Assembly: GCA_963922205.1 (NCBI GenBank)
Contig: CAWUHX010000358.1
Coordinates: 186,001 to 250,000, forward strand
DNA from: Romanomermis culicivorax
Taxonomy: Eukaryota > Nematoda > Enoplea > Mermithida > Mermithidae
Length of the DNA: 64,000 bases
Direction: 5' to 3'
Shown here: one piece after another, positions 1 to 64,000 of the stretch
How positions within the stretch are numbered: position 1 is the first letter of the stretch
Layout of the letters: every line of letters begins with the position of its first letter
Notes under the pieces: generated by a model
What the model was told of the DNA's origin: nothing
The model's database searches: none
What the model saw: the letters and a program-made list of their open reading frames with translations, nothing else
Position numbers and translations under genes: made by a program

Positions 1-832
1 AAGCGACATTTATTCTCATGAAGCATCGGAAATCGCAATTACTGAAACTTGAAAGTGTGGCGAATCCCACATAATGGAATTTTCGAATTGTGATGAATAT
101 GGAATCATTGATTTTGCTGACACTCTTCCTCCATTTATTTAATGCGATCATTTTCCGTCTGAAAATCCGAATCGAAAGTATTAAAAATGTATTTTTATTG
201 GGAACAGGAAAAAGTTCTTCAGCATAGAATTCCTTCAATCATTCCTGCACGGTACGGATAGAAGCTTTCAAAAAAGCCGAGTCTAAAGATTTCGAGCTCT
301 TACTTCAATTTGCTCCTCATCTCAATAATTAATAGCTCTCGAGCTGCCATGAAATTTGAATTCATCCAACTTGATTTTGAAAAATTAAACATATATACAC
401 GATGTATATGCTTTATACAAGATTCGGATCCAATCTGGATCCGGTCGGATCTGCTGTTAAGGATCCGAATCCGGATTCGACGATAGTAGTTTTCTTGATC
501 CAGATCCGGAAACGAAGTAGATCCGTGCCATCCCTAATATTTGGGGAAAAACGAAGTAGATCCGTGCGATCCCTAGTATTTGGGGAAAAACGAAGTAGAT
601 CCGTGCGATCCCTAGTATTTGGGGAAAAACGAAATAGATCCGTGCCATCCCTAGTATTTGGGGAAAAACGAGGTACCGTGCCATACCTAGTATTTAGGGA
701 AAATTGAGGTATTGTTCGGGAAAACGGAAATTTTATTCATTATCCGGGGAATCGGGACCTTCGGGGAATGGGGACTTTCGGAGAATCGGCACATTCGAGG
801 AAAAGGATCATTCGGGGAATAAAAACACAACC
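1..832. repeat. Foldback-type element, copy 1 (left end outside window)
   Basis: Right part of an inverted-repeat element. Its end (about 700-832) is built from short repeats of the type TTCGGGGAATCGGGAC and finishes in GGGGAATAAAAACACAACC. The body (1 to about 510) is a direct repeat of 1911 to about 2370 inside copy 2, including the GGATCCGGAT-rich stretch. The left end should lie upstream of base 1. No transposase is visible, so it appears non-autonomous. Confidence 0.6.
514..705. repeat. 39-bp minisatellite, about 4.8 copies
   Basis: Units of 39 bp start at 514, 553, 592, 631 and 670 (the last partial and diverged). Because 39 is a multiple of three, the tract is open in more than one frame and makes spurious ORFs on both strands. 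The related copy at 1911-2490 has only one diverged unit at this place, so the array grew after the two copies separated. Confidence 0.85.
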
Positions 833-1180
833 ATTTTTCTAGGGCAAAAAGAACGACCACTGACCTAATTGTTGGATTGTAGAAACTTATGATATTTTCT
901 TTCGTACACACACCGCATAATTTTTTCCAAAAAATACGTAAACAAGCTTTATCTAGTGTTGAAGCATTTCCATCATTCGTAGTTCGAATAAGTGTCAGAA
1001 TCTACTACTGGCTTTTTTTACTCTCGATGTATCTGAAAATCGGAAAATGTAATTATGGAAAATCGAGCGAAGAATCTCTTTTTCAGAACATGACAAGACT
1101 TTTGAGCAATGTGCTTTGAATACGCTCCATGTTATTTTATGTAGTGTTTCAAGAAACTATATTTTTCTATTGTGCTTCAG

Positions 1181-4100
1181 AACCGTGGATTCTCGTCGCA
1201 AAATATTGGTTGATTACCTGTCCGAAAAACAGCGTAGTCAAATCGCTTGTTCTTGGAATACGGTATGGGACCAGAGAACGTTCGCGCAGGATGTTTATTT
1301 GCATATTTTCGATCAAAAACCGTTGCTGAAGGTAAGCGTGTTCGAGTAAATGGAATGTCAAAAAATTAGTCGCATTAACATTTGATGAAAATCGAACTCA
1401 ACCGATGGGAAAGATCTGCCAGGTGTAAATTCAGAAAACATTTATGTTTTAGGTTTGTCTGTTTAGTCCTACACAAATCATTTTGTTCTTGCGCCATACC
1501 TATGCTAAAATTTGCATAAACGTGGACAACAGAGGCAAGAAAAAGTTCATACTTTCCTATCTGGGTGTATCCCTATTCCCCGAACGTAGCTTTTCGCCTA
1601 ACGTCCCGATTGCCCAAAAGCCCCTTTTTCCCCAAGAATGCTTCAAATCTAACATTGATTTTCCCTCTTCCCCCAAAAGTCCCTATTCTCCGAAATGGTC
1701 AAATCACGTTTCCCCGAATAATAACTAATGTTTCCGAGGATTGTAGATTGTAAGTTCCTCCGGGAAAAAAAATTTTCCCACGAAACTTTGCACAAAGTTC
1801 GCACCGATAGAGAAATGAGTGTAAATGTCGCTGCAGTTTGATTTATAGTCAAGAAATTAAATACCAAGATCTTGTTGCTAACTTTGTTACTCGATAGAAG
1901 ACTATTGTCAAGCGATATTTATTCTCATGAAGCATCGGAGATCGCAATTACTAAAATGTGAAAGTGTGGCGAATCCTACTTTTTTACTTAATAGAATTTT
2001 CATATTGCGATGAACTTGTAAAAATTGATTTCGCTCATACTCTTCCTTCACTCATCCAATACAATCATTTTCCGACTGACAATCCGAACCGAAAGTATTA
2101 AAACTTTCTATCCATTTATGTTTATTTGGAACAGAAAAAATTTCTTCAAGGATTATGATTAATAACTCTTGAACTGCTATGAAATATGAATTCATACAAC
2201 TTGATTTTGAAAAATTAAACATATATATATGATAATTTAATCACATATGCTTTTATGCTTTATAGAGGATCCGGATCCGATCTGGATCCTGTCGGATCTG
2301 ATGTCTAAGATCCCGATCCGACAATTGCGGTATTCTGGATCCAAATCCAGATCCGAAGTGAATCCGTCCCGTCCCTAACATTCGGGGAATCAGGACGTTC
2401 GGGGAGTAACAAACTAATGCATTGTCCGGGGAAACGGGAATTTCATTAATTATTCGGGGAATCGGGACTTAGGGAAATAGGGATTTTTTGTCACAGTAAT
2501 ACCCTCTTCTCATAAAAATATTTTATACCAAAGTTCCATGTAAAGCTCTGGCAGTCAACATAGATAATTCTTGTACGAAACAAACTTTCAAACTGAAAAC
2601 TGATAGGCCAGATGATCTTTTATCCAATCGGAACCCATGCTAATAATGCAGAGCCCTTTTCGATGAAAAGTGGTCACTGAAATATTTTTTATGGTTCACT
2701 TTAGCTTTAACATCCAAGATGGGCTGATCTCGGTATTAAGGTTATCCTTCACATTTCGGTAAACTTTATCAACCCCTATCAGTGATCTTATTTTCAAAAC
2801 GGCCATGATCTCTATTTCGCAGGGCCCAGAGTAGGGCCTGAATCGGGCCAAGGATTCCCGGCCCGGCCCGGAAATTTTTTAAGAAGCCCGAACCCGGCTC
2901 GGTTCGAAATCGGGCTTTAACCTTGAGGCCCGGCCCAGCCTGACCCGATTAAAAAAACAAGGCCCGAAGCCCGACCCGAAAGTCCGATTTTAAGACACAC
3001 TTTCTGACAAAATTCAGCTTCTCATATAGAGAGCATGATAAGTAAAAACTTAACCCTTCCTAAAATCACATATTTGACGTAACTTGATGCGCTAGGAACG
3101 AGAATGATATTCATTTCGTCTGAAAATCAAAACTCGCATTGCTACAGTAAGACAAAAATTGACAATTTTCGATTTTCTCGATTTTTCACATATAGTTCTT
3201 TCAACTTTTGAAAGTTTAGGTATAGGTCAGACATCGTGTTCTTAAAACTTACCCAATATTAGGCCAATCGATGGGACACAATTTACTGTAGGATTCGTTA
3301 GTGTAAAGTATGTATTAAAAATACAGTGGTGCTCGAAACATCAAATTTTGGAGTCTCGGAATCACCAAAAAATTTGCCTTCAATAGATAGTTTACTATTT
3401 CTTCTACCTGCTGATAAATAATTACGGAAATCCATGTACTGCTAGAAGATCGTGGGACTTTGAGTATGGATAACATCTTATAATTACATTTTCTGATAAT
3501 TGCGATCTCTATTGTGAGAGGATCAAAACTTGATACATTTTTAAAATGAGACATCGTTCCTAGTGCATGAAATAACACCAAATATGTGATTTTCATTTAG
3601 GGTTAATCTTTTACTTATCGCAACTCAGTTAAATCCTCTCAGAAATCGTGCCTTAAAGTTTTGTGTAAACGTAATTTCATTTGGTAGAGCAAAAAAACGG
3701 AAGCAGAGAAGAGAGAGTGTGAGTAAAGAGCATAGTTGGTCGGTCCGAGCTTTGGCCACTTTGTCTACAGTTTTTGGTTTTAAAAAAATGAAAAATCGAT
3801 TGTCTTTTTGGTTTTCTTCTGATACACTGAAAAAGATTAGGTGTCAGGAAAAAAATTTATTTGATACAGTGTTCACAATGGACATCAAAAACTATAACTC
3901 GCACATCAAAATTTTTCGAGCTTTCTCGGGCTTTTGAAAAATAGGTCGGCCGGGCCCGGCCCGAGAATTTTTTCAGACAGCCAGAACCTGGCCCGAAGCC
4001 CGTATTTCGAGCCGGGCTTTCGGGCCGGGCCGGTCTTTCGGGCTTAAATTCAGGTTCTAGCCCAGAGATTCTTCAGAAATATGATGAATGTGAAAAAAAG

Positions 4101-5866
4101 CTATTTTGTGAAATATGAAATGGACAATTGACGATGTGATTTGAGTAAAACTTGAAACATTTTGGCTGACAATAAAATTTTATTACAAGAAACTAACGGT
4201 TCTTATCTCCTGATTTTGGCTGCTATATTCGAAATTATAGCCTGCTGTCTGTGTACCAGTCACAGAAAAATAAAGTGTTTAAAATTAAAACAGGAAATAT
4301 TATGCAATAACAGAAAAATATAATGCTTTGTTTGCCACAGTTTGCTACAGCAAGATTTTTTTTGTATTATCTTGCAGATGCTATATCTTTCCTCGCTTCG
4401 TTTTGGTCTTCTAAAAATACAGTTATGACGATTTCTGTTCTAGAGCATGTTTTCATTTTTAAACGCCGAAACTTTAAAATCCGATCGCGAATTCATCCGA
4501 CAAACTAATTTACTTGCTGACTTTTTGGACGAAATTGTCGCTCAAGCGGCGAAAAATAATGAAAAATCCATCATCGAAATGTGCCGCAGATTAGGCGCCA
4601 AGCACGCCTCGACGGCCAGAATGCACTTTGAACCCGATTGGTGGAGACTATTTGTGCATGGAATTTTGTATGCAATAAAATCACATTTGAACGACCGATA
4701 TTCGAAAAGAAATTCGTTAAATAATGTGTAAGTTTTCACAAGATCTAAAAAATAAAACTGATGAAAAGTACACGAATTAAAGTTGATCCTTAACCAGCCA
4801 AATGCCAATGCCTTTGCCGCATGAAAATGTTTGATTTTTGACTTGTAACTCTGTTTCAAAAATAGATTTCTAAAAATTCTATCATACTGAGCTCATCTGG
4901 AAACATCTTTAGTATGAACATTTTCAATTTCTGAAATTATCATTAACGCAATATTATAGAGTAAAATTCCTGTATTGAAGTGACAAATTGCTGCATCATG
5001 TGAACTTTAGTGTATCAACTTTTAGAAAAATTGAGGGCTGAAATTTTTACTCCGCAATTTCTCGAAAAAATGAAGGCTCAAAAAGCCGTTTTTGCTCTAA
5101 CTACTTGTGTTTCTGATATCAGGACCCTTCAAAATTTAATCTGTCAGCCTCCGGAAAACTTGCGCTTTTAGTTTTATGTAGAGTAGAATTCAACTGCACT
5201 GATTTCTGTTGGGAAATTGTCTACCTGATGGATCAAAGATTCCGAATTCTTGCGACTTTGATAGATTAGGTTGACTGTGTTAAAATATCGTGATGCATTT
5301 TTTGAAAATCGCAAGGAATGAGAGCTTTAATTCTTGCTTAGGCTATTTTCTTTCAATGCTTCTAAATCATTAGAGTGCAAAGCAAGTACCATTCCATACT
5401 TTTTTCTTCAGAATTATATGTAAAAATATAGTGGAAATTTATCAGCCTGCTTTTCTAAACTTGAAGAAAAAATTTGAGAAAAAAATCCTTCCGTAGAAGC
5501 TCTGCGTTAAAATTTACATTTTTGATCCGTTTTTTGTTCAAAAATGGCCATTTCTTACCAAAAAGTGAAATATTTTTACCATTTTGACGACGTTTTTGAT
5601 TTTTGTAATTTTTTAGTTTGGAAGCATTTTGTAAAAAACAGACTGCAGTCTATAATCACTTAGTTTTCATCAGGATCTTCAACGTCATCTTGCCTTTTGT
5701 TTGCCCCTTATATCGGGTCAATATAAAAAGACGAATGGCCGACATTGTACAAGCGTGGGACACTTTCCTCTATCATTTGGCCGACCTTATCAGTTCGGCT
5801 TTCTACGAAACTCGATTGGCACAAAATTATCGAATCAAAAACGATAACGATCAATATGGCCGATAG
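1181..5866 (+). CDS. Globin-like gene A (3 visible exons; 5' end not found)
   Basis: Coding exons read at 1181-1331, 4444-4727 and 5674-5866 (TAG stop). Splice sites: acceptor TTCAG before 1181, donor GTAAGC at 1332, acceptor TAG before 4444, donor GTAAGT at 4728, acceptor CAG before 5674; phases agree. Exon 1 gives helices A-C (SEKQRSQIACSW...IFDQKPLLK). Exon 2 gives the CD and E region (SMFSF, then FIRQ with Gln at the distal E7 place), the F helix LGAKHAS with the proximal His, and FEPDWWRLF of helix G. Exon 3 gives a helix-H-like AWDTFLYHLADLISSAFY. Heme and oxygen binding is known for the family; the function here is inferred. About 209 codons are visible and no convincing start codon was found, so an upstream exon is likely. 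Intron 1 carries two transposons. An AATAAA at 6277 could be the polyadenylation signal. The exact start of exon 3 is the least certain junction. Confidence 0.75.
1563..2486. repeat. Foldback-type element, copy 2 (in intron 1 of globin A)
   Basis: The left end (1563-1735) begins GGGTGTATCCCTATTCCCCG and repeats the ATTCCCCGAA motif. The right end (about 2370-2486) carries the inverse motif TTCGGGGAATC. The body 1911-2370 duplicates window bases 1-510. The extreme right end is degraded compared with copies 1 and 3. No coding capacity is evident. Confidence 0.6.
2832..4059. mobile_element. hAT-type MITE with perfect 8-bp target duplication
   Basis: The 1228-bp element begins TAGGGCCTGAA and ends TTCAGGTTCTA (inverted, two mismatches). 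It is flanked on both sides by the identical 8-mer GCCCAGAG (2824-2831 and 4060-4067). An 8-bp duplication with a short TAGGG-type terminal repeat is the hallmark of the hAT superfamily. Both ends are unusually GC-rich (blocks of GGGCC/CCCGGCCC) and can fold back; the middle is AT-rich. No transposase reading frame is present, so it is non-autonomous. It lies in intron 1 of globin A. Confidence 0.85.
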
Positions 5867-6997
5867 AGCCAGTCCGGAATACGGTTATACATTTTGTGTT
5901 GTGATTATATTATTTTATTTTTTCGTTATCTTTCATGAAGTATTTCTCGTACGTGCCAAAAATGGTCATTGCATAAGCGCGCACTATTTGATTGTCTCAT
6001 TCTATTATTGTAAATAACGTGATCACGGTGACCAATGTCTTACAAGTAGTCGGATATTCCATACGCATGCGATCCCAGTACATAAATGTATATCATGTTG
6101 CTAAAGATCATGGTGGACTATGATCTGTCACAGGGCAAAGGACAAACAAAAATCTAATAATTGTTCTTCAATTCACAAAAAAAAATACTATTTAATACAA
6201 CAAAGAAAGGATCAAATTAAATAATATGTAAAAGAAGAAACGAAAACAGTCTTTTTCTAAGTGTAAAAAACGGAAGAATAAAGATAAAAACTTAACTTCC
6301 AAATTTTAGGTTCTTTAGTTGTGGTTAAACAGTTGGCACAAAATCAAAATTAATGGTCTTCCACCAAAAGTTTCTATAGGTTGCTATGTTAGATGCTATT
6401 CAGCTAATTTCCAGGTTAAATGTGGACCTTGGAATTGTTAGCCTTTTTTTAAGAAGAAACCAAAAAAAAGTTTCTGGTGATGATTCTTTTTTTCTTGTTG
6501 CCTATTTTTGTGTGATTTGGGTTTTTTGCAAAACCGAATCGGCGATAGGCGTAATTAATTAAGTTTCGTTTTTCTACTGAAAATCTAGTAGAAAAGTATT
6601 TTGTTTCTGGAACCTTTTTCTTGGAAAAGTATGAACTATTATCAATTATGATTTTTATTTAAAATAAAGGAAAAATTTTTTTCCTTGCTGTGAACACAAA
6701 AACTACGCGTAATGCACATTGCACAATATAAAAAAATACAACTCGTCACTATCATGTAATCACTATTATGACAGATCAGTATAAGGTGACCCATGTTGTT
6801 ATAAACATGGGAATGCAGCAAAAAATCTATGATTGTTTGAAAACTGATGGAAATCCACAATCTTCCATAACAGTTCACAAGAAGTTCGAACAATCAGACG
6901 TAATTTCTTACCAAATATTGATGGTGTAGTTATTTGAGAAAACTTGGGGGGAAACGATACATTTTGAAATTTTCACTTTGTAATTTTTTGTGACGTC
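5867..6997. other. 3' flank of globin A, no gene recognised
   Basis: AT-rich sequence with only short chance ORFs. It contains the AATAAA at 6277-6282. Nothing else stands out. Confidence 0.5.
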
Positions 6998-7212
6998 ACA
7001 ACGTAGTCGAGGTAACGGAACAGACTCATTAATAGGATTTTTAAGTTTTTATATACAACATTAGTCGAGTTAACGGGACATTCGAAGTAACGGGACGGTC
7101 GAGGTAACGAAAATTTTTTATTTTTTTATAACATTAGTCGACGTAACTGGATAATCGAGGTAACGGAACGGTTGAAGTAAAGGGATGGTCGAGGTAACGG
7201 AACACAATCGAT
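6998..7212. repeat. Irregular short tandem repeat (GTCGAGGTAACGG)
   Basis: About nine imperfect copies of a 17-20 bp motif around GTCGAGGTAACGGAACGG, broken up by two AT-rich spacers containing ACATTAGTCGA. It looks like a decayed minisatellite or the end of a repeat family. Confidence 0.6.
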
Positions 7213-7347
7213 TTCAATCCAGGGGGTAGTCATATTTAAGCAAATTTCGATAACGTGGCGCACTGAATATAAAGATTTATGTGTATGTGCGACACCAGGT
7301 TTTATAGTTTAAAACTGTTCCTGAAAAGTGTTATATTAGCAGTTTAC

Positions 7348-7531
7348 ATGACAATTGACAAAATTCCTACTTCTATTTTGTTGCCTCTGTCGGGTATCCT
7401 CATGAAAATGTTGGACGTAAACGATTTATGTTATTTCATAATGCTGGACCCGATCAAATGGCAATTCGCATTGAGCTCGAAAACTATTTTCAACGCGCGT
7501 CAAAAACGATTTCGATTCAAACACTTGAATC
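7348..7531 (+). other. Possible unrecognised coding exon
   Basis: An open frame starts at the ATG at 7348 and runs into a consensus donor (GTAAGT at 7532). The peptide includes MLDVNDLCYFIMLDPIKWQF, which looks protein-like (an F-box-like spacing of hydrophobic residues, not convincing). It could be a 5' exon of the PRDM gene downstream or a separate gene. I do not recognise it, and no clear partner exon was found. Confidence 0.25.
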
Positions 7532-7907
7532 GTAAGTGTAATTGCTGTTACTGAAATAATATCTTGGTAACTTGAAAGCTCGAATATCTTGAAATTAACT
7601 GACAATTTTTTGCCCTCATTTAATTATCGGACGGTTTCGGGAATTATACTACTTTCTATGACGCTTTTGTAAAACGAAAAGATATGACTGGTAATTGCTA
7701 TCTTGAATTAATTGCATTGTAGGATTTTTCAATGAATGTCGTCCTAATGATGAAACAGTTCTATCACAAATTTTGAGTGTCGAGTGCATACATGCGGATA
7801 GGTCGTTGGGAGATAAACCCTTTTACCTGAGACTCCGCGCATCCCCTGACTCGAAAAAATCATCGAACATCTCCCTTAACCTTTTTGAACCGTTTTTTAT
7901 GCACCTG

Positions 7908-8840
7908 TAAAGCTGGGTATATACTTACCCGTACGTACGTGCGGAGCAGTTTTGCGACCTGCCAATGTGCGGCCAAAATGCCGGTTGTCAAAATATACTT
8001 CAGCCAAAAATGCGCATGCGGCCTCATTGCGGGCCGCATTTGAATATACTTAACCGTACGCCTACGGGTGTGAGGGGGGCTGGAAAATCAAGTACAATCG
8101 TGCGCCATGAGCAAAAAACGATAGTTTACAAGTATGATATGCTAACGGCCGCGCCTGATAGAAACTAGTTAAGATTATACCCATGACGGGCGCGAAGCGC
8201 CGGAAAATTTTGAGATTTTGACCCTTTCAAGTCCACCAAAACGCATCTTTTCAGTTTTGAATTCCCCAAAATTTTTTCCTCAATGAGAACCATACCCAAA
8301 ATTTTTTTCCTCATTTCGAAAATTTTTTTCCTCAAAACACCTCATTAGAGGAAAAAAACGGTGCCCCTCCCCCGAACGTATGACATTGCGTTTTAAAACG
8401 CGCCAGGCACAGTAGCCATGTATTTCCCGCGCGTAATATTTTTCGAATTTTCTACCGTGCATCCAAAAATGTTTTTCCCAACTTGGGAAACAGTCCAAAG
8501 TTTTCCCCCCGTTTCAGAAACAAGCTAAAAAAATTCGCATGCGATCGCATCGCGCCAACGGGGGGCTCGAAAATGAAGTTCAATCGTGCGCCATGGGCAA
8601 AAAACAATACTTTACTGTACTGCGGCGGTGGTTCCTGATCCGCATGAATTACAAATGTGCGAAAAAGTAGAAATGGTTTCTACTTGCCCGCACGCGCAAA
8701 ATTATTGGGTCCCGCAAATTTTTCGCCCGGCACCCGCAATGCGGCGCACGATTGTGCGTTCAATTTCCGGGTCGCGAATTGCGGGGCCCGCTCAAAAATC
8801 GGCGGCGCACGTGCGTACGGGTAAGTATATACCCGGCTTA
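7908..8840. mobile_element. Terminal-inverted-repeat element (MITE)
   Basis: The left end TAAAGCTGGGTATATACTTA and the right end, read inverted (TAAGCCGGGTATATACTTA), match over about 35 bp including ACCCGTACG. The interior contains a direct repeat of AATCGTGCGCCATG (8099 and 8583) and GC-rich blocks (GCGGCC, GCGCGAAGCGCC). No clear target duplication and no transposase, so the superfamily cannot be assigned. Confidence 0.6.
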
Positions 8841-9557
8841 ACTGGGGAGGGGCCCTCCCTTAACGTGGTCAAGCCTATACCCAACCACCCCCCAAAGTTG
8901 GAAAAATTAGGAAAAACGGGGAATAAGTACCTTTTTGGGCCAAATTTTCGACTCTTTACGACCCCTTTAAATTTCTTATTTACCCCCTCCAACCGGTCGG
9001 ACGTCTTACAGATATGCAATATAATGTATGATAAACTTGCTTGTGAAGCTTTTCTTTCGTTTTTGCTCACTCATCCCCCCGTTCCTCCTCGGTGAAAAGT
9101 CCGAGAATCCTCCAACTGGAAAATTCTTCCCGTGCATACCTGGTCGAGTGACACTTGGTTCAACACAAAAATCACCAGAACAATTTGCTTACCGTCCGAT
9201 AATAGGTATTATTTGTCAGAGCAAATCATAGAAATCACAATTTGTAATCGTAAGACTCCGCTATTTTTATATCAATAATAATTACCAGGGTTTCAAAAAA
9301 GTTAGAAATTTGTGAGAAATGTATGATTATAAACAACATGTGCGTACATGGACTATAGATTTATCTGGTATTACATTTGGTTAGGTTACCTTGTTGCCAT
9401 GATACTGAATTTACCTCATCTGGTACAGAGTAGCATCTAGTCAGGTTAAACCTATTGTCCAAGTGTGAACCTGACTTAAATTCCTGGAAAACTTTCATAA
9501 ATCTAGGAAAAAATTGCGGAAAATTCCTATTCCATCAAGGATGTATTTTCCTTTCAG
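8841..9557. other. Upstream flank or introns of the PRDM gene
   Basis: No recognisable coding exon, although the 5' exons of the PRDM gene could lie here or further upstream. It begins with a C-rich stretch (8850-9080) that resembles the repeat-derived DNA to its left. Confidence 0.4.
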
Positions 9558-12500
9558 TGAACAAGCTGAAGAAATTCGGCACGGTTAGTAGTCAAATCGA
9601 AAATGAAGTTGGTCAACAAATACGTGAGTATATCTCTTATTTTGTGATTTCCTCGAACTTATCATGACGTTCTTTTTCTAGTGTGCGGCGTATGCAACAG
9701 ATGGGTTTACGGTTTGTGTTTCAAGCACCCTCTGATTTTCATAAAAGAAGAAGTAAGATGAAGTTTTCACACCTCCAACATCTATTGATGAGCTTCTCAC
9801 GCTCAGATTCCTCAAAGCCTACCCTACACAGTTTTCGAAACTATGCCCAAATTCCTGAACTTGAGGGAATCTAGAATACGGAATGCCGGTTACGGCATCT
9901 TCAGCAAAATTGATTTGCCAAGCGGTCTTGCGTTTGGGCCATATTCGGTGAACAATTTTTCGGTCTTTTTTCTTTTCTTTTCTTTTCTTTTCTTTTCTTT
10001 TCTTTTCTTTTCTTTTCTTTTCTTTTCTTTTCTTTTCTTTTCTTTTCTTTTCTTTTCTTTTCTTTTCTTTTCTTTTCTTTTCTTTTCTTTTCTTTTCTTT
10101 TCTTTTCTTTTCTTTTCTTTTCTTTTCTTTTCTTTTCTTTTCTTTTCTTTTCTTTTCTTTTCTTTTCTTTTCTTTTCTTTTCTTTTCTTTTCTTTTCTTT
10201 TCTTTTCTTTTCTTTTCTTTTCTTTTCTTTTCTTTTCTTTTCTTTTCTTTTCTTTTCTTTTCTTTTCTTTTCTTTTCTTTTCTTTTCTTTTCTTTTCTTT
10301 TCTTTTCTTTTCTTTTCTTTTCTTTTCTTTTCTTTTCTTTTCTTTTCTTTTCTTTTCTTTTCTTTTCTTTTCTTTTCTTTTCTTTTCTTTTCTTTTCTTT
10401 TCTTTTCTTTTCTTTTCTTTTCTTTTCTTTTCTTTTCTTTTCTTTTCTTTTCTTTTCTTTTCTTTTCTTTTCTTTTCTTTTCTTTTCTTTTCTTTTCTTT
10501 TCTTTTCTTTTCTTTTCTTTTCTTTTCTTTTCTTTTCTTTTCTTTTCTTTTCTTTTCTTTTCTTTTCTTTTCTTTTCTTTTCTTTTCTTTTCTTTTCTTT
10601 TCTTTTCTTTTCTTTTCTTTTCTTTTCTTTTCTTTTCTTTTCTTTTCTTTTCTTTTCTTTTCTTTTCTTTTCTTTTCTTTTCTTTTCTTTTCTTTTCTTT
10701 TCTTTTCTTTTCTTTTCTTTTCTTTTCTTTTCTTTTCTTTTCTTTTCTTTTCTTTTCTTTTCTTTTCTTTTCTTTTCTTTTCTTTTCTTTTCTTTTCTTT
10801 TCTTTTCTTTTCTTTTCTTTTCTTTTCTTTTCTTTTCTTTTCTTTTCTTTTCTTTTCTTTTCTTTTCTTTTCTTTTCTTTTCTTTTCTTTTCTTTTCTTT
10901 TCTTTCTTCAATAAGTTTTTATTTAATTTTAATCAAATTTAATAAGTTTGATTTTAATATATTCATCTAATTTTACTCTTTTGATAATTTTTATAATAAT
11001 TAACATAACTTCTTTTCATCTTAAATTTTTCCAACTTCAGGGATATTTATCGAAACTCAAATTAGTCGAAATGACCGGATACTCTTGGTGGGTAAGGAAT
11101 TGAAAAATATCTTATAATATCACCTCCTCATCATTCCGCCCAGATTCCATTTTCTAAAGACGACTCTATCTACATCGATGCTGTTGAAAATATGTATTCA
11201 AACTGGATGAGATATGTTAATTGCGCGAGATGTTAGTGCGATATAAAGAGAAAATAACTTGCAGAATTTTACATTTGTCTGTTTGGTTTTCAGTCGAACA
11301 TGAACAAAATATGATCGGCTTACCGTATAATCAAGGACTTTATTACTGTACATACAAGCCAATTGCTGCCGGTTCGGAATTACTAGGTATGTTGAAAATG
11401 ACGTAGGAGAGAGTTATTTTCTAGCTTAGGCAGAATACTATGGAAATTCATAGAAATACTCGTACTCAGAGATTCCCAAATTTGATTCTTCATACAGATC
11501 ATCGAATTCGAATTCGTTATATCTGAATCTCTCTCTCTCTCATTACGGGTGTATCCCCATTCCCCGAATGTCCCTTTTCCCCGAATGTCCCGATTCCCCG
11601 AAATCCCTATTCCCCGAAAGTCCCGTTTCCCCGTAGAACGCTATAAATCAAACACTGATTTTCCCTTTTCCCCGAACGTCCCGATTCCCCGAACGTGTCG
11701 AATCCCGTTTCCCCGAAAACAGAAGAAGGCTATTTTTAGATTGCACTTTGTAAATGGAAAATTTTTCCCTAGAAAATATTGTAAATTGTAGGTATGTTCC
11801 CACAGTTCAGAAATCCGAGGTATGTCCGAGTTGATCAACAACTATCCACAGCAAAACTAAACATTGTTCGGCAGAGAGCTTTAATGATCGGTGGTGATTT
11901 CAATCAAATTTTACCTGATATACAGTTGTTTTTACGCCGTGTCTCGTATTTGTTGGGATGATATCAGTGGCAAATAAATGACATACGAGGAAAACGATTT
12001 ATGGCTATATCTCATTCCCTGGGGTGGGGATTTACCAAAAAGTTCTTAGTATTATAAGCAATTTTTTAAAATCCAGTTCTTACTGTTCGAAAAACAGTTA
12101 AACTTCCAAAGAAGTTATATACTTCATTGTTTTCGGGGAATCGAGAATTTAATATTATTACCAATTTAGGGAATCAAGAATATTATTTCATTACTATTCG
12201 GGGAATCGGGACGTTCGGGGAATAGGTACTAATGCATTGTTCGGGGAAAAGGGAATTTTATTCATTATTCGGGGAATCGGGATCTTCCGGGAATAGGGAC
12301 TTTCGGGGAATCGGGACCTTAGGGGAATAAGGACACAATCCTTAGTACTACAGTTTTTTCTCGAAAAATTGAAATCTTTAGTGTACACCAGTGTTATTTT
12401 TTTATCCATTCGATCTATTTTCAATTCCCAGCTTCTTACGCCATAAAAGCGAAAATGTCGTCGTTTTTTCATCGCGTATACGGTAGTCTCGGTATGTTCC

Positions 12501-12763
12501 CCAATGAAGAACATTCTGCTAATTAAAGAATTCTTACGTTTTCTAATTAAAAACCCCATTCTACATCTTGTGTGCGTGCTGAGAGGTTGCTTTTTAGCTG
12601 AAAACAATGATTCTTTTTTTGTTTGCCCACAGTGTGGTACGGCCAGGATTACGGCGAATGTTTGAAAATCCCGGGTGTCGAACATTCGTTGGCCAAAAAA
12701 GCGCCGTGGAGGTTACCTCCTAAACACAAAAAAAGGAATTATGGTTGCGATAAATTATTGTAG
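9558..12763 (+). CDS. PRDM-family SET-domain protein (7 exons, 3' end complete)
   Basis: Exons, all phase-compatible: 9558-9623, 9682-9752, 9807-9947, 11041-11091, 11144-11231, 11294-11386, 12633-12763 (TAG stop). The second exon encodes CGVCNRWVYGLCFKHP, resembling the cysteine-rich knuckle before the SET domain in PRDM9-type proteins. The following exons give the PR/SET core in order: ESRIRNAGYGIFSK, GLAFGPYS, MTGYSWW, YSNWMRYVNCAR, EHEQNMIGLPYNQGLYYCTY, and finally ELLVWYGQDYGECL with the aromatic/cofactor motif. PR/SET proteins are nuclear transcription regulators, some of them histone H3 methyltransferases; activity here is inferred. The protein stops 43 codons into the last exon, in a basic tail (KKAPWRLPPKHKKR), with no C2H2 zinc fingers, unlike most PRDMs. 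The 5' start was not found. Intron 3 is filled by a pentanucleotide repeat. Confidence 0.85.
9968..10906. repeat. Perfect (TTTTC)n pentanucleotide tract, about 187 copies
   Basis: An uninterrupted run of TTTTC (AAAAG on the minus strand) of about 940 bp, beginning some 20 bases after the exon 3 donor of the PRDM gene. No variant unit is visible in the whole tract. It creates two long false ORFs (LFFSF repeats on +, KKRKE repeats on -). Such polypurine-polypyrimidine DNA can form triplex structures and usually varies in length between individuals. Confidence 0.97.
11547..12341. repeat. Foldback-type element, copy 3 (in an intron of the PRDM gene)
   Basis: The left end starts GGGTGTATCCCCATTCCCCG and repeats CCGAANGTCCC-type motifs to about 11720. 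The right end (about 12190-12341) has the inverse motif and finishes GGGGAATAAGGACACAATCC. Both ends match copies 1 and 2 near the window start. The middle contains no transposase. It sits in the last intron of the PRDM gene. Confidence 0.65.
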
Positions 12764-14571
12764 AATTTTTTCGCTGCGGAGGACACATTTTCTTCAATAA
12801 CAGTTTACTGCAGCAACGTCCTTTCCTTGCCCTGGCGTATATACTAATTTTCGGTTTTTCATCGTCCGAATGAACCGCCGCTCCGTTTGTTATTTTCGTA
12901 AAATTTTCTAATTTCTGTTGCTGATTGTTAAGGAGGACAATGCATAGTGTATAACTGATAAAGTCGTAATTGAAGAAAATTCTTACATTCTTATTTTTGG
13001 GCTAATCAAGTACCAATGCTGAGCTTGAAGGTGCAGATTCAATGAAAATTTGAAGATTTCCGGTGGAGTTACAAGACTTTAACCAATATGTGAGAAAATT
13101 CGTAGCACATATAACATAGACCATTGTGCCCTATAAGGCGTATACATACCGAGATTTGTATACCAATAATAATTAGTTCTGCTTCACCGGATGTCGACAT
13201 TCGATATGAAAAAGCGCATAAGATGCAGGGTTTTTTGTACATACCGGACGGATTTTTTTCGGCTGGCACGGTACGTCCGGTTTCGGTCGGTACGGATTTT
13301 TTGATGCAGAGTGCAAACTAAAGCCTGGCGACCCTTTTGATTAAGTTTTATTATTTCCTGCCCTAAAATTCATTTTTATGCCCTTTAAATCGTAAAATAC
13401 TGAAAATTTTCGCGCTTCGCGCCGGATGTTAAACGATTTGTGATTCTGCATGTTATTTCTAGGTCACGGTTGAAAAATGTCGTCCTATCTTCTGGTTATA
13501 TCTTTTAAACATCAACACATCATGGATGAATGTTCGATCTTGTATTGTTTCTTGACAATTGAAAAAATCAAGATTTTTCCCAATCATTTTCTGAAAACTT
13601 TTTGCAGTGTTGGAATATTTTAGTGTTTTGTGCACATAAACTTCCCATTTGGAATATGATTCAAACATGATCAGTACAGAAAAACGACAGGTGTTCTTTC
13701 TGCTTGAGGAATCCAAACTATCGGGTGCGTGCCTGATTTTTGTATTAAATGAATGTGTTGAAAGAAGATTCCTTTTCCTGCATTTTAGAATGTTAATATT
13801 TTAAAAATTTTCCGGCGCTGCGCGTCGGGCATTAACGTTCTTCGGCTAAAAGATTTTTTTTGCAACCTTCCTTTCGTGGTTTCTGAATTTTTTGCAACCT
13901 TCCTTCTCGTGGTTTCATTCATCTGAAAATACTATTTTGATGCATGATTTTGATATGCTAAAAACTGATTACGATCGATAACCTACGATTGCAGAAGAAT
14001 AAGCTGAAAAATGCATTTCCGACATTTAAGAAGCCTTGAAATGAAAATTTACCGGTAGTCTTGTCAGACATTTCATAATTTTCCTCCAAAACTCATGAAA
14101 TCTAGTTGCAAAAGTTTAGAACTGAAGCGATTTGAATGAAGTTCAAGAAAATTAGCGTTTAATCGTTTTTCTGATAAAAGTGAGTAATTTTATCAATTTG
14201 AGAATGAGCAACATATACGCCGTATACGTTGAACTAATGTTATAAATATAATCTACAGTGAAACAAGTAGAAAATAATTGTGTGGAAATGGGTGGGCAGG
14301 ATGGTGTGCGGTACGGTTCGACTGGTACGGAAAAAACCCTGATGAGATGCACTCTACTGTCATAACATTGTTCAAAATCACCAAGAGTGATTTCCAGTGA
14401 AAATTCCGAAAGACCTCGTTTTATAACACGTTCCATAGCTGAAAGTCGCCTGAGTTATGTTAAACTAGTCGTTAATCCCAGCGGCCTGATTTACACACAA
14501 ATTTGCATGAATGTACTTAATAAAAGCACGTCCGCCTGCAGCTGATATCAGCGTCCAAAGAAGGGTAAAAC
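12764..14571. other. Intergenic, no gene recognised; dispersed GC-rich motifs
   Basis: AT-rich spacer. It holds GC-rich islets such as TTTTCGCGCTTCGCGCCGGA (about 13407) and AATTTTCCGGCGCTGCGCG (about 13807), the same kind of islet as at about 8183. Two stretches are rich in GGTACGG (13255-13300, 14305-14335). They are probably ends of decayed short transposons. Confidence 0.45.
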
Positions 14572-15236
14572 GTGAAAATGCATTGCATTCAGCCGAAAAG
14601 TCTTTCTGAGAACTATAATATTGTTCATGCAGTCAGCTTTCCACCTGTGATATTCTCTGATGAGATACATGAGCCTGAACGAGTCTCTAAATGGTGCATA
14701 CATCCTTACACCAAAATTACCAGACATCATGTGATACTTATTTTCCTCCTCTCACTATTTACAGAAACTTCAAGAAAAACGGACTGAACTTGGCAGGAGA
14801 TGTCATTCGATCTTGCATTTGGTGAGAAAATCGTTAACTTTTAAAACAATGATATGATCGTTTGAACTATATTCTTGAATATTAGAGATGAGTTACATTA
14901 TCACTGAGGATTATTTATCTAATGTAGATTGAAACCCGTATATATACACCCGATCAAAATCAAACTTCTATCTCGAGTTATTATGTCTCTGTATGATTAG
15001 AATCGACGATAAAATGCACTATATCAAGTTGACCAGATTTAATTTTACACTTCATTTGTAGAAAACAATGTAACCTACGAGACCACCATACTTGTTCATA
15101 CTGGCTTTGGTGAGATTGGACCCCATGCAGAATGCTTATTGATCCCGTGCCGAATTCGGACTGGTCCCTAGCAGATTTGCACCCCCTCACACAATGTTCT
15201 CAAGTTTATCGGAACGTGGCAAGACTATTATTTTTT
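14572..15236 (+). other. Possible coding exons of an unrecognised gene
   Basis: Several short open segments have splice-like borders. Acceptor TTTACAG and donor GTGAGA enclose 14766-14816 (KLQEKRTELGRRCHSILHL). A segment from 15064 reads NNVTYETTILVHTGFGEIGP. Another begins at about 15132 with MLIDPVPNSDWSLADLHP. The segment at 14572 includes VIFSDEIHEPERVSKWC. The composition looks protein-coding but I recognise no family and cannot join the pieces reliably. The block ends exactly where the large palindrome begins (15237), so a gene may have been cut there. Confidence 0.25.
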
Positions 15237-16569
15237 ACTAATTTATTTGAAAATGCCCCGATGAGGCACAAAAAAGAAGAATATACTTGCTTGAATAGTT
15301 TCCAAGCTAGAAAAAGAAGTGGACTAGATTTTTGAGAACTTGGGTTAAAGTTGGAAAAATTCACTTTCGTTATATAGAATTTTCTATCTTTCTCATAAAA
15401 AATTTTCCAGGTCTGTGAAAAAGTATATTCTGCAGCATCATGCATTTTGTCCTTCCCCTGGCATCAGCTACAGTAACATTTTTCTATATGAAAATTATAT
15501 GCACGTGACTTCAAATGTAAAGAAATGGTGAAGCAGTAGCATTCCGACTCCCGACCGATTCAAAACATCTGCCTCTCACTCTAGCTAAAAAATGTTGAGG
15601 GAGACATATTATAGTCATTTTCAGAACTATAAAGAAATCTGAGATTGGTTGCAATAACTCAACATGGAGATAATCCCAACATCGGGACTAAATTGATGAT
15701 CCTGAGTTTGAGTTAATCGCAATTTCTTCCAGTGTAAAAACAATACTCACTCCAGGATTAAGTAATACTGAAGTTAAAGTTCGAGTTTGGGAATTGCAGA
15801 CATTTTTATATTTATTTGCTTTAGAGGTAAGAAAATTATGCGAAAAAATTAAATCCAAAAACTGTGAATGTTGTATTTTGTTGAATATTTAAATAGAGGA
15901 GAATAAATTTGTTAATAGCTTGTAATCAATAGAACTCACGGAGTGAATTCTATACGATATGTTATATAAAGTGAGTGAATTAAACATATGTTGCACAATC
16001 GATTTAGTTGTAAGAAGACTTTGTGCTGTAGCGTTTTCTAAAAAAACTGAATGGGATTTCACGTGTCACTTTCCCAGAGTTGATTCCTGTTTTATTGACA
16101 CTAAATATAGCAAAAAGTTCAACGCAGTTAGAAGCACACATGTGTGAGGGAGGACGTGGGAGATACAAACTATCCCAAGGATTTTGAAACTTGAAAATTT
16201 GTTGTGAAAAAAAGTTTTCGGTCAACTTTTTTGATTTTTTGTCTCAAAAAACGCCAAAAAACCAAAGTCCACCCCTGTATCCTCCTCAAAATTTCGGAGA
16301 TTCACATGTTTGGTTGTCACAGACATGGAAAATTGTGAGATAGTTTGTATCGCCCATCGGGGCATTTTCAGATAAACTAGTCCACCTCTTTTTAGTGGGC
16401 CTCTGCATGAAAACCTTCGTAGACGCACATTGAAGTTTTAAATTTTGTCATCTTCACGTCAAAGAAACAATAAATAATCTTAAAGCTACGAATTCTCACT
16501 TTCGGTAAAGTAAAAGATGTGTAACCTTCATAAAACTTCAAACAATTTGTAAACATAGTGTAAAGTGAG

Positions 16570-17480
16570 CATTTGCATTGAAATCCTCATGATCAAGAAC
16601 CTGTCAACCCATAAAAACCACAGCAATACCTCTGTTTATACACAGAGCAATTTTTTTGTGAAATGACTGTGTCCATTGAATTCCCCATGGTCAGAAACCT
16701 TTCCCCCCAAAAATCGCAGAAATACATTTTTATACACTCAATATAATTTTGTGTGTAAAGTTATCGCATTCAATATATTCCCCGTAGTCGAAAACCCCTT
16801 TCCACAAAAAGTCACGAAAATGCGCTTCTTTAAACCCGAGATTATTTTTTGTGTAAAATGACTGCATTCTTTGAATTCCCAGTGGTCCAAAACTCTTTGC
16901 CCTATATTATCACGAAAATATGCTTGTTCACACCCTAGATAATTTTTCGTGTAGAATGACCGCGTCCATGGAATTCCCAATGGTCAAAAACCCCTTCCAC
17001 AAAATTATCACGAGAATACGCTTGTTTACACCCCAGATAATTTTTTGTGTAAAGTGACCGCGTCCATAGAATTCCCAATGGTCAAATACCCTTTTCTCCA
17101 AAAAGTCATGGGAGTACATTCATTTACATTAATGATATTTTGTGTAAAGTGACCGCATCAATTGAATTCGCTTCGGTCGAAAGCCCCCTTCCACAAAAAA
17201 AATCACGAATATATACTTGCTTACGCCCAAGATAATTTTTTGTGTAATGTGACAATGAATTTCCCACAGTCGAAAGCCACTTCCACCAAAAATCACGAAA
17301 ATCGCGTGTTTACATCCGGAATAATTTTTCGTGTAAAGTGACTGCGTCCATCAAATTCCCAATGGTCGGAAAACCCATTCCTCCAAAAATTCATAGGAGT
17401 ACCCCTCATTTACATCAATGATGATTTTTTATGTGTAAAGTGATCGCGTCCATTGATTTCGCTTCGGTCGAAAACCCTTA
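16570..17480. repeat. Tandem array, unit about 97 bp, about 9 copies
   Basis: The landmark TGTAAAGTGACCGCGTCC recurs at about 16660, 16751, 16852, 16951, 17047, 17142, 17240, 17332 and 17434. Each unit also has a GAATTCCCAATGGTC block and AAAATCACGAAAATACGC. The units are diverged. This is the left-arm array of the palindrome. Confidence 0.8.
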
Positions 17481-18499
17481 AAACAAAAAAATCTTAATAA
17501 CGCTACTGGTTCAATTGAAACTGCAAAAAATTCGGCGTCCTAGTGCATAATGCTGCAAAAAATTATTTTTTTGAAGCCGAAACAAAATTGTCAAATTTTG
17601 CGTTTCTCGGGACTTTGGACAACCATACAATTGAATGGAGGCCATATTTTAAAAAAAATAAAAAATCGCATTTGAGATTGCACCCCAAGATGCTTAGGCC
17701 GAAGTATTGAGCTTGGAATCGCCACACTCATTGTGGGTTATGGTGGGACTGGGGACCCTTGAAAAGTGCGTTTTTTGCATGTTTTTGGGGCACCACCGAG
17801 CACCACTTGCAGATAGATGCGAAATGACAAAAGGCACCCCATAGTTTGCCCCTATGCCCGAAATTATGAAAAAACCCGAAGGTTCTAGCCCTTACCGTTT
17901 TGGCTCTAGAGGGAGGACATGAAATTTGAGGGCCAAGTATATTATAGGTTGGCGCTGTCTCGCCACCTATGATATGAAATGTAGAATATTCAATGTTGCT
18001 CAAATATCTAATTGACTATTACTTCATCATAGGTGGCGCGACAGCGTCAACCTATAATATACTTGTCCCCCAAACTTCATGCCCCCCCCCCTAGAGCCAA
18101 AACGGTGAGAGCTATAACCTTCGGTTTTTTGCATAATATCGGGCATAGGGGCAAACTATGGGGTGCCTTTTGTCATTTCGCCTCTATCTGCCAGTGGTGC
18201 TCGGTGGGGCCCCAAAAACAGGTAAAAAACGCACTGTTTTAGGCCCCCCCCCACTTCCACCATGCCCAGCAATCGGTGTGCCTCCATACTTCGGCCTAAG
18301 CATCTTGAGGGTGTAACCTCAAATGCGAATTTTTTTTTGAAATATGGCCTCAATTCAATTATATGGTTGTCCAAAGTCCCGGAAAACGCCAAATTCCCCA
18401 ACTTTGTTATATAATACTTATGGCTTCAAAAGAATAATTTTTTGCAGCATAATGCACTACTAATTTTTTAGCCGTTTCAAATAAACCTGTAGCCTTATT

Positions 18500-19060
18500 G
18501 GGATTTTTGGGCTGCAAGGGTTTTCGACCATTGGGAATTTGATGGACGCGGTCACTTTACACGAAAAATTATCCCGGTTGTAAACAAACGTATTTCCGTG
18601 ATTTCCCGGTGGGCGTGGTTTTCGATCACGGAGAATTTGATGAATGCAATCATCTTACAAAAAAAACTATTGCGGGTGTAAACAAGCGTATTTTCCTCAT
18701 TTTTATGGAAGGGGTTTTCGACTGCGGGGAATTCAATGGATGTGTCACTTTACACAAAAAAATTATTCCGGATTCAACCAAGCCTCTTTTCGTGAGTTTT
18801 ATGTGGGAGGGGTTTTCGACCACTGGGAATTTAATGAAAGTGATCACTTTACACACTAATTCATATTGAGTGTAAACAAACGTATTTCTGCGATTTTTGA
18901 GGGAAGATGTTTCTGACCATGGGAAATTCAATGGACGGAGTCAGTTTACACGAAAAGAGTCATTTGTGTAAACAAAGGTATTTCTGCGATTTTTTGGGTT
19001 GAAGGATTCTAAACCATGAGGAATTCAATAGATATGGTCACCTTTCAGTATCTTTACAAC
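18500..19060. repeat. Inverted counterpart of the 97-bp array, about 6 copies
   Basis: The reverse complement of the array at 16570-17480, with repeated GACCATTGGGAATTTGATGG-like and GTCACTTTACAC blocks. It has fewer copies than the left arm, so the two arrays changed copy number independently after the palindrome formed. Confidence 0.8.
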
Positions 19061-19921
19061 GTTTTTTAAGTAATATGCGGTTTACACATCCTTTACTTTT
19101 GCCGGAGGTGAGAATTCGTTGCTTGAAGTTTTTTTATTGTTTTTTTGAAGCGCGATGACCAAATTTAAAACTTCAATGTGCTTCTATGAAAGTTTTCGTG
19201 CATGGTTGAGGCCCACTAAAAAGAGGTGAACTAGTTTATTAGAAAATGCCCCGATGGGGCAGAAAAAAGGAGAACATACTTGCTTCGACAGTTGCCATGG
19301 TAGAAAAAGAAGTGGACTAGATTTTTGAGAACTTGGGTCAAAGTTGGAAAAAATTCACTTCCTTTATATTGGATTTTCATTCTTTCTCAAAAAAATTGTC
19401 TATGTCTGTGAAAAAGTATATTCTGCAGCTGAGTGCATCAACACACTTTCCAATCAAGCATGTGCATCTCTGAAATTTTTAGGAGGGTACAGGCGTGGAC
19501 CTTGATGTTTTAGCATTTTGCGAGACAAAAAATTCAAAAAAAGTTGACCAAAAATTTTTTGCATAACAAATTTTCCAGTTTCAAAACCCTTGTGGAAGTT
19601 TATATTCCCATGTCCCCTCTCACACATGTTTGCTTCCAACTGTGTTAAACGTTTTTACTGAATTGGGTGTCAACAAAAGGAATCAACTGAGGGAAAGTGG
19701 CACATAAAATCCCATTCAGCTTTTTTAGAAAAAAGAGCTACAGCACAAAGTTTTCTAAGGACTAAATTGATTGTGAAAGATACGTTTCATTCACTCATTT
19801 TATATAGCATATCGTATAGAGTTCACTCCGTAAGTTCTACTGATTGCAGGCTACAAACAAATTTATTCTCTTCTATTGGACTATTGAACAAAATAGCATC
19901 ATCCACAGTTTTTGGATTTAA

Positions 19922-20327
19922 ACTGAAATTTGCAGAAAGAGCGCTTTTTGCGGGATTGCAAATGGGAAGCAATTTCACCCATCTTTGTCGCTATGATCTT
20001 GCTTTCAAAAAAGTCGTACTGTTGCCGTGGGAGTGCGAGTAGAGTTGAGAAGAACCGGGTACGGGATTTCGCGCACACTCCTAATATAGGCAGGCCTAAA
20101 TTAGGTGCATTTTTGTATGCTTTACTCTGTTCTCCCATTTGCAGATCGGTGCCCAATCACTGTAACCAAATTCCAGTTGCACTAAAGGGGTCTGAGCTCA
20201 AGCTCATGGTAATCTCGAACAAAAAGGCCACTCGGTTTGATCTCAAGTTCGGTATAATTTGAACGTCATCCGGATCATAACGAGCTCAATGTCGAGATTA
20301 TGCCCAGCTCGAGCTGTTGGGTTGCAC
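19922..20327. other. About 400-bp insertion specific to the right palindrome arm
   Basis: The left arm runs directly from the block at 15850 to that at 15860, while the right arm is interrupted here between GGATTTA and AATTTTCG. The insert contains an internal inverted pair TGCAAATGGGA / TCCCATTTGCA (about 19958 and 20129) and two copies of TTGCACTAA (20173, 20322). It is probably a younger small transposon; the class is unknown. Confidence 0.45.
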
Positions 20328-20955
20328 TAAAATTTTCGCATAATTTTCTTATCTCTAAAGCAAATAAATATAAAAATTTCTGCAATTCCCAAACCCGAAC
20401 TTAAACCTCAGTTTTAGTTAATCCTGAAGTGAGTATGATTTGTGCATTGGAAGAAAATAATTTGGACATTGTGAATAGCTTAAACTCAGGATCATCAATT
20501 TAATCCCGATGTTGAAATTATCTTCATGTTGGGTTAGTGCAACGAACCTCAGGTTCCTTTATAGTTCTAAAAATGACTATAATATGCCTCCCTCACTATT
20601 TTTCAGCTAGTGTGAAAGGCAGGAGTTTTGAATTGGTCGGGAGTTAGAATGCTAATGGTTTACCATTTCTTTACACTTGAAGTCAGGTGCATATAATTTT
20701 CATATAGAAAAAGTTTACTGTAGTTGATGCCAGTTGAAGGACAAAATGCACGATGCTGCAGAATATACTTTTTCACAGACATAGACAATTTTTTTGAGAA
20801 AGAATGAAAATCCAATATAAAGGAAGTGAATTTTTTCCAACTGTGACCCAAGTTCTCAAAAATCTAGTCCGCTTCTTTTTCTACCATGGCAACTGTCGAA
20901 GCAAGTATATTCTCCTTTTTTTCTGCCCCATAGGAGCATTTTCTAATGAACTAGT

Positions 20956-21723
20956 ATCACATGTGAATGACTTGCTTCCTATCCCGAGAATTTAAATGAC
21001 CTTTTTTACTGCTCAAATTTTTTTAAAAAATATTTAATAAATGATACAGTAGCAAAGTCAACCTCAATGGACCCTGGCAGCCGTTCATGTATTGGCCATC
21101 ATCAAAAATTGGTTGGCTATATCATTCTAATGGATACAGGGGCCAACTATAAAGTCCGTCGATACAAGGTTTTCATATTTCTACACAAAATGCCGTTTTC
21201 CATTTAAATTCAAAATTATGACGAAGGACAAAATGCACGATGGTGCAGAATATACTTTTCCACAGACACGGAAAATTTTTTAACGGGAAAGAATGAAAAT
21301 TCAATATTACAAAAGTGAATTTTTTCCAATCTTAATCCACGTTCTCCAAAATCTAGTCCACTCCTTTTTCTAGCTATTCCAAGCAAGTAACTGTATTCTC
21401 CTTTTTTCTGCCCATTCGGAGAATTTTCTTATAAACTAGTAGCTGATGTCAGAAGCTTTCCTTAGTTTCGGCGATCTATCATTTTTTTATAGAAATAAAA
21501 ACTATGAAATGAAATGAACTATGAAATGACGCTGTTTTATGACATCTTTGACAACAACCTTCTCTAGCCGCACAGAATCGGCTTAATTAATTGTACCACC
21601 ATTGAATTGATTCTAAATTGTTTTGAGGTCGAAATCTTGATCAATAAGATCACTTCGAGTCCGTTATGTATTTTTGATCCTCGTCATACTTCGATCGATT
21701 GTCGTCATGTTTACCTGTACAAG
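20956..21723. repeat. Spacer with an extra copy of the palindrome end
   Basis: Bases 21225-21445 repeat the terminal unit seen at 20740-20955 in the same orientation (GGACAAAATGCACGATG, GTGCAGAATATACTT, AAACTAGT), so part of the element family is present a fifth time. The rest, up to the first readable exon of globin B, shows no gene. Confidence 0.6.
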
Positions 21724-24700
21724 TTTTGAACGAAGTAGCGACGGCAATTTAAGCGGTTTCGATTTTTTGACGCCTTGTCATAGGAAACAGATTGTAAAAT
21801 CGTGGAGTGCCGTTTCCAATCGGATCGCTTTAGGACAAATTATTTATTTGCAAATTTTCATGCACAAGCCTTCCTTGAAAGTGAGTGAATCTGATTTGAT
21901 CGTGAGTAAGTATTATGTATGATGAGAGATTACAGTTGCCTGGGGGTTGCGAAAATGTTCTAAATTTTTTCACCAAAGAATAAATTCTGCTAAACTGTAT
22001 GAGAGATTCTGTATTAGCCCGATTCGAGGAGTAAGATTTTTTCATCGACAGCCAGCAAAATCTTGTGGAAGGTCATTCTTCTCATAAGTCTACTGTAGCG
22101 TTTGGGAATAACAAAATTTATGCTCGCTATTCAATAAATTTATTTATGGGTGACATAAAAAACCTTTCTGTATGAGGTCAACTTTGGATGATATCTAAAT
22201 ATACATTTACGTAGAAATACTGCTGGCGCTAGTCAGCGGAGGGGATGGGTTCGATTTCTTTTCCTTTTTGATGATGAAAAAAAGTTATGTCATCCTACCA
22301 AAATATTCTTCAATCTAGAGTAGTGAAATGTGTATGCTAGATCAGCACTTCTTTAAGCTCTAATGATACTTCTCTGGAATCAACCATGCATTGTTTCGGA
22401 AAATGTTTGACCATTTGTATGACGATTTCTTCTTTTTATCTCAATTATTTTCTTTCATCATCTTCTGAAACTCAGCAAAAATCTCCTGGGAGTCATTCAA
22501 GATCCACACGTGAATACATGTGTTTAACTCTTTCCAAACATCACCCACCAATGTATTGGGTTTCTCCTTTTTTGAAATGTATCCCTGTAATGTTAGTTAC
22601 CTTTTAAACCAAGATTAAACAAGTGGAAAGCAGTGGTTGGATATCACTATTTGTCTACCATGTAGTTTTTCTGGTTGGAAAGTGACAAAAAATAAGTACC
22701 GCCCTCAAAGTTGTTTACATAACGCTTTCAATGTAGAATTTTTTAATCAAAAAATAGTAAGGGTTAGTTGAGCAAGTTCCAGTTCTATGCGGCATATGGT
22801 TTAGCAAGAAATGGAAACAGTATGGAATAGTATAGTAGTATTCACAAGCATTTCAAGGAAAACAGACGATATAAACGATGTACTGCCGAACTGGAACCAA
22901 CCGAATCCATTTCCAGGCTCACATCTTGCCATATCCAGAAGGTCAAGCCGAAGCCGGAAACCTACCAGAGCATTTTTCAGTAAAATGTGGCTAGTCCTTT
23001 TCTTTGTAACGACTTTCTGATCCGGGTTCAAATGTACTCATACTTAATTTAATACTTATCACTAAGGTCACTTATATGACTTCTGATAATTTCGACAACA
23101 ATATTATGTTCTTTTAAAAACAAAGTCTCATTCGGAAGGCCAATAGTCAATCGGATCACTCAGATGCCCAACCTTTATCGTGAAAATGTTTCTCCATAGT
23201 CATTCTAACCACTTCACAAAGAATCATCTTTTGATGATCCCTGTGCTAATGGTTCCAGTTTGTTTCCGGTTGTCAGATCCGATATTAATGCGGAATCAAA
23301 ATTTACCATTAACTGACACGAATACAAACTGGGAAAGCCCAGGATTCATTTGTATTTCCTATAAAGTTTCTAGATTCGGTAGCATTCTGCTTCAAGTTGA
23401 ACACGAATTCTCAAATATTTCTTTGTTATGACTCATGTTTAAAATATGAGTAGTTCTTTATCGGTCAATACATATAATCGTTAGGAATAAAGTTCTACAC
23501 TAATTGACACAGATCAGCGCTTTTCGGCTTTCTGGTGTGAGGTTTACCTTTCATCTACCAGTTTTTCATTCAAGAGTCTGTTCCAATTTCGCGAAGTGCC
23601 CGTCGACCAATTGAAAGACGACCCTTACTTCGAGCGTCAATGCGCCCTGTTGACAGGGTTTCTAAATTCGGTGGTCGGTTTTATACGCACAAACGACTAC
23701 GCTCGTATGAGCGAACTGTGTCACCGCATCGGACGCCGGCACGCTTTCATAAGTTCGGTTAATTTTGAACCGGACTGGTGGCGTTTGTTCGCCAGTTCGA
23801 CCATCGATAGCATGATGCCCTTTTTAGATCAACATTGTTGTTCGGCGTCTAACAACAACAACGGGCACGACGTAAACAACAATGGGTGTAACAAAGACTC
23901 ACCGTCGCGGGCGCCCCTTACAACGGGCAAAGTGGTGCATCATAGCCCAGGCAGATCAATCTCATGTAAGGACATTGACATGAGAGTGGAGAATCAGAGA
24001 CTCTATTGAATGCACATAATCTGCCGTGTCTCCAATCACCAATTTGTTGTTGTCTTCAATTGACTGTAAAACATGAAGGATAAGTGGCGGAATATCAGTG
24101 GATTTTTGCACGTACAATAACATGCCCCGACTGCTTTTCTTTCATTGCTGCACCTCAATTATTATTTCCTCCTAATTAAATTCCAATAAAAACATGCATA
24201 TTCCGATGTCATTGGTCGTACTTCAAATATTCTTCTGCTGCTGACTTGAATTTGAACTTATATAAGCAATTTTGATGATTTTTGTGTCACTCTATGAGTT
24301 GTAGCAGTGGAAAATTGTATAACGATACAAAAACAATGCTTCTAAACATGAATCAGGCAAGTTTCTCGGCAGAATACTGACTGACGGAAGCGTGCGAGAA
24401 TCTGAATGCTCATTTAACTTATAAAGGACAAGCTAGCTTTCAGAAAAAATAATTAATTTTGATAGGGTTCGATACGAATGGGCACTATAAATACCTTTGT
24501 ACAAAATTATTGTAAATGAAATAAAAATCTTTTTTGCATAGCATAGAATTTGTGATACGAAAACTGTGATAATTGGGTGAACTCTCAAATTTCCATATAG
24601 AACAGCAGAAAGTAGCAAGAAATATGAAATCTTGTTTGCTTTATGCTTTCGTTATTTACAAAGAATTCCAAGAAAAACAAAATTCTACTCTATGTATAGG

Positions 24701-27595
24701 AAGTGTATTTTTATGACGTATAAAACTCGAAGATCGAAGTGTCTAAAATTAGTTATCTCAACTGCCTCAGAATGCTTTTAACTAACGAAACAAGTAACAC
24801 TTTTGCTTGGTAAACGATTTTTAATATGATATATTTTATCCTAACTATACTCCATTCATTGTGAAATGATTCGATGCAGCGGGCGAACTTTATGCAAACG
24901 CAGGATTACTAGATATCAGAATATCAATTTAGATAATCTTGAGATGGTTGAAGGCTGATTATCAAGAAACCTGCATCATGGAAGAAAAATTTATTGATTG
25001 GAGTAAAAGAGCGTTACATTATTTTGAATAAAATTTCGGCTGCGACATTGCTGCATCGATCGTTTGGAAATCAACGGGGCATAGTATTTCATGAAAAAAG
25101 ATCATTTCCTACTATAGCCGTAGGCATAGTTGGCCAGTTTTTGTTGCGGCCGCAACTTTTGCGGCCCGCGATTGCGAGTCGGTTCCGGCTCTCACAATAG
25201 CATACTTTTGGCGGTTCCGGAAAAATGCGGAACCGGATAACCGCAATGCTAAGCAAAGTCCACCGTAATTTCAAACCATAAATTATGTAAGAGATGCAAG
25301 GTTGTTCATGGTAAGTTTACATATGTATACGGAAAGTGATGCATTTACTGTACATGTAAAAATGAATGATTATTTGCCGTAGGGAAGTTTTCACAAAGAA
25401 ACATGAAATGGTTTATCGCAGAATACGAATTTCAGACAGAGCAAGCTTTAAAAAAAATTGGGTATCTAATCGATAACACGATCGTATTACTCTGCTGTTC
25501 GGGGTACTACTAAAACGCAGATCCACTCGCGGATCGTGGACCCGAATCCGACGACTTAAACACGGATCTGGATCCTGATTGGCAAAACCAAAGTAAGCTT
25601 TCTGAACTTGGTTTTGCAATGACTTGAAATTGGATCACCGCGGATCCTACGGATCTCGATCCGGATCCGTGGCCAAAGCGACTTAAATATCCGGATTTTT
25701 CCGGATCCGGATCACAGATCGCCTTGATATGGTGTATTTTTGATCCAAATCGATAATTTTTTGATCAGATTCAAAATTTTTGATCTGAGTCAAAAATGTC
25801 GATTCCGCTTAGAATTAATCAGATTCACACAGAAAATATCTGATTTGTCTAAATTTATCATTTCCAGAGGCAAAAATATAAAAAATTAATTCAGTATCAA
25901 AAACTTTGATCTGGATCAAAAATTTGATGAGTAGCATGAAAGAACACATCAGGAGATTAAATGCGAAAAATTTTGACCCAAATCAAAGAAATTGATCCGT
26001 ATAAAAAAATTCATTTGGATCAAAATTACTTCATATCAAGGCAATCTGTGGTCCTTATCTAGAAAAAAATCCTTGTCAAATCGTTTTAGGCACGGATCCG
26101 CGATTCGCAGGTGGATCCGTGTTTTAGTAGTAGCCTACTGTTCACATTCATTCAGGTATCTAGTGTTATTCAGCGCAGAATTGCATGTACTGTATCGATT
26201 GCGGCTACCAGAACCCAAAAATACTCCACTCGAGAACTCATTTCGGGTCCATAAACCGCACTGAACCGTAATGCGGTTGCGGGTTACGACTCGCAGAATT
26301 GTTTTCCGGTTGCGGGTGACTTGTGGGCCGCGATTTTTGAAAGCCGCAAAAAAGTGTGCGGGCCGCACTGTTTTTCGCTCGTTGCGGCCAACTGTGCCTA
26401 CGGCTTATTCCTTACTAATAAGGCTCCAAATGTAAATTTAGTTTAGTGCGGCATTCGATTGTCCGAAGAAATTAGAATAGTCATACACCAATTGTTTTCA
26501 CCGTGGACCTTTTTTACACATAAATTTACACAAATGCGCAAAGCAACGAAAAAAGCAAATATAACGAACACACTGGTTTTGCACTGCTGCAGAATTGTAA
26601 GTTTCAAAATTCAGTAAAATTCGAAATTTCACGCGTACGAGCATTATTGCATGTTGATGCTCTATCTATGATGCATGTTTTGCCATTACATGTAATTCAG
26701 TGGCAGTTGAGATTGAATGTAGGCTAACTTGCCACTGTTTATCGCATTTATGCAAATTTTAGTGTAAAGAAGGCCCAAAGCGCTATGAATGTAAAACAAA
26801 TATTATTTCGGAATTTAGACCTAGAGACCAAATGTGTATTTCATGGGGATAGATAGACGACGCAAATTCCAATAAGTTTGATTTACTGGTAATTCTCAAG
26901 TTTATCATTTTCTCCAGTTTACATGGGCATGAAAGATCATTTCTGTGATATTGTGACTACAGTCTGTTTTTCTTGAAATGCCTTTAAAGAATAACATTGA
27001 TGTATATTATGTCTCACAGGACATGAAAATTTTTTTTTTTGAGCGAAAATTCTACGGTACAAGTTTTGTGCAGACGATATCGGCGACCTTGTCAATTTGT
27101 GTCATTTGCCGATTCACGTGCATTTTATAAAAAACAGGCCATATTAGATCATTTTTTTTCAAAAGAGTGTCGAAACGAATAAAGATACATATACAAATAA
27201 TAAAGGTGACTGTAGAGTTAGGACTACTGACGCCCGTTCGAAAAAATGAACTATAGAACAATGTCATCCTTCTTTGAATCATGACCATTCTTTCTTCAGC
27301 ATGGTTCATGATCGGAGTCCACCATGGCAAACGCCTTTCGCGGAGCAAAAGTTCGACCGTCCAAGCTTGGGAAGCTTTGCTCATGCGAGTAGTCGAATTA
27401 ATGAGCGACGCTTTCTACCAAGCGAAAATGAAAAACGAACGAGCAGCTGCTGGGGACGGTACGATCGTCGACGATGACCTGTTTTTAAACCGACCAAGTT
27501 CGACGTCGGCGTTGTTCAACGAAAAACGGCTCGTTTCAACATCGTCCGAATCGGCGGCCAGCGATATCGAAATGAATAACAACTTACGGATATAA
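21724..27595 (+). CDS. Globin-like gene B (3 visible exons)
   Basis: Coding exons read at 21724-21880, 23575-23965 and 27300-27595 (TAA stop). Donors are GTGAGT at 21881 and GTAAGG at 23966; acceptors are ACAAG, TTCAAG and TTCAG; phases agree. Exon 1: LTPCHRKQIVKSWSAV...IFMHKPSLK (helices A-C). Exon 2: SLFQF at the CD corner, YFERQ with Gln at E7, IGRRHAF with the proximal His, FEPDWWRLF of helix G, then a low-complexity Asn-rich stretch (ASNNNNGHDVNNNG). Exon 3: VQAWEALLMRVVELMSDAFY of helix H and a long polar tail of about 55 residues. It is clearly a paralogue of globin A: the first intron falls at the same K|S codon boundary and the first visible exon starts in the same phase. About 281 codons are visible, so it is longer than a plain 150-residue globin. 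The start codon was not identified. Confidence 0.75.
25115..26407. mobile_element. hAT-like MITE in intron 2 of globin B
   Basis: The ends TAGCCGTAGGCATAGTTGGCC and, inverted, TAAGCCGTAGGCACAGTTGG match over about 20 bp. GCGGCC-rich subterminal blocks follow on each side. The flanks TTCCTACTA (left) and TTCCTTACTA (right) look like an 8-10 bp target duplication with one indel, consistent with hAT. No transposase. Confidence 0.65.
25505..26132. mobile_element. Second inverted-repeat element nested in the 25115-26407 MITE
   Basis: It begins TACTACTAAAAC and ends GTTTTAGTAGTA (perfect 12-bp inversion), followed on both sides by GGATCC/GATCCAC-rich arms. The centre is full of TTTGATC / GATCAAA motifs. 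It lies wholly within the outer element, so it inserted later. No clear target duplication. Confidence 0.6.
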
Positions 27596-30500
27596 AGCTA
27601 GAGAAATTAGGTTTCAATTTTCCTGTGAATTTTGTTGTGAATATATCGCCTTTCGAACAGTAAAGCTTTCTTGTAGTAGTGGTTTTTTTCGTTTAAACAA
27701 GTATACGCGGTGAATTACAAGGTAGCATGGTACTTGGTATTAGATTTTGATAGTTACTGGAATCAATTCAGGTAGAGTAATCTTGTAGACATCACACGCA
27801 ACACTGCACATAGGTATCACCGATTGACTTTTACGGTGCTTGAGTAGGCTCACAAATTCTGGCTCCTATATGACATATGACTCAACAGAAAATCACGGAA
27901 ATAAGTTACAGTTTTCAAGAAAAACAGCGTCCGTCGGTCGAGAACCATAATCACCTATCTACAAATTTTTCGAAAACCAGATTTTTGCATATATGGGGGC
28001 CTTCAGATACGTGGAATTCAAAAAATGTGTGCCGTGGCATCTAAATCAAAATTCATCGAGTTACGTCGATTCAAAAATGATATCATCAGTAAATTGTATT
28101 ACCGCAAAAAAAACCACCTGTCCGTTTAAGCTGTGTTAAAAACAACCTAACTGCCGCCATAATCATTGGAGTAAATTGAAACAACCTATCACACAAAAAA
28201 AGATCAGAACAACATAAGTGTAGTAAGGTGAGCCACCCCCTAATCGTAAAATAATGGTACAACCCGAACAAATGATGGGACTTCTTTCATTCATAAAAGT
28301 TAGTTGCACTTTGAGCTCGGTTCAAACTTCTTCTACTACCCCGAGCATGCTCGGCGAGCAACACACGTTTTAAGTATAGGCACATCCTTGACTGAGCTAA
28401 TTTATCAAAAATTGAACAATGCACGCACGACCAATGCGAAACTTTGTGCGCTTTAATCAGTCGGTAGTAGGGATGTATCTGGCCAGAGGATAACGGGTCG
28501 TGTCAGGCAGTAAAAATACCAAGTCGGGTCCGGATCGGGTCAGAAACCCCTAGCAAACCAGGTCAGAGGTCAAAAAATATGTTCAGTTCATCGCTATATC
28601 ACATACCGGCCATATTACATGCTTGCTTATCATACATGCACAGCATGCAAATTCGCTGGGGGTCAGCCAGAACGGGGGGTGAAATACAAATTTTTTTCAT
28701 TCTTGATAATGAAAAGAAAGGTCTTAGAAAGGTTTTCTAACATCCAGACAGCATATATCAGTCAGATATGTTAAATAATTTGTTTAGACTGCACTTTTTA
28801 AACTTTAAATCTTACTCTTTTGGAATCAAGTATGCTTTCTTTAAAAAATTGCTAAACCACAACATCATGTCCATTTTCATGACGACTTTCTCTTCTCTCT
28901 TGATCATTTTCTTTCGTCAACTTCTCAATCATTGCTAGGGGAGTCAAATCTGCTGGGGGTCGAAACCCCCAAACCCCCCCCACAAGTGCATGTATGTTGC
29001 TTATTATTTAGCGTAAATAAATATTGAAAATGAGAAATGACTCATCTTATTGCTTTTGAATAGTAAAAGCTGTTTCAAGAAACAGAAATGAAACGAGACA
29101 AGGGAAATGATAAATAAATAAAATCTTTCTCTTATTCAAGGCAAAAAACGAAAGTCAATCCGATTGTCACGGATAGCCACACATGTGATATTACAGTATA
29201 CTTTTAACTTAATACAGTATGCTCGTCTTTATTGTATTTTCACGCTTTTCATGTTAGCGTCTTTTTGTATCTATTTCTGTATTTGACAAGCGACTTTGGC
29301 AAACAAAGTCGGCATCCTTCTAGAGATCTTTTCCTGCGTTTCTAACAGGAATGCACGCGCGCTGGCTTCTTCTTGCCTAAGAAACGCCAGTGTCGACTAT
29401 TTTTGGCCCTTATTCCGACCTTCTTCTCCTACAAGAAGCGCCGACGATCACTGTAGTCACCACCTCCTACCATACTCAGGAGCTACTGACACGCCCACTC
29501 CTGCTAGCATAAATACCAAGTTTCTTCCGCCAAACTCGTATTTTGATAGTACAGAGTAGGAATCCACATTGAAGTGCCCTTTATGTCAACGTCTTTTTAT
29601 ATATATTTTAATAAATAATTAGTTTGCATATTTTCGGTAAGTCTTCTTCATAAACTGCACCATTGCGGTTGAATCCCAATCCTTTCTCTCTCCTACTCCA
29701 GTGTCAGTTTATCCCTTCAGTCTCCTATCGGGCTTCTCTTCCTAGGGACTTAACATTAGGACTAAGGTTCCAGCTCTCCACCAGGCCCTTTCCAGGACTA
29801 GGATTGCTGACGTTTCTCTTACCATCTACAGACAGTCAGTCCCGGTGATAGGCTCTGTAGCGTACAAGGTGGAGGTCATGAGTAGCATTTCCTGCCTTCA
29901 CTACCCCCAATGTCTGCGACTTTTGTTGTATTTGCTAGCCCTCATTCTTGAGGCTGAACTACTCCCATCTCATCCTTACAAACAACCCCGCTTAAGGTTA
30001 CACAATCTACGATTATTGAAAATAGATCAAAAAATCTGAAATGATAGCCAAGGATGGTATACCCGCCTTGTCTGCGGAAATTTTTTTGTTTAGAATTTCA
30101 TTTTTTGCTTCATCTAAAAAACTGCTCCTTGAAAACTTTCTATTAGGCACAAGACTTATCTTGGTCCTTTTTTTCTTAAATGCTTGTAAATTAAAGGACG
30201 ACCAACATCGGTACCAAAGTGTTTACATGAAAGGTTCACTATAGATCTGTTTGCATATAATAGAAATTATAAAACACTCACTTTGAAGCAGTATTTAATC
30301 TCATAAAGTTTTTGATACCATATCATTGCTTTCAACATGATATTGTTGAATAATTCTTCATTAATTAGGGCAATAGAACGATTTTCAAGCATACTTTTTC
30401 AGTGGGTGACAGCTTAAAATTATTCATCAACTATTGTGTCATAATGCATTGAAGTGTTGGGGATGTACTTATGGTAGCAGTCATCCCACATCTATGCAGA

Positions 30501-31380
30501 ATTGGTGAATTGGGTGAAGCCACAATTCGACCAGAAAGAAGAATGTTTATCATTCTTACAATTTCGTTGTGTTGTGGGCAAGTCGCGTCCATTAAACTTC
30601 AAATTTGTTTACTTTTCGTCCAGTAAATGGAATGCTGACAGCCCCAGCATATTTACGTATTGATAATAGTATTTTATTGTTATTATTAATAAATTATACT
30701 CACGCAGTTAGTGGAGGAGGGAGCCGACCTACCGGGATCCATTACCGAGGAAATCCCCAGCTTTTCCTGGACATTGTTATAGTGAGTTCCTTTTATTTGT
30801 GTAAGCCTTTAGGAAGCATCTGGGGCGACCCTACTTGCTTTTCGATTGCAAGAGTTAGACTTTCCAGTTACTTATTAGTGACTGAAGGTTGTGTTTAATT
30901 CTGCTAGCAGACTGTTGCACAGTACTTAGCTGATTACTCCTTTGAGTGACCTACAGTAGTTAGTTGGGTACAAGCCAATAGCTTCTTTAGTTATATTGCT
31001 GACATCTCCGGATCTAAGTAGAGAATTAAACATAACAGAAGAAAAAAATCACATTGTTGTAACATTCAACATTTTTCTTATCACAAATAACCAAAAATGA
31101 CCTAAGATTGACACTTGACCAATAAATAATCACATTCAATGCTGATTAATGCAAGAATTGCTATAGAAAACAGGATATTATCGATTGTAGCTCGCTCAAA
31201 AAAACCATTAGATGATAAGGTCAATTGTCAACCAATGCCAATACATCTATCATTCCCTATCTTTATTGGAAAACTACGGAGAAAATTTTATTTTTGAAAT
31301 ATACGTCATGTAGAGTAAAATTTTGTCTGTTTTTCTTTCAACAGTAAAAATGATCAACTGAATTTTTTGACCCGTGACCT
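27596..31380. other. Intergenic, no gene recognised
   Basis: 3' flank of globin B and beyond. 29290-30030 is pyrimidine-rich with several short open frames (such as 29296-29559 and 29663-29848) and could be a decayed LTR. It holds an A-rich, (C)n-rich islet at 28965-28990. I do not recognise any protein. An ORF at 30605-30898 has no family I know. Confidence 0.4.
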
Positions 31381-31425
31381 TCTAGGCACAGAGGTATCTT
31401 GGATCAAGATACCTCTGTGCCTAGA
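31381..31425. other. Perfect 21-bp stem hairpin with 3-nt loop
   Basis: Bases 31381-31401 are the exact reverse complement of 31405-31425, leaving GAT as loop. The stem reads TCTAGGCACAGAGGTATCTT plus G. There are no mismatches in an otherwise old, decayed region. It could be a small foldback insertion or a structured RNA element. Confidence 0.8.
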
Positions 31426-32200
31426 ATGATCTTGGTAAGGTGAAGAGCCTTTTTTCCTCTTTCGGGTTGGGTCAGAAAATATCAGATAGGATTGGGTAGC
31501 ATACCTGGTCAAAAGGTCCGATACATAGATTTATTCATGGGATTTCATTTTTTTGTAAAATTTTTGCCATATCTATTGAAAACAAATATCAAATGATGGA
31601 AAATTTTAACTTATTGAACTTGTTCATGAAAAAGAACTTCTGTTTATCATTTAATTCCTTAATTACAAGGATGTTAGGAAAAAACACTGTGTCTTCACAG
31701 ATATTCAGGAAGAACAAAGTATTCATGATATTAATTTACATACATGGAAAGAAATAAGTACACATTTTAAAAATTTGTTCGCGAAGTATGAAGCAACTTC
31801 CGAGCATGTTCCATGAGCAAGGTGCTCGCCAAGCCTGCTATGAACCAGACTATACGATTAAAGAAAGGACCACCTTATTACTACATTTTACAGTGATGAC
31901 GTCAACAGCTTTATATTTTGTGTGCTGATGTCAAAGCTTGGCACTAGGACACAACAGCATCATGTTATGATGCTCTAATGATGATTCATTCAGCTAAAAT
32001 AGCTGTGCATCATAGCATTGCTATTACTTATGTTATAGGCAATAGCTCTTAGGGTGTGTTTATACTTCGTGTGTGGGATGCTGTTTGCCCTTTTCGATCA
32101 GCCAATCAAATTGCAGGAGGGGCCAACAGAAATGGTTGCCACGGTTGCGGTTCATAAGAGCCAACAGCCCATAACAGCCACTGAGCCCATAAGCATGAAC
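31426..32200. other. Intergenic, nothing recognised
   Basis: AT-rich spacer with short direct and inverted words such as GCATCAT / ATGATGC around 31950-32010, but no gene or clear element. Confidence 0.4.
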
Positions 32201-32259
32201 GGCTCATAAGCGCAAAAAAAGTATATACTTGAGCATGTCCTATCTTATCTGCTATGAAA

Positions 32260-32327
32260 GGCTCATAAGCGCAAAAGGCTCACAAGCGCGAAAGGCTCAT
32301 AAGCGCGAAAGGCACATAAGCACGAAA
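32260..32327. repeat. 17-bp tandem repeat, 4 copies
   Basis: GGCTCATAAGCGCGAAA-type units start at 32260, 32277, 32294 and 32311, with a solitary copy at 32201. Only a few substitutions occur between units. Confidence 0.85.
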
Positions 32328-32566
32328 GATTATTGTAAGAGCTGATAATTTTCATGTTAATTTGTCTTATGTAATTCGAAGGAACTTGATGTACAGTGTC
32401 TTTTAGCACGAGTACCATTAGCATTTGTGCTAATGAAGAAATATTTCATTAGTACAGTTGGAAGGGTTGAAAAATGTTACTTTGTTTGTGTCAAACTAAT
32501 GTGTTGGTTTATCAATTCTGATAATCTGTTTTTATTGTATAATCAACTCATGAAATCATGCTTGAT

Positions 32567-32658
32567 GTTGGTACCTTCAAAAGGAATGAGGCACTCATCT
32601 GGTTCTAATTATGTTGGTACCTTCAGAAGGAATGAGGCACTCATCTGGTTCTAATTAG
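32567..32658. repeat. 46-bp tandem duplication
   Basis: Two adjacent 46-bp copies beginning GTTGGTACCTTCA differ at only two positions by eye, which points to a recent duplication. Confidence 0.85.
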
Positions 32659-32820
32659 ATTAGCTCAGTCTTACTATGCACTTGGCTAGTTAACCGACAA
32701 GTTCAAATTCTGACAGTAAAACTTGCAGGAATCACTAGTCGTGTTCTGCTGGGATAAAGGTTTACATGTTTTTATTGTATTTGGAACTGCGCTTGAACTT
32801 GAATATAAGGTGTGGCGGGT

Positions 32821-32939
32821 GGCCGACAGTGCCATCTGGCCGACTGTAGCAGCTGGCAGACTTTAGTGGCTGGCTGACTGTACCAGATGGCCGAGTGCAG
32901 TACGTGGCCAACTGTAGCACATAGCCGACTGTGCTGGGC
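32821..32939. repeat. 17-bp tandem repeat, 7 diverged copies
   Basis: Seven consecutive 17-bp units of the type GGCCGACTGTAGCAGCT start at 32821 and repeat every 17 bases to 32939. Each unit differs at several places. The sequence is unrelated to the 17-bp array 0.5 kb upstream. Confidence 0.8.
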
Positions 32940-34534
32940 GGCGAAATCAATTGGAAATAGTTTATATGTAAGTTGAACCTTATGTAAAACGTTTTCCCAT
33001 GAAATGTGAATAAAGTGTTGCAAAAATATAGGTTTCAATGCACAAGATATCATCGAAAAATGCAAGAGCCACGCAAAAATATGCTAATTAAGTGCAGAAA
33101 TATGCCCTTCATTCTTTCTTAATTCACTATAAAAGCCTGGATTGATTGATTCTATTGATTTTTTCTAATATTTTTGTAGCAAAAAAACTATGAATAAAAT
33201 ATATTAGGACTTGGCAAAAAAATAGAATTTTCAAGAAAGATAGAACAATAACAATGGAATTTGGCCTTTACTTGAGTAACTTATCTAAGGGTTGTACTCT
33301 GGAATGTCTCTGGCTCATTGCTTTTTTTTATATATGGTTTAGCTGTGATAAAAGCCATGTGGCCTTCACATTTGTGGAATATCAGCATGGTGCTTTTATT
33401 CGAAAAGAATATTTGTGAATTTTTTGCATTTTCTGTTCATAAAAATTGAAAATAAGTACACCAAAATTAAGATTTTTTTTGTATATAAATGCCAAGTACG
33501 ACCCTGAATGAAAATAGTTTCTATTAAATGTTTTAAATTCAAATGCTACAGTGCTCAAAACTACAAACTAGCTCGCAACAAGTGGGCTACACGAGCTAGA
33601 AATTATTGAATTTCAACTATTATAGCAGGAAAACCACGTTTGGTATGATTCTTTTTGAAAAGCCAAAAATGATTAGGATTTGTGCTACTTTCGCACTTGA
33701 GCAACGTCAAATTTCCATGAACGCCAAATCTTCATGATATTCCATCCGATATTCCTGCGCCCCAAGATCATTTTAATTCATTTTTATAACAAATATGCTC
33801 AACAAAGTGAATGGATACGAGGGGAAAAATTTCTTACAAAATAAAAAACTTCTGAATTTAAATAGGTATCCTTGTGTGCTTTTACTTATTAGCATATTTT
33901 TGTGTTGCTCTTGCATTTTTTGATCCTCTTATAGCCAGAACATACTATCTGCATTTTTTCAAAAATGAGCTCTTCATGTCACATGCATTACCATAATGTC
34001 ATCTACCAACGCCAAAATGTTTTATATGCATATATACACTGTATGAACATATATACCTAGTTACATTATACTATGTGCATCAGTGAAAGCTTTTGCATGT
34101 GCCAAAAAGTGCTATATACCACATAGTATGTTTTGGTTCTGCATTTTTCTACAAAATCGTACTATAGTCTGTTTTTTATAAAATGCTACTAAAATGAAAA
34201 ATGACACAAATATTAGGTGACTTGAAAATCCGGCACATGAAGCTTTTACTGTAAATTTTTCCACTCAAAAAATTTCCAAGTGTTGACTGAGTTTCGTCAC
34301 TAAATTTAAGCTTCATATGACGTACAGCTTGGTAGAAAATGCCGAAAATGTAAAATAGTACTTGCTTTCCAGATTCATTATTTGGAAGCATTTTATAAAA
34401 AACAGATTATATATGGTAGATAGTACCTTTTGGTTCCAAGATTTTTTATTCTGGAGTACCAAATGATAAATACATTATGCTTTGAAATTAATGCATTATT
34501 GTGACTGTTGAAAAAGCATTTTATGAGTATCTTA
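32940..34534. other. Intergenic, nothing recognised
   Basis: AT-rich sequence without a credible exon. It contains scattered ATATGC/GCATAT words (33060-33110, 34020-34130) but no array or transposon ends that I can define. Confidence 0.4.
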
Positions 34535-34730
34535 CAGTATGATCACATATTGTGATGTGAAAGTACCATTGATGCATATGTTACAGTATGATCACATAAT
34601 ATGATGTGCAAGTATGAGTGATACATACCTTAGAGTATGATCTCATATTAATATGTGCAAGTATGAGTGATGCATACCTTACAGTATTATCATATAACAG
34701 GATGTGCAGGTACATTTCATGTATTGCATT
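34535..34730. repeat. 49-bp tandem repeat, 4 copies
   Basis: Units beginning CAGTATGATCACATA start at 34535, 34584, 34633 and 34682. The last is the most diverged. It lies directly upstream of the heat-shock-like elements. Confidence 0.75.
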
Positions 34731-34739
34731 GTACCCAAG

Positions 34740-34828
34740 TTCTAGAACCTTCGATAATATTCTATAATATTCTTTTGTATTCTACAAGGTTCTAGAACAT
34801 TCTGTGATTTTCCATGATAGTATATAAG
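34740..34828 (+). promoter_or_regulatory. Heat-shock-like promoter: two HSEs and a TATA box
   Basis: Two three-box heat-shock elements of the perfect form TTCnnGAAnnTTC lie at 34740-34752 and 34790-34802 (both TTCTAGAAC-type). They are followed by TATATAAG at 34821-34828. Between them are further TATTCT half-sites. HSF binds such alternating NTTCN/NGAAN boxes; the spacing to the TATA box is like that of animal small heat-shock genes. Promoter activity is inferred. The nearest ORF begins at 34884. Confidence 0.55.
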
Positions 34829-34883
34829 TAAGGTTGTTTTGTGTATTTGTAAAATAACTGATTAGAATTGATGTAAATTAGTA

Positions 34884-35273
34884 ATGTATAATATGTGGAT
34901 CGTATTAATGTACATTATTTCATTTCTTGTGATGTACTTTGGAATATGTCTGGTTTTCTGTCTTGTTAATGCTCCTGTACATTTTTCTCAAGTGTTGGAT
35001 AAGTATTTTGTTCTGAATGTTCCTGCTTCAAAATCAATTATTGACCCAATTAGGAATGATATCACATATTGGCATCTGGTTTTTGTAACCCACTTGAGTC
35101 ACATGAAGGTGTACATTCCCAAGAAATACAGTGTACCTGAAGTCGTAAAAAATCCTGCAGGCGTAATACAAGGCCAAATTGCCCAACCCAGATGCAAGTC
35201 TCAAGTTCTCAAGTGGAACAGTAGCCATAATCACATAGCAACAGTGTACATAATAATTAGTGGGAAAAGATAG
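34884..35273 (+). CDS. Hypothetical 129-codon ORF behind the HSE/TATA block
   Basis: It opens with an ATG 56 bases after the TATA box and ends at a TAG. Residues 5-32 are strongly hydrophobic (MWIVLMYIISFLVMYFGICL), a possible signal-anchor. The rest is polar and contains VYIPKKYSVPEVVKNPAG. I recognise no family. It shares no similarity with small heat-shock proteins. Composition and isolation in repeat-rich DNA leave it possible that this is a chance frame or a transposon remnant; the promoter-like block is the main reason to list it. Confidence 0.3.
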   Translation: MYNMWIVLMYIISFLVMYFGICLVFCLVNAPVHFSQVLDKYFVLNVPASKSIIDPIRNDITYWHLVFVTHLSHMKVYIPKKYSVPEVVKNPAGVIQGQIAQPRCKSQVLKWNSSHNHIATVYIIISGKR

Positions 35274-36240
35274 GAAGCACATAGGCGTGGAAGTAAAGCA
35301 TATGGCATATTACAGCATGTGGGCATGGTAATAAAGCATATGGTATATGGAAGCATGTAAAGAAAAGGCAGCAATTGGTTTAAAAGACATAACGAAAGCA
35401 GGCCCCCCATTGGACCAAAGGCATGGTTTAAAGAGGCAGTATAAAAAGCAGAGCATGATGAAAAAGCATTCAGTTAGTTTTGATTTGGAAATCATATTGG
35501 TGCTTTAAAAATTGGCTTTAAAATTTGCTTGCTTTAAAAATTTGGAAATCATTTTGTGTTCATTTTATTCCGAATTTATTGTCGCGTTGGTTTTTCTTTG
35601 TATCATTTTTGCGTTCCATTGTTCAGAAATCGTCAAAGGTTGGGATTGCATTGTCAAGTAAAAGTATGTTAGGACCCTGGGCAGATATACCCCTGGATTA
35701 GGCATTACATATTCATTCATTTATTTATTGTACTATTTAGTACTTTGATATTATATGTTGTGTTAGTTAGCCTTATTAAACTTGGTTATTTACCAGCTAG
35801 TATTCCAGTTGGATATTTACCAATTATCCCAAGACTAATCTATTTTCAACTTAGTCCAGTCATTATTCTGGACACAGAAACAGTAAAGGTTATCATTGAA
35901 TTAGCTGTTGTTTTTTAAATAATATCATTGTTTATGATGCCTGATTTTTATTCAATCCTTCATTCTCATATTTCAATCCTTAAATTGCCTGAATTTCAGA
36001 AATATTCATTAATTCAGCTTCATAATAATATTATATTTTCTGCTGAAGAAGCACTAGCTCACATGAACTGTAAAAATCCCAAAAGTGACTATGATGTTTT
36101 TATTCAATGCTGTATGTTTCTTATGATTTTTTTCAGAGAATGATGAATTTGAATGTGATGCTGAATATGTGTAAGAAGTAACAGTTGACCAAAGTAATGA
36201 TTCCAAATCAATAGAAATGTAATATACAAATCAAAGAATA
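35274..36240. other. Intergenic, nothing recognised
   Basis: AT-rich. It includes a loose pair of repeats around TAAAGCATATGG (35296 and 35333). No gene identified; a short frame at 35928-36143 has no recognisable features. Confidence 0.4.
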
Positions 36241-36766
36241 ATGTTTTCAGACAATAGCATGGTTGGATGCCCATCTTTCTACCAGCTGTCTGAAACATCT
36301 AAACATCATAGAATGAGTTCAAAGTCGTCTTTTGTTATTTATTCACTTTCTAGTATGGGTTCATCAGACAAGGAGAGTAAAAATCGTGATGATCAGTTGG
36401 AGGATAAAGCAATTTTAGAAGGCAATGTAAAAGTGTATTTTATAAGTTACAATTAAGTTATCAGTTTAACACAAAGATATTTTTAGGCAACTTCTGATCC
36501 TGTAAAAAAAAGCAACAGGAAATGTGATACTAAATGGAAAAAGGCAGACAGAGCAAGTTGGAAGTAAAATGTCAGAAAAGACAAACTGAGGAAAGGCTTG
36601 GATCATGTCAATTGCAATAACAAACAAATTGCCGAAAAGAAACCCATTGGTAGATGCAGCAACTGCAAGTTCAATAGTTCAAAAATTTCTGATGCTGATC
36701 AAAACAATCTTATTTTGGGCTCTTGGTGATTATAAAGGGCAGTGAGATTTTATAGTTCACCATACC
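36241..36766 (+). pseudogene. Decayed fragment of a repeated animal gene family (basic N-term, FWALGDY motif)
   Basis: After a Ser/Asp-rich frame (36241-36456), the segment 36505-36766 reads, across frame changes and stops, a Lys-rich run (NRKCDTKWKK, VRKDKLRKG), then GRCSNCKFN and FWALGDYKGQ-stop-DFI. This order of a basic block, paired cysteines and FW-LG-Y-RQ-FI resembles an uncharacterised, often transposon-associated protein family seen in many invertebrate genomes (from memory of the pattern, not a search). It is inactivated by stops and frameshifts and is cut off on the right by the LTR of the old retrotransposon at 36767. Confidence 0.4.
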
Positions 36767-37286
36767 TGTTGTATTTGTGAATTATGTCGGGGCATAGTTA
36801 ATGATGGGAGGCAGGAGTTGTCCAGAGATTAACCTTAATGCATGTGTTTCCAACACCCATGCTTACCTCAGAAACTAAACTCTTAAAGTACTGAAACCCC
36901 ACAGTAAAATAATCCAAATTAGAAAACCTTCAGTTTCCTAATTTTAATTCCCAATGCTTAGACCAAGAGAGAAGTTTATCCTATAAATTTTACCTGATGA
37001 AAAACAACTTACATAACCAATATAAAATATTGCATAGTGGGCGGAGTTAAAACAAGATATGTCCTGTGTGCTGAAAGACAGCAAAAAGGTACGGGAATGC
37101 TGACTAATAGAAAAATATATAATGAAAATAATAATAAGTGCTCAACTGCATGCATACCAAATCTGGGCTACAGTAAGATGCTCCAAATCAGTCTGATTCC
37201 CCTGATCCAATTGGTACATGTGCCTGTCTTAACAAAATCGACAAACTATTACAAAAATCATAAAATCAGCAGAAACACACTAAACA
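36767..37286 (-). repeat. 3' LTR of the old element
   Basis: It begins TGTTGTATTTGTGAATTATG on the + strand, matching the LTR copy that starts at 63780 (TATTGTATTTGTAAATTATG), and shares the block TTAATGCATGTGTTTCCAAC with it. It ends at CACACTAAACA. It is homologous (inverted) to the young element's LTR. The two old LTRs differ visibly, in keeping with an old insertion. Confidence 0.85.
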
Positions 37287-37299
37287 CCCCTCCCCCTTG
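37287..37299 (-). other. Polypurine tract of the old element
   Basis: On the minus strand this reads AAGGGGGAGGGG directly before the 3' LTR, the second-strand priming site. It is nearly the same as the young copy's tract at 60448-60460. Confidence 0.8.
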
Positions 37300-37399
37300 C
37301 AGTAGATCACCCTAGGCAATCATCACATCGACAAAAAAAAACTGGCAAGGGGAGGGACTCTGCTCTAACAGGTGGTCACCAGGGAGGCTGAAGGTATCC

Positions 37400-37660
37400 T
37401 TCTGCCATGTGCAGTGGGGCTGACAGAGTCATTGTAGTGTTTTGGGCTGATTTGGTGATGTGTAGGGTAAGATCTTCCAAACTTGTCGGCAATTAGCCAG
37501 GCTGAAATACATAGGCAACACCGCAGTTCGAATCCTCACTCTGTCTCCACCAATATACTGGAGCGCACCAGCATACAGTCCAAGCAAATGGAAGGGTGAG
37601 GCCCGCCATTACCTTCGGGTGAAATCCCGGGGAAACAAAGAACAACAAATGGTGGCACTT
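37400..37660 (+). repeat. Possible tRNA-derived SINE inside the old element
   Basis: TAGCCAGGCTG (about 37494) fits an RNA polymerase III A box and GTTCGAATCC (about 37531) is a perfect B box, at tRNA-like spacing. The corresponding stretch of the young retrotransposon (about 60150-60250) does not align here, suggesting an insertion. No flanking duplication or A-tail was confirmed. Confidence 0.35.
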
Positions 37661-37802
37661 CAGCTGAGGGAAAGGACAATCTTATGGCTGGGGGGGGCAG
37701 TTTGTGGTAGAGAATTTCAAAGTGTCAGTACTGTAGCGGACAGGTAACAGCTTCACAGTGGGGAGGTAAATTAGTAAAAACAGTAAAGCACAAAAAATGA
37801 GA

Positions 37803-39460
37803 TTAGAATAAAAACAACCAGGTGAGAAAAATGACATGAATAACAGAAGGAAAACAAAAACAAGTTACTCTACAAAATGGCATTTGATCAATGGCGGCAG
37901 TTTTTGCATTTGTCCCATGAGGCAGAGTGCGGATGATTGCAGTAATTGTCGCAATCATCATAGCAGTCATAGCAGCAATGAGAATGATCTCAATGGTGGG
38001 AATCATAGTGATCATAGTAGCAGTCAGTTTGAGAGTGGTAGTGAGGGCAGCTGTAGCAGTCGGCCTCGGCCCTGCGACATGAGGATGACATATAAGTGAG
38101 GGTGGGTAGCAGCGAAAGCATGTTGGTTCTGGGATATGAGATTGGCTGCAGAATGAGCGTTGGTCTGTCTGATGGTAAACCTGTGGGTGGCAAAAGTTGC
38201 AGCCGTAACAAATTCCAGCATGCTGAAAGATCATGGCGATGCAACATCAGAACCGGGTGATTTGTTTGGCTATGGTATTGAACGAAGATATGGCAGGCAT
38301 CAGTGGTATCAGATGGCAGTGGGAATGGTGTATATTGCTGGTAAGCCATCCATGAATTGATAAGGCTGATGGGGATATTGTAGGCTTGAACCAATTAATG
38401 TGGATTGCGGGCTGCATACAAGAAGAAAGTGAAATGAGTGGTTTGAACAGTGTCGACACATCCTAATTCTTTGGCCCATATTCTGCTGATCCATCACAAG
38501 ATGAGAGTAGCAACATCGGGGGAGACAGGCAGATTTGGTTTTCGATAGCTGGGGTGGTAGTGTTCGCGAAAATATTGATAAAGCACCATAGAGGCAATTA
38601 TAGCATGAACATGAAAGGCGATGGTGACGCCTATACCCAATCAACTGAGGAAATTGATCAACACCATTTCTTGCATGGTGCGTAAGAAGAAAAATACAAC
38701 ATTCTGGTCGATATCCAGTGGGAAACGTGGAGTGGCTAGCATGATGGTGTGCAGTTGATCTGGGCAATTGCAGCATGCTGGGGATTACTGTACTGGCCAG
38801 GGGAGTGGCACCAAGTACAGGGGCAGTGGCTATGACCAATGTGGCTGCAAACCTGAGGTGCTCATGGTTGTTGAGACTGTGGAAATTGTGGCTCATGTGG
38901 AAGTAATGGTGGTCGAAGGCAGCAGCGCTGAGGCTGTGGTTGGCAATGACGCCATCATTATTTTTGCCATTTTAGATTTCATAGTGGTTGGTTGTTCAAC
39001 ATCCATAGGTGGAGCTAGAGGCAATGGGGCTTTAAATTCTGGTTGAGGTGGTGGATTTTTTAGCACTTCTAGCCGGCATTGAACTTAGGCATCGCAGTGT
39101 AGTGGCCCAATGAATTCAGTCAAATTAGGTGGTGAGCGACCAAAAGTGCAGCAGTGCTCACTTTTTTAGAAACCTGTAGAGTGAACTTGGCATGTTTGTT
39201 CACTCTGTATCCAATAATGAGAGGCGGTGCCAGGGCAATCATGGTCCCGACTATCACGGGTGTCACCATCTCGGCGACAAGATTGGTCTCTTCCACCATG
39301 GTGATGGTCATCACCTTGGTAGGAATTGTGTCAAGATTGGTAAGAATTGGAACGTCAGGCTAGTGGGGCTTGTGGCAGCAGTATCAAAGTTTGGTCAGTT
39401 TTTGTATGAGCGGTCGATTTCGGGGGGCAGCTATTTTGTTGAAGAGACTTTTGGCCGTGA
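37803..39460 (-). pseudogene. Old copy of the last ORF (ORF C)
   Basis: Read in pieces on the minus strand, it aligns to the young ORF at 58421-60046: PLHCDA and LKNPPPQPEFKAPLPL (about 39090-39000), SLINSWMAYQQYTPFPLP and [18 protein letters not shown] (about 38370-38150). It is broken by several stops and frameshifts. Its value is in showing that this unrecognised protein belongs to the element family. Confidence 0.7.
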
Positions 39461-40760
39461 CGTCACACCAGTAGATGAGCTGGCATGACTGGCCATTTTA
39501 CATTCTTTGGATTTGGCACTTTGCTTGGCCCTTTGCTCACAGCATTTCATTGTCCTTTCATGGGGCGTTTTGCTGCAATCCGTACAAGATGCACTGGGTG
39601 AGGGCATACACTTTGCTCGAGGTTCATCCATCTAGCGGGCTTTATGGGCTTTTCAGTACTTGACCTCTTCTTGTTGTTGCGTTTTTCATTTTATAGAATG
39701 CTAGTAACAAATGGGCTTTTTGATTAGCTGGCCATGTCTATCCAGTTGAGTGGTAGACGTACTTGGCTGTTGTGGTTGAACATCCATCACTATGGTCAGT
39801 GGCTGTTGGGTGTTAATAGGCTGAGGCGCGGATTGTGCAACAACCAGAGCAGTTTGAACTGCTGGCGTTTGTTGTGGTGCCGCGATTGTTGTAACTGGAG
39901 CTAGCATCAATATATTGGTGATTTGATCATGTAAGGCCGGTGGATAATCTCACCAATGATTTTCGGGGAACAACATGTGGGGCAGTGGAGCTGGGAAGCC
40001 ATAGGCTCTAAGAGCTGCAGCCAAGGCAGTGGATTGGGAATCTGAAATATACTGGTGAGAAATATGAACAGGTGGAATATACCTGGCAGTGGCAACAGTA
40101 GCAGTCATAGGCAGACTGGGTAGTGCAGGGGGTGTGGCCAAATAAATGGAAGGGTCAACTGCCTGTGGGACAACATCATTCAAAGTTTGGGCATCAGCAG
40201 AGGTTTGTTCAGGTATATTGGTCAAAGTTTTATCAGATGTGTTCATCGCCTCTTCCTTGGTTTCTGTTTCAGGTTGATGGACCGGAGTTGTCATTTCGAC
40301 GGAAACAGGTGCAATAGGCTATATATCATCAAGCGTCAGCTACAAAATTCATTGGTGGATGTTGCCAAAACCATGAGGTCTGCCCCAGCTGGGGGACTGG
40401 TCGGTGATGATGCGATGACTTCGGGTGGTAGTTTTGCAATATTACAACTGAAGATGCGCAATTCGAGCAACTCATCATCTGATGGTTCATGAGATGAAGC
40501 CAAAATCGGTCTATCGGGCAATTCTTGAGTTGTCAATGCTTGTGCTGAAGCCATAGTTGGCAACCGATAAGCATAGATGGGCACAAGAAACGAGAATTTG
40601 TTATGGAAATCGATGCTACCAAGCAGACGCATATATAGGTGAAACACACTATGCCGATTGGATATGTAATCAGTTTCATCAATATCGATTTATTCGATGT
40701 TAACTTGCATGCATAGGTCTTAGTGGAAAATAATTGGGTGCAGCATGAAACGATTGCAAA
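39461..40760 (-). pseudogene. Old copy of the proline-rich tail (ORF B)
   Basis: Minus-strand pieces match young 57295-58587: IYICNRF, YAYRLPTMASAQALTTQELP (about 40570), DPSIYLATPPALPSLP (about 40140), and the Gln/Pro/Thr-rich part ending LDRHGQLIKKP (about 39720). It is decayed by stops and frameshifts. It follows the exonuclease in the same order as in the young copy. Confidence 0.7.
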
Positions 40761-43008
40761 TATATATGCTGGGGTTGCGATCGAAAGCCGGTTCCCACTC
40801 CGGGATGTGATTCATTCAATCAGTCAGACCCGCCCTTGGGTTACCATCAGTGCAGAACCACATGCATTTGTACAGCGCAGTGTGTGAAATGTCATCTAGT
40901 GTTTGAGTGTATTGGGCTAATAAGTCATTGACATCGAAGAATTTGGTGGCGGAACAGGGTGAGGCTGTGGCTGTAGTGAGCAGCATGGTAATCATCAACC
41001 TGTCGAGTCAGCTATTTTTGACCTGAAAAATACTAAGCAAGGTGTTAGGGAAATAATGATAATGAGTACCATGGTAGGTTCGATTTCAGAGCAGTTTGTC
41101 CGGCACCATGTGCTCTATCTAAACATCATCAATGTCGATGGGGAGTGTCATTTTTGATGTCTAAGCCAGTGCACCCTTCTGATTTGTATATCGGCGACAT
41201 GGGGAAACTGAGCCGTGCTATCAAACCACTTTTCATGGCCGAGGCAATGGCTTTCTTGAAAGTGTTTGGGATCATTGTAAACTTTCTTGGGCAAGAGCAA
41301 GAGATCTTCATTGTCTAAAACATCAGGTGATCAGTTCCATTTGTCACATTGCTTCTTTTTCTTCTTTTTAGGCATTTTAAGTATGGTCATAAACTTTGGG
41401 TGGGTCATGGGGGTCAACATTTTGATATCGCGGACACCGTTAGGTTGCTTGCCTAAACAGAAAGACTATCCATGGTCGGATGATGTGCAATCATACATAA
41501 AGAAATAATAGGCTGATAGAACTTCATCTCGCATATTTGCCGGTAAGGCAATTTGCGAGAGTGTGGAACAGATGACAGCATTCCAATCGGTGGGGACTAT
41601 GTTGGTTAACGGAACATTGTAGAAAGTGGTGATTATCGTTTTGTCAGCTGGTCGGTTTGGGAGGGATCCAACAAATGGTGCAGATAGAGAGATGCTGCAT
41701 TGTAAATTTCCCGGATAAAGCTGTTTCGGCCAAAAGCAAGGATCAGCAATATCCGATAAAAAGCATTGAGCACTGCATAGGCGAGGATATCGTGTTGTAA
41801 ATATGAATTCTTAGAATCTTTGAAAACCTGGGATGCATCGGGAAATTTGAGTGTGAGATGAGAAACATTAAGCACGCACATGGCAGAAATGGTGGCTTTC
41901 AGCATGCATTTTTCCGGCATAAATCTGATGCTCTGAGCCAGCTTGTAGAGGGGCGGAGAGATGGCCATATTGCGGTTGACTCCATAGGGGTGAAAGTTGA
42001 TGGTCTTTACTATGGCGTCTTTATTTTCCTTTTGGCAGTCAGTGCAGAATCGTGTTGGAAGGAGGGCATAAATTCCGCCCCAATTGTCCCCTCAATCGAA
42101 AGAGATCATGATGGTGTGTTTGCCATCAATAAGGGCAAAAAGGGTGTTCCAATCTTTGGGTGTCACTATGAAGGTTTTGAAAACAAACATGGTTCCTTTG
42201 GGGAGCCCAAGTTGAACATATCGAGGATAGCTGAAAGCATTTGAATCAGATGGCCTCAGGACTGCAAATTTGAAATTTTTCATAAAGCCAGTGAGAACGG
42301 ATTCCATATCGAAACAGAACAAGGTATATCCCAGGACATTTGGCATGGTCTGGGTGGTGAGCGCCACCATCAAACAACCAGGTGATAGGAAAATAGGGGG
42401 CCACAGTACATTGGGTGGCCACACAAACAGCAATATGAACCAGGGCTCTAGGCCCGCAATGGGGACCAATCTTTTTATGTTGTGTTATAAACAAAGAGCC
42501 AGTGCATTAAGGTACATAGGACAAAAGGGTTATGGGTGGTGGCAACAGTTGTGCCAGTCTGAAGGTTGACTTTTAATTTTACACCAAGAGAGAAGTTGGT
42601 TTTGCACCAAAATATTGAATGAGACGGTCCCCAGGATGGCTGCAACTTGGGTGGCGATGTCACTCAGATGGGCAGGTTTTGACAATTTTGATCGAATCAC
42701 TTGGGGGAGGCAACAAAAATTGTGGTACCATCCAGTCAAAGCAGCAGTCAACTATGGAGACCAGTTGGGCCATAGCTTGACGATTGAAAAATTGTGGCAG
42801 CTAACCATGGGTGTTTGGTGATGAGGGGGAGGTGAAGATATCCCATGGGGTCCCAAGTACAGGTCAGAGGGCACACACAGAGGAAGAAAAGCTGAAAAAA
42901 GTGCATGCAAAGAATAGAAATACCATTCACAACAAAAGCTAAGATCCTTTTGATGTGGCTGTTGTTCTCTCCAATGAACATAGCATTCACTGACATTGAA
43001 TGACTCAC
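40761..43008 (-). pseudogene. Old copy of the DEDDy exonuclease ORF
   Basis: Minus-strand pieces align to the young exonuclease region. A hydrophobic leader segment with WDPMG (about 43000-42850) comes first. Then come FDMES (motif I D-x-E kept, about 42310), YVQLGLPKGTMFVF, an SFD segment at motif II, ILAYAVLNAFYRILLILAFG (motif III, where the catalytic Asp has become Asn, about 41780), and ASPCSATKFFDVNDLL near the C-terminus. Stops separate the pieces. Loss of the motif III acid makes it inactive in any case. Confidence 0.75.
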
Positions 43009-43324
43009 CTTATGGCGGAGCTTGGTCTGTGGAGGACGATGTAGATGGAGTCATCATAGTTTCGAAAAAAATTTACAGAGTGGCTGCAAGATTCCACTGA
43101 TCAAGGGGAAAGCGAGAATAAAAATGAATAAAATAAAAGAAAGCTGCTGAAAGGTAAAAAGAATGTAAAGTGAGAAACGTGCAAAACTAACATTAATCAC
43201 AATGCACTAAAAACAACACTAAGTTCGGGGAAACTAAGGTCAATCTTTCTCAATTAGTCTTATGAGAGTGAAAATGGCCAGGTTTGGGTGGAAACAAGCC
43301 AAATGATGATGACCACATCAGAAC

Positions 43325-46300
43325 CTATTGTGGCCGCCTCCTATGTAGGATATTGTATGGGAAGGAAAAAGTGTAGCGGTTGATGTTGTAACATAAATGC
43401 AATTGGATGGGTAGAGTAACCAGGGAACAATATAATTGTAATTGGTTGCGGTTTACACTCAGGCAATATGTCAATCTACCACTCACCTCATCAGGTCGCC
43501 ATGATCTAGAGTAGAGAAGAAACAAAGAATATGTACAAACTGGGCATGATGAGCACCCATCACAAAAATATTTTTGAATCAAACTTATTGGGATGGTGAA
43601 GTGTGGATCAGCTGATGGGGTCCACCAGCTCCAGCAACAAAAGCGTCTTTGGCGGGACGAGGAATAGAGGGTTTCAAATGCAATGTCGAGATGGTTTCCG
43701 GGTGTGTCAAGGGCATTGATGGTGATAACATTGTCATCAAGATGAGCGATGTCAGTGAGGATGAAGGGACTAATGAAGTTGGGTTGGATTTTGTTGGCTT
43801 TTCCTGTGGTGGTCAAAAGAACAAGGTTCTTTATGTCGATTTTGCATTTGTGGGCTTTTTGATCATAATGCTTTTTGCTAACATCTGTCACTTTATCGAG
43901 GTTAGTCTTTATTGCTTCACACATCCTTAGTTGTGCTTGAGTTAGTATCTGTTGGTAGGCGTTGTAGTTGAGCGGTAAGGTGAGACGGCATGTGCAATTG
44001 TAGTCAAAAGTGATGCAGGGTTTGTGTCCACGTAGCGGGCTAAAGGGCAAGTGTCACATTGTGATATGGGGTTCACACTGTAAGTGAAAATGGCATAGGG
44101 CAAATATCACTCCCAATTGTCTGAATTGTCGACAAGATACATTTTCAACTAAGCAATTAATGTCTGATTGAAATGACCATGCTGTTGCATTGAGTGATGG
44201 TAGGCGCTCGTCTTTACTCTGCCGATTTTGAGCAGCTCACAGATTTCTTGCATCAATTTCAACATAAAACATCCACCCTGGTCGAACAGGAGGACAAGCA
44301 GACTGCCATTGGCGAGTATGACGTTATTGACAATGCATTCCACTATTGTTAGTGCCTTTTGATCCATGATTAAATGCATGTAGACTCATCTGGTGAAATA
44401 ATCCTGAAAAACAATAACATAGGGTCTCTTTTCACCTAAGAGATATTGATGATATTGATGGCAATAATTTTGAGGGGATGGGTGTGTTGTATCAGCAAAA
44501 AAGCAGCAGGAAGGTGCGTGGTGATGTTAATTGACAAATTTTGCATGGTTTAATCCAGTAGCGAATGGCTTCTTCCATACAGGGCCACAAAAAATGATTT
44601 TTGATGGCTGCCAGAATGGGGTTGGATCCTTGGTGGTTCAATATCTTTGCATCGTGGCATTGGTGAAGCATTTGGTCTACAAGCGAAGTGGGCAAAACAA
44701 GTTGTCATTGATCTTTGGCTTGGGGGTACAAGATGCCATCTTCAGTGAAGAAAACAGACCATTATCTTGTAGCATTAGGGGTTTGGAGAGCTTTGATGAT
44801 TTTAGTAATGGTGGGGTCAGCGGCTTGCGCAGTCTGAATCTGGGCCTGTGTGGCCATTGGGATAGCTTTGACTGGGGGCGGCTCAAATGTGGCTGCTGGC
44901 AACATGGGTCTAGAGAGTGTGGTTGATCAATGGGTTGTTTTGACAAAGCATGGGTGAGGGCATTGACCTCCGCACCAAATAGAGCTGGCAGCAATATCCT
45001 AACCGATGAAATATTCGTTACCATGGGATCATCATCCAATATCCCACGGGTGGAGCCAAATTATGGGGGAAAATTTTATTGGCCAATTCTTTGGTGCTTG
45101 AGACCAGCAGCTTTCCCTTTTCATCTTTTCTGGATAGGAAATTGGCACAAGCTTTATGTTTACCTATGACGTATTCAACTTTATAATTATGTTCTTGAAG
45201 ATTGATGGCAAATCTTTGGAGACGAGAATTTGGGTGTTTTCATCTTTGAGCCATTCGAAGGGCATATGATCAGTACCTTTTGGCCATAAACATAGTGGCA
45301 ATACATTCAGAATCCATAGACAATAGTGAGGCACTCAGGCTCTGTTGTACTAATATTGGGTTTCAGTGTCCATAAGTACTGGCTATTGCACATGATCAAC
45401 CCATTTGTCATCTCTGCTTTCTTGGTACAATGTTGCACCACTGGCAGTTGTACTTGTGTTGGTTTGGATTAGGAATTGAGCTTTGCCATCATACACAGGG
45501 TAGCAGAGGAAAGGTGATAACCTGAGGGCCTTTTTGATGCCGTGAAATGCTTTTTTCTGATCTTCGGTGACAAGGTAGTTGGAATCATGGTGGAGTAACA
45601 AGTAAAGTTGGCTGGATAGCATGGCCAATTGTGAAATAAGGCAGTTGCACCATTGTAGAAGACCTAAAAAACTCTGCATACCTTTCTTTGTTTGGGTGAA
45701 CTCATAGTTGGCAATGGCTTTGACTTTTTCGGGATCGGCGGCCATACCTTTGGCATTGAGAGGATGTCTCAAAAATTTGACCTGCAGCAGCAGGAATTCG
45801 CACCTGTTGGGCCTAAGCATAAGGTTGGCAGCACCTAAGGTGTTGAAAATTATTTGCAAATGCTACAAGTGTTCTTCAAACAAAACCAAGAAAACAATAA
45901 TATTGTTGATGTAGAGGAGGCAAATTTTCCAAATGTAGAGGCACAATATTTGTTCCATTAACCATTGGAATTTGGCAGGTGCATTCTTCAAGCCAAATGG
46001 GAGAACTTTGTAATGGAACAAACCTTCTTGGCAGATGAAGGTTGTTTTGTTGCGGGAGTCATTTTTGAGGGGTACCTGCCAACACCCAGCTTTTAAATCG
46101 AGTGGTATGAAAAATTTGGCTTGTCCCATGATGTCCAAGTAGTTGTCGATCCAGGGAATCAGAAAGTGATTGCTGGGCATTAATTCATTTATTCCATGAT
46201 AGTCTAGGATGGGGTGCCATGAACCATCTTTTTTCTTTACAAAGAATAGTGGGCAGCCCGGGGTGAGTGGGATGCTTCCATAAAATCCTTGTCGAGCATT

Positions 46301-47569
46301 TCTTGGATATGGCAGCAAATAATCAGTCTTTGCTCCATCCTGGTGTGATAGTAATGATGGGATACCGGCTTTGCTGTGCCAGTGTTGATGCTGACAGTTA
46401 GTTCATTTGTGAAAGTAGGTTTGTGGCTGGGAAGACTGAAGACGTTTTGGTTTTGTCAAAGCATACCAAGGGCTTTTGATTTTTGAGAGACAGGGATGCA
46501 CGTTTTTTCAGTCATTTTGTTCTAGGTGAAGTCACTTGTCCGTGTGGTGCAGCATGGATTTGTCTGGAGTGAGGGGCTCATGGTCGGTCAAGTTGCAGTC
46601 TGAGGTTGCACTGATATTATTGCTTGAGGTTGATACGGCCACAGATTCGAGTATGTGTTTGGCAACAGCAACCAATTGGTTTGGTCAAAGTTTGGTGCTA
46701 TTTGGCATATTGTTAACAAACAATAGAGGACACATGTCATTGGTGATGTTGACAATGGCAGTTCCAACTGGTAATTCCATAGCTACTTGATTATTGGTCA
46801 AAGGTTGAAATATCAAATCAGGAATCTAAGGGGAAGTTGAGGGGAAAATCGTTCCTGTGACCCATTGTTGGCAGTTCAGTGAAATAGTAATGGAGGCTTG
46901 AGCAATGAGGAAAATTGGTTCGGCCAGCTCTGTGACCTCCATCCGCCATGGAGGCGGTTGGTGTAAGCTAGGTGGTGGGTGCTCAAAAAATTGTTCAGCT
47001 TCAATTTCTTCAACTTGGCTGAAAGTATCGGATTTATCATCAAAAAAACTCACTCTTTCTTCTTCCGCGATTTCTTCTAAAACCTTGTCACAGGTGGTGC
47101 TAAGAAATTATTTTGTCAATGGTCTGATCGCAGCAATGACTTTGAGTTGCAATTTGACATCTTGAATCTCGATATATTTGTCTTTGAAATTGAGAATGGC
47201 ATGGATATCAGGATGCCCCAAGAAATCGGTTCCAGTAAAACATTGATCATTGTTATCATTGTCAACGATTACACATTTGATCATATGTTCTCCAAAGGCA
47301 GATTCCATAGTAATAACAATGAGACTGTGGGTGGTGATGATGGCTCTATTGGCCATTTTGATTTTTTCACAGATGGGGAGAGAAAGCAATTGTTTGTCAA
47401 AAGCTTGTTCAACCAGGCTGGACAACAAGACTGAACATTGGGTGCCAGTGTCAATAAGGGCATAAGCATTGACACTACCAATTTCGACTAGGATTTGGAA
47501 AGTGCAGGTGGAGGCCTATTTCTTGACAAACATTTTCGTGGAGGGCATAAGATTGTTGATTTCGCAAAT
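43325..47569 (-). pseudogene. Old copy of protease, RT, RNase H and integrase
   Basis: Protease remnant at 47480-47108 (LIDTGTQCS-like then [10 protein letters not shown]). RT at about 46318-45860 ([48 protein letters not shown] instead of YIDD). Thumb and RNase H at 45859-45383 (FLGLLQWCN, QFLIQTNTS). Integrase zinc-binding part at 44695-44492 (ILNHQG...CKICQL) and core at 44379-44149 ([15 protein letters not shown]). Frameshifts and stops throughout. Its upstream part was separated from gag by the young insertion. Confidence 0.85.
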
Positions 47570-47573
47570 GGAG
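47570..47573. other. 4-bp target duplication (left), GGAG
   Basis: GGAG immediately precedes the young 5' LTR; the same GGAG follows its 3' LTR at 61040-61043. Duplications of 4-6 bp are typical of LTR retrotransposon integration. It shows that the young element inserted as a unit into the old one. Confidence 0.8.
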
Positions 47574-48152
47574 TGTTGTAGTGTGTTTTCCGCCGATTTT
47601 TTATCGTTTTGTCAAAGCGCGTTAGAGGCCCTCAGGTGGCAAGTGGAGAGAGCAACGCGGACCACCAGTAGCCGTCTTACTGTAGCGCACGTCGGTACGC
47701 ATGCGCTGGTCTCTCTCAGTTACTATTATTAGTGTTATAATTTTTATGTTTTCTTACTAGTTGTGTGCCCCGTTGGCCACCGCTAGTACATACTCGCCGC
47801 CACCCACCACGCCTTTTTTGTCTCTCTCTTTCTCGCCCGTGCATGGGAGTTGATTTAGTGTTTTTATTTTTCGTCTCGCCTGTCTCCGTTTTGTTCACGT
47901 AAGTTTTGTACATTATTGCACAACATTAAAAGGTAGAAAATCCATCGCCTTTCAATCTTGCGCAACCAGGGAGACAATTAAAGAAAGTAGACCTTTCTTT
48001 AATTGTTGGGATAATTAGTGTTGGGGTTTAAGTACTAGTAATTAACTTATCGGGTAAACGTGGGCGTGGGAAGCACGTACATTAAGGACGCAACCTCGGA
48101 ATCCCAATCCTGCCCACGGTTCATCGCCCAGACCAGACAAACGAATACAACA
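47574..48152 (+). repeat. 5' LTR of the young element
   Basis: 579 bp, from TGTTGTAGTGTG to CGAATACAACA, so the ends form the inverted hexamer TGTTGT/ACAACA. It contains an AT-rich TTATAATTTTTATG block near the middle that could serve as the core promoter and a CATTAAAAGG block before a short hairpin (AAAGAAAGTAGACCTTTCTTT). Confidence 0.92.
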
Positions 48153-48153
48153 C

Positions 48154-48170
48154 TGGTGACCGCTTGGATT
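48154..48170 (+). other. Primer-binding site
   Basis: TGGTGACCGCTTGG begins one base after the LTR; TGG matches the CCA end of a tRNA. The old copy has nearly the same site next to its 5' LTR (63764-63778, inverted). I could not assign the tRNA. Confidence 0.75.
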
Positions 48171-48289
48171 GTACGTTGCCGCTCCCCGCCATTGCGTTGC
48201 ATCCGAAAAAACCCAAAGAGTCCAAAATTCGACCCCACGGTAGCTGCGCCAAAGGGTACAAAAGAGGTTATTATACCCTGCGAAAAAAG

Positions 48290-50644
48290 ATGCCAACGGT
48301 AAGCCACACACTGCCGGACTTCACCCGCTTTCGGTCGCTATCCAGTTCTCCGAACGCCGCCACAGCCGCACGCCGCGCCCTAAGTTTTGACCAAATGCTG
48401 TTGCCACGACCGTCAATTATTACGCAATCGACAGCGGTACCCAGGGTAAGCCTCCCGCCCCATAATCCGACTTTGTCTAATTTCAGTACTCCCGCGCTGG
48501 ACGGGACGGCACAACCGCAAGTACCGCTCATTCCCACAACCGCGGCGACGATCAATTCTCAACCCCTGCGGTCGCTAAATCAAAACCTTCTTACCGCCGC
48601 CGAAAATTGCCTTAACGCGCCGCCCGCACCGCAAATGCCGCCACCAAGTGCCCCGACCCGAAGTAACAATGACCAAGCTGTCGCCAGAACCGATTCCTCC
48701 AAATCCTTTGTCAATATCGAACCACCGCAAGCCCCAGCCGCCACCCGTGCTCCAGTAAACAATCACCGCAGCAGCCTAGCCATCGCAAACCCCAATGAAG
48801 TTCAAAATTTTCGAATTGAAGCACGTGACGCACTGGACCAACTCAACACCACCGCCGCGCGCATAACCAACAATGTTCCTACGGTACAAACGATTGATCA
48901 AATTATCGTCGTCGTCTCCGACCAATTCCAAGCCCAACAATTACGCGTCCAACGCGAAATCCAGGAACAAACCAAAGCCACTAACGCGCGTTTCGCCGCA
49001 CTCGCCGAGCAAATGGAACAATTGATTTCCACAACCGCCGCCGCAACTAATGCGCGCAATCCGCCTACACCAAGACCGCCGCCGGTGCCCGCACGGTTTC
49101 ACGGCGAGGAAACAAGAGATATTTATATCCCAAATGAAACTCTCCGTGAAACTGAACCGGCTCCAGTCTTTGGCAGGCTACCAAATCAAGTTAAACCTAA
49201 AGCACCGTCGACAGATACCCTGTACAATAACGAATTCGCCCGCACTACGCGCGCCGACGAAGATTTACACCGTTCCCCGCTTCAAAGACGCCCACCACCC
49301 GCGGCAAACCATTTCGGTTTCTCAGATTACCCACCAGAGGAATATTATGACCTTCCGCAACCTCGGTACGACATGCTGCGCACGTCTCATCGTGAGGAAG
49401 ATAGCCGCATCAAAACAATCGTCGACAACATGCACCCGTTGATTATCGACGGCGCCGCAACAAACAAACGCCTGTTACGCTTCTTCATCCACCTGGAAAA
49501 TGAGTTCGGCTACGACGCCTCAAATTACGTAAAGATGAGTGCCCTACGCCGACTCACCCGCGATACACCGAGCGATATGATCCAAGATATGACGCGGTAG
49601 GAAGACGCCAAACACTTACTTATGTTCCAGTTGGCTCCCGATTGCAACCCGATGACTCTCAAATGTGAACTCGCGTCAATCACCCCAGAAGCTGGAGAAG
49701 AACCCGCTGCGTTTCTGAGTAAGGTAATGACTTATGTACAATTATTGTATCAGCATGAAGATCAAACCTTTTGGCACAAACAAGTAATTGACACCTTTTT
49801 GACCAAAATGCCTGTTTTCTATCAACTAACAATTGGCGAACAAGCAAAAGGCTTCACGAATGTCCAACAATTGGCCGACGCCGTAGCTAAGGCCTGTAGT
49901 GTCCTCAATGCAACAAAAGCCGAAATCAGAACTGCGGAACGACCCATCCTTGTAAATCAAGCGGATCAGAACACACCACCACCGAAGTCGCCGCAACCAT
50001 TTAATTGCCGTTTCGAACGCCGCCGCAGTATGGACCGCCCCCAACACTGCTACCACGAGTGCTCTCCATCTATGGACCGCAGGCCTCAAAATTCGACACC
50101 ACCACCCACTAAATTCGTCTCCTTTCAACCACAAGCGATTGTGCTACCGCCGCCACAGCCCCCGCGCACGGAGATGCTATTGGAACAATTAATTCAGCGA
50201 TACGACCGCGACTATGAAGAACGAAAATCCCGACAATGCCCTGAAGAAATGATACCCAACAACAGGCAACAAAGTCCGCGCCATCAATCTCAAAGCAGAG
50301 AGCCGTATGCCAATCGCTTCGACCGATCTGCCAGCCGAGACCGCGCACGCACGACGCAACCTACAGGTTTTTGGTGCGACACCCACAAATCCCGCACCCA
50401 CAACACCGAAGACTGCCTCTGGCTCAAGCGGCAAAATGCTCAGCAACGGGCCGCGCTTTTCAAGACCTCTGCCACATCCGCTCGTCCGTTTGTCAAATCG
50501 ATAACCTTACGCTGTCCTCCAAATCCTTTGTCCGCAAGTACGCTTCCAGGAGAGCCTTTCAAATTCCAATCAAAATTGGAGCCGTTAAAGCACACGCCCT
50601 CATCGATACAGGTGCCCAATGCTCCGTCTTGTCATCAGGTCTAG
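48290..50644 (+). CDS. gag (one in-frame stop)
   Basis: Structural polyprotein. The first ATG is 48290, but the frame is open from the LTR edge and the upstream peptide ([12 protein letters not shown]) is shared with the old copy (RSCAQGYKTGFY), so translation may start earlier. Order: a Pro/Thr/Ala-rich N-terminal half, a coiled-coil-like stretch ([20 protein letters not shown]), a capsid-like helical region ([20 protein letters not shown] to ACSVLNA), an Arg/Pro/Gln-rich linker, and a zinc-knuckle-like C-x3-H-x4-H-x4-C at 50375-50416. An amber stop at 49598-49600 interrupts the frame before [10 protein letters not shown]; the old copy has a Tyr codon there, so it is either a nonsense mutation or, less likely, a readthrough site. 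The next ORF overlaps in the -1 frame. Confidence 0.85.
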
Positions 50645-50904
50645 TCAAACGCGCTTTCGACAAACAATCGCTCCAACTCCCGATTTGCGGAAAAATCAAA
50701 GTAGCCGACGGCGCCGTCGTCAACGCTCACGGCCCGGTGGTTGTCACGATGGAATCTGCGTTCGGAGAGCACATGATCAAATGCGTAATCCTCGACGATG
50801 ACGGAAACGACCAATGCATCATCGGAACCGACTTCCTTGCACACCCAGATATCCACGCCATTTTGAATTTTAAAGACAATTACATAGAAATTCAAGACGT
50901 TTAA
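50449..50904 (+). CDS. Retropepsin-type aspartic protease (start of pol)
   Basis: In the -1 frame relative to gag, overlapping its end, as expected for gag-pol expressed by frameshifting; the exact slip site is not identified. Catalytic motif [12 protein letters not shown] (about 50595-50630) and the C-terminal IIGTDFLAH typical of Ty3/gypsy proteases. It cleaves the polyproteins during particle maturation (family knowledge). The frame ends at TAA 50902-50904 and continues open in the same frame afterwards; the old copy has Lys at this place, so it is a copy-specific nonsense mutation. Confidence 0.85.
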
Positions 50905-53655
50905 CTGCCCCTCAAAGTAATCGCCTCGGTCCGCCCTGGAACGGAATTGTTTCTAAATGCCGCCAACGACAATGTCTTAGAGGAAATACCAGAGGACGAA
51001 CGAGTGAGTTTCTATGATGATAAATCCGATATTTTTAGCCAACCCGAAGAAATCGAAGTTGAACAACCGATACGGCAGGCTCAACCTAGTCCATACCAAC
51101 TGCCTTCTCGGCGGCTGGAGGTTACCGAGCTCGCCGAACCGATCTTTCTCGTCGCCCAAGCTTCCGTCTCGATTTCGCCACACTGCCAACAATGGGTCAA
51201 AAGTAGCGATTTTCCCACAACATCCGCGACCATGCCCGACGTGATCGTACAACCCCTCGCCACCGATAACGTAGCCGCAGAACTTCCAGTCAAAACCGCA
51301 GTGGTCAACATCACCAACTGTCATTGTCCGCTCCTCTTCATTAACAATATGCCAAACAGTATCAAACTCCGACCAAATCAGCTCATCGCGATGGCAAAGC
51401 ACACGCTAGAGTATTCCGAAACCCACGCCGACTGCCAGATAGCAACCGCTGCCGCCGACCGCGACTTAACTGATCACGAGCCGGCCGCACTAGATAAATC
51501 GGTCCCTGGCCACACCGCACAACAAAAGCTGGAATACGCCCTAAACAAAATGACCGAAAAAACTTACATTTCTGCCGCACAAAAAGCAAAAGCCCTCAAG
51601 ATGCTTCGACAGCACCGCGATGTCTTAAGCCTTCCCGGCGACAAACCAACTATAACCAGCGAATTGACCGTCAGTATCGACACCGGCACCGCAAAACCCG
51701 TTTCCCGCCATTATTACCGCGCCGCAATGGAGCAAAGACCGATTGTACGTCGCCATATCCAAGAAATGCTCGACAACGATTTTATCGAACCATCCCGCTC
51801 ACCCTGGGCTGCACCGCTGTTCTTGGTGAAGAAAAAAGATGGCTCATGGAGACCCGTTGTTGACTACCGCGGAATAAAGGACGTTACGCCAAGCGACAAA
51901 TTTCCGATCCCGCGCATTGACGATTATTTGGACGCAATGGGACACGCGAAATTCTTCACCACCCTCGACCTCAAAGCAGGGTACTGGCAGGTACCTCTCG
52001 ACGCTGACTCCCGCGATAAAACAACCTTCATCTGCCAAGAAGGTCTGTTTCGATTCAAAGTTTTGCCGTTCGGCTTGAAGAACGCGCCCGCCGAATTTCA
52101 ACGTCTAATGGAAAGAATTCTCCACCCGTATATTTGGAAGATTTGTCTCGTTTATATCGATGATATCATTATTTTCTCGAATTCGTTTGAAGAACATTTG
52201 GAACATTTACAAATCATTTTCGACGCCCTCCGCACAGCCAACCTTACGCTTCGGCCCGACAAGTGCGAATTCCTGCCCCCGCAAGTCAAGTTTTTGGGAC
52301 ACCTCCTTAGCACCTGCGGAATAGCAGCCGATCCGGAGAAAGTCAAAGCTATTGCCGATTATGAATTTCCGAAGACCAAAAAAGGTATGCAAAGTTTTTT
52401 AGGCTTAGTCCAATGGTGCAAACACTTTATCCCGAATTTGGCAACATTGTCCAGTCCTTTGTACGGACTTCTACGTAAAGAGGCTCAATATATCGCCACG
52501 GACGAACACCATGCCGCATTCGAAGGTATCAAAACCGCCCTTACGTCATCGCCCTTTCTTCGCTACCCAGTTTACAATGGCAAAGCGCAATTCGTTATAC
52601 AAACCGACGTCAGCACAACCGCCATCGGAGCAATTTTGTATCAAGAGAACGGAAACGATCAATGAGTCATCGCCTACAATAGCCGCATACTCACCGATGC
52701 CGAAACCCGCTACAGTACAACTGAGCGTGAATGCCTCGCCATTGTCTACGGCTTCCGGATGTACCGCCACTATGTGTACGGCCAAAAAGTTATTGTCCGC
52801 ACCGATCACAAGCCGCTTGTGTGGCTCAAAGACGAAAAACATCGAAACTCACCCATCCAACGTTTCGCGATCAGCCTCCAGGATTACGATTATAAAGTTG
52901 AATACGTTAAAGGAAAAGACAACGCTTGTGCCGATTTCCTATCCAGGAAGGACGACTGCGACAAATCCCCGATCCAGACCGCTGAAAATTTGACCGCCAT
53001 GATTTTCCGTGAGAATTTTCACTCTGCTGGTGCAACTACGGAAACCAACTTAACGGTACCGGAAATACGCCCAGCAGCAGCTTCACCACCCACGGAAGTC
53101 GACATCCAAATCGACGCCGTCACCCGGGCAATGACGAAAAAGACCATCAGTCAACCCACACTCTCTAATTCAATGCCTACAGCTGTCGACGACGAACCGC
53201 CCCCGGCCGAGGTCATTACGATCACCGCTCACGAGGAAGTTTTAAAAGCTCAAGCCGCAGACCCAGCCATAACAAAAATTATCGCCACCCTCAGAACAGA
53301 TAATGCCGCGAAACACCCACCGATTTTCTTCCTCGAAGACCAAATTTTGTATCGTCAACTTAAAGAGGTCAAACAATTAGTCGTACCCGCCTCCATGGTC
53401 GATCAAACTCTTCACCAATTCCACGGCCCGAAAATTTTGAATCATCAAGGAACAAACCCCATGCTAGCGGCAATTAAAGCTCACTTTTGGTGGCTCCGCA
53501 TGGAAGAAAACGTCCGTGATTGGATCAAGTCCTGCAAGATTTGCCAATTGACGACGCAGCGCACGTCACCGCCTCCACCACTGCTGCCAATTCAACCCAT
53601 TCACCCATTCGAAATCGTGGCAACCGACTTTCGTCAACATTTCGCCTGTAGGTGA
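50905..53655 (+). CDS. Reverse transcriptase, RNase H and integrase N-terminus (one in-frame stop)
   Basis: RT motifs in order: [53 protein letters not shown], the active site YIDD at 52153-52164, then FLGHLLS and [11 protein letters not shown] of the connection. RNase [42 protein letters not shown] and [17 protein letters not shown] at 52663-52665 interrupts RNase H; the frame is open again immediately. The integrase zinc domain follows ([11 protein letters not shown]...CKICQL, H-H-C-C) and the first catalytic Asp (VATDF, about 53625). A one-base frameshift near 53630 moves the rest of integrase into another frame, so this frame ends at 53655. Confidence 0.9.
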
Positions 53656-54511
53656 GAAATGCCCAGACATTATTGTTTTTCAGGATTACTTTACAAAATT
53701 CGTGTCCGCGCACCCTATACCAGATCAAAAAGCTTCGACAATAGTGGAATGCTTTATCAACAACGTTGTCCTCACGCACGGCAGCCCGCTTGTCCTCCTC
53801 TCCGACCAAGGTGGATGTTTTACATCAAAACTTATGCAAGACATATGCGAGCTTCTCAAAATCCGAAAGGTCAAAACGACGGCCTACCACCCCCAGTGCA
53901 ACAGAATGGTCGAACGTTTCAATCAAACATTGATCGCCCAGCTAAAAAAGTATACCGCCGACGATCCAGACAACTGGGAGTGCTACTTGCCCTACGTCGT
54001 GTTCGCCTACAACGCCACACCGCACACAGCTACCCACCATTCGCCCTTCAGTCTATTACGAGGATATGAACCACGCATCACCTTCGACTACGATTGCGCC
54101 CGCCGACTCACTCTGCCATTGAATTACGATGCCTATCAACATATCCTTATGCAAGCACAATTAAAAATGCACGAAAAAATTAAAGCTAACCTCGATGCCG
54201 CAGCCGCTGCCAGCAAAGAATATTTTGATCGCAAAGCCCGAAAACGCGAATTTGTCGTCAATGACTTAGTTCTTTTAACTAACACGCGCAAAGCCAACAA
54301 AATTCAACCCGACTTCATCGGACCTTTTCTCATCACGGACGCCTCCCACGCAGCTGAAAACGTTGTCACCATCGATTCACTCGATGCGCCCGGCCGTCCG
54401 CAAACTGTCTCCATAATGCGTCTAAAACCGTTTGTTCCACGACCCGCAAAGGACGCGTTCGAAAACGAAGAAGGTGGACCACGTATGCCCCACACTCCTC
54501 GCCGGCAATAG
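53635..54511 (+). CDS. Integrase core and C-terminal domain (frameshifted from pol)
   Basis: The frame is offset from RT by one base. The core reads [16 protein letters not shown], the second catalytic Asp in LLSDQGGCF and the Glu in [15 protein letters not shown], completing a D,D,E triad with the Asp in the previous frame. The C-terminal part has [14 protein letters not shown], the GPY/F module of Metaviridae integrases, then LKPFVPRP. There is no chromodomain. The frame ends at a TAG at 54509-54511. The enzyme joins cDNA to host DNA in the nucleus. Confidence 0.9.
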
Positions 54512-54594
54512 TTTGCTTTGAAAATTTTTCTCTTGTGATACGGCGCTCATCACGGCGCGTTGTAAATAATCTTTACGTTTGTTTAATTTAGATC

Positions 54595-54768
54595 ATGGCG
54601 ACCTCGTTGATGAGCAAGGATGCACGGCAGTTTCAAAACACTTCCTTTCGACCCCCGTTTCACAAGCACTCGGACGACTTTACCACATCACCTTACATCT
54701 TGCCCCGGTCCTCACGTATTAGGATAGGAGGGGGTTTCTTCTTTAATGTCAGGTTCTGTTCAGCGTGA
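54595..54768 (+). CDS. Short ORF between integrase and exonuclease
   Basis: A 57-codon frame from ATG, preceded by a splice-acceptor-like TTTAATTTAG (54583-54592). It encodes MATSLMSKDARQFQNTSF and a basic IL-rich end. The corresponding nucleotides in the old copy are partly conserved (ACATAGGAGG block near 43340). It could be a leader exon for the downstream ORF or non-coding. Confidence 0.25.
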   Translation: MATSLMSKDARQFQNTSFRPPFHKHSDDFTTSPYILPRSSRIRIGGGFFFNVRFCSA

Positions 54769-55019
54769 GGCCATTCCGTTTATTTCCGCCCGACCCTGGC
54801 TGCTATCACTCTCATAAGACTAATTGGGAAAGGTTGATTATAGTCCCCATTAACATAGTGGTGTTTGTGTTGCTTTTCCTAACGGTAGTGTTTGCATTTT
54901 CTTACTTTACGCTCTCTTCACCTTTCAGCGGCTTATTCTTTTACTATTTCATTTCCACTTTTCGCTATCATCCGCAATAGTCGTATTTTCCAGCTGCTCC
55001 TTAAAATTTATTTTTCAAA

Positions 55020-55453
55020 ATGACGACGCTGTCGACTGGATCCACCTCCACAGCTGACGAACCTCCGCCGTATCGTGAATCGATAAACATCAACGAACGA
55101 TACGTACGTTGGGCCGAGCAACAGCCCCACCAAAACGATCTAAGCTTCGCCTGCGACGGTATTTTTCTCACTTTTATGCTTTTGCTGCTTATTCCTGCAT
55201 GCTCTTTTCCTTGGGACCCCATGGGTAACCCCCCCACTCCGTAGTTTTGCGCCAAGGACCCATGGTCAGCCGCTGGGATCCCGCCATCGTCAAGTTGTGG
55301 CCTCCTCAGTCCGCAACCGGCCGCTGCTTTGATTTCCGCATACGACAACTCTCATTATCTCGCTATCGTAGCCCGATCCTGTTGTCCAAATGGGCCCATC
55401 AAGGTGACATCGCCGCCCAAGCCAACGCCTCCTCAGAGCATGTGTCCTCCTAA
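55020..55453 (+). CDS. N-terminal segment of the exonuclease ORF with a hydrophobic helix
   Basis: The frame from ATG 55020 encodes a polar start (SINERYVRWAEQQPHQND would follow from about residue 24) and a hydrophobic run CDGIFLTFMLLLLIPACSF (about residues 44-62), then WDPMGNPP and a stop at 55244. Similarity to the old copy continues in the next frame from 55247 (PMVS, IVKLWP, SKWAHQGDIAAQ), so a frameshift or an intron separates the pieces. The hydrophobic run might be a membrane anchor or a buried helix. There are no other envelope-like features (no furin site, no Cys pattern). Confidence 0.4.
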
Positions 55454-55530
55454 TGAATCGAAAGCAACACCGCGCCTCCCTCCTGGTTCACGTCTAAATC
55501 ATCCTTTAATTCCCATTTCGCACTTTCGAT

Positions 55531-57294
55531 TTGGTGCCCCATGTGTCACATGATGAATATCGCGCTCGCTCTTGTTTAGAAAACAACGTCAAATGCCTGA
55601 CTCGCGTCGCCGATTTGGAATCGTGGTACATATCCATGTACGCACGACCCCCGAATGTCTTGCCGCCACCAATATTTCTTTCACCCGGAAGTTTGGGGCA
55701 GGCCTTGGCCGCCCAACCCACACCAAACTTCCCTGGCTATATGCTGATCGGCTTCGACACCGAATCGATCATGGCCGCCAATATAAAGAACTTCCAGTTT
55801 ACCGTGCCCATGCCAGCCGACACCATGGCATCTAGCTACTCTCAATATGTTCAACTCGCATTCCCGAACGGCACGATGTTTGTCTTCGAAATGTTCACCG
55901 CTACCCCGGAAGACTGGACTGCGCTATTCTCCCTAGTCGACAGCGAACACACCATCGTAGTCTCCTTGGATGGAGCCGACGACTGGGCGGGAATATATGC
56001 TCTTCTGGGTACTTAATTCCGGACCGATCGGCAGAAGAAAAACAAAGATCCCGTCGTAAAAGCCATTCATTTCGACACGTACCGCGTTATTCGAAACATC
56101 GACATATCCCCGCCGCTGTACGAATTGGCGCGACGAATTGGCTTCTTCCCCGAAAAACGTACGCTAAAAGCAACCGTTTCCGCCATGTGGGCGCTGGACG
56201 TTTCAAAGCTCACGCTACGCTTCCCCGCAGCCCTGCGTTTCTTCAACAACCCGACGACGTCATTCCTGCAGTCCGACATCCTCGCCTACGCGGCTCTCGA
56301 CGCTTACTATCCGCTGCTATTGTTTTTGGCTTTTGGTTGCTACGGCTTCATCCCCGAGGTTTACAACGCCCCCGCGTTGTTTCCCCACGACTCGGGGGAT
56401 GCCGCCGAAATTGACCACCTCGCCGAATACGTCATCGCCACCTTTCACAACGTCGCGTTGTCGGATGCCTTGCCCCCCAACTACGCCAACCGAATATACC
56501 CGACGACATCGCAAGTCGCTTTCCCCGTGATTATGCGAGACGAAGTTCTTTCAGCTTACAAATTTTTCATGTATGATTGCACAGCGTCCGACCACGGTCG
56601 GTCTTTTTGTTTAGGAACGGTAACCAATGGCTTCCGGGACGTCAAAGTTTTGACGCGCACAACTCACCCGAAGCTTCTCCCCGTTCCGAAGGCGCCAAAG
56701 AAAAAGAAAAAGAAACAAAAAGACGAATGGAGCAAATCACCGGACGTTTCTGATGACGAAGATCCGGCTCTCAGACCACGATCCGTGTTCGATGATCCCA
56801 AACGCCTTCAAGCAACCGTCACGTCGGCCATGAGAAGCAATCTCACCGATCGGATCATCGAGTTGCTCAACTTTCCGCTTTCGCCGATATACAAGTTGGC
56901 CATTCGCGATCGTATGCCATACAACGACCCCAATTTACCGCCGCTTCCTCACGAGGTTGAAGATCTCTGGACAGAACGCGTTGCCGCCGATCAACCCCTG
57001 CGTGAGCGCACCTATTACGGTACTCATTATCGTTATCACCCCTCCACCATCCTTAATTTTTTACAGGTGGACGGAGACTGGTTCCGAAAGCTAACTTCTT
57101 TCATGCCGTTGGCCGCGCTTCTCGCGTCGCCGTGTTCTGCCGCAGAATATGCCTCCGTCAACGATGTACTTCTTCGCCATGCTCAATCAATGAAACCAGA
57201 AATACGCGCCGCGTTCTACGAGTGTATGTGGTATCGCAGCGATGGCAACCCCAACTCGCTCCTTACGAATTGGATGAACCGCATCCCGGAATGA
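55531..57294 (+). CDS. DEDDy 3'-5' exonuclease (WRN/RNase D/MUT-7 type) carried by the retrotransposon
   Basis: Motif I is MLIGFDTES with Asp-x-Glu at 55756-55764. A YVQLAFPNGTMFVFEMF strand follows, as in WRN and RNase D. Motif II is SLDGADDW with the likely Asp at 55978. A LYELARRIGF...VSAMWAL helical part comes next, then motif III LAYAALDAYYPLLLF with Tyr-x3-Asp (Asp at 56299-56301). All five DEDDy residues are present. Family members remove nucleotides from the 3' ends of DNA or RNA with two metal ions. After the domain come KKKKKKQKDEW (about 56700, a possible nuclear signal) and a conserved C-terminal part with ASPCSAAEYASVNDVLLRHA and ECMWYRSDGNP. A TAA at 56014-56016 lies between motifs II and III, and a TGA at 57292 separates the tail; the old copy has sense codons at both sites. 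The true start is unclear (no ATG near 55531). Confidence 0.8.
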
Positions 57295-58587
57295 GAACCG
57301 AGTTTCTCTAGCGATCCCGGCGCGTATATTTGCAATCGGTTTGCATTACGCCCGATTGTGTTCAACGAAGACTTCCACATGGAAACGTCCGTCGAAGAAA
57401 TCGAAATCGACGAACACGACTATACGGCCAACCCGCACAGCCATTTCCATTTTTACTCATCGTTTATTGCGCTCATCGATTTTCAAAACCGTTTTTCGTT
57501 CCCCGCGCCGGTGTACGCGTACCCCATGCCGACTACGGCTTCGGTGCAAACGCTCACCGCCGAGGAACTACTCGAACGCCCCATCGATGTCGAAGTCGAA
57601 CCCGCCGATGACGAGCTACTTGATACGCCAGTTTTCGATCTCAACATAGCGAACCTGCCGCCGTCAACAGACGCGTCGGCCCTTCCTATGTCCGCTGCAC
57701 CAACTGATATCACGGCAACTGCTACGCAAATTTCCGATTTCTTGAAACTCACGCTCGACGAAATTTCCAATATTGCTCCGGCTCCGATGGACGAATCTAC
57801 TCCCATCCAACCCACCGCAATTGATTCGGAAACGATGACGTCAGAACATATGTTGACCGATATACCTGAAGAAAGCACGGTGGATCAATCCACGTCTATG
57901 GACGTCGCCCTCATAGAACCAGCCGCTACGATACCGACCATGGCACCCGCCGTGGACCCACGAATATATTTGGCGACACCGGCAGTTTTGCCAGGACCTC
58001 CGATAATTGCCACCATTGCAGCAGCCAGGTATAGTGCACCCGTACGTTTCTCGCAACAGATTATTTCAGCTACTCAATGGGACGCCTTGGCCGCAGCGTA
58101 TCATTTCCCGCCGCCACCGCCGGGAATGCTATTCCCTGAACATCAGTGGAAAGATTTCCCAGCAGCGCTAAAGGACGAGATACAACGAATCTTGTTGCCC
58201 CCACCGACGTTGATCGCCCCGGCCCCGCAAGTTGCCCAAACGGCCCCGGTAATGGTACAACCCGTCGTGCAAACACCTGCTCCCTTACCGCCGCCGGTCA
58301 CATCGCAACCGGAACCGATGCCGCAACCGCCGCAACCCGCGACTCTAGTGCCGCAGACGGCGCCTGTGGATGTTCAAACCCCACAGGCACCCAGCAAGTC
58401 TGTGCCGGCTCTAGATCGCTATGGTAATCCTATCCGAAGACCCGGCCGGTATGAACACTCAACAAAGCGAAAACAACATCTTCAGGAAGAATCGGCGTAC
58501 CGCAAATCCCACAAAACACGAACAACGGACGAACCGAGCACCCAGCGTACGCCGCCACCCAGCACTTCGCGTGCTGAGCTCTCGTGA
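57295..58587 (+). CDS. Proline-rich tail in frame with the exonuclease (ORF B)
   Basis: The same frame as the exonuclease, open directly after the TGA at 57292, and continuous with it in the old copy, so the two were probably one protein. It begins [16 protein letters not shown] and carries an acidic part ([24 protein letters not shown]), then a long Pro/Ala/Thr/Gln-rich region with [16 protein letters not shown] and [15 protein letters not shown], and a basic end ([12 protein letters not shown]). It appears mostly disordered. It is conserved between the two copies but matches nothing I know. Its end overlaps ORF C by about 167 bases. Confidence 0.6.
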
Positions 58588-60046
58588 TGATCGCCACCGT
58601 AGAGAAACAAAACAGACTCCACCAACCAGCCGGGATAGTCGTCAACACGAACGCCACAATGATGTACTGCCGCACCGCACTCAAAGCAAACAAACACGCA
58701 AGGTACATTCGACCGGTTTCTACAAAGAGGCACATCGCCACCAGTTCCGCCGGTCACCGCCCAAGTTGATGGACTTTATTAGCCCGTTGCATAGGGACGC
58801 TGAGATCCAATGTCATCTGGAAGCCTTGAAAAACCCGCCGAAAGAGGAGTTCAAAGTCCTGCTTCCACCGCCTCCTATGGACGTGGATGCCGCAACGTTG
58901 ACTACCACCACGATTCCGCCAATGGTTACATCGCAACCGACTGCAGTTCAGACAACTGCTGCTACGACTACGGTAACCCACACCACGTCGCTGCCGCCTA
59001 CGGCCCCGACGTCGGCTCCGGTTGCTGCATTCAAACAGCCGCCCGTGATCATCGCCCATAGGCCGGTTCTTGGAGCTCCTCCGCCACCAAGCCCCGCACC
59101 AACTATCAAACCCCGGTTGCCTAGCGAAGCCACGCGATTACCAAATTATACACGCTTCCGAACCACCGATACGCCCCATTGCATTACGCTAGTAACACCA
59201 GGCTACCCGCCGAATATCGATCCCGCCGTCAAGTTTTTCTCGCCATGCACACTACACGAAATGGTATTGATCAACTTCTTCGGCCGCCTCGGCATTCGCA
59301 TCATCATGCCCGTGCACATCCGTGCTACGAACGCTTCGCTGGCGTTGTACCAATATTTTCGAGATCATTACCGCCCCGCATATCAAGAACAACAACCGCC
59401 AATCTCGCACGACGTGGCCACTCTGATATTGAAATGGGTCGCGGGCCTTTGGGCTGAGGAGCTCGGCGTCATTGACGCTGTTCACACCGCCCACTTGACC
59501 CTTTTCCTATATGAAGCCCGCGGTTTGGATAACCCTTCGTGTCTGCTACAAGCCTATAACACCGCTGTCGGACTCATAGACAGTTGGATGGCTTATCCGC
59601 GCTACGCCCCGTTTCCACAACCGCTGGAAATCGCCGACATTCAACAAATCTATCTGCAGTATCACAGCGAGACGGATCGCCCCGCACCCGCGCTGCGTCA
59701 GCACGACTTTTCTGCCCGGTGGAATCTATTGCCACCGCGACCGTTGCCGCCAACAGGGTTGCCGTCCGATCGCCCGTCACTAATCACCACTCAACTGCCA
59801 GCCCGAGGCGTGAACCCGCTCTCGCTGCTTCAAACTCAAACGTATACCTCGTCTTCGCGCCGCCGCGATACCGCTGATTACGGTCGATCCCGCTACTCCC
59901 GTAATATCCATTTTGATGGCCACGACGACCCTCGCGATCCACATGGCTACCATAACGATCGATACCGAAGAAACGAACGCGATCGCCGCGACTCCCCTCC
60001 AAACTACCGCTCCACATCCGATAATCGCCACCGACGCCGCCATTAA
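58421..60046 (+). CDS. Unrecognised last ORF of the element (ORF C)
   Basis: 541 codons, in the +1 frame relative to ORF B with an overlap, so it could be a frameshift extension or a separate protein. Its N-terminal part is Arg/His/Thr-rich. The middle has PPPMDVDA and a Pro/Thr linker. From about residue 245 there is a compact helical-looking domain: [74 protein letters not shown]. The C-terminus is Arg/Asp/Tyr-rich ([20 protein letters not shown]), like an RNA-binding tail. The same order is seen in the old copy (37803-39460). It resembles a capsid plus nucleic-acid-binding tail in general design only; the function is unknown. It is intact in this copy. Confidence 0.65.
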
Positions 60047-60447
60047 AACAAAGCTTTTTGTACAGTAACTTTGTTTTCTTCGTTTTGTTTGTTTTTCTTA
60101 CCCTCATTTCAAACCGGTTGTTTAATTTCTAATCTCGTTCATGCTTTATATTTTTGTACTAGTGTTTCCAGCGCACGTGCAGCCGACGCTGCAACCACAC
60201 AGTAAGTTGACCGCTGGTGGCCCGCTATACGCCCCCACTTGCACCGCTTTGTCCTTGCCTTCGCCGCTGGACGCACTATTGTCGCCGCCCCAAAAATTGG
60301 CTCAAACTACCCCAACAACTCCGCCGGCCCCGCTGTTTGACGCCGAAGAATCCTTCGGCAACCCCGGCGACGGCCTGTAATGGCGGAGCCCTTCCCCTTG
60401 CATGTTTTTTCGGTATTTCTTGACGATCGCTTAGGGTGATCTACTGC
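60047..60447 (+). other. Spacer before the polypurine tract
   Basis: A short frame at 60141-60380 (Pro/Leu-rich, ending DAEESFGNPGDGL) is of doubtful coding value. The stretch GATCGCTTAGGGTGATCTAC just before the polypurine tract is well conserved in the old copy, suggesting a role in replication or packaging. Confidence 0.4.
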
Positions 60448-60460
60448 AAGGGGGGAGGGG
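60448..60460 (+). other. Polypurine tract of the young element
   Basis: AAGGGGGGAGGGG lies directly upstream of the 3' LTR. It is the RNase-H-resistant primer for plus-strand synthesis. Confidence 0.9.
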
Positions 60461-61039
60461 TATTATAGTGTGTTTTCTGCTGATTTTTTATCGTTTTGTC
60501 GAAGCGTGTTAGAGGCCCGCAGGTGGCAAGTGGAGAGAGCAACGCGGACCACCAGTAGCCGTCTTACTGTAGCGCACGTCGGTACGCGTGCGCTGGTCTC
60601 TCTCAGTTACTATTATTAGTGTTATAATTTTTATGTTTTCTTACTAGTTGTGTGCCCCGTTGGCCACTGCTAGTACATACTCGCCGCCTCCCACCACGCC
60701 TTTTTCGTCTCTCTCTTTCTCGCCCATGCGTGGGAGTTGATTTAGTGTTTTTATTTTTCGTCTCGCCCGTCTCCGTTTTGTTCACGTATGTTTTGTACAT
60801 TATTGCGTAACATTAAAAGGTAGAAAATCCATTGCCTTTCAATCTTGCGCAACCAGGGAGACAATTAAAGAAAGTAGACCTTTCTTTAATTGTTGGGATA
60901 ATTAGTGTTGGGGTTTAAGTACTAGTAATTAACTTATCGGGTAAACGTGGGCGTGGGAAGCACGTACATCAAGGACGCAACCTCGGAATTCCAATCCTGC
61001 CCACGGTTCATCGCCCCGACCAGACAAACGAATACAACA
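60461..61039 (+). repeat. 3' LTR of the young element
   Basis: 579 bp, the same length as the 5' LTR, with about 21 differences by eye. It begins TATTATAGTGTG where the 5' copy has TGTTGTAGTGTG, so the canonical TG is lost here. It ends CGAATACAACA and is followed by GGAG (61040-61043). Confidence 0.92.
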
Positions 61040-61043
61040 GGAG

Positions 61044-63721
61044 GACCTGATGTGGCAAGGATCATCTGCAGCAAGGGTCTGTCTTGGCCCACCAGATAAT
61101 CAATGAGTATGGCGGAGGCAATTTCTTTAGACGGCATAACCATGTTGGTGGTAGATGTTGGTTGAACATTTGCATGCATGTCCAGCATGTTAACTGTCGT
61201 GGCCGCAGAAGTTGGAGGTAATGCTGGTAGTGCTAGCAGAATTTCAGAAGATTGAGAACTGGCGCAGGATGAATCAGTAGGGGTTGCAACATAGGGAGCC
61301 GGTGGTGTGTTATTATGAATGTGTTGTTCCCACAGTGGCGCATATTCATAATTTGATATGTGGCATTGCTGCTCTGAACAAAATCATTAGTACGAGAGAG
61401 ATGGTCATCTTGATTATAATATCCATGTGAACCACATGAGGAATTGTTTCCTCTCCCAGGCGGTGCTCCTCATCAGGGTCTTCAATTGCGTTGTCCGCAG
61501 ATATCATTGGAATTTGTTCAGAAATCAAGGGCAGGTTGTTACATATTGTAATTATGGTGACTTTGGTGGTTTCTTTGATTGCATTGGGCGTTTTGATGCT
61601 TAAGCCAGACACAATCTTTGGTATTGTGCGTAATCAGTCTGGGCTGGAGGAATGGTCAAATCAATCACAGTAATTGTCCCAGGCTTGTGAGATTTCTCCC
61701 AGAGGAGCATCACATAGATGGGATTGATGTTCTTTGAGCTCACAGTCCCAGTGTTAAATTAGTTGTTTTAAAAGGATTTTGGTTCGCTGTGGCAGCTGCT
61801 GGGAAAAGACGTTTTTGGGCTACACCAGCAATGGGTCAACTATACAGCTGTCCGCCGAGGGATCGTGGTCACCATGGTAGTCTTGTGAGCAGTCTGTGCT
61901 GTGGCAATGGTCAAATTGGTGAAATGAGGGTTGAGGCCATTGCAGCATCACAGGGTCTGGAACTGCCTGATTCACAAGGATACTCCATTCAGTGGTGTGG
62001 ATCTCCGCTTTTATGGCATTGAGGATGCTGCAGGCTTTGGTGATGTCATTGGCCAATTTTTGGACATTCATGAGAGTTTTGGCTTGTATGCCAATAGTCA
62101 ATTGGTAGAAAACAGACATTTTAGTTAAAAAGGTATCAATGACTTGTTTGTGCCATAAAGTTTGGTCTTCATTTTGATATAATAATTGAACATAAGTCAT
62201 TTACCTTACATAGAAAAGCTGCCGGTTCTTCTCCCCTTTCAGGCGCAATTGTGGCAAGCTCCCATTTGAGGCTCATTTGGTTGCAATTGGGCACCATTTG
62301 GAACATAAGAAAATTCTTTGCATCTTCATACTGCATCATATCTTGGATCATATTACTTGACATATTGCAGGTCAGGTGGCAAAGGGCGCTCATCTTTACG
62401 TGATTGGATGCATCATAACCAAATTTGTTTTCAAGGTGATTAAAAAAGCATAGAAGGCATTTGTTGGTGACAGCACTGTCAATCATGAGCTGATGCATAC
62501 TATTGACAATTGTCTTGATTCAGCTATCTTCTTTGAAGTATGACAAGCGTGGTGGGTCAAAGAGAGGTTGCGGGTTTTCATAGTAATTGTCAGGGGGTAG
62601 TCCGAGAACCCAAAAGGGTGCGATGCCAGTGGGGGGCCTCGAGTTGGTGCCATGCCGGCAATATCATCTTCACCTGGGGCATTATGGGAAAATTTGTTAT
62701 TGTAAAGGGAATCTGTTGAAGGTGCATTTGGTTTGACACATGGCAGTAGAGGGGCATAGGCCAGAGCCTGCTCAGTTTCTCTGAAAATATCATTTATGAT
62801 ATAAATATCACACGTATCCTCGCAGTGGAACCAGGAACTAGCTGGCAGTGGCCTAGAAATGGGTGGATTATTACGCCCAACAGCGGCAGTTGTTGAAATC
62901 AATTTTTGCATTTGTTCAGCAAGGGTGGTGCATCACAGGTTTGTAGCTTATTCTCTAATTTTTTGATGCACCTGCAATTGCTGGGCTTGTAATTGATCAG
63001 AAATGGTGCCGATAATTTGATCAATAGTTTGTACAGTCAGCACATTGTTGGTCATTCTCGTGGTGGCGATATTTAGTTGTTCAAGGGCATCGCGCACTTC
63101 TAATTGGAATTTTTGAACTTCACACACATTGGCCAGGGATATACTGTTGTGGTGGTCGTGCATATTTGCTTGGGTGGCGGCTGCTGCCAGAGGATTGAGA
63201 TTGACAAAAGAATCCATAGATTCAGTGCAGTCAATATTTGGATTGTATGCCATGTTTGTTGCAATGTGTGGCAGCAGTACTTGCAGTGCAGTGGAAGTGC
63301 CAGCATTATCAGTTGCGGTAGGGCCCAAAACTGGTCTCAGAGTGGATGGTGCAGCTGTAGTTGTCAGGAGTGCGGCTATAGAAGTTTGCAGCAACTGTTG
63401 GGTGGTTCCTCCTTGAGGCAGGGCATTACTGAAAGTAGAAATTTGTGGATTAAGTGGTGGGAGGCTTGCCAAGGGCAGGGTGCTAGGTTGTGCAAAAACG
63501 TGAGTGGTAGTAGAGACAGCCCGAGGAGCTTGTTGATCCAAATTTAGTGTGGGGCATGTAGCATTGGCTGCAGCATTGGGTGAGCTTGAATGTGAATCGT
63601 CTGATAGTTGATCATTAGGTGTATGTTTTAAGTGCGGCATTGTTGTAAGGGATTTGTAAAATCCTGTTTTATATCCTTGAGCACAAGAGCGGCATAGACG
63701 ATTTTCCAGACTTGAAAGCAA
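61044..63721 (-). pseudogene. Old copy of gag
   Basis: Minus-strand pieces align to the young gag: RSCAQGYKTGFY and LTTMPHLKHTPN at the start (63700-63620), VQKFQLEVRDALEQLN and QTIDQIIGTISDQLQAQQ (about 63100-62960), [20 protein letters not shown] (about 62430), then [20 protein letters not shown] and [10 protein letters not shown] (62200-62090). At the place where the young copy has a stop, this one has Tyr. The part from 61800 down to the young insertion (61044) is diverged and only weakly alignable (LLKQLI, NMLDMHANVQPTSTTNM). Several stops and frameshifts. Confidence 0.8.
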
Positions 63722-63763
63722 TGATCAGATGCAGCGCAATGGTGTGTAAATGATGCCAGCAAA

Positions 63764-63778
63764 CCAAGCGGCTCACCA
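63764..63778 (-). other. Primer-binding site of the old element
   Basis: On the minus strand TGGTGAGCCGCTTGG, one base after the 5' LTR. It corresponds to the young TGGTGACCGCTTGG. Confidence 0.65.
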
Positions 63779-63779
63779 A

Positions 63780-64000
63780 TATTGTATTTGTAAATTATGT
63801 CGGGATGTAGTTATTGATGGGACGCAGCAGTTGTCCAGGTATCGACCTTAATGCATGTGTTTCCAACACCCATGCTTACCCGAGAAACTAAACTCTTAAA
63901 GTACTTAAACCCCACAGTAAAATAATCCAAATTAAAAAACCTTGGGTTTCCTAATTTAAATTCCCAATGCTTAGACCAAGAGAGGAGAAGTTTCTCCTAT
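63780..64000 (-). repeat. 5' LTR of the old element (partial)
   Basis: TATTGTATTTGTAAATTATG onwards matches 36767 onwards, including CATGTGTTTCCAACACCCAT and CCAATGCTTAGACCAAGAG. It is cut by the window edge. Confidence 0.85.

What the first reader, a model, noticed from the sequence alone, without database searches (positions are those of the whole stretch)
55531..57294. A Ty3/gypsy retrotransposon encoding a DEDDy 3'-5' exonuclease
Seen: downstream of integrase and inside the LTRs, the element encodes all five signature residues of the DEDDy family (FDTES, DGADDW, YAALD) in the right order and spacing, with the QLAFPNGTMFVF strand typical of WRN/RNase D. The old copy has the same domain at the same place. 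Known: retroelement RTs lack proofreading, and the MUT-7 and WRN exonucleases act in transposon silencing and DNA repair. Inference: the enzyme could trim or proofread cDNA ends, or interfere with host small RNAs. I know of no Ty3/gypsy lineage described with this domain.
Basis: partly seen in the sequence, partly recalled or inferred. Interest (0 to 1): 0.92.

Follow-up and report, generated by a model that had tools for sequence, protein, structure and literature searches.

The report
Nematode retrotransposon carrying an exonuclease gene
An abundant jumping gene in a mosquito-parasitic nematode carries, besides its usual copying machinery, a conserved extra gene whose front part is a distant relative of enzymes that chew nucleic acids from their 3' end; the same combination is already known from rotifers.

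Summary
The window is from Romanomermis culicivorax (mermithid nematode). A 13.5-kb Ty3/gypsy element (47574-61039) encodes, after integrase, a predicted two-exon ORF3 whose N-terminal part has the five DEDDy residues. The window copy is broken (stop at 56014-56016); other copies are open there. ORF3 is under purifying selection (dN/dS about 0.25; 21 copies). Pfam does not reach its cut-off for this family and both AlphaFold models failed, but an HMM built without ORF3 (8 solved DEDDy chains plus 6 ORFs of a second element) scores 15 of 15 natural domains 10-20 bits (15,000 shuffles: at most 7.8), with the catalytic residues aligned. The genome holds two more exonuclease ORF families downstream of integrase: B, over Pfam's cut-off, and C, similar to A (5e-6) and weakly to Pfam (19.7 bits, below cut-off). 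I judge it a new variant of a known kind. Activity and role are untested; a 3'-5' exonuclease acting on RNA ends in trans is my best guess.

The parts
47574..48152 (+). 5' LTR (TGTTGT...ACAACA), preceded by 4-bp target duplication GGAG at 47570-47573
   Evidence: 579 bp, 21 differences from the 3' LTR; GGAG also follows the 3' LTR
48086..50641 (+). gag region (broken into frames in this copy), with a CX2HX4HX4C knuckle at 50375-50416
   Evidence: frames (the frame at 48086 begins inside the 5' LTR); no Pfam gag match for 49601-50641, gag named from position and the knuckle read by eye
50566..50835 (+). aspartic protease
   Evidence: PF13650 2.2e-8, PF13975 3.8e-8
51826..52302 (+). reverse transcriptase
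   Evidence: PF00078 1.1e-38; Ty3 RT 4ol8 1e-71
52666..52887 (+). RNase H (continues from the preceding frame)
   Evidence: PF17917 3.9e-24
53383..54511 (+). integrase (H2C2, core, GPF module)
   Evidence: PF17921 1.1e-15, PF00665 5.1e-8; GPF at about 54320 by eye and in the alignment
55020..55158 (+). ORF3 exon 1 (46 codons plus 1 base), predicted
   Evidence: ATG 21/21, donor GT 21/21, dN/dS 0.18; joined to exon 2 in the UniProt gene models P0001 and P0016
55159..55579 (+). ORF3 intron, predicted
   Evidence: GT 21/21, AG 21/21, dN/dS 0.64-0.83 in the three frames
55580..60046 (+). ORF3 exon 2; broken in this copy by a stop (56014-56016) and later frame changes, and about 200 bp missing near 58579 that 20 of 20 fetched copies have
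   Evidence: dN/dS 0.17-0.41 along 55582-58569
55741..56322 (+). DEDDy exonuclease-like domain
   Evidence: aligned residues 55-248 of the sequence beginning ENNVK
56323..57294 (+). ORF3 middle region with a lysine-rich stretch (KKKKKKQK), no significant Pfam match
57295..60046 (+). ORF3 Pro-rich part and Arg/Asp/Ser-rich tail, no Pfam match
60448..60460 (+). polypurine tract AAGGGGGGAGGGG
   Evidence: sequence
60461..61039 (+). 3' LTR, followed by GGAG (61040-61043)
41633..42484 (-). same domain in the older nested copy, in two frame pieces

Best explanation
The window holds one of very many copies of a Ty3/gypsy LTR retrotransposon of Romanomermis culicivorax. Its third gene (ORF3, two predicted exons, roughly 1,600 residues where open) is probably made from a spliced mRNA, apart from gag-pol, and begins with a diverged DEDDy-type 3'-5' exonuclease domain. 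Shown by computation: position, conserved splice sites, selection on the reading frame, homology of the domain to DEDDy enzymes, the catalytic residues. Inferred: that it is an active, metal-dependent 3'-5' exonuclease. Guessed (about 0.3): that as a separate basic protein it acts in trans on RNA 3' ends, trimming element RNA or destroying silencing RNAs, rather than proofreading the reverse transcriptase.
For: Anatomy. Homology: 15 of 15 sequences 10.1-20.0 bits; shuffles at most 7.8; ORFs without an exonuclease piece at most 1.5; collinear alignment over the whole domain with D, E, D, Y, D in the catalytic columns in the four alignments printed in full; family C matches ORF3 by blastp at 5e-6 over 154 aa and the mixed HMM at 20.3 bits. 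Selection: dN/dS 0.25 in the domain frame against 0.96 and 1.39 in the other two frames; exon 1 0.18, intron 0.64-0.83. The architecture recurs: family B (PF01612 1.5e-10 in L039; upstream integrase 34% identical to that of A over 253 aa, 6e-44) and family C (integrase C-terminus upstream in the one copy looked at). Stop-to-stop frames of 1,500 aa or more around the domain in 75 of the 121 best-matching copies.
Against: No Pfam hit over cut-off for family A, no exonuclease model in NCBIfam or PHROGs; in Pfam DUF4350 scored better (best 0.0087, in 9 of 15). Three earlier HMMs separated poorly or partly: 5 RNase D-like chains, natural 2.2-7.7 bits against shuffles up to 7.0; 8 chains, 4.2-11.3 against 9.8; family B alone, -2.8 to 4.6 (no shuffles). 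AlphaFold models were poor (pLDDT 46 and 59) and no DEDDy chain stands in the Foldseek or VIA lists shown. Several whole or partial family-A ORFs score 2.6-7.6 bits, below the best shuffle. Catalytic codons are not better kept than the average codon (19-21 of 21 against a mean of 0.94). Family C is itself below Pfam's cut-off in most copies listed. No RNA, protein or activity data.
Confidence: 0.66

Rival explanations
1. The exonuclease acts inside the particle or pre-integration complex on cDNA 3' ends (end trimming, removal of mismatched ends, clean-up of integration intermediates).
For: [quoted passage not shown] the Dada paper proposes that its DEDDy domain processes the 3' ends exposed during transposition (PMC3706591, passage).
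Against: ORF3 is separated from pol by about 500 bp with a possible splice acceptor (TTCCAG, 21/21), so nothing in the anatomy ensures packaging with the RT; it is not fused to RT or integrase.
Confidence: 0.25
2. A catalytically dead or weak DEDD domain used for RNA binding, as described for EXD1 and Maelstrom.
For: Precedent named in PMC5408684; the very diverged sequence, below Pfam's cut-off, fits a non-classical use.
Against: The five catalytic residues persist in 19-21 of 21 family-A copies; DxE, the ExoII D and YxxxD are seen in 6 of the 6 family-B members aligned, and the ExoII D and the ExoIII Y-D pair in the family-C piece read (its DxE was not fetched).
Confidence: 0.15
3. ORF3 replaces env in function (entry or exit).
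For: It sits in the env position and is probably expressed by splicing; a hydrophobic stretch of KD19 1.82 lies in exon 2.
Against: That stretch is the helix of the ExoIII block; the strongest stretch (KD19 2.47) lies in the predicted intron part of the frame. No Pfam envelope match.
Confidence: 0.04
4. The similarity to DEDDy enzymes is chance or convergence of short motifs.
For: Weak single-sequence scores; failed structure models; only the fourth HMM tried separated cleanly.
Against:: a collinear full-domain alignment with shuffle and ORF controls, and a bridge family.
Confidence: 0.05

Closest known systems
DEDDy ORF3 of bdelloid rotifer LTR retrotransposons Juno and Vesta (Rodriguez, Kenefick and Arkhipova 2017, PMC5408684, parts 1-3 of 5 read)
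   Same: LTR element, pol order PR-RT-RH-IN, DEDDy exonuclease ORF as third ORF after pol, several lineages of one genome carry it, ORF3s said to be expressed from spliced messages
   Different: Here: a nematode; no dUTPase found by Pfam in the PR-RT frames; a large ORF3 with long extra regions; probably thousands of copies; purifying selection seen here (there the variation analysis covered env-like and GDSL-like ORF3s, not DEDDy ones, and found no departure from neutrality); DEDD kept (there DEED). No sequence comparison was possible.
Terminons (Penelope-like giant retroelements, rotifers; PMC6431247, passages)
   Same: Retroelement with accessory DEDDy exonuclease
   Different: Not LTR elements
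Dada DNA transposons with a DEDDy domain (PMC3706591, passages)
   Same: Mobile element with a DEDDy domain
   Different: DDE transposase; domain inside the transposase
Cellular DEDDy exonucleases: RNase D, NrnC, WRN, EXD2, MUT-7 (PF01612)
   Same: Catalytic residues and order of sequence blocks
   Different: ORF3 has longer loops after the first strand and after the ExoII helix; family B has insertions at about the same two places

Membership tests
DEDDy (DnaQ-like) exonucleases | ExoI DxE, ExoII D, ExoIII YxxxD in order | tested here: met
DEDDy (DnaQ-like) exonucleases | Profile homology to known members beyond chance | tested here: met
   (own HMM, the fourth tried, with shuffle and ORF controls; family C bridge)
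Pfam PF01612 as Pfam itself draws it | Score over the gathering cut-off (an annotation rule, not a biological feature) | tested here: not met
   family A. So I do not file family A under PF01612 but call it a diverged DEDDy-type homologue. Met for family B:
DEDDy (DnaQ-like) exonucleases | RNase H-like DEDD fold | tested here: inconclusive
   models pLDDT 46 and 59; lists uninformative
DEDDy (DnaQ-like) exonucleases | 3'-5' exonuclease activity | not testable with these tools
   needs biochemistry
Ty3/gypsy LTR retrotransposons | LTRs, target duplication, polypurine tract | tested here: met
Ty3/gypsy LTR retrotransposons | PR-RT-RH-IN order and RT closest to Ty3 | tested here: met
   (closest among solved structures; no RT tree made)
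Bdelloid Juno/Vesta lineage | dUTPase between PR and RT | tested here: not met
   no dUTPase match in the frames 50245-50901 and 50905-52662
Bdelloid Juno/Vesta lineage | RT phylogeny placing it in that clade | not tested
   no Juno/Vesta sequences at hand
Retroviral-type env gene | Transmembrane segment in the expressed protein | tested here: inconclusive
   hydropathy only: exon-2 frames of L018 and L011 peak at 1.82 and 1.73, the first inside the exonuclease domain; 2.47 only in the predicted intron part of L012 and L013

The most novel reading that the evidence does not exclude
A single retroelement-adapted DEDDy exonuclease, marked by extra loops at the same two places, was captured by an ancestral Ty3/gypsy element of the mermithid line, kept under selection in at least three descendant families that came to fill much of the genome, and acts as a trans-acting suppressor that removes small silencing RNAs in an animal that has no piRNAs.
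Probability: 0.15. Interest if true: 0.85.

Novelty: new variant of a known kind. Interest (0 to 1): 0.58.

Why it matters
In the papers I could search, DEDDy exonucleases in LTR elements had been reported from bdelloid rotifers, where the extra ORFs tested for selection (env-like and GDSL-like) gave no sign of it. Finding the module in a second phylum, in three exonuclease ORF families downstream of integrase in one genome, in very many copies and with clear purifying selection in the family studied, argues that it does something useful for the elements. No piRNAs or 5'-triphosphate small RNAs were found in R. culicivorax (PMC4323106, passages), so whether the enzyme blunts a remaining siRNA pathway or processes element RNA or cDNA can be asked with the isolated domain and existing small-RNA data.

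Tried and rejected
Single-sequence Pfam, PHROGs and NCBIfam scans of family A: no exonuclease hit over cut-off; DUF4350 (best 0.0087, 9 of 15) and phrog_5899 (best 0.0086, 8 of 15) taken as chance matches: in the rows whose coordinates were shown neither covers the DxE block. Profile search of solved structures with A1 or A2: one unrelated weak hit each (E 2.3 and 0.83). Two AlphaFold models, too poor to use; Foldseek and VIA lists without a DEDDy chain. Profile-profile comparison of A2 with E. coli RNase D alone: probability 2%, not in register with the motifs. HMM of 5 RNase D-like references: poor separation; of 8: partial; of family B alone: up to 4.6 bits. The 8-plus-6 HMM was thus the fourth tried; its E-values are not corrected for that. 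Relatives outside R. culicivorax: none among the 80 proteins, the 120 listed of 135 and the single one (searches scored only about 8,000 candidates each). Tree: A and B set apart from the cellular enzymes with 89.8/80 support, long branches, taken as weak only. Env hypothesis thought unlikely on hydropathy, not excluded.

Full report
What and where. The genome (359,112,060 bases) matches the 359-Mb long-read assembly of Romanomermis culicivorax (PMC10879605, passages), and every listed protein relative is from that species. The element spans 47574-61039: 579-bp LTRs with 21 differences (17 transitions), GGAG on both sides, a polypurine tract at 60448-60460. [quoted passage not shown] the best solved relative of the RT is Ty3 RT. 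It sits inside an older minus-strand copy whose LTR remnants are about 90% alike.

ORF3. Between integrase (end 54511) and the 3' LTR lies a gene with exon 1 at 55020-55158, a predicted intron and exon 2 from 55580. In 21 copies (the window and the 20 fetched) the ATG, the donor GT, the acceptor AG and an upstream TTCCAG are kept in 21 of 21. dN/dS is 0.18 in exon 1, 0.64-0.83 in the intron read in three frames, and 0.17-0.41 along exon 2 up to 58569; in the domain the other two frames give 0.96 and 1.39. The 210 pairs are not independent, so I use the contrast between frames, not a test. The window copy is broken by a stop at 56014-56016 and by later damage, and lacks about 200 bp that 20 of 20 fetched copies have near 58579. 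From the window's exon 2 (4,467 bp, plus about 200 missing) and exon 1 I estimate a protein of about 1,600 residues; stop-to-stop frames in other copies are longer or shorter because they can include intron or end at damage.

Abundance. A search with one natural domain gave 3,456 first-look candidates, of which the 121 best were scored; all 121 are 92-100% identical, 6 have a stop inside, 75 lie in stop-to-stop frames of at least 1,500 aa (up to 1,799) and 96 of at least 1,000. These are the best matches, not a random sample, and 'thousands of copies' rests on the first look alone.

Is it a DEDDy exonuclease? Single-sequence scans do not say so: PF01612 appears at E 0.092 in 1 of 37 proteins and at 0.21 in 1 of 15, the latter only over ExoIII. 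Of the 20 fetched copies, 15 gave a usable open frame over the domain (alignment A2); L011, L019, L020, L021 and L026 were left out because their frames are cut. An HMM from 5 RNase D-like chains gave the 15 sequences 2.2-7.7 bits against 5,000 shuffles up to 7.0; 8 chains including WRN and EXD2 gave 4.2-11.3 against 15,000 shuffles, best 9.8, next 6.9; family B alone gave -2.8 to 4.6, without shuffles. Adding 6 family-B members to the 8 gave 10.1-20.0 bits for 15 of 15, with the same 15,000 shuffles at most 7.8. Among 275 ORFs of at least 150 aa from the loci and the window (some loci overlap), everything above 1.5 bits contains an exonuclease piece; the two window pieces score 8.3 and 4.2, and several whole or partial ORFs of family A only 2.6-7.6. 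The alignment runs through the whole domain with D, E, D, Y and D in the catalytic columns in the four alignments printed in full; in L012, whose DxE reads DTK, the first block was not aligned. Structure prediction failed to help.

Two further families. PF01612 searched over the whole genome gave 119 matches. Family B: ORFs of about 609 aa with PF01612 at 1.5e-10 in L039 and 1.7e-13 in the 454-aa frame of L030. Upstream lies an integrase-like frame: L043 matches rve at 1.8e-6 (28.6 bits, below the cut-off of 32.6), L031 rve_3 at 0.038, L037 no integrase model; the L043 frame is 34% identical to the integrase of family A over 253 aa (6e-44). 76 matches, 344 first-look candidates; 11 of the 76 cover residues 1-609 without a stop. 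Family C: frames of about 1,398 aa; the C298 copy scores 19.7 bits with PF01612 (cut-off 23.6; one other copy, C17:1817048, is counted over it with its neighbours), 20.3 bits with the mixed HMM and blastp 5e-6 to family A over 154 aa; an integrase C-terminus with GPF lies upstream in that one copy (50% over 38 aa to A, 3e-8); 150 of 2,162 first-look candidates were scored, all at least 86% identical. A small tree sets A and B apart from cellular enzymes with weak support (89.8/80), and both have extra loops at about the same two places: compatible with one capture, not proof.

Mechanism. Shown by computation: a conserved, apparently spliced third gene with a DEDDy-type domain. Inferred: catalysis. 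Guessed: the substrate. Being a separate product rather than part of pol, with a lysine-rich stretch, an Arg-rich tail and no clear transmembrane segment in exon 2, it looks more like a trans-acting accessory protein than a proofreading subunit. No piRNAs or 5'-triphosphate small RNAs were found in R. culicivorax (PMC4323106, passages), so a silencing target, if any, would have to be another small-RNA class.

Prior work. Rodriguez et al. 2017 (PMC5408684, parts 1-3 of 5 read) report DEDDy ORF3s in bdelloid Juno and Vesta LTR elements and sharing with Penelope-like elements; their analysis of sequence variation covered env-like and GDSL-like ORF3s, not the DEDDy ones. PMC6431247 (passages), PMC6338049 (passages) and PMC3706591 (passages) give further cases. 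Searches for a nematode case (listings only, apart from the papers named) showed none; the library lacks most subscription papers, and no Repbase entry could be checked. That WRN carries 'GDQW' around its ExoII Asp was recalled and then seen; the role of MUT-7 in silencing is known to me from memory and from PMC5408684.

Noticed in passing
36769-63987, minus strand: An older copy of a related element, split by the younger insertion; LTR remnants about 90% alike; its ExoIII Asp reads Asn.
   Followed up: partly
L030-L059, centre of each locus: A second family (B) with a clear PF01612 exonuclease ORF of about 609 aa downstream of an integrase-like frame; 11 of 76 matches are full-length without a stop.
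   Followed up: partly
L060 (1-462, minus) and L061 (868-1101, minus): A third family (C) with frames of about 1,398 aa; the domain is 97-99% identical in many copies, which suggests recent spread.
   Followed up: partly
50375-50416: Gag knuckle reads CX2HX4HX4C instead of CX2CX4HX4C.
   Followed up: no
near 58579: About 200 bp present in 20 of 20 fetched copies is missing from the window copy.
   Followed up: no
10001-12000: Strongly strand-biased stretch: GC 0.286, GC skew -0.38, AT skew -0.53, unexplained.
   Followed up: no
34509-34704: Four tandem copies of a 49-bp repeat, 63-100% alike to the first.
   Followed up: no
P0003 (UniProt A0A915K5M7): A piece of this ORF3 is named 'DNA-directed DNA polymerase' in UniProt, probably an automatic misnomer.
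   Followed up: no
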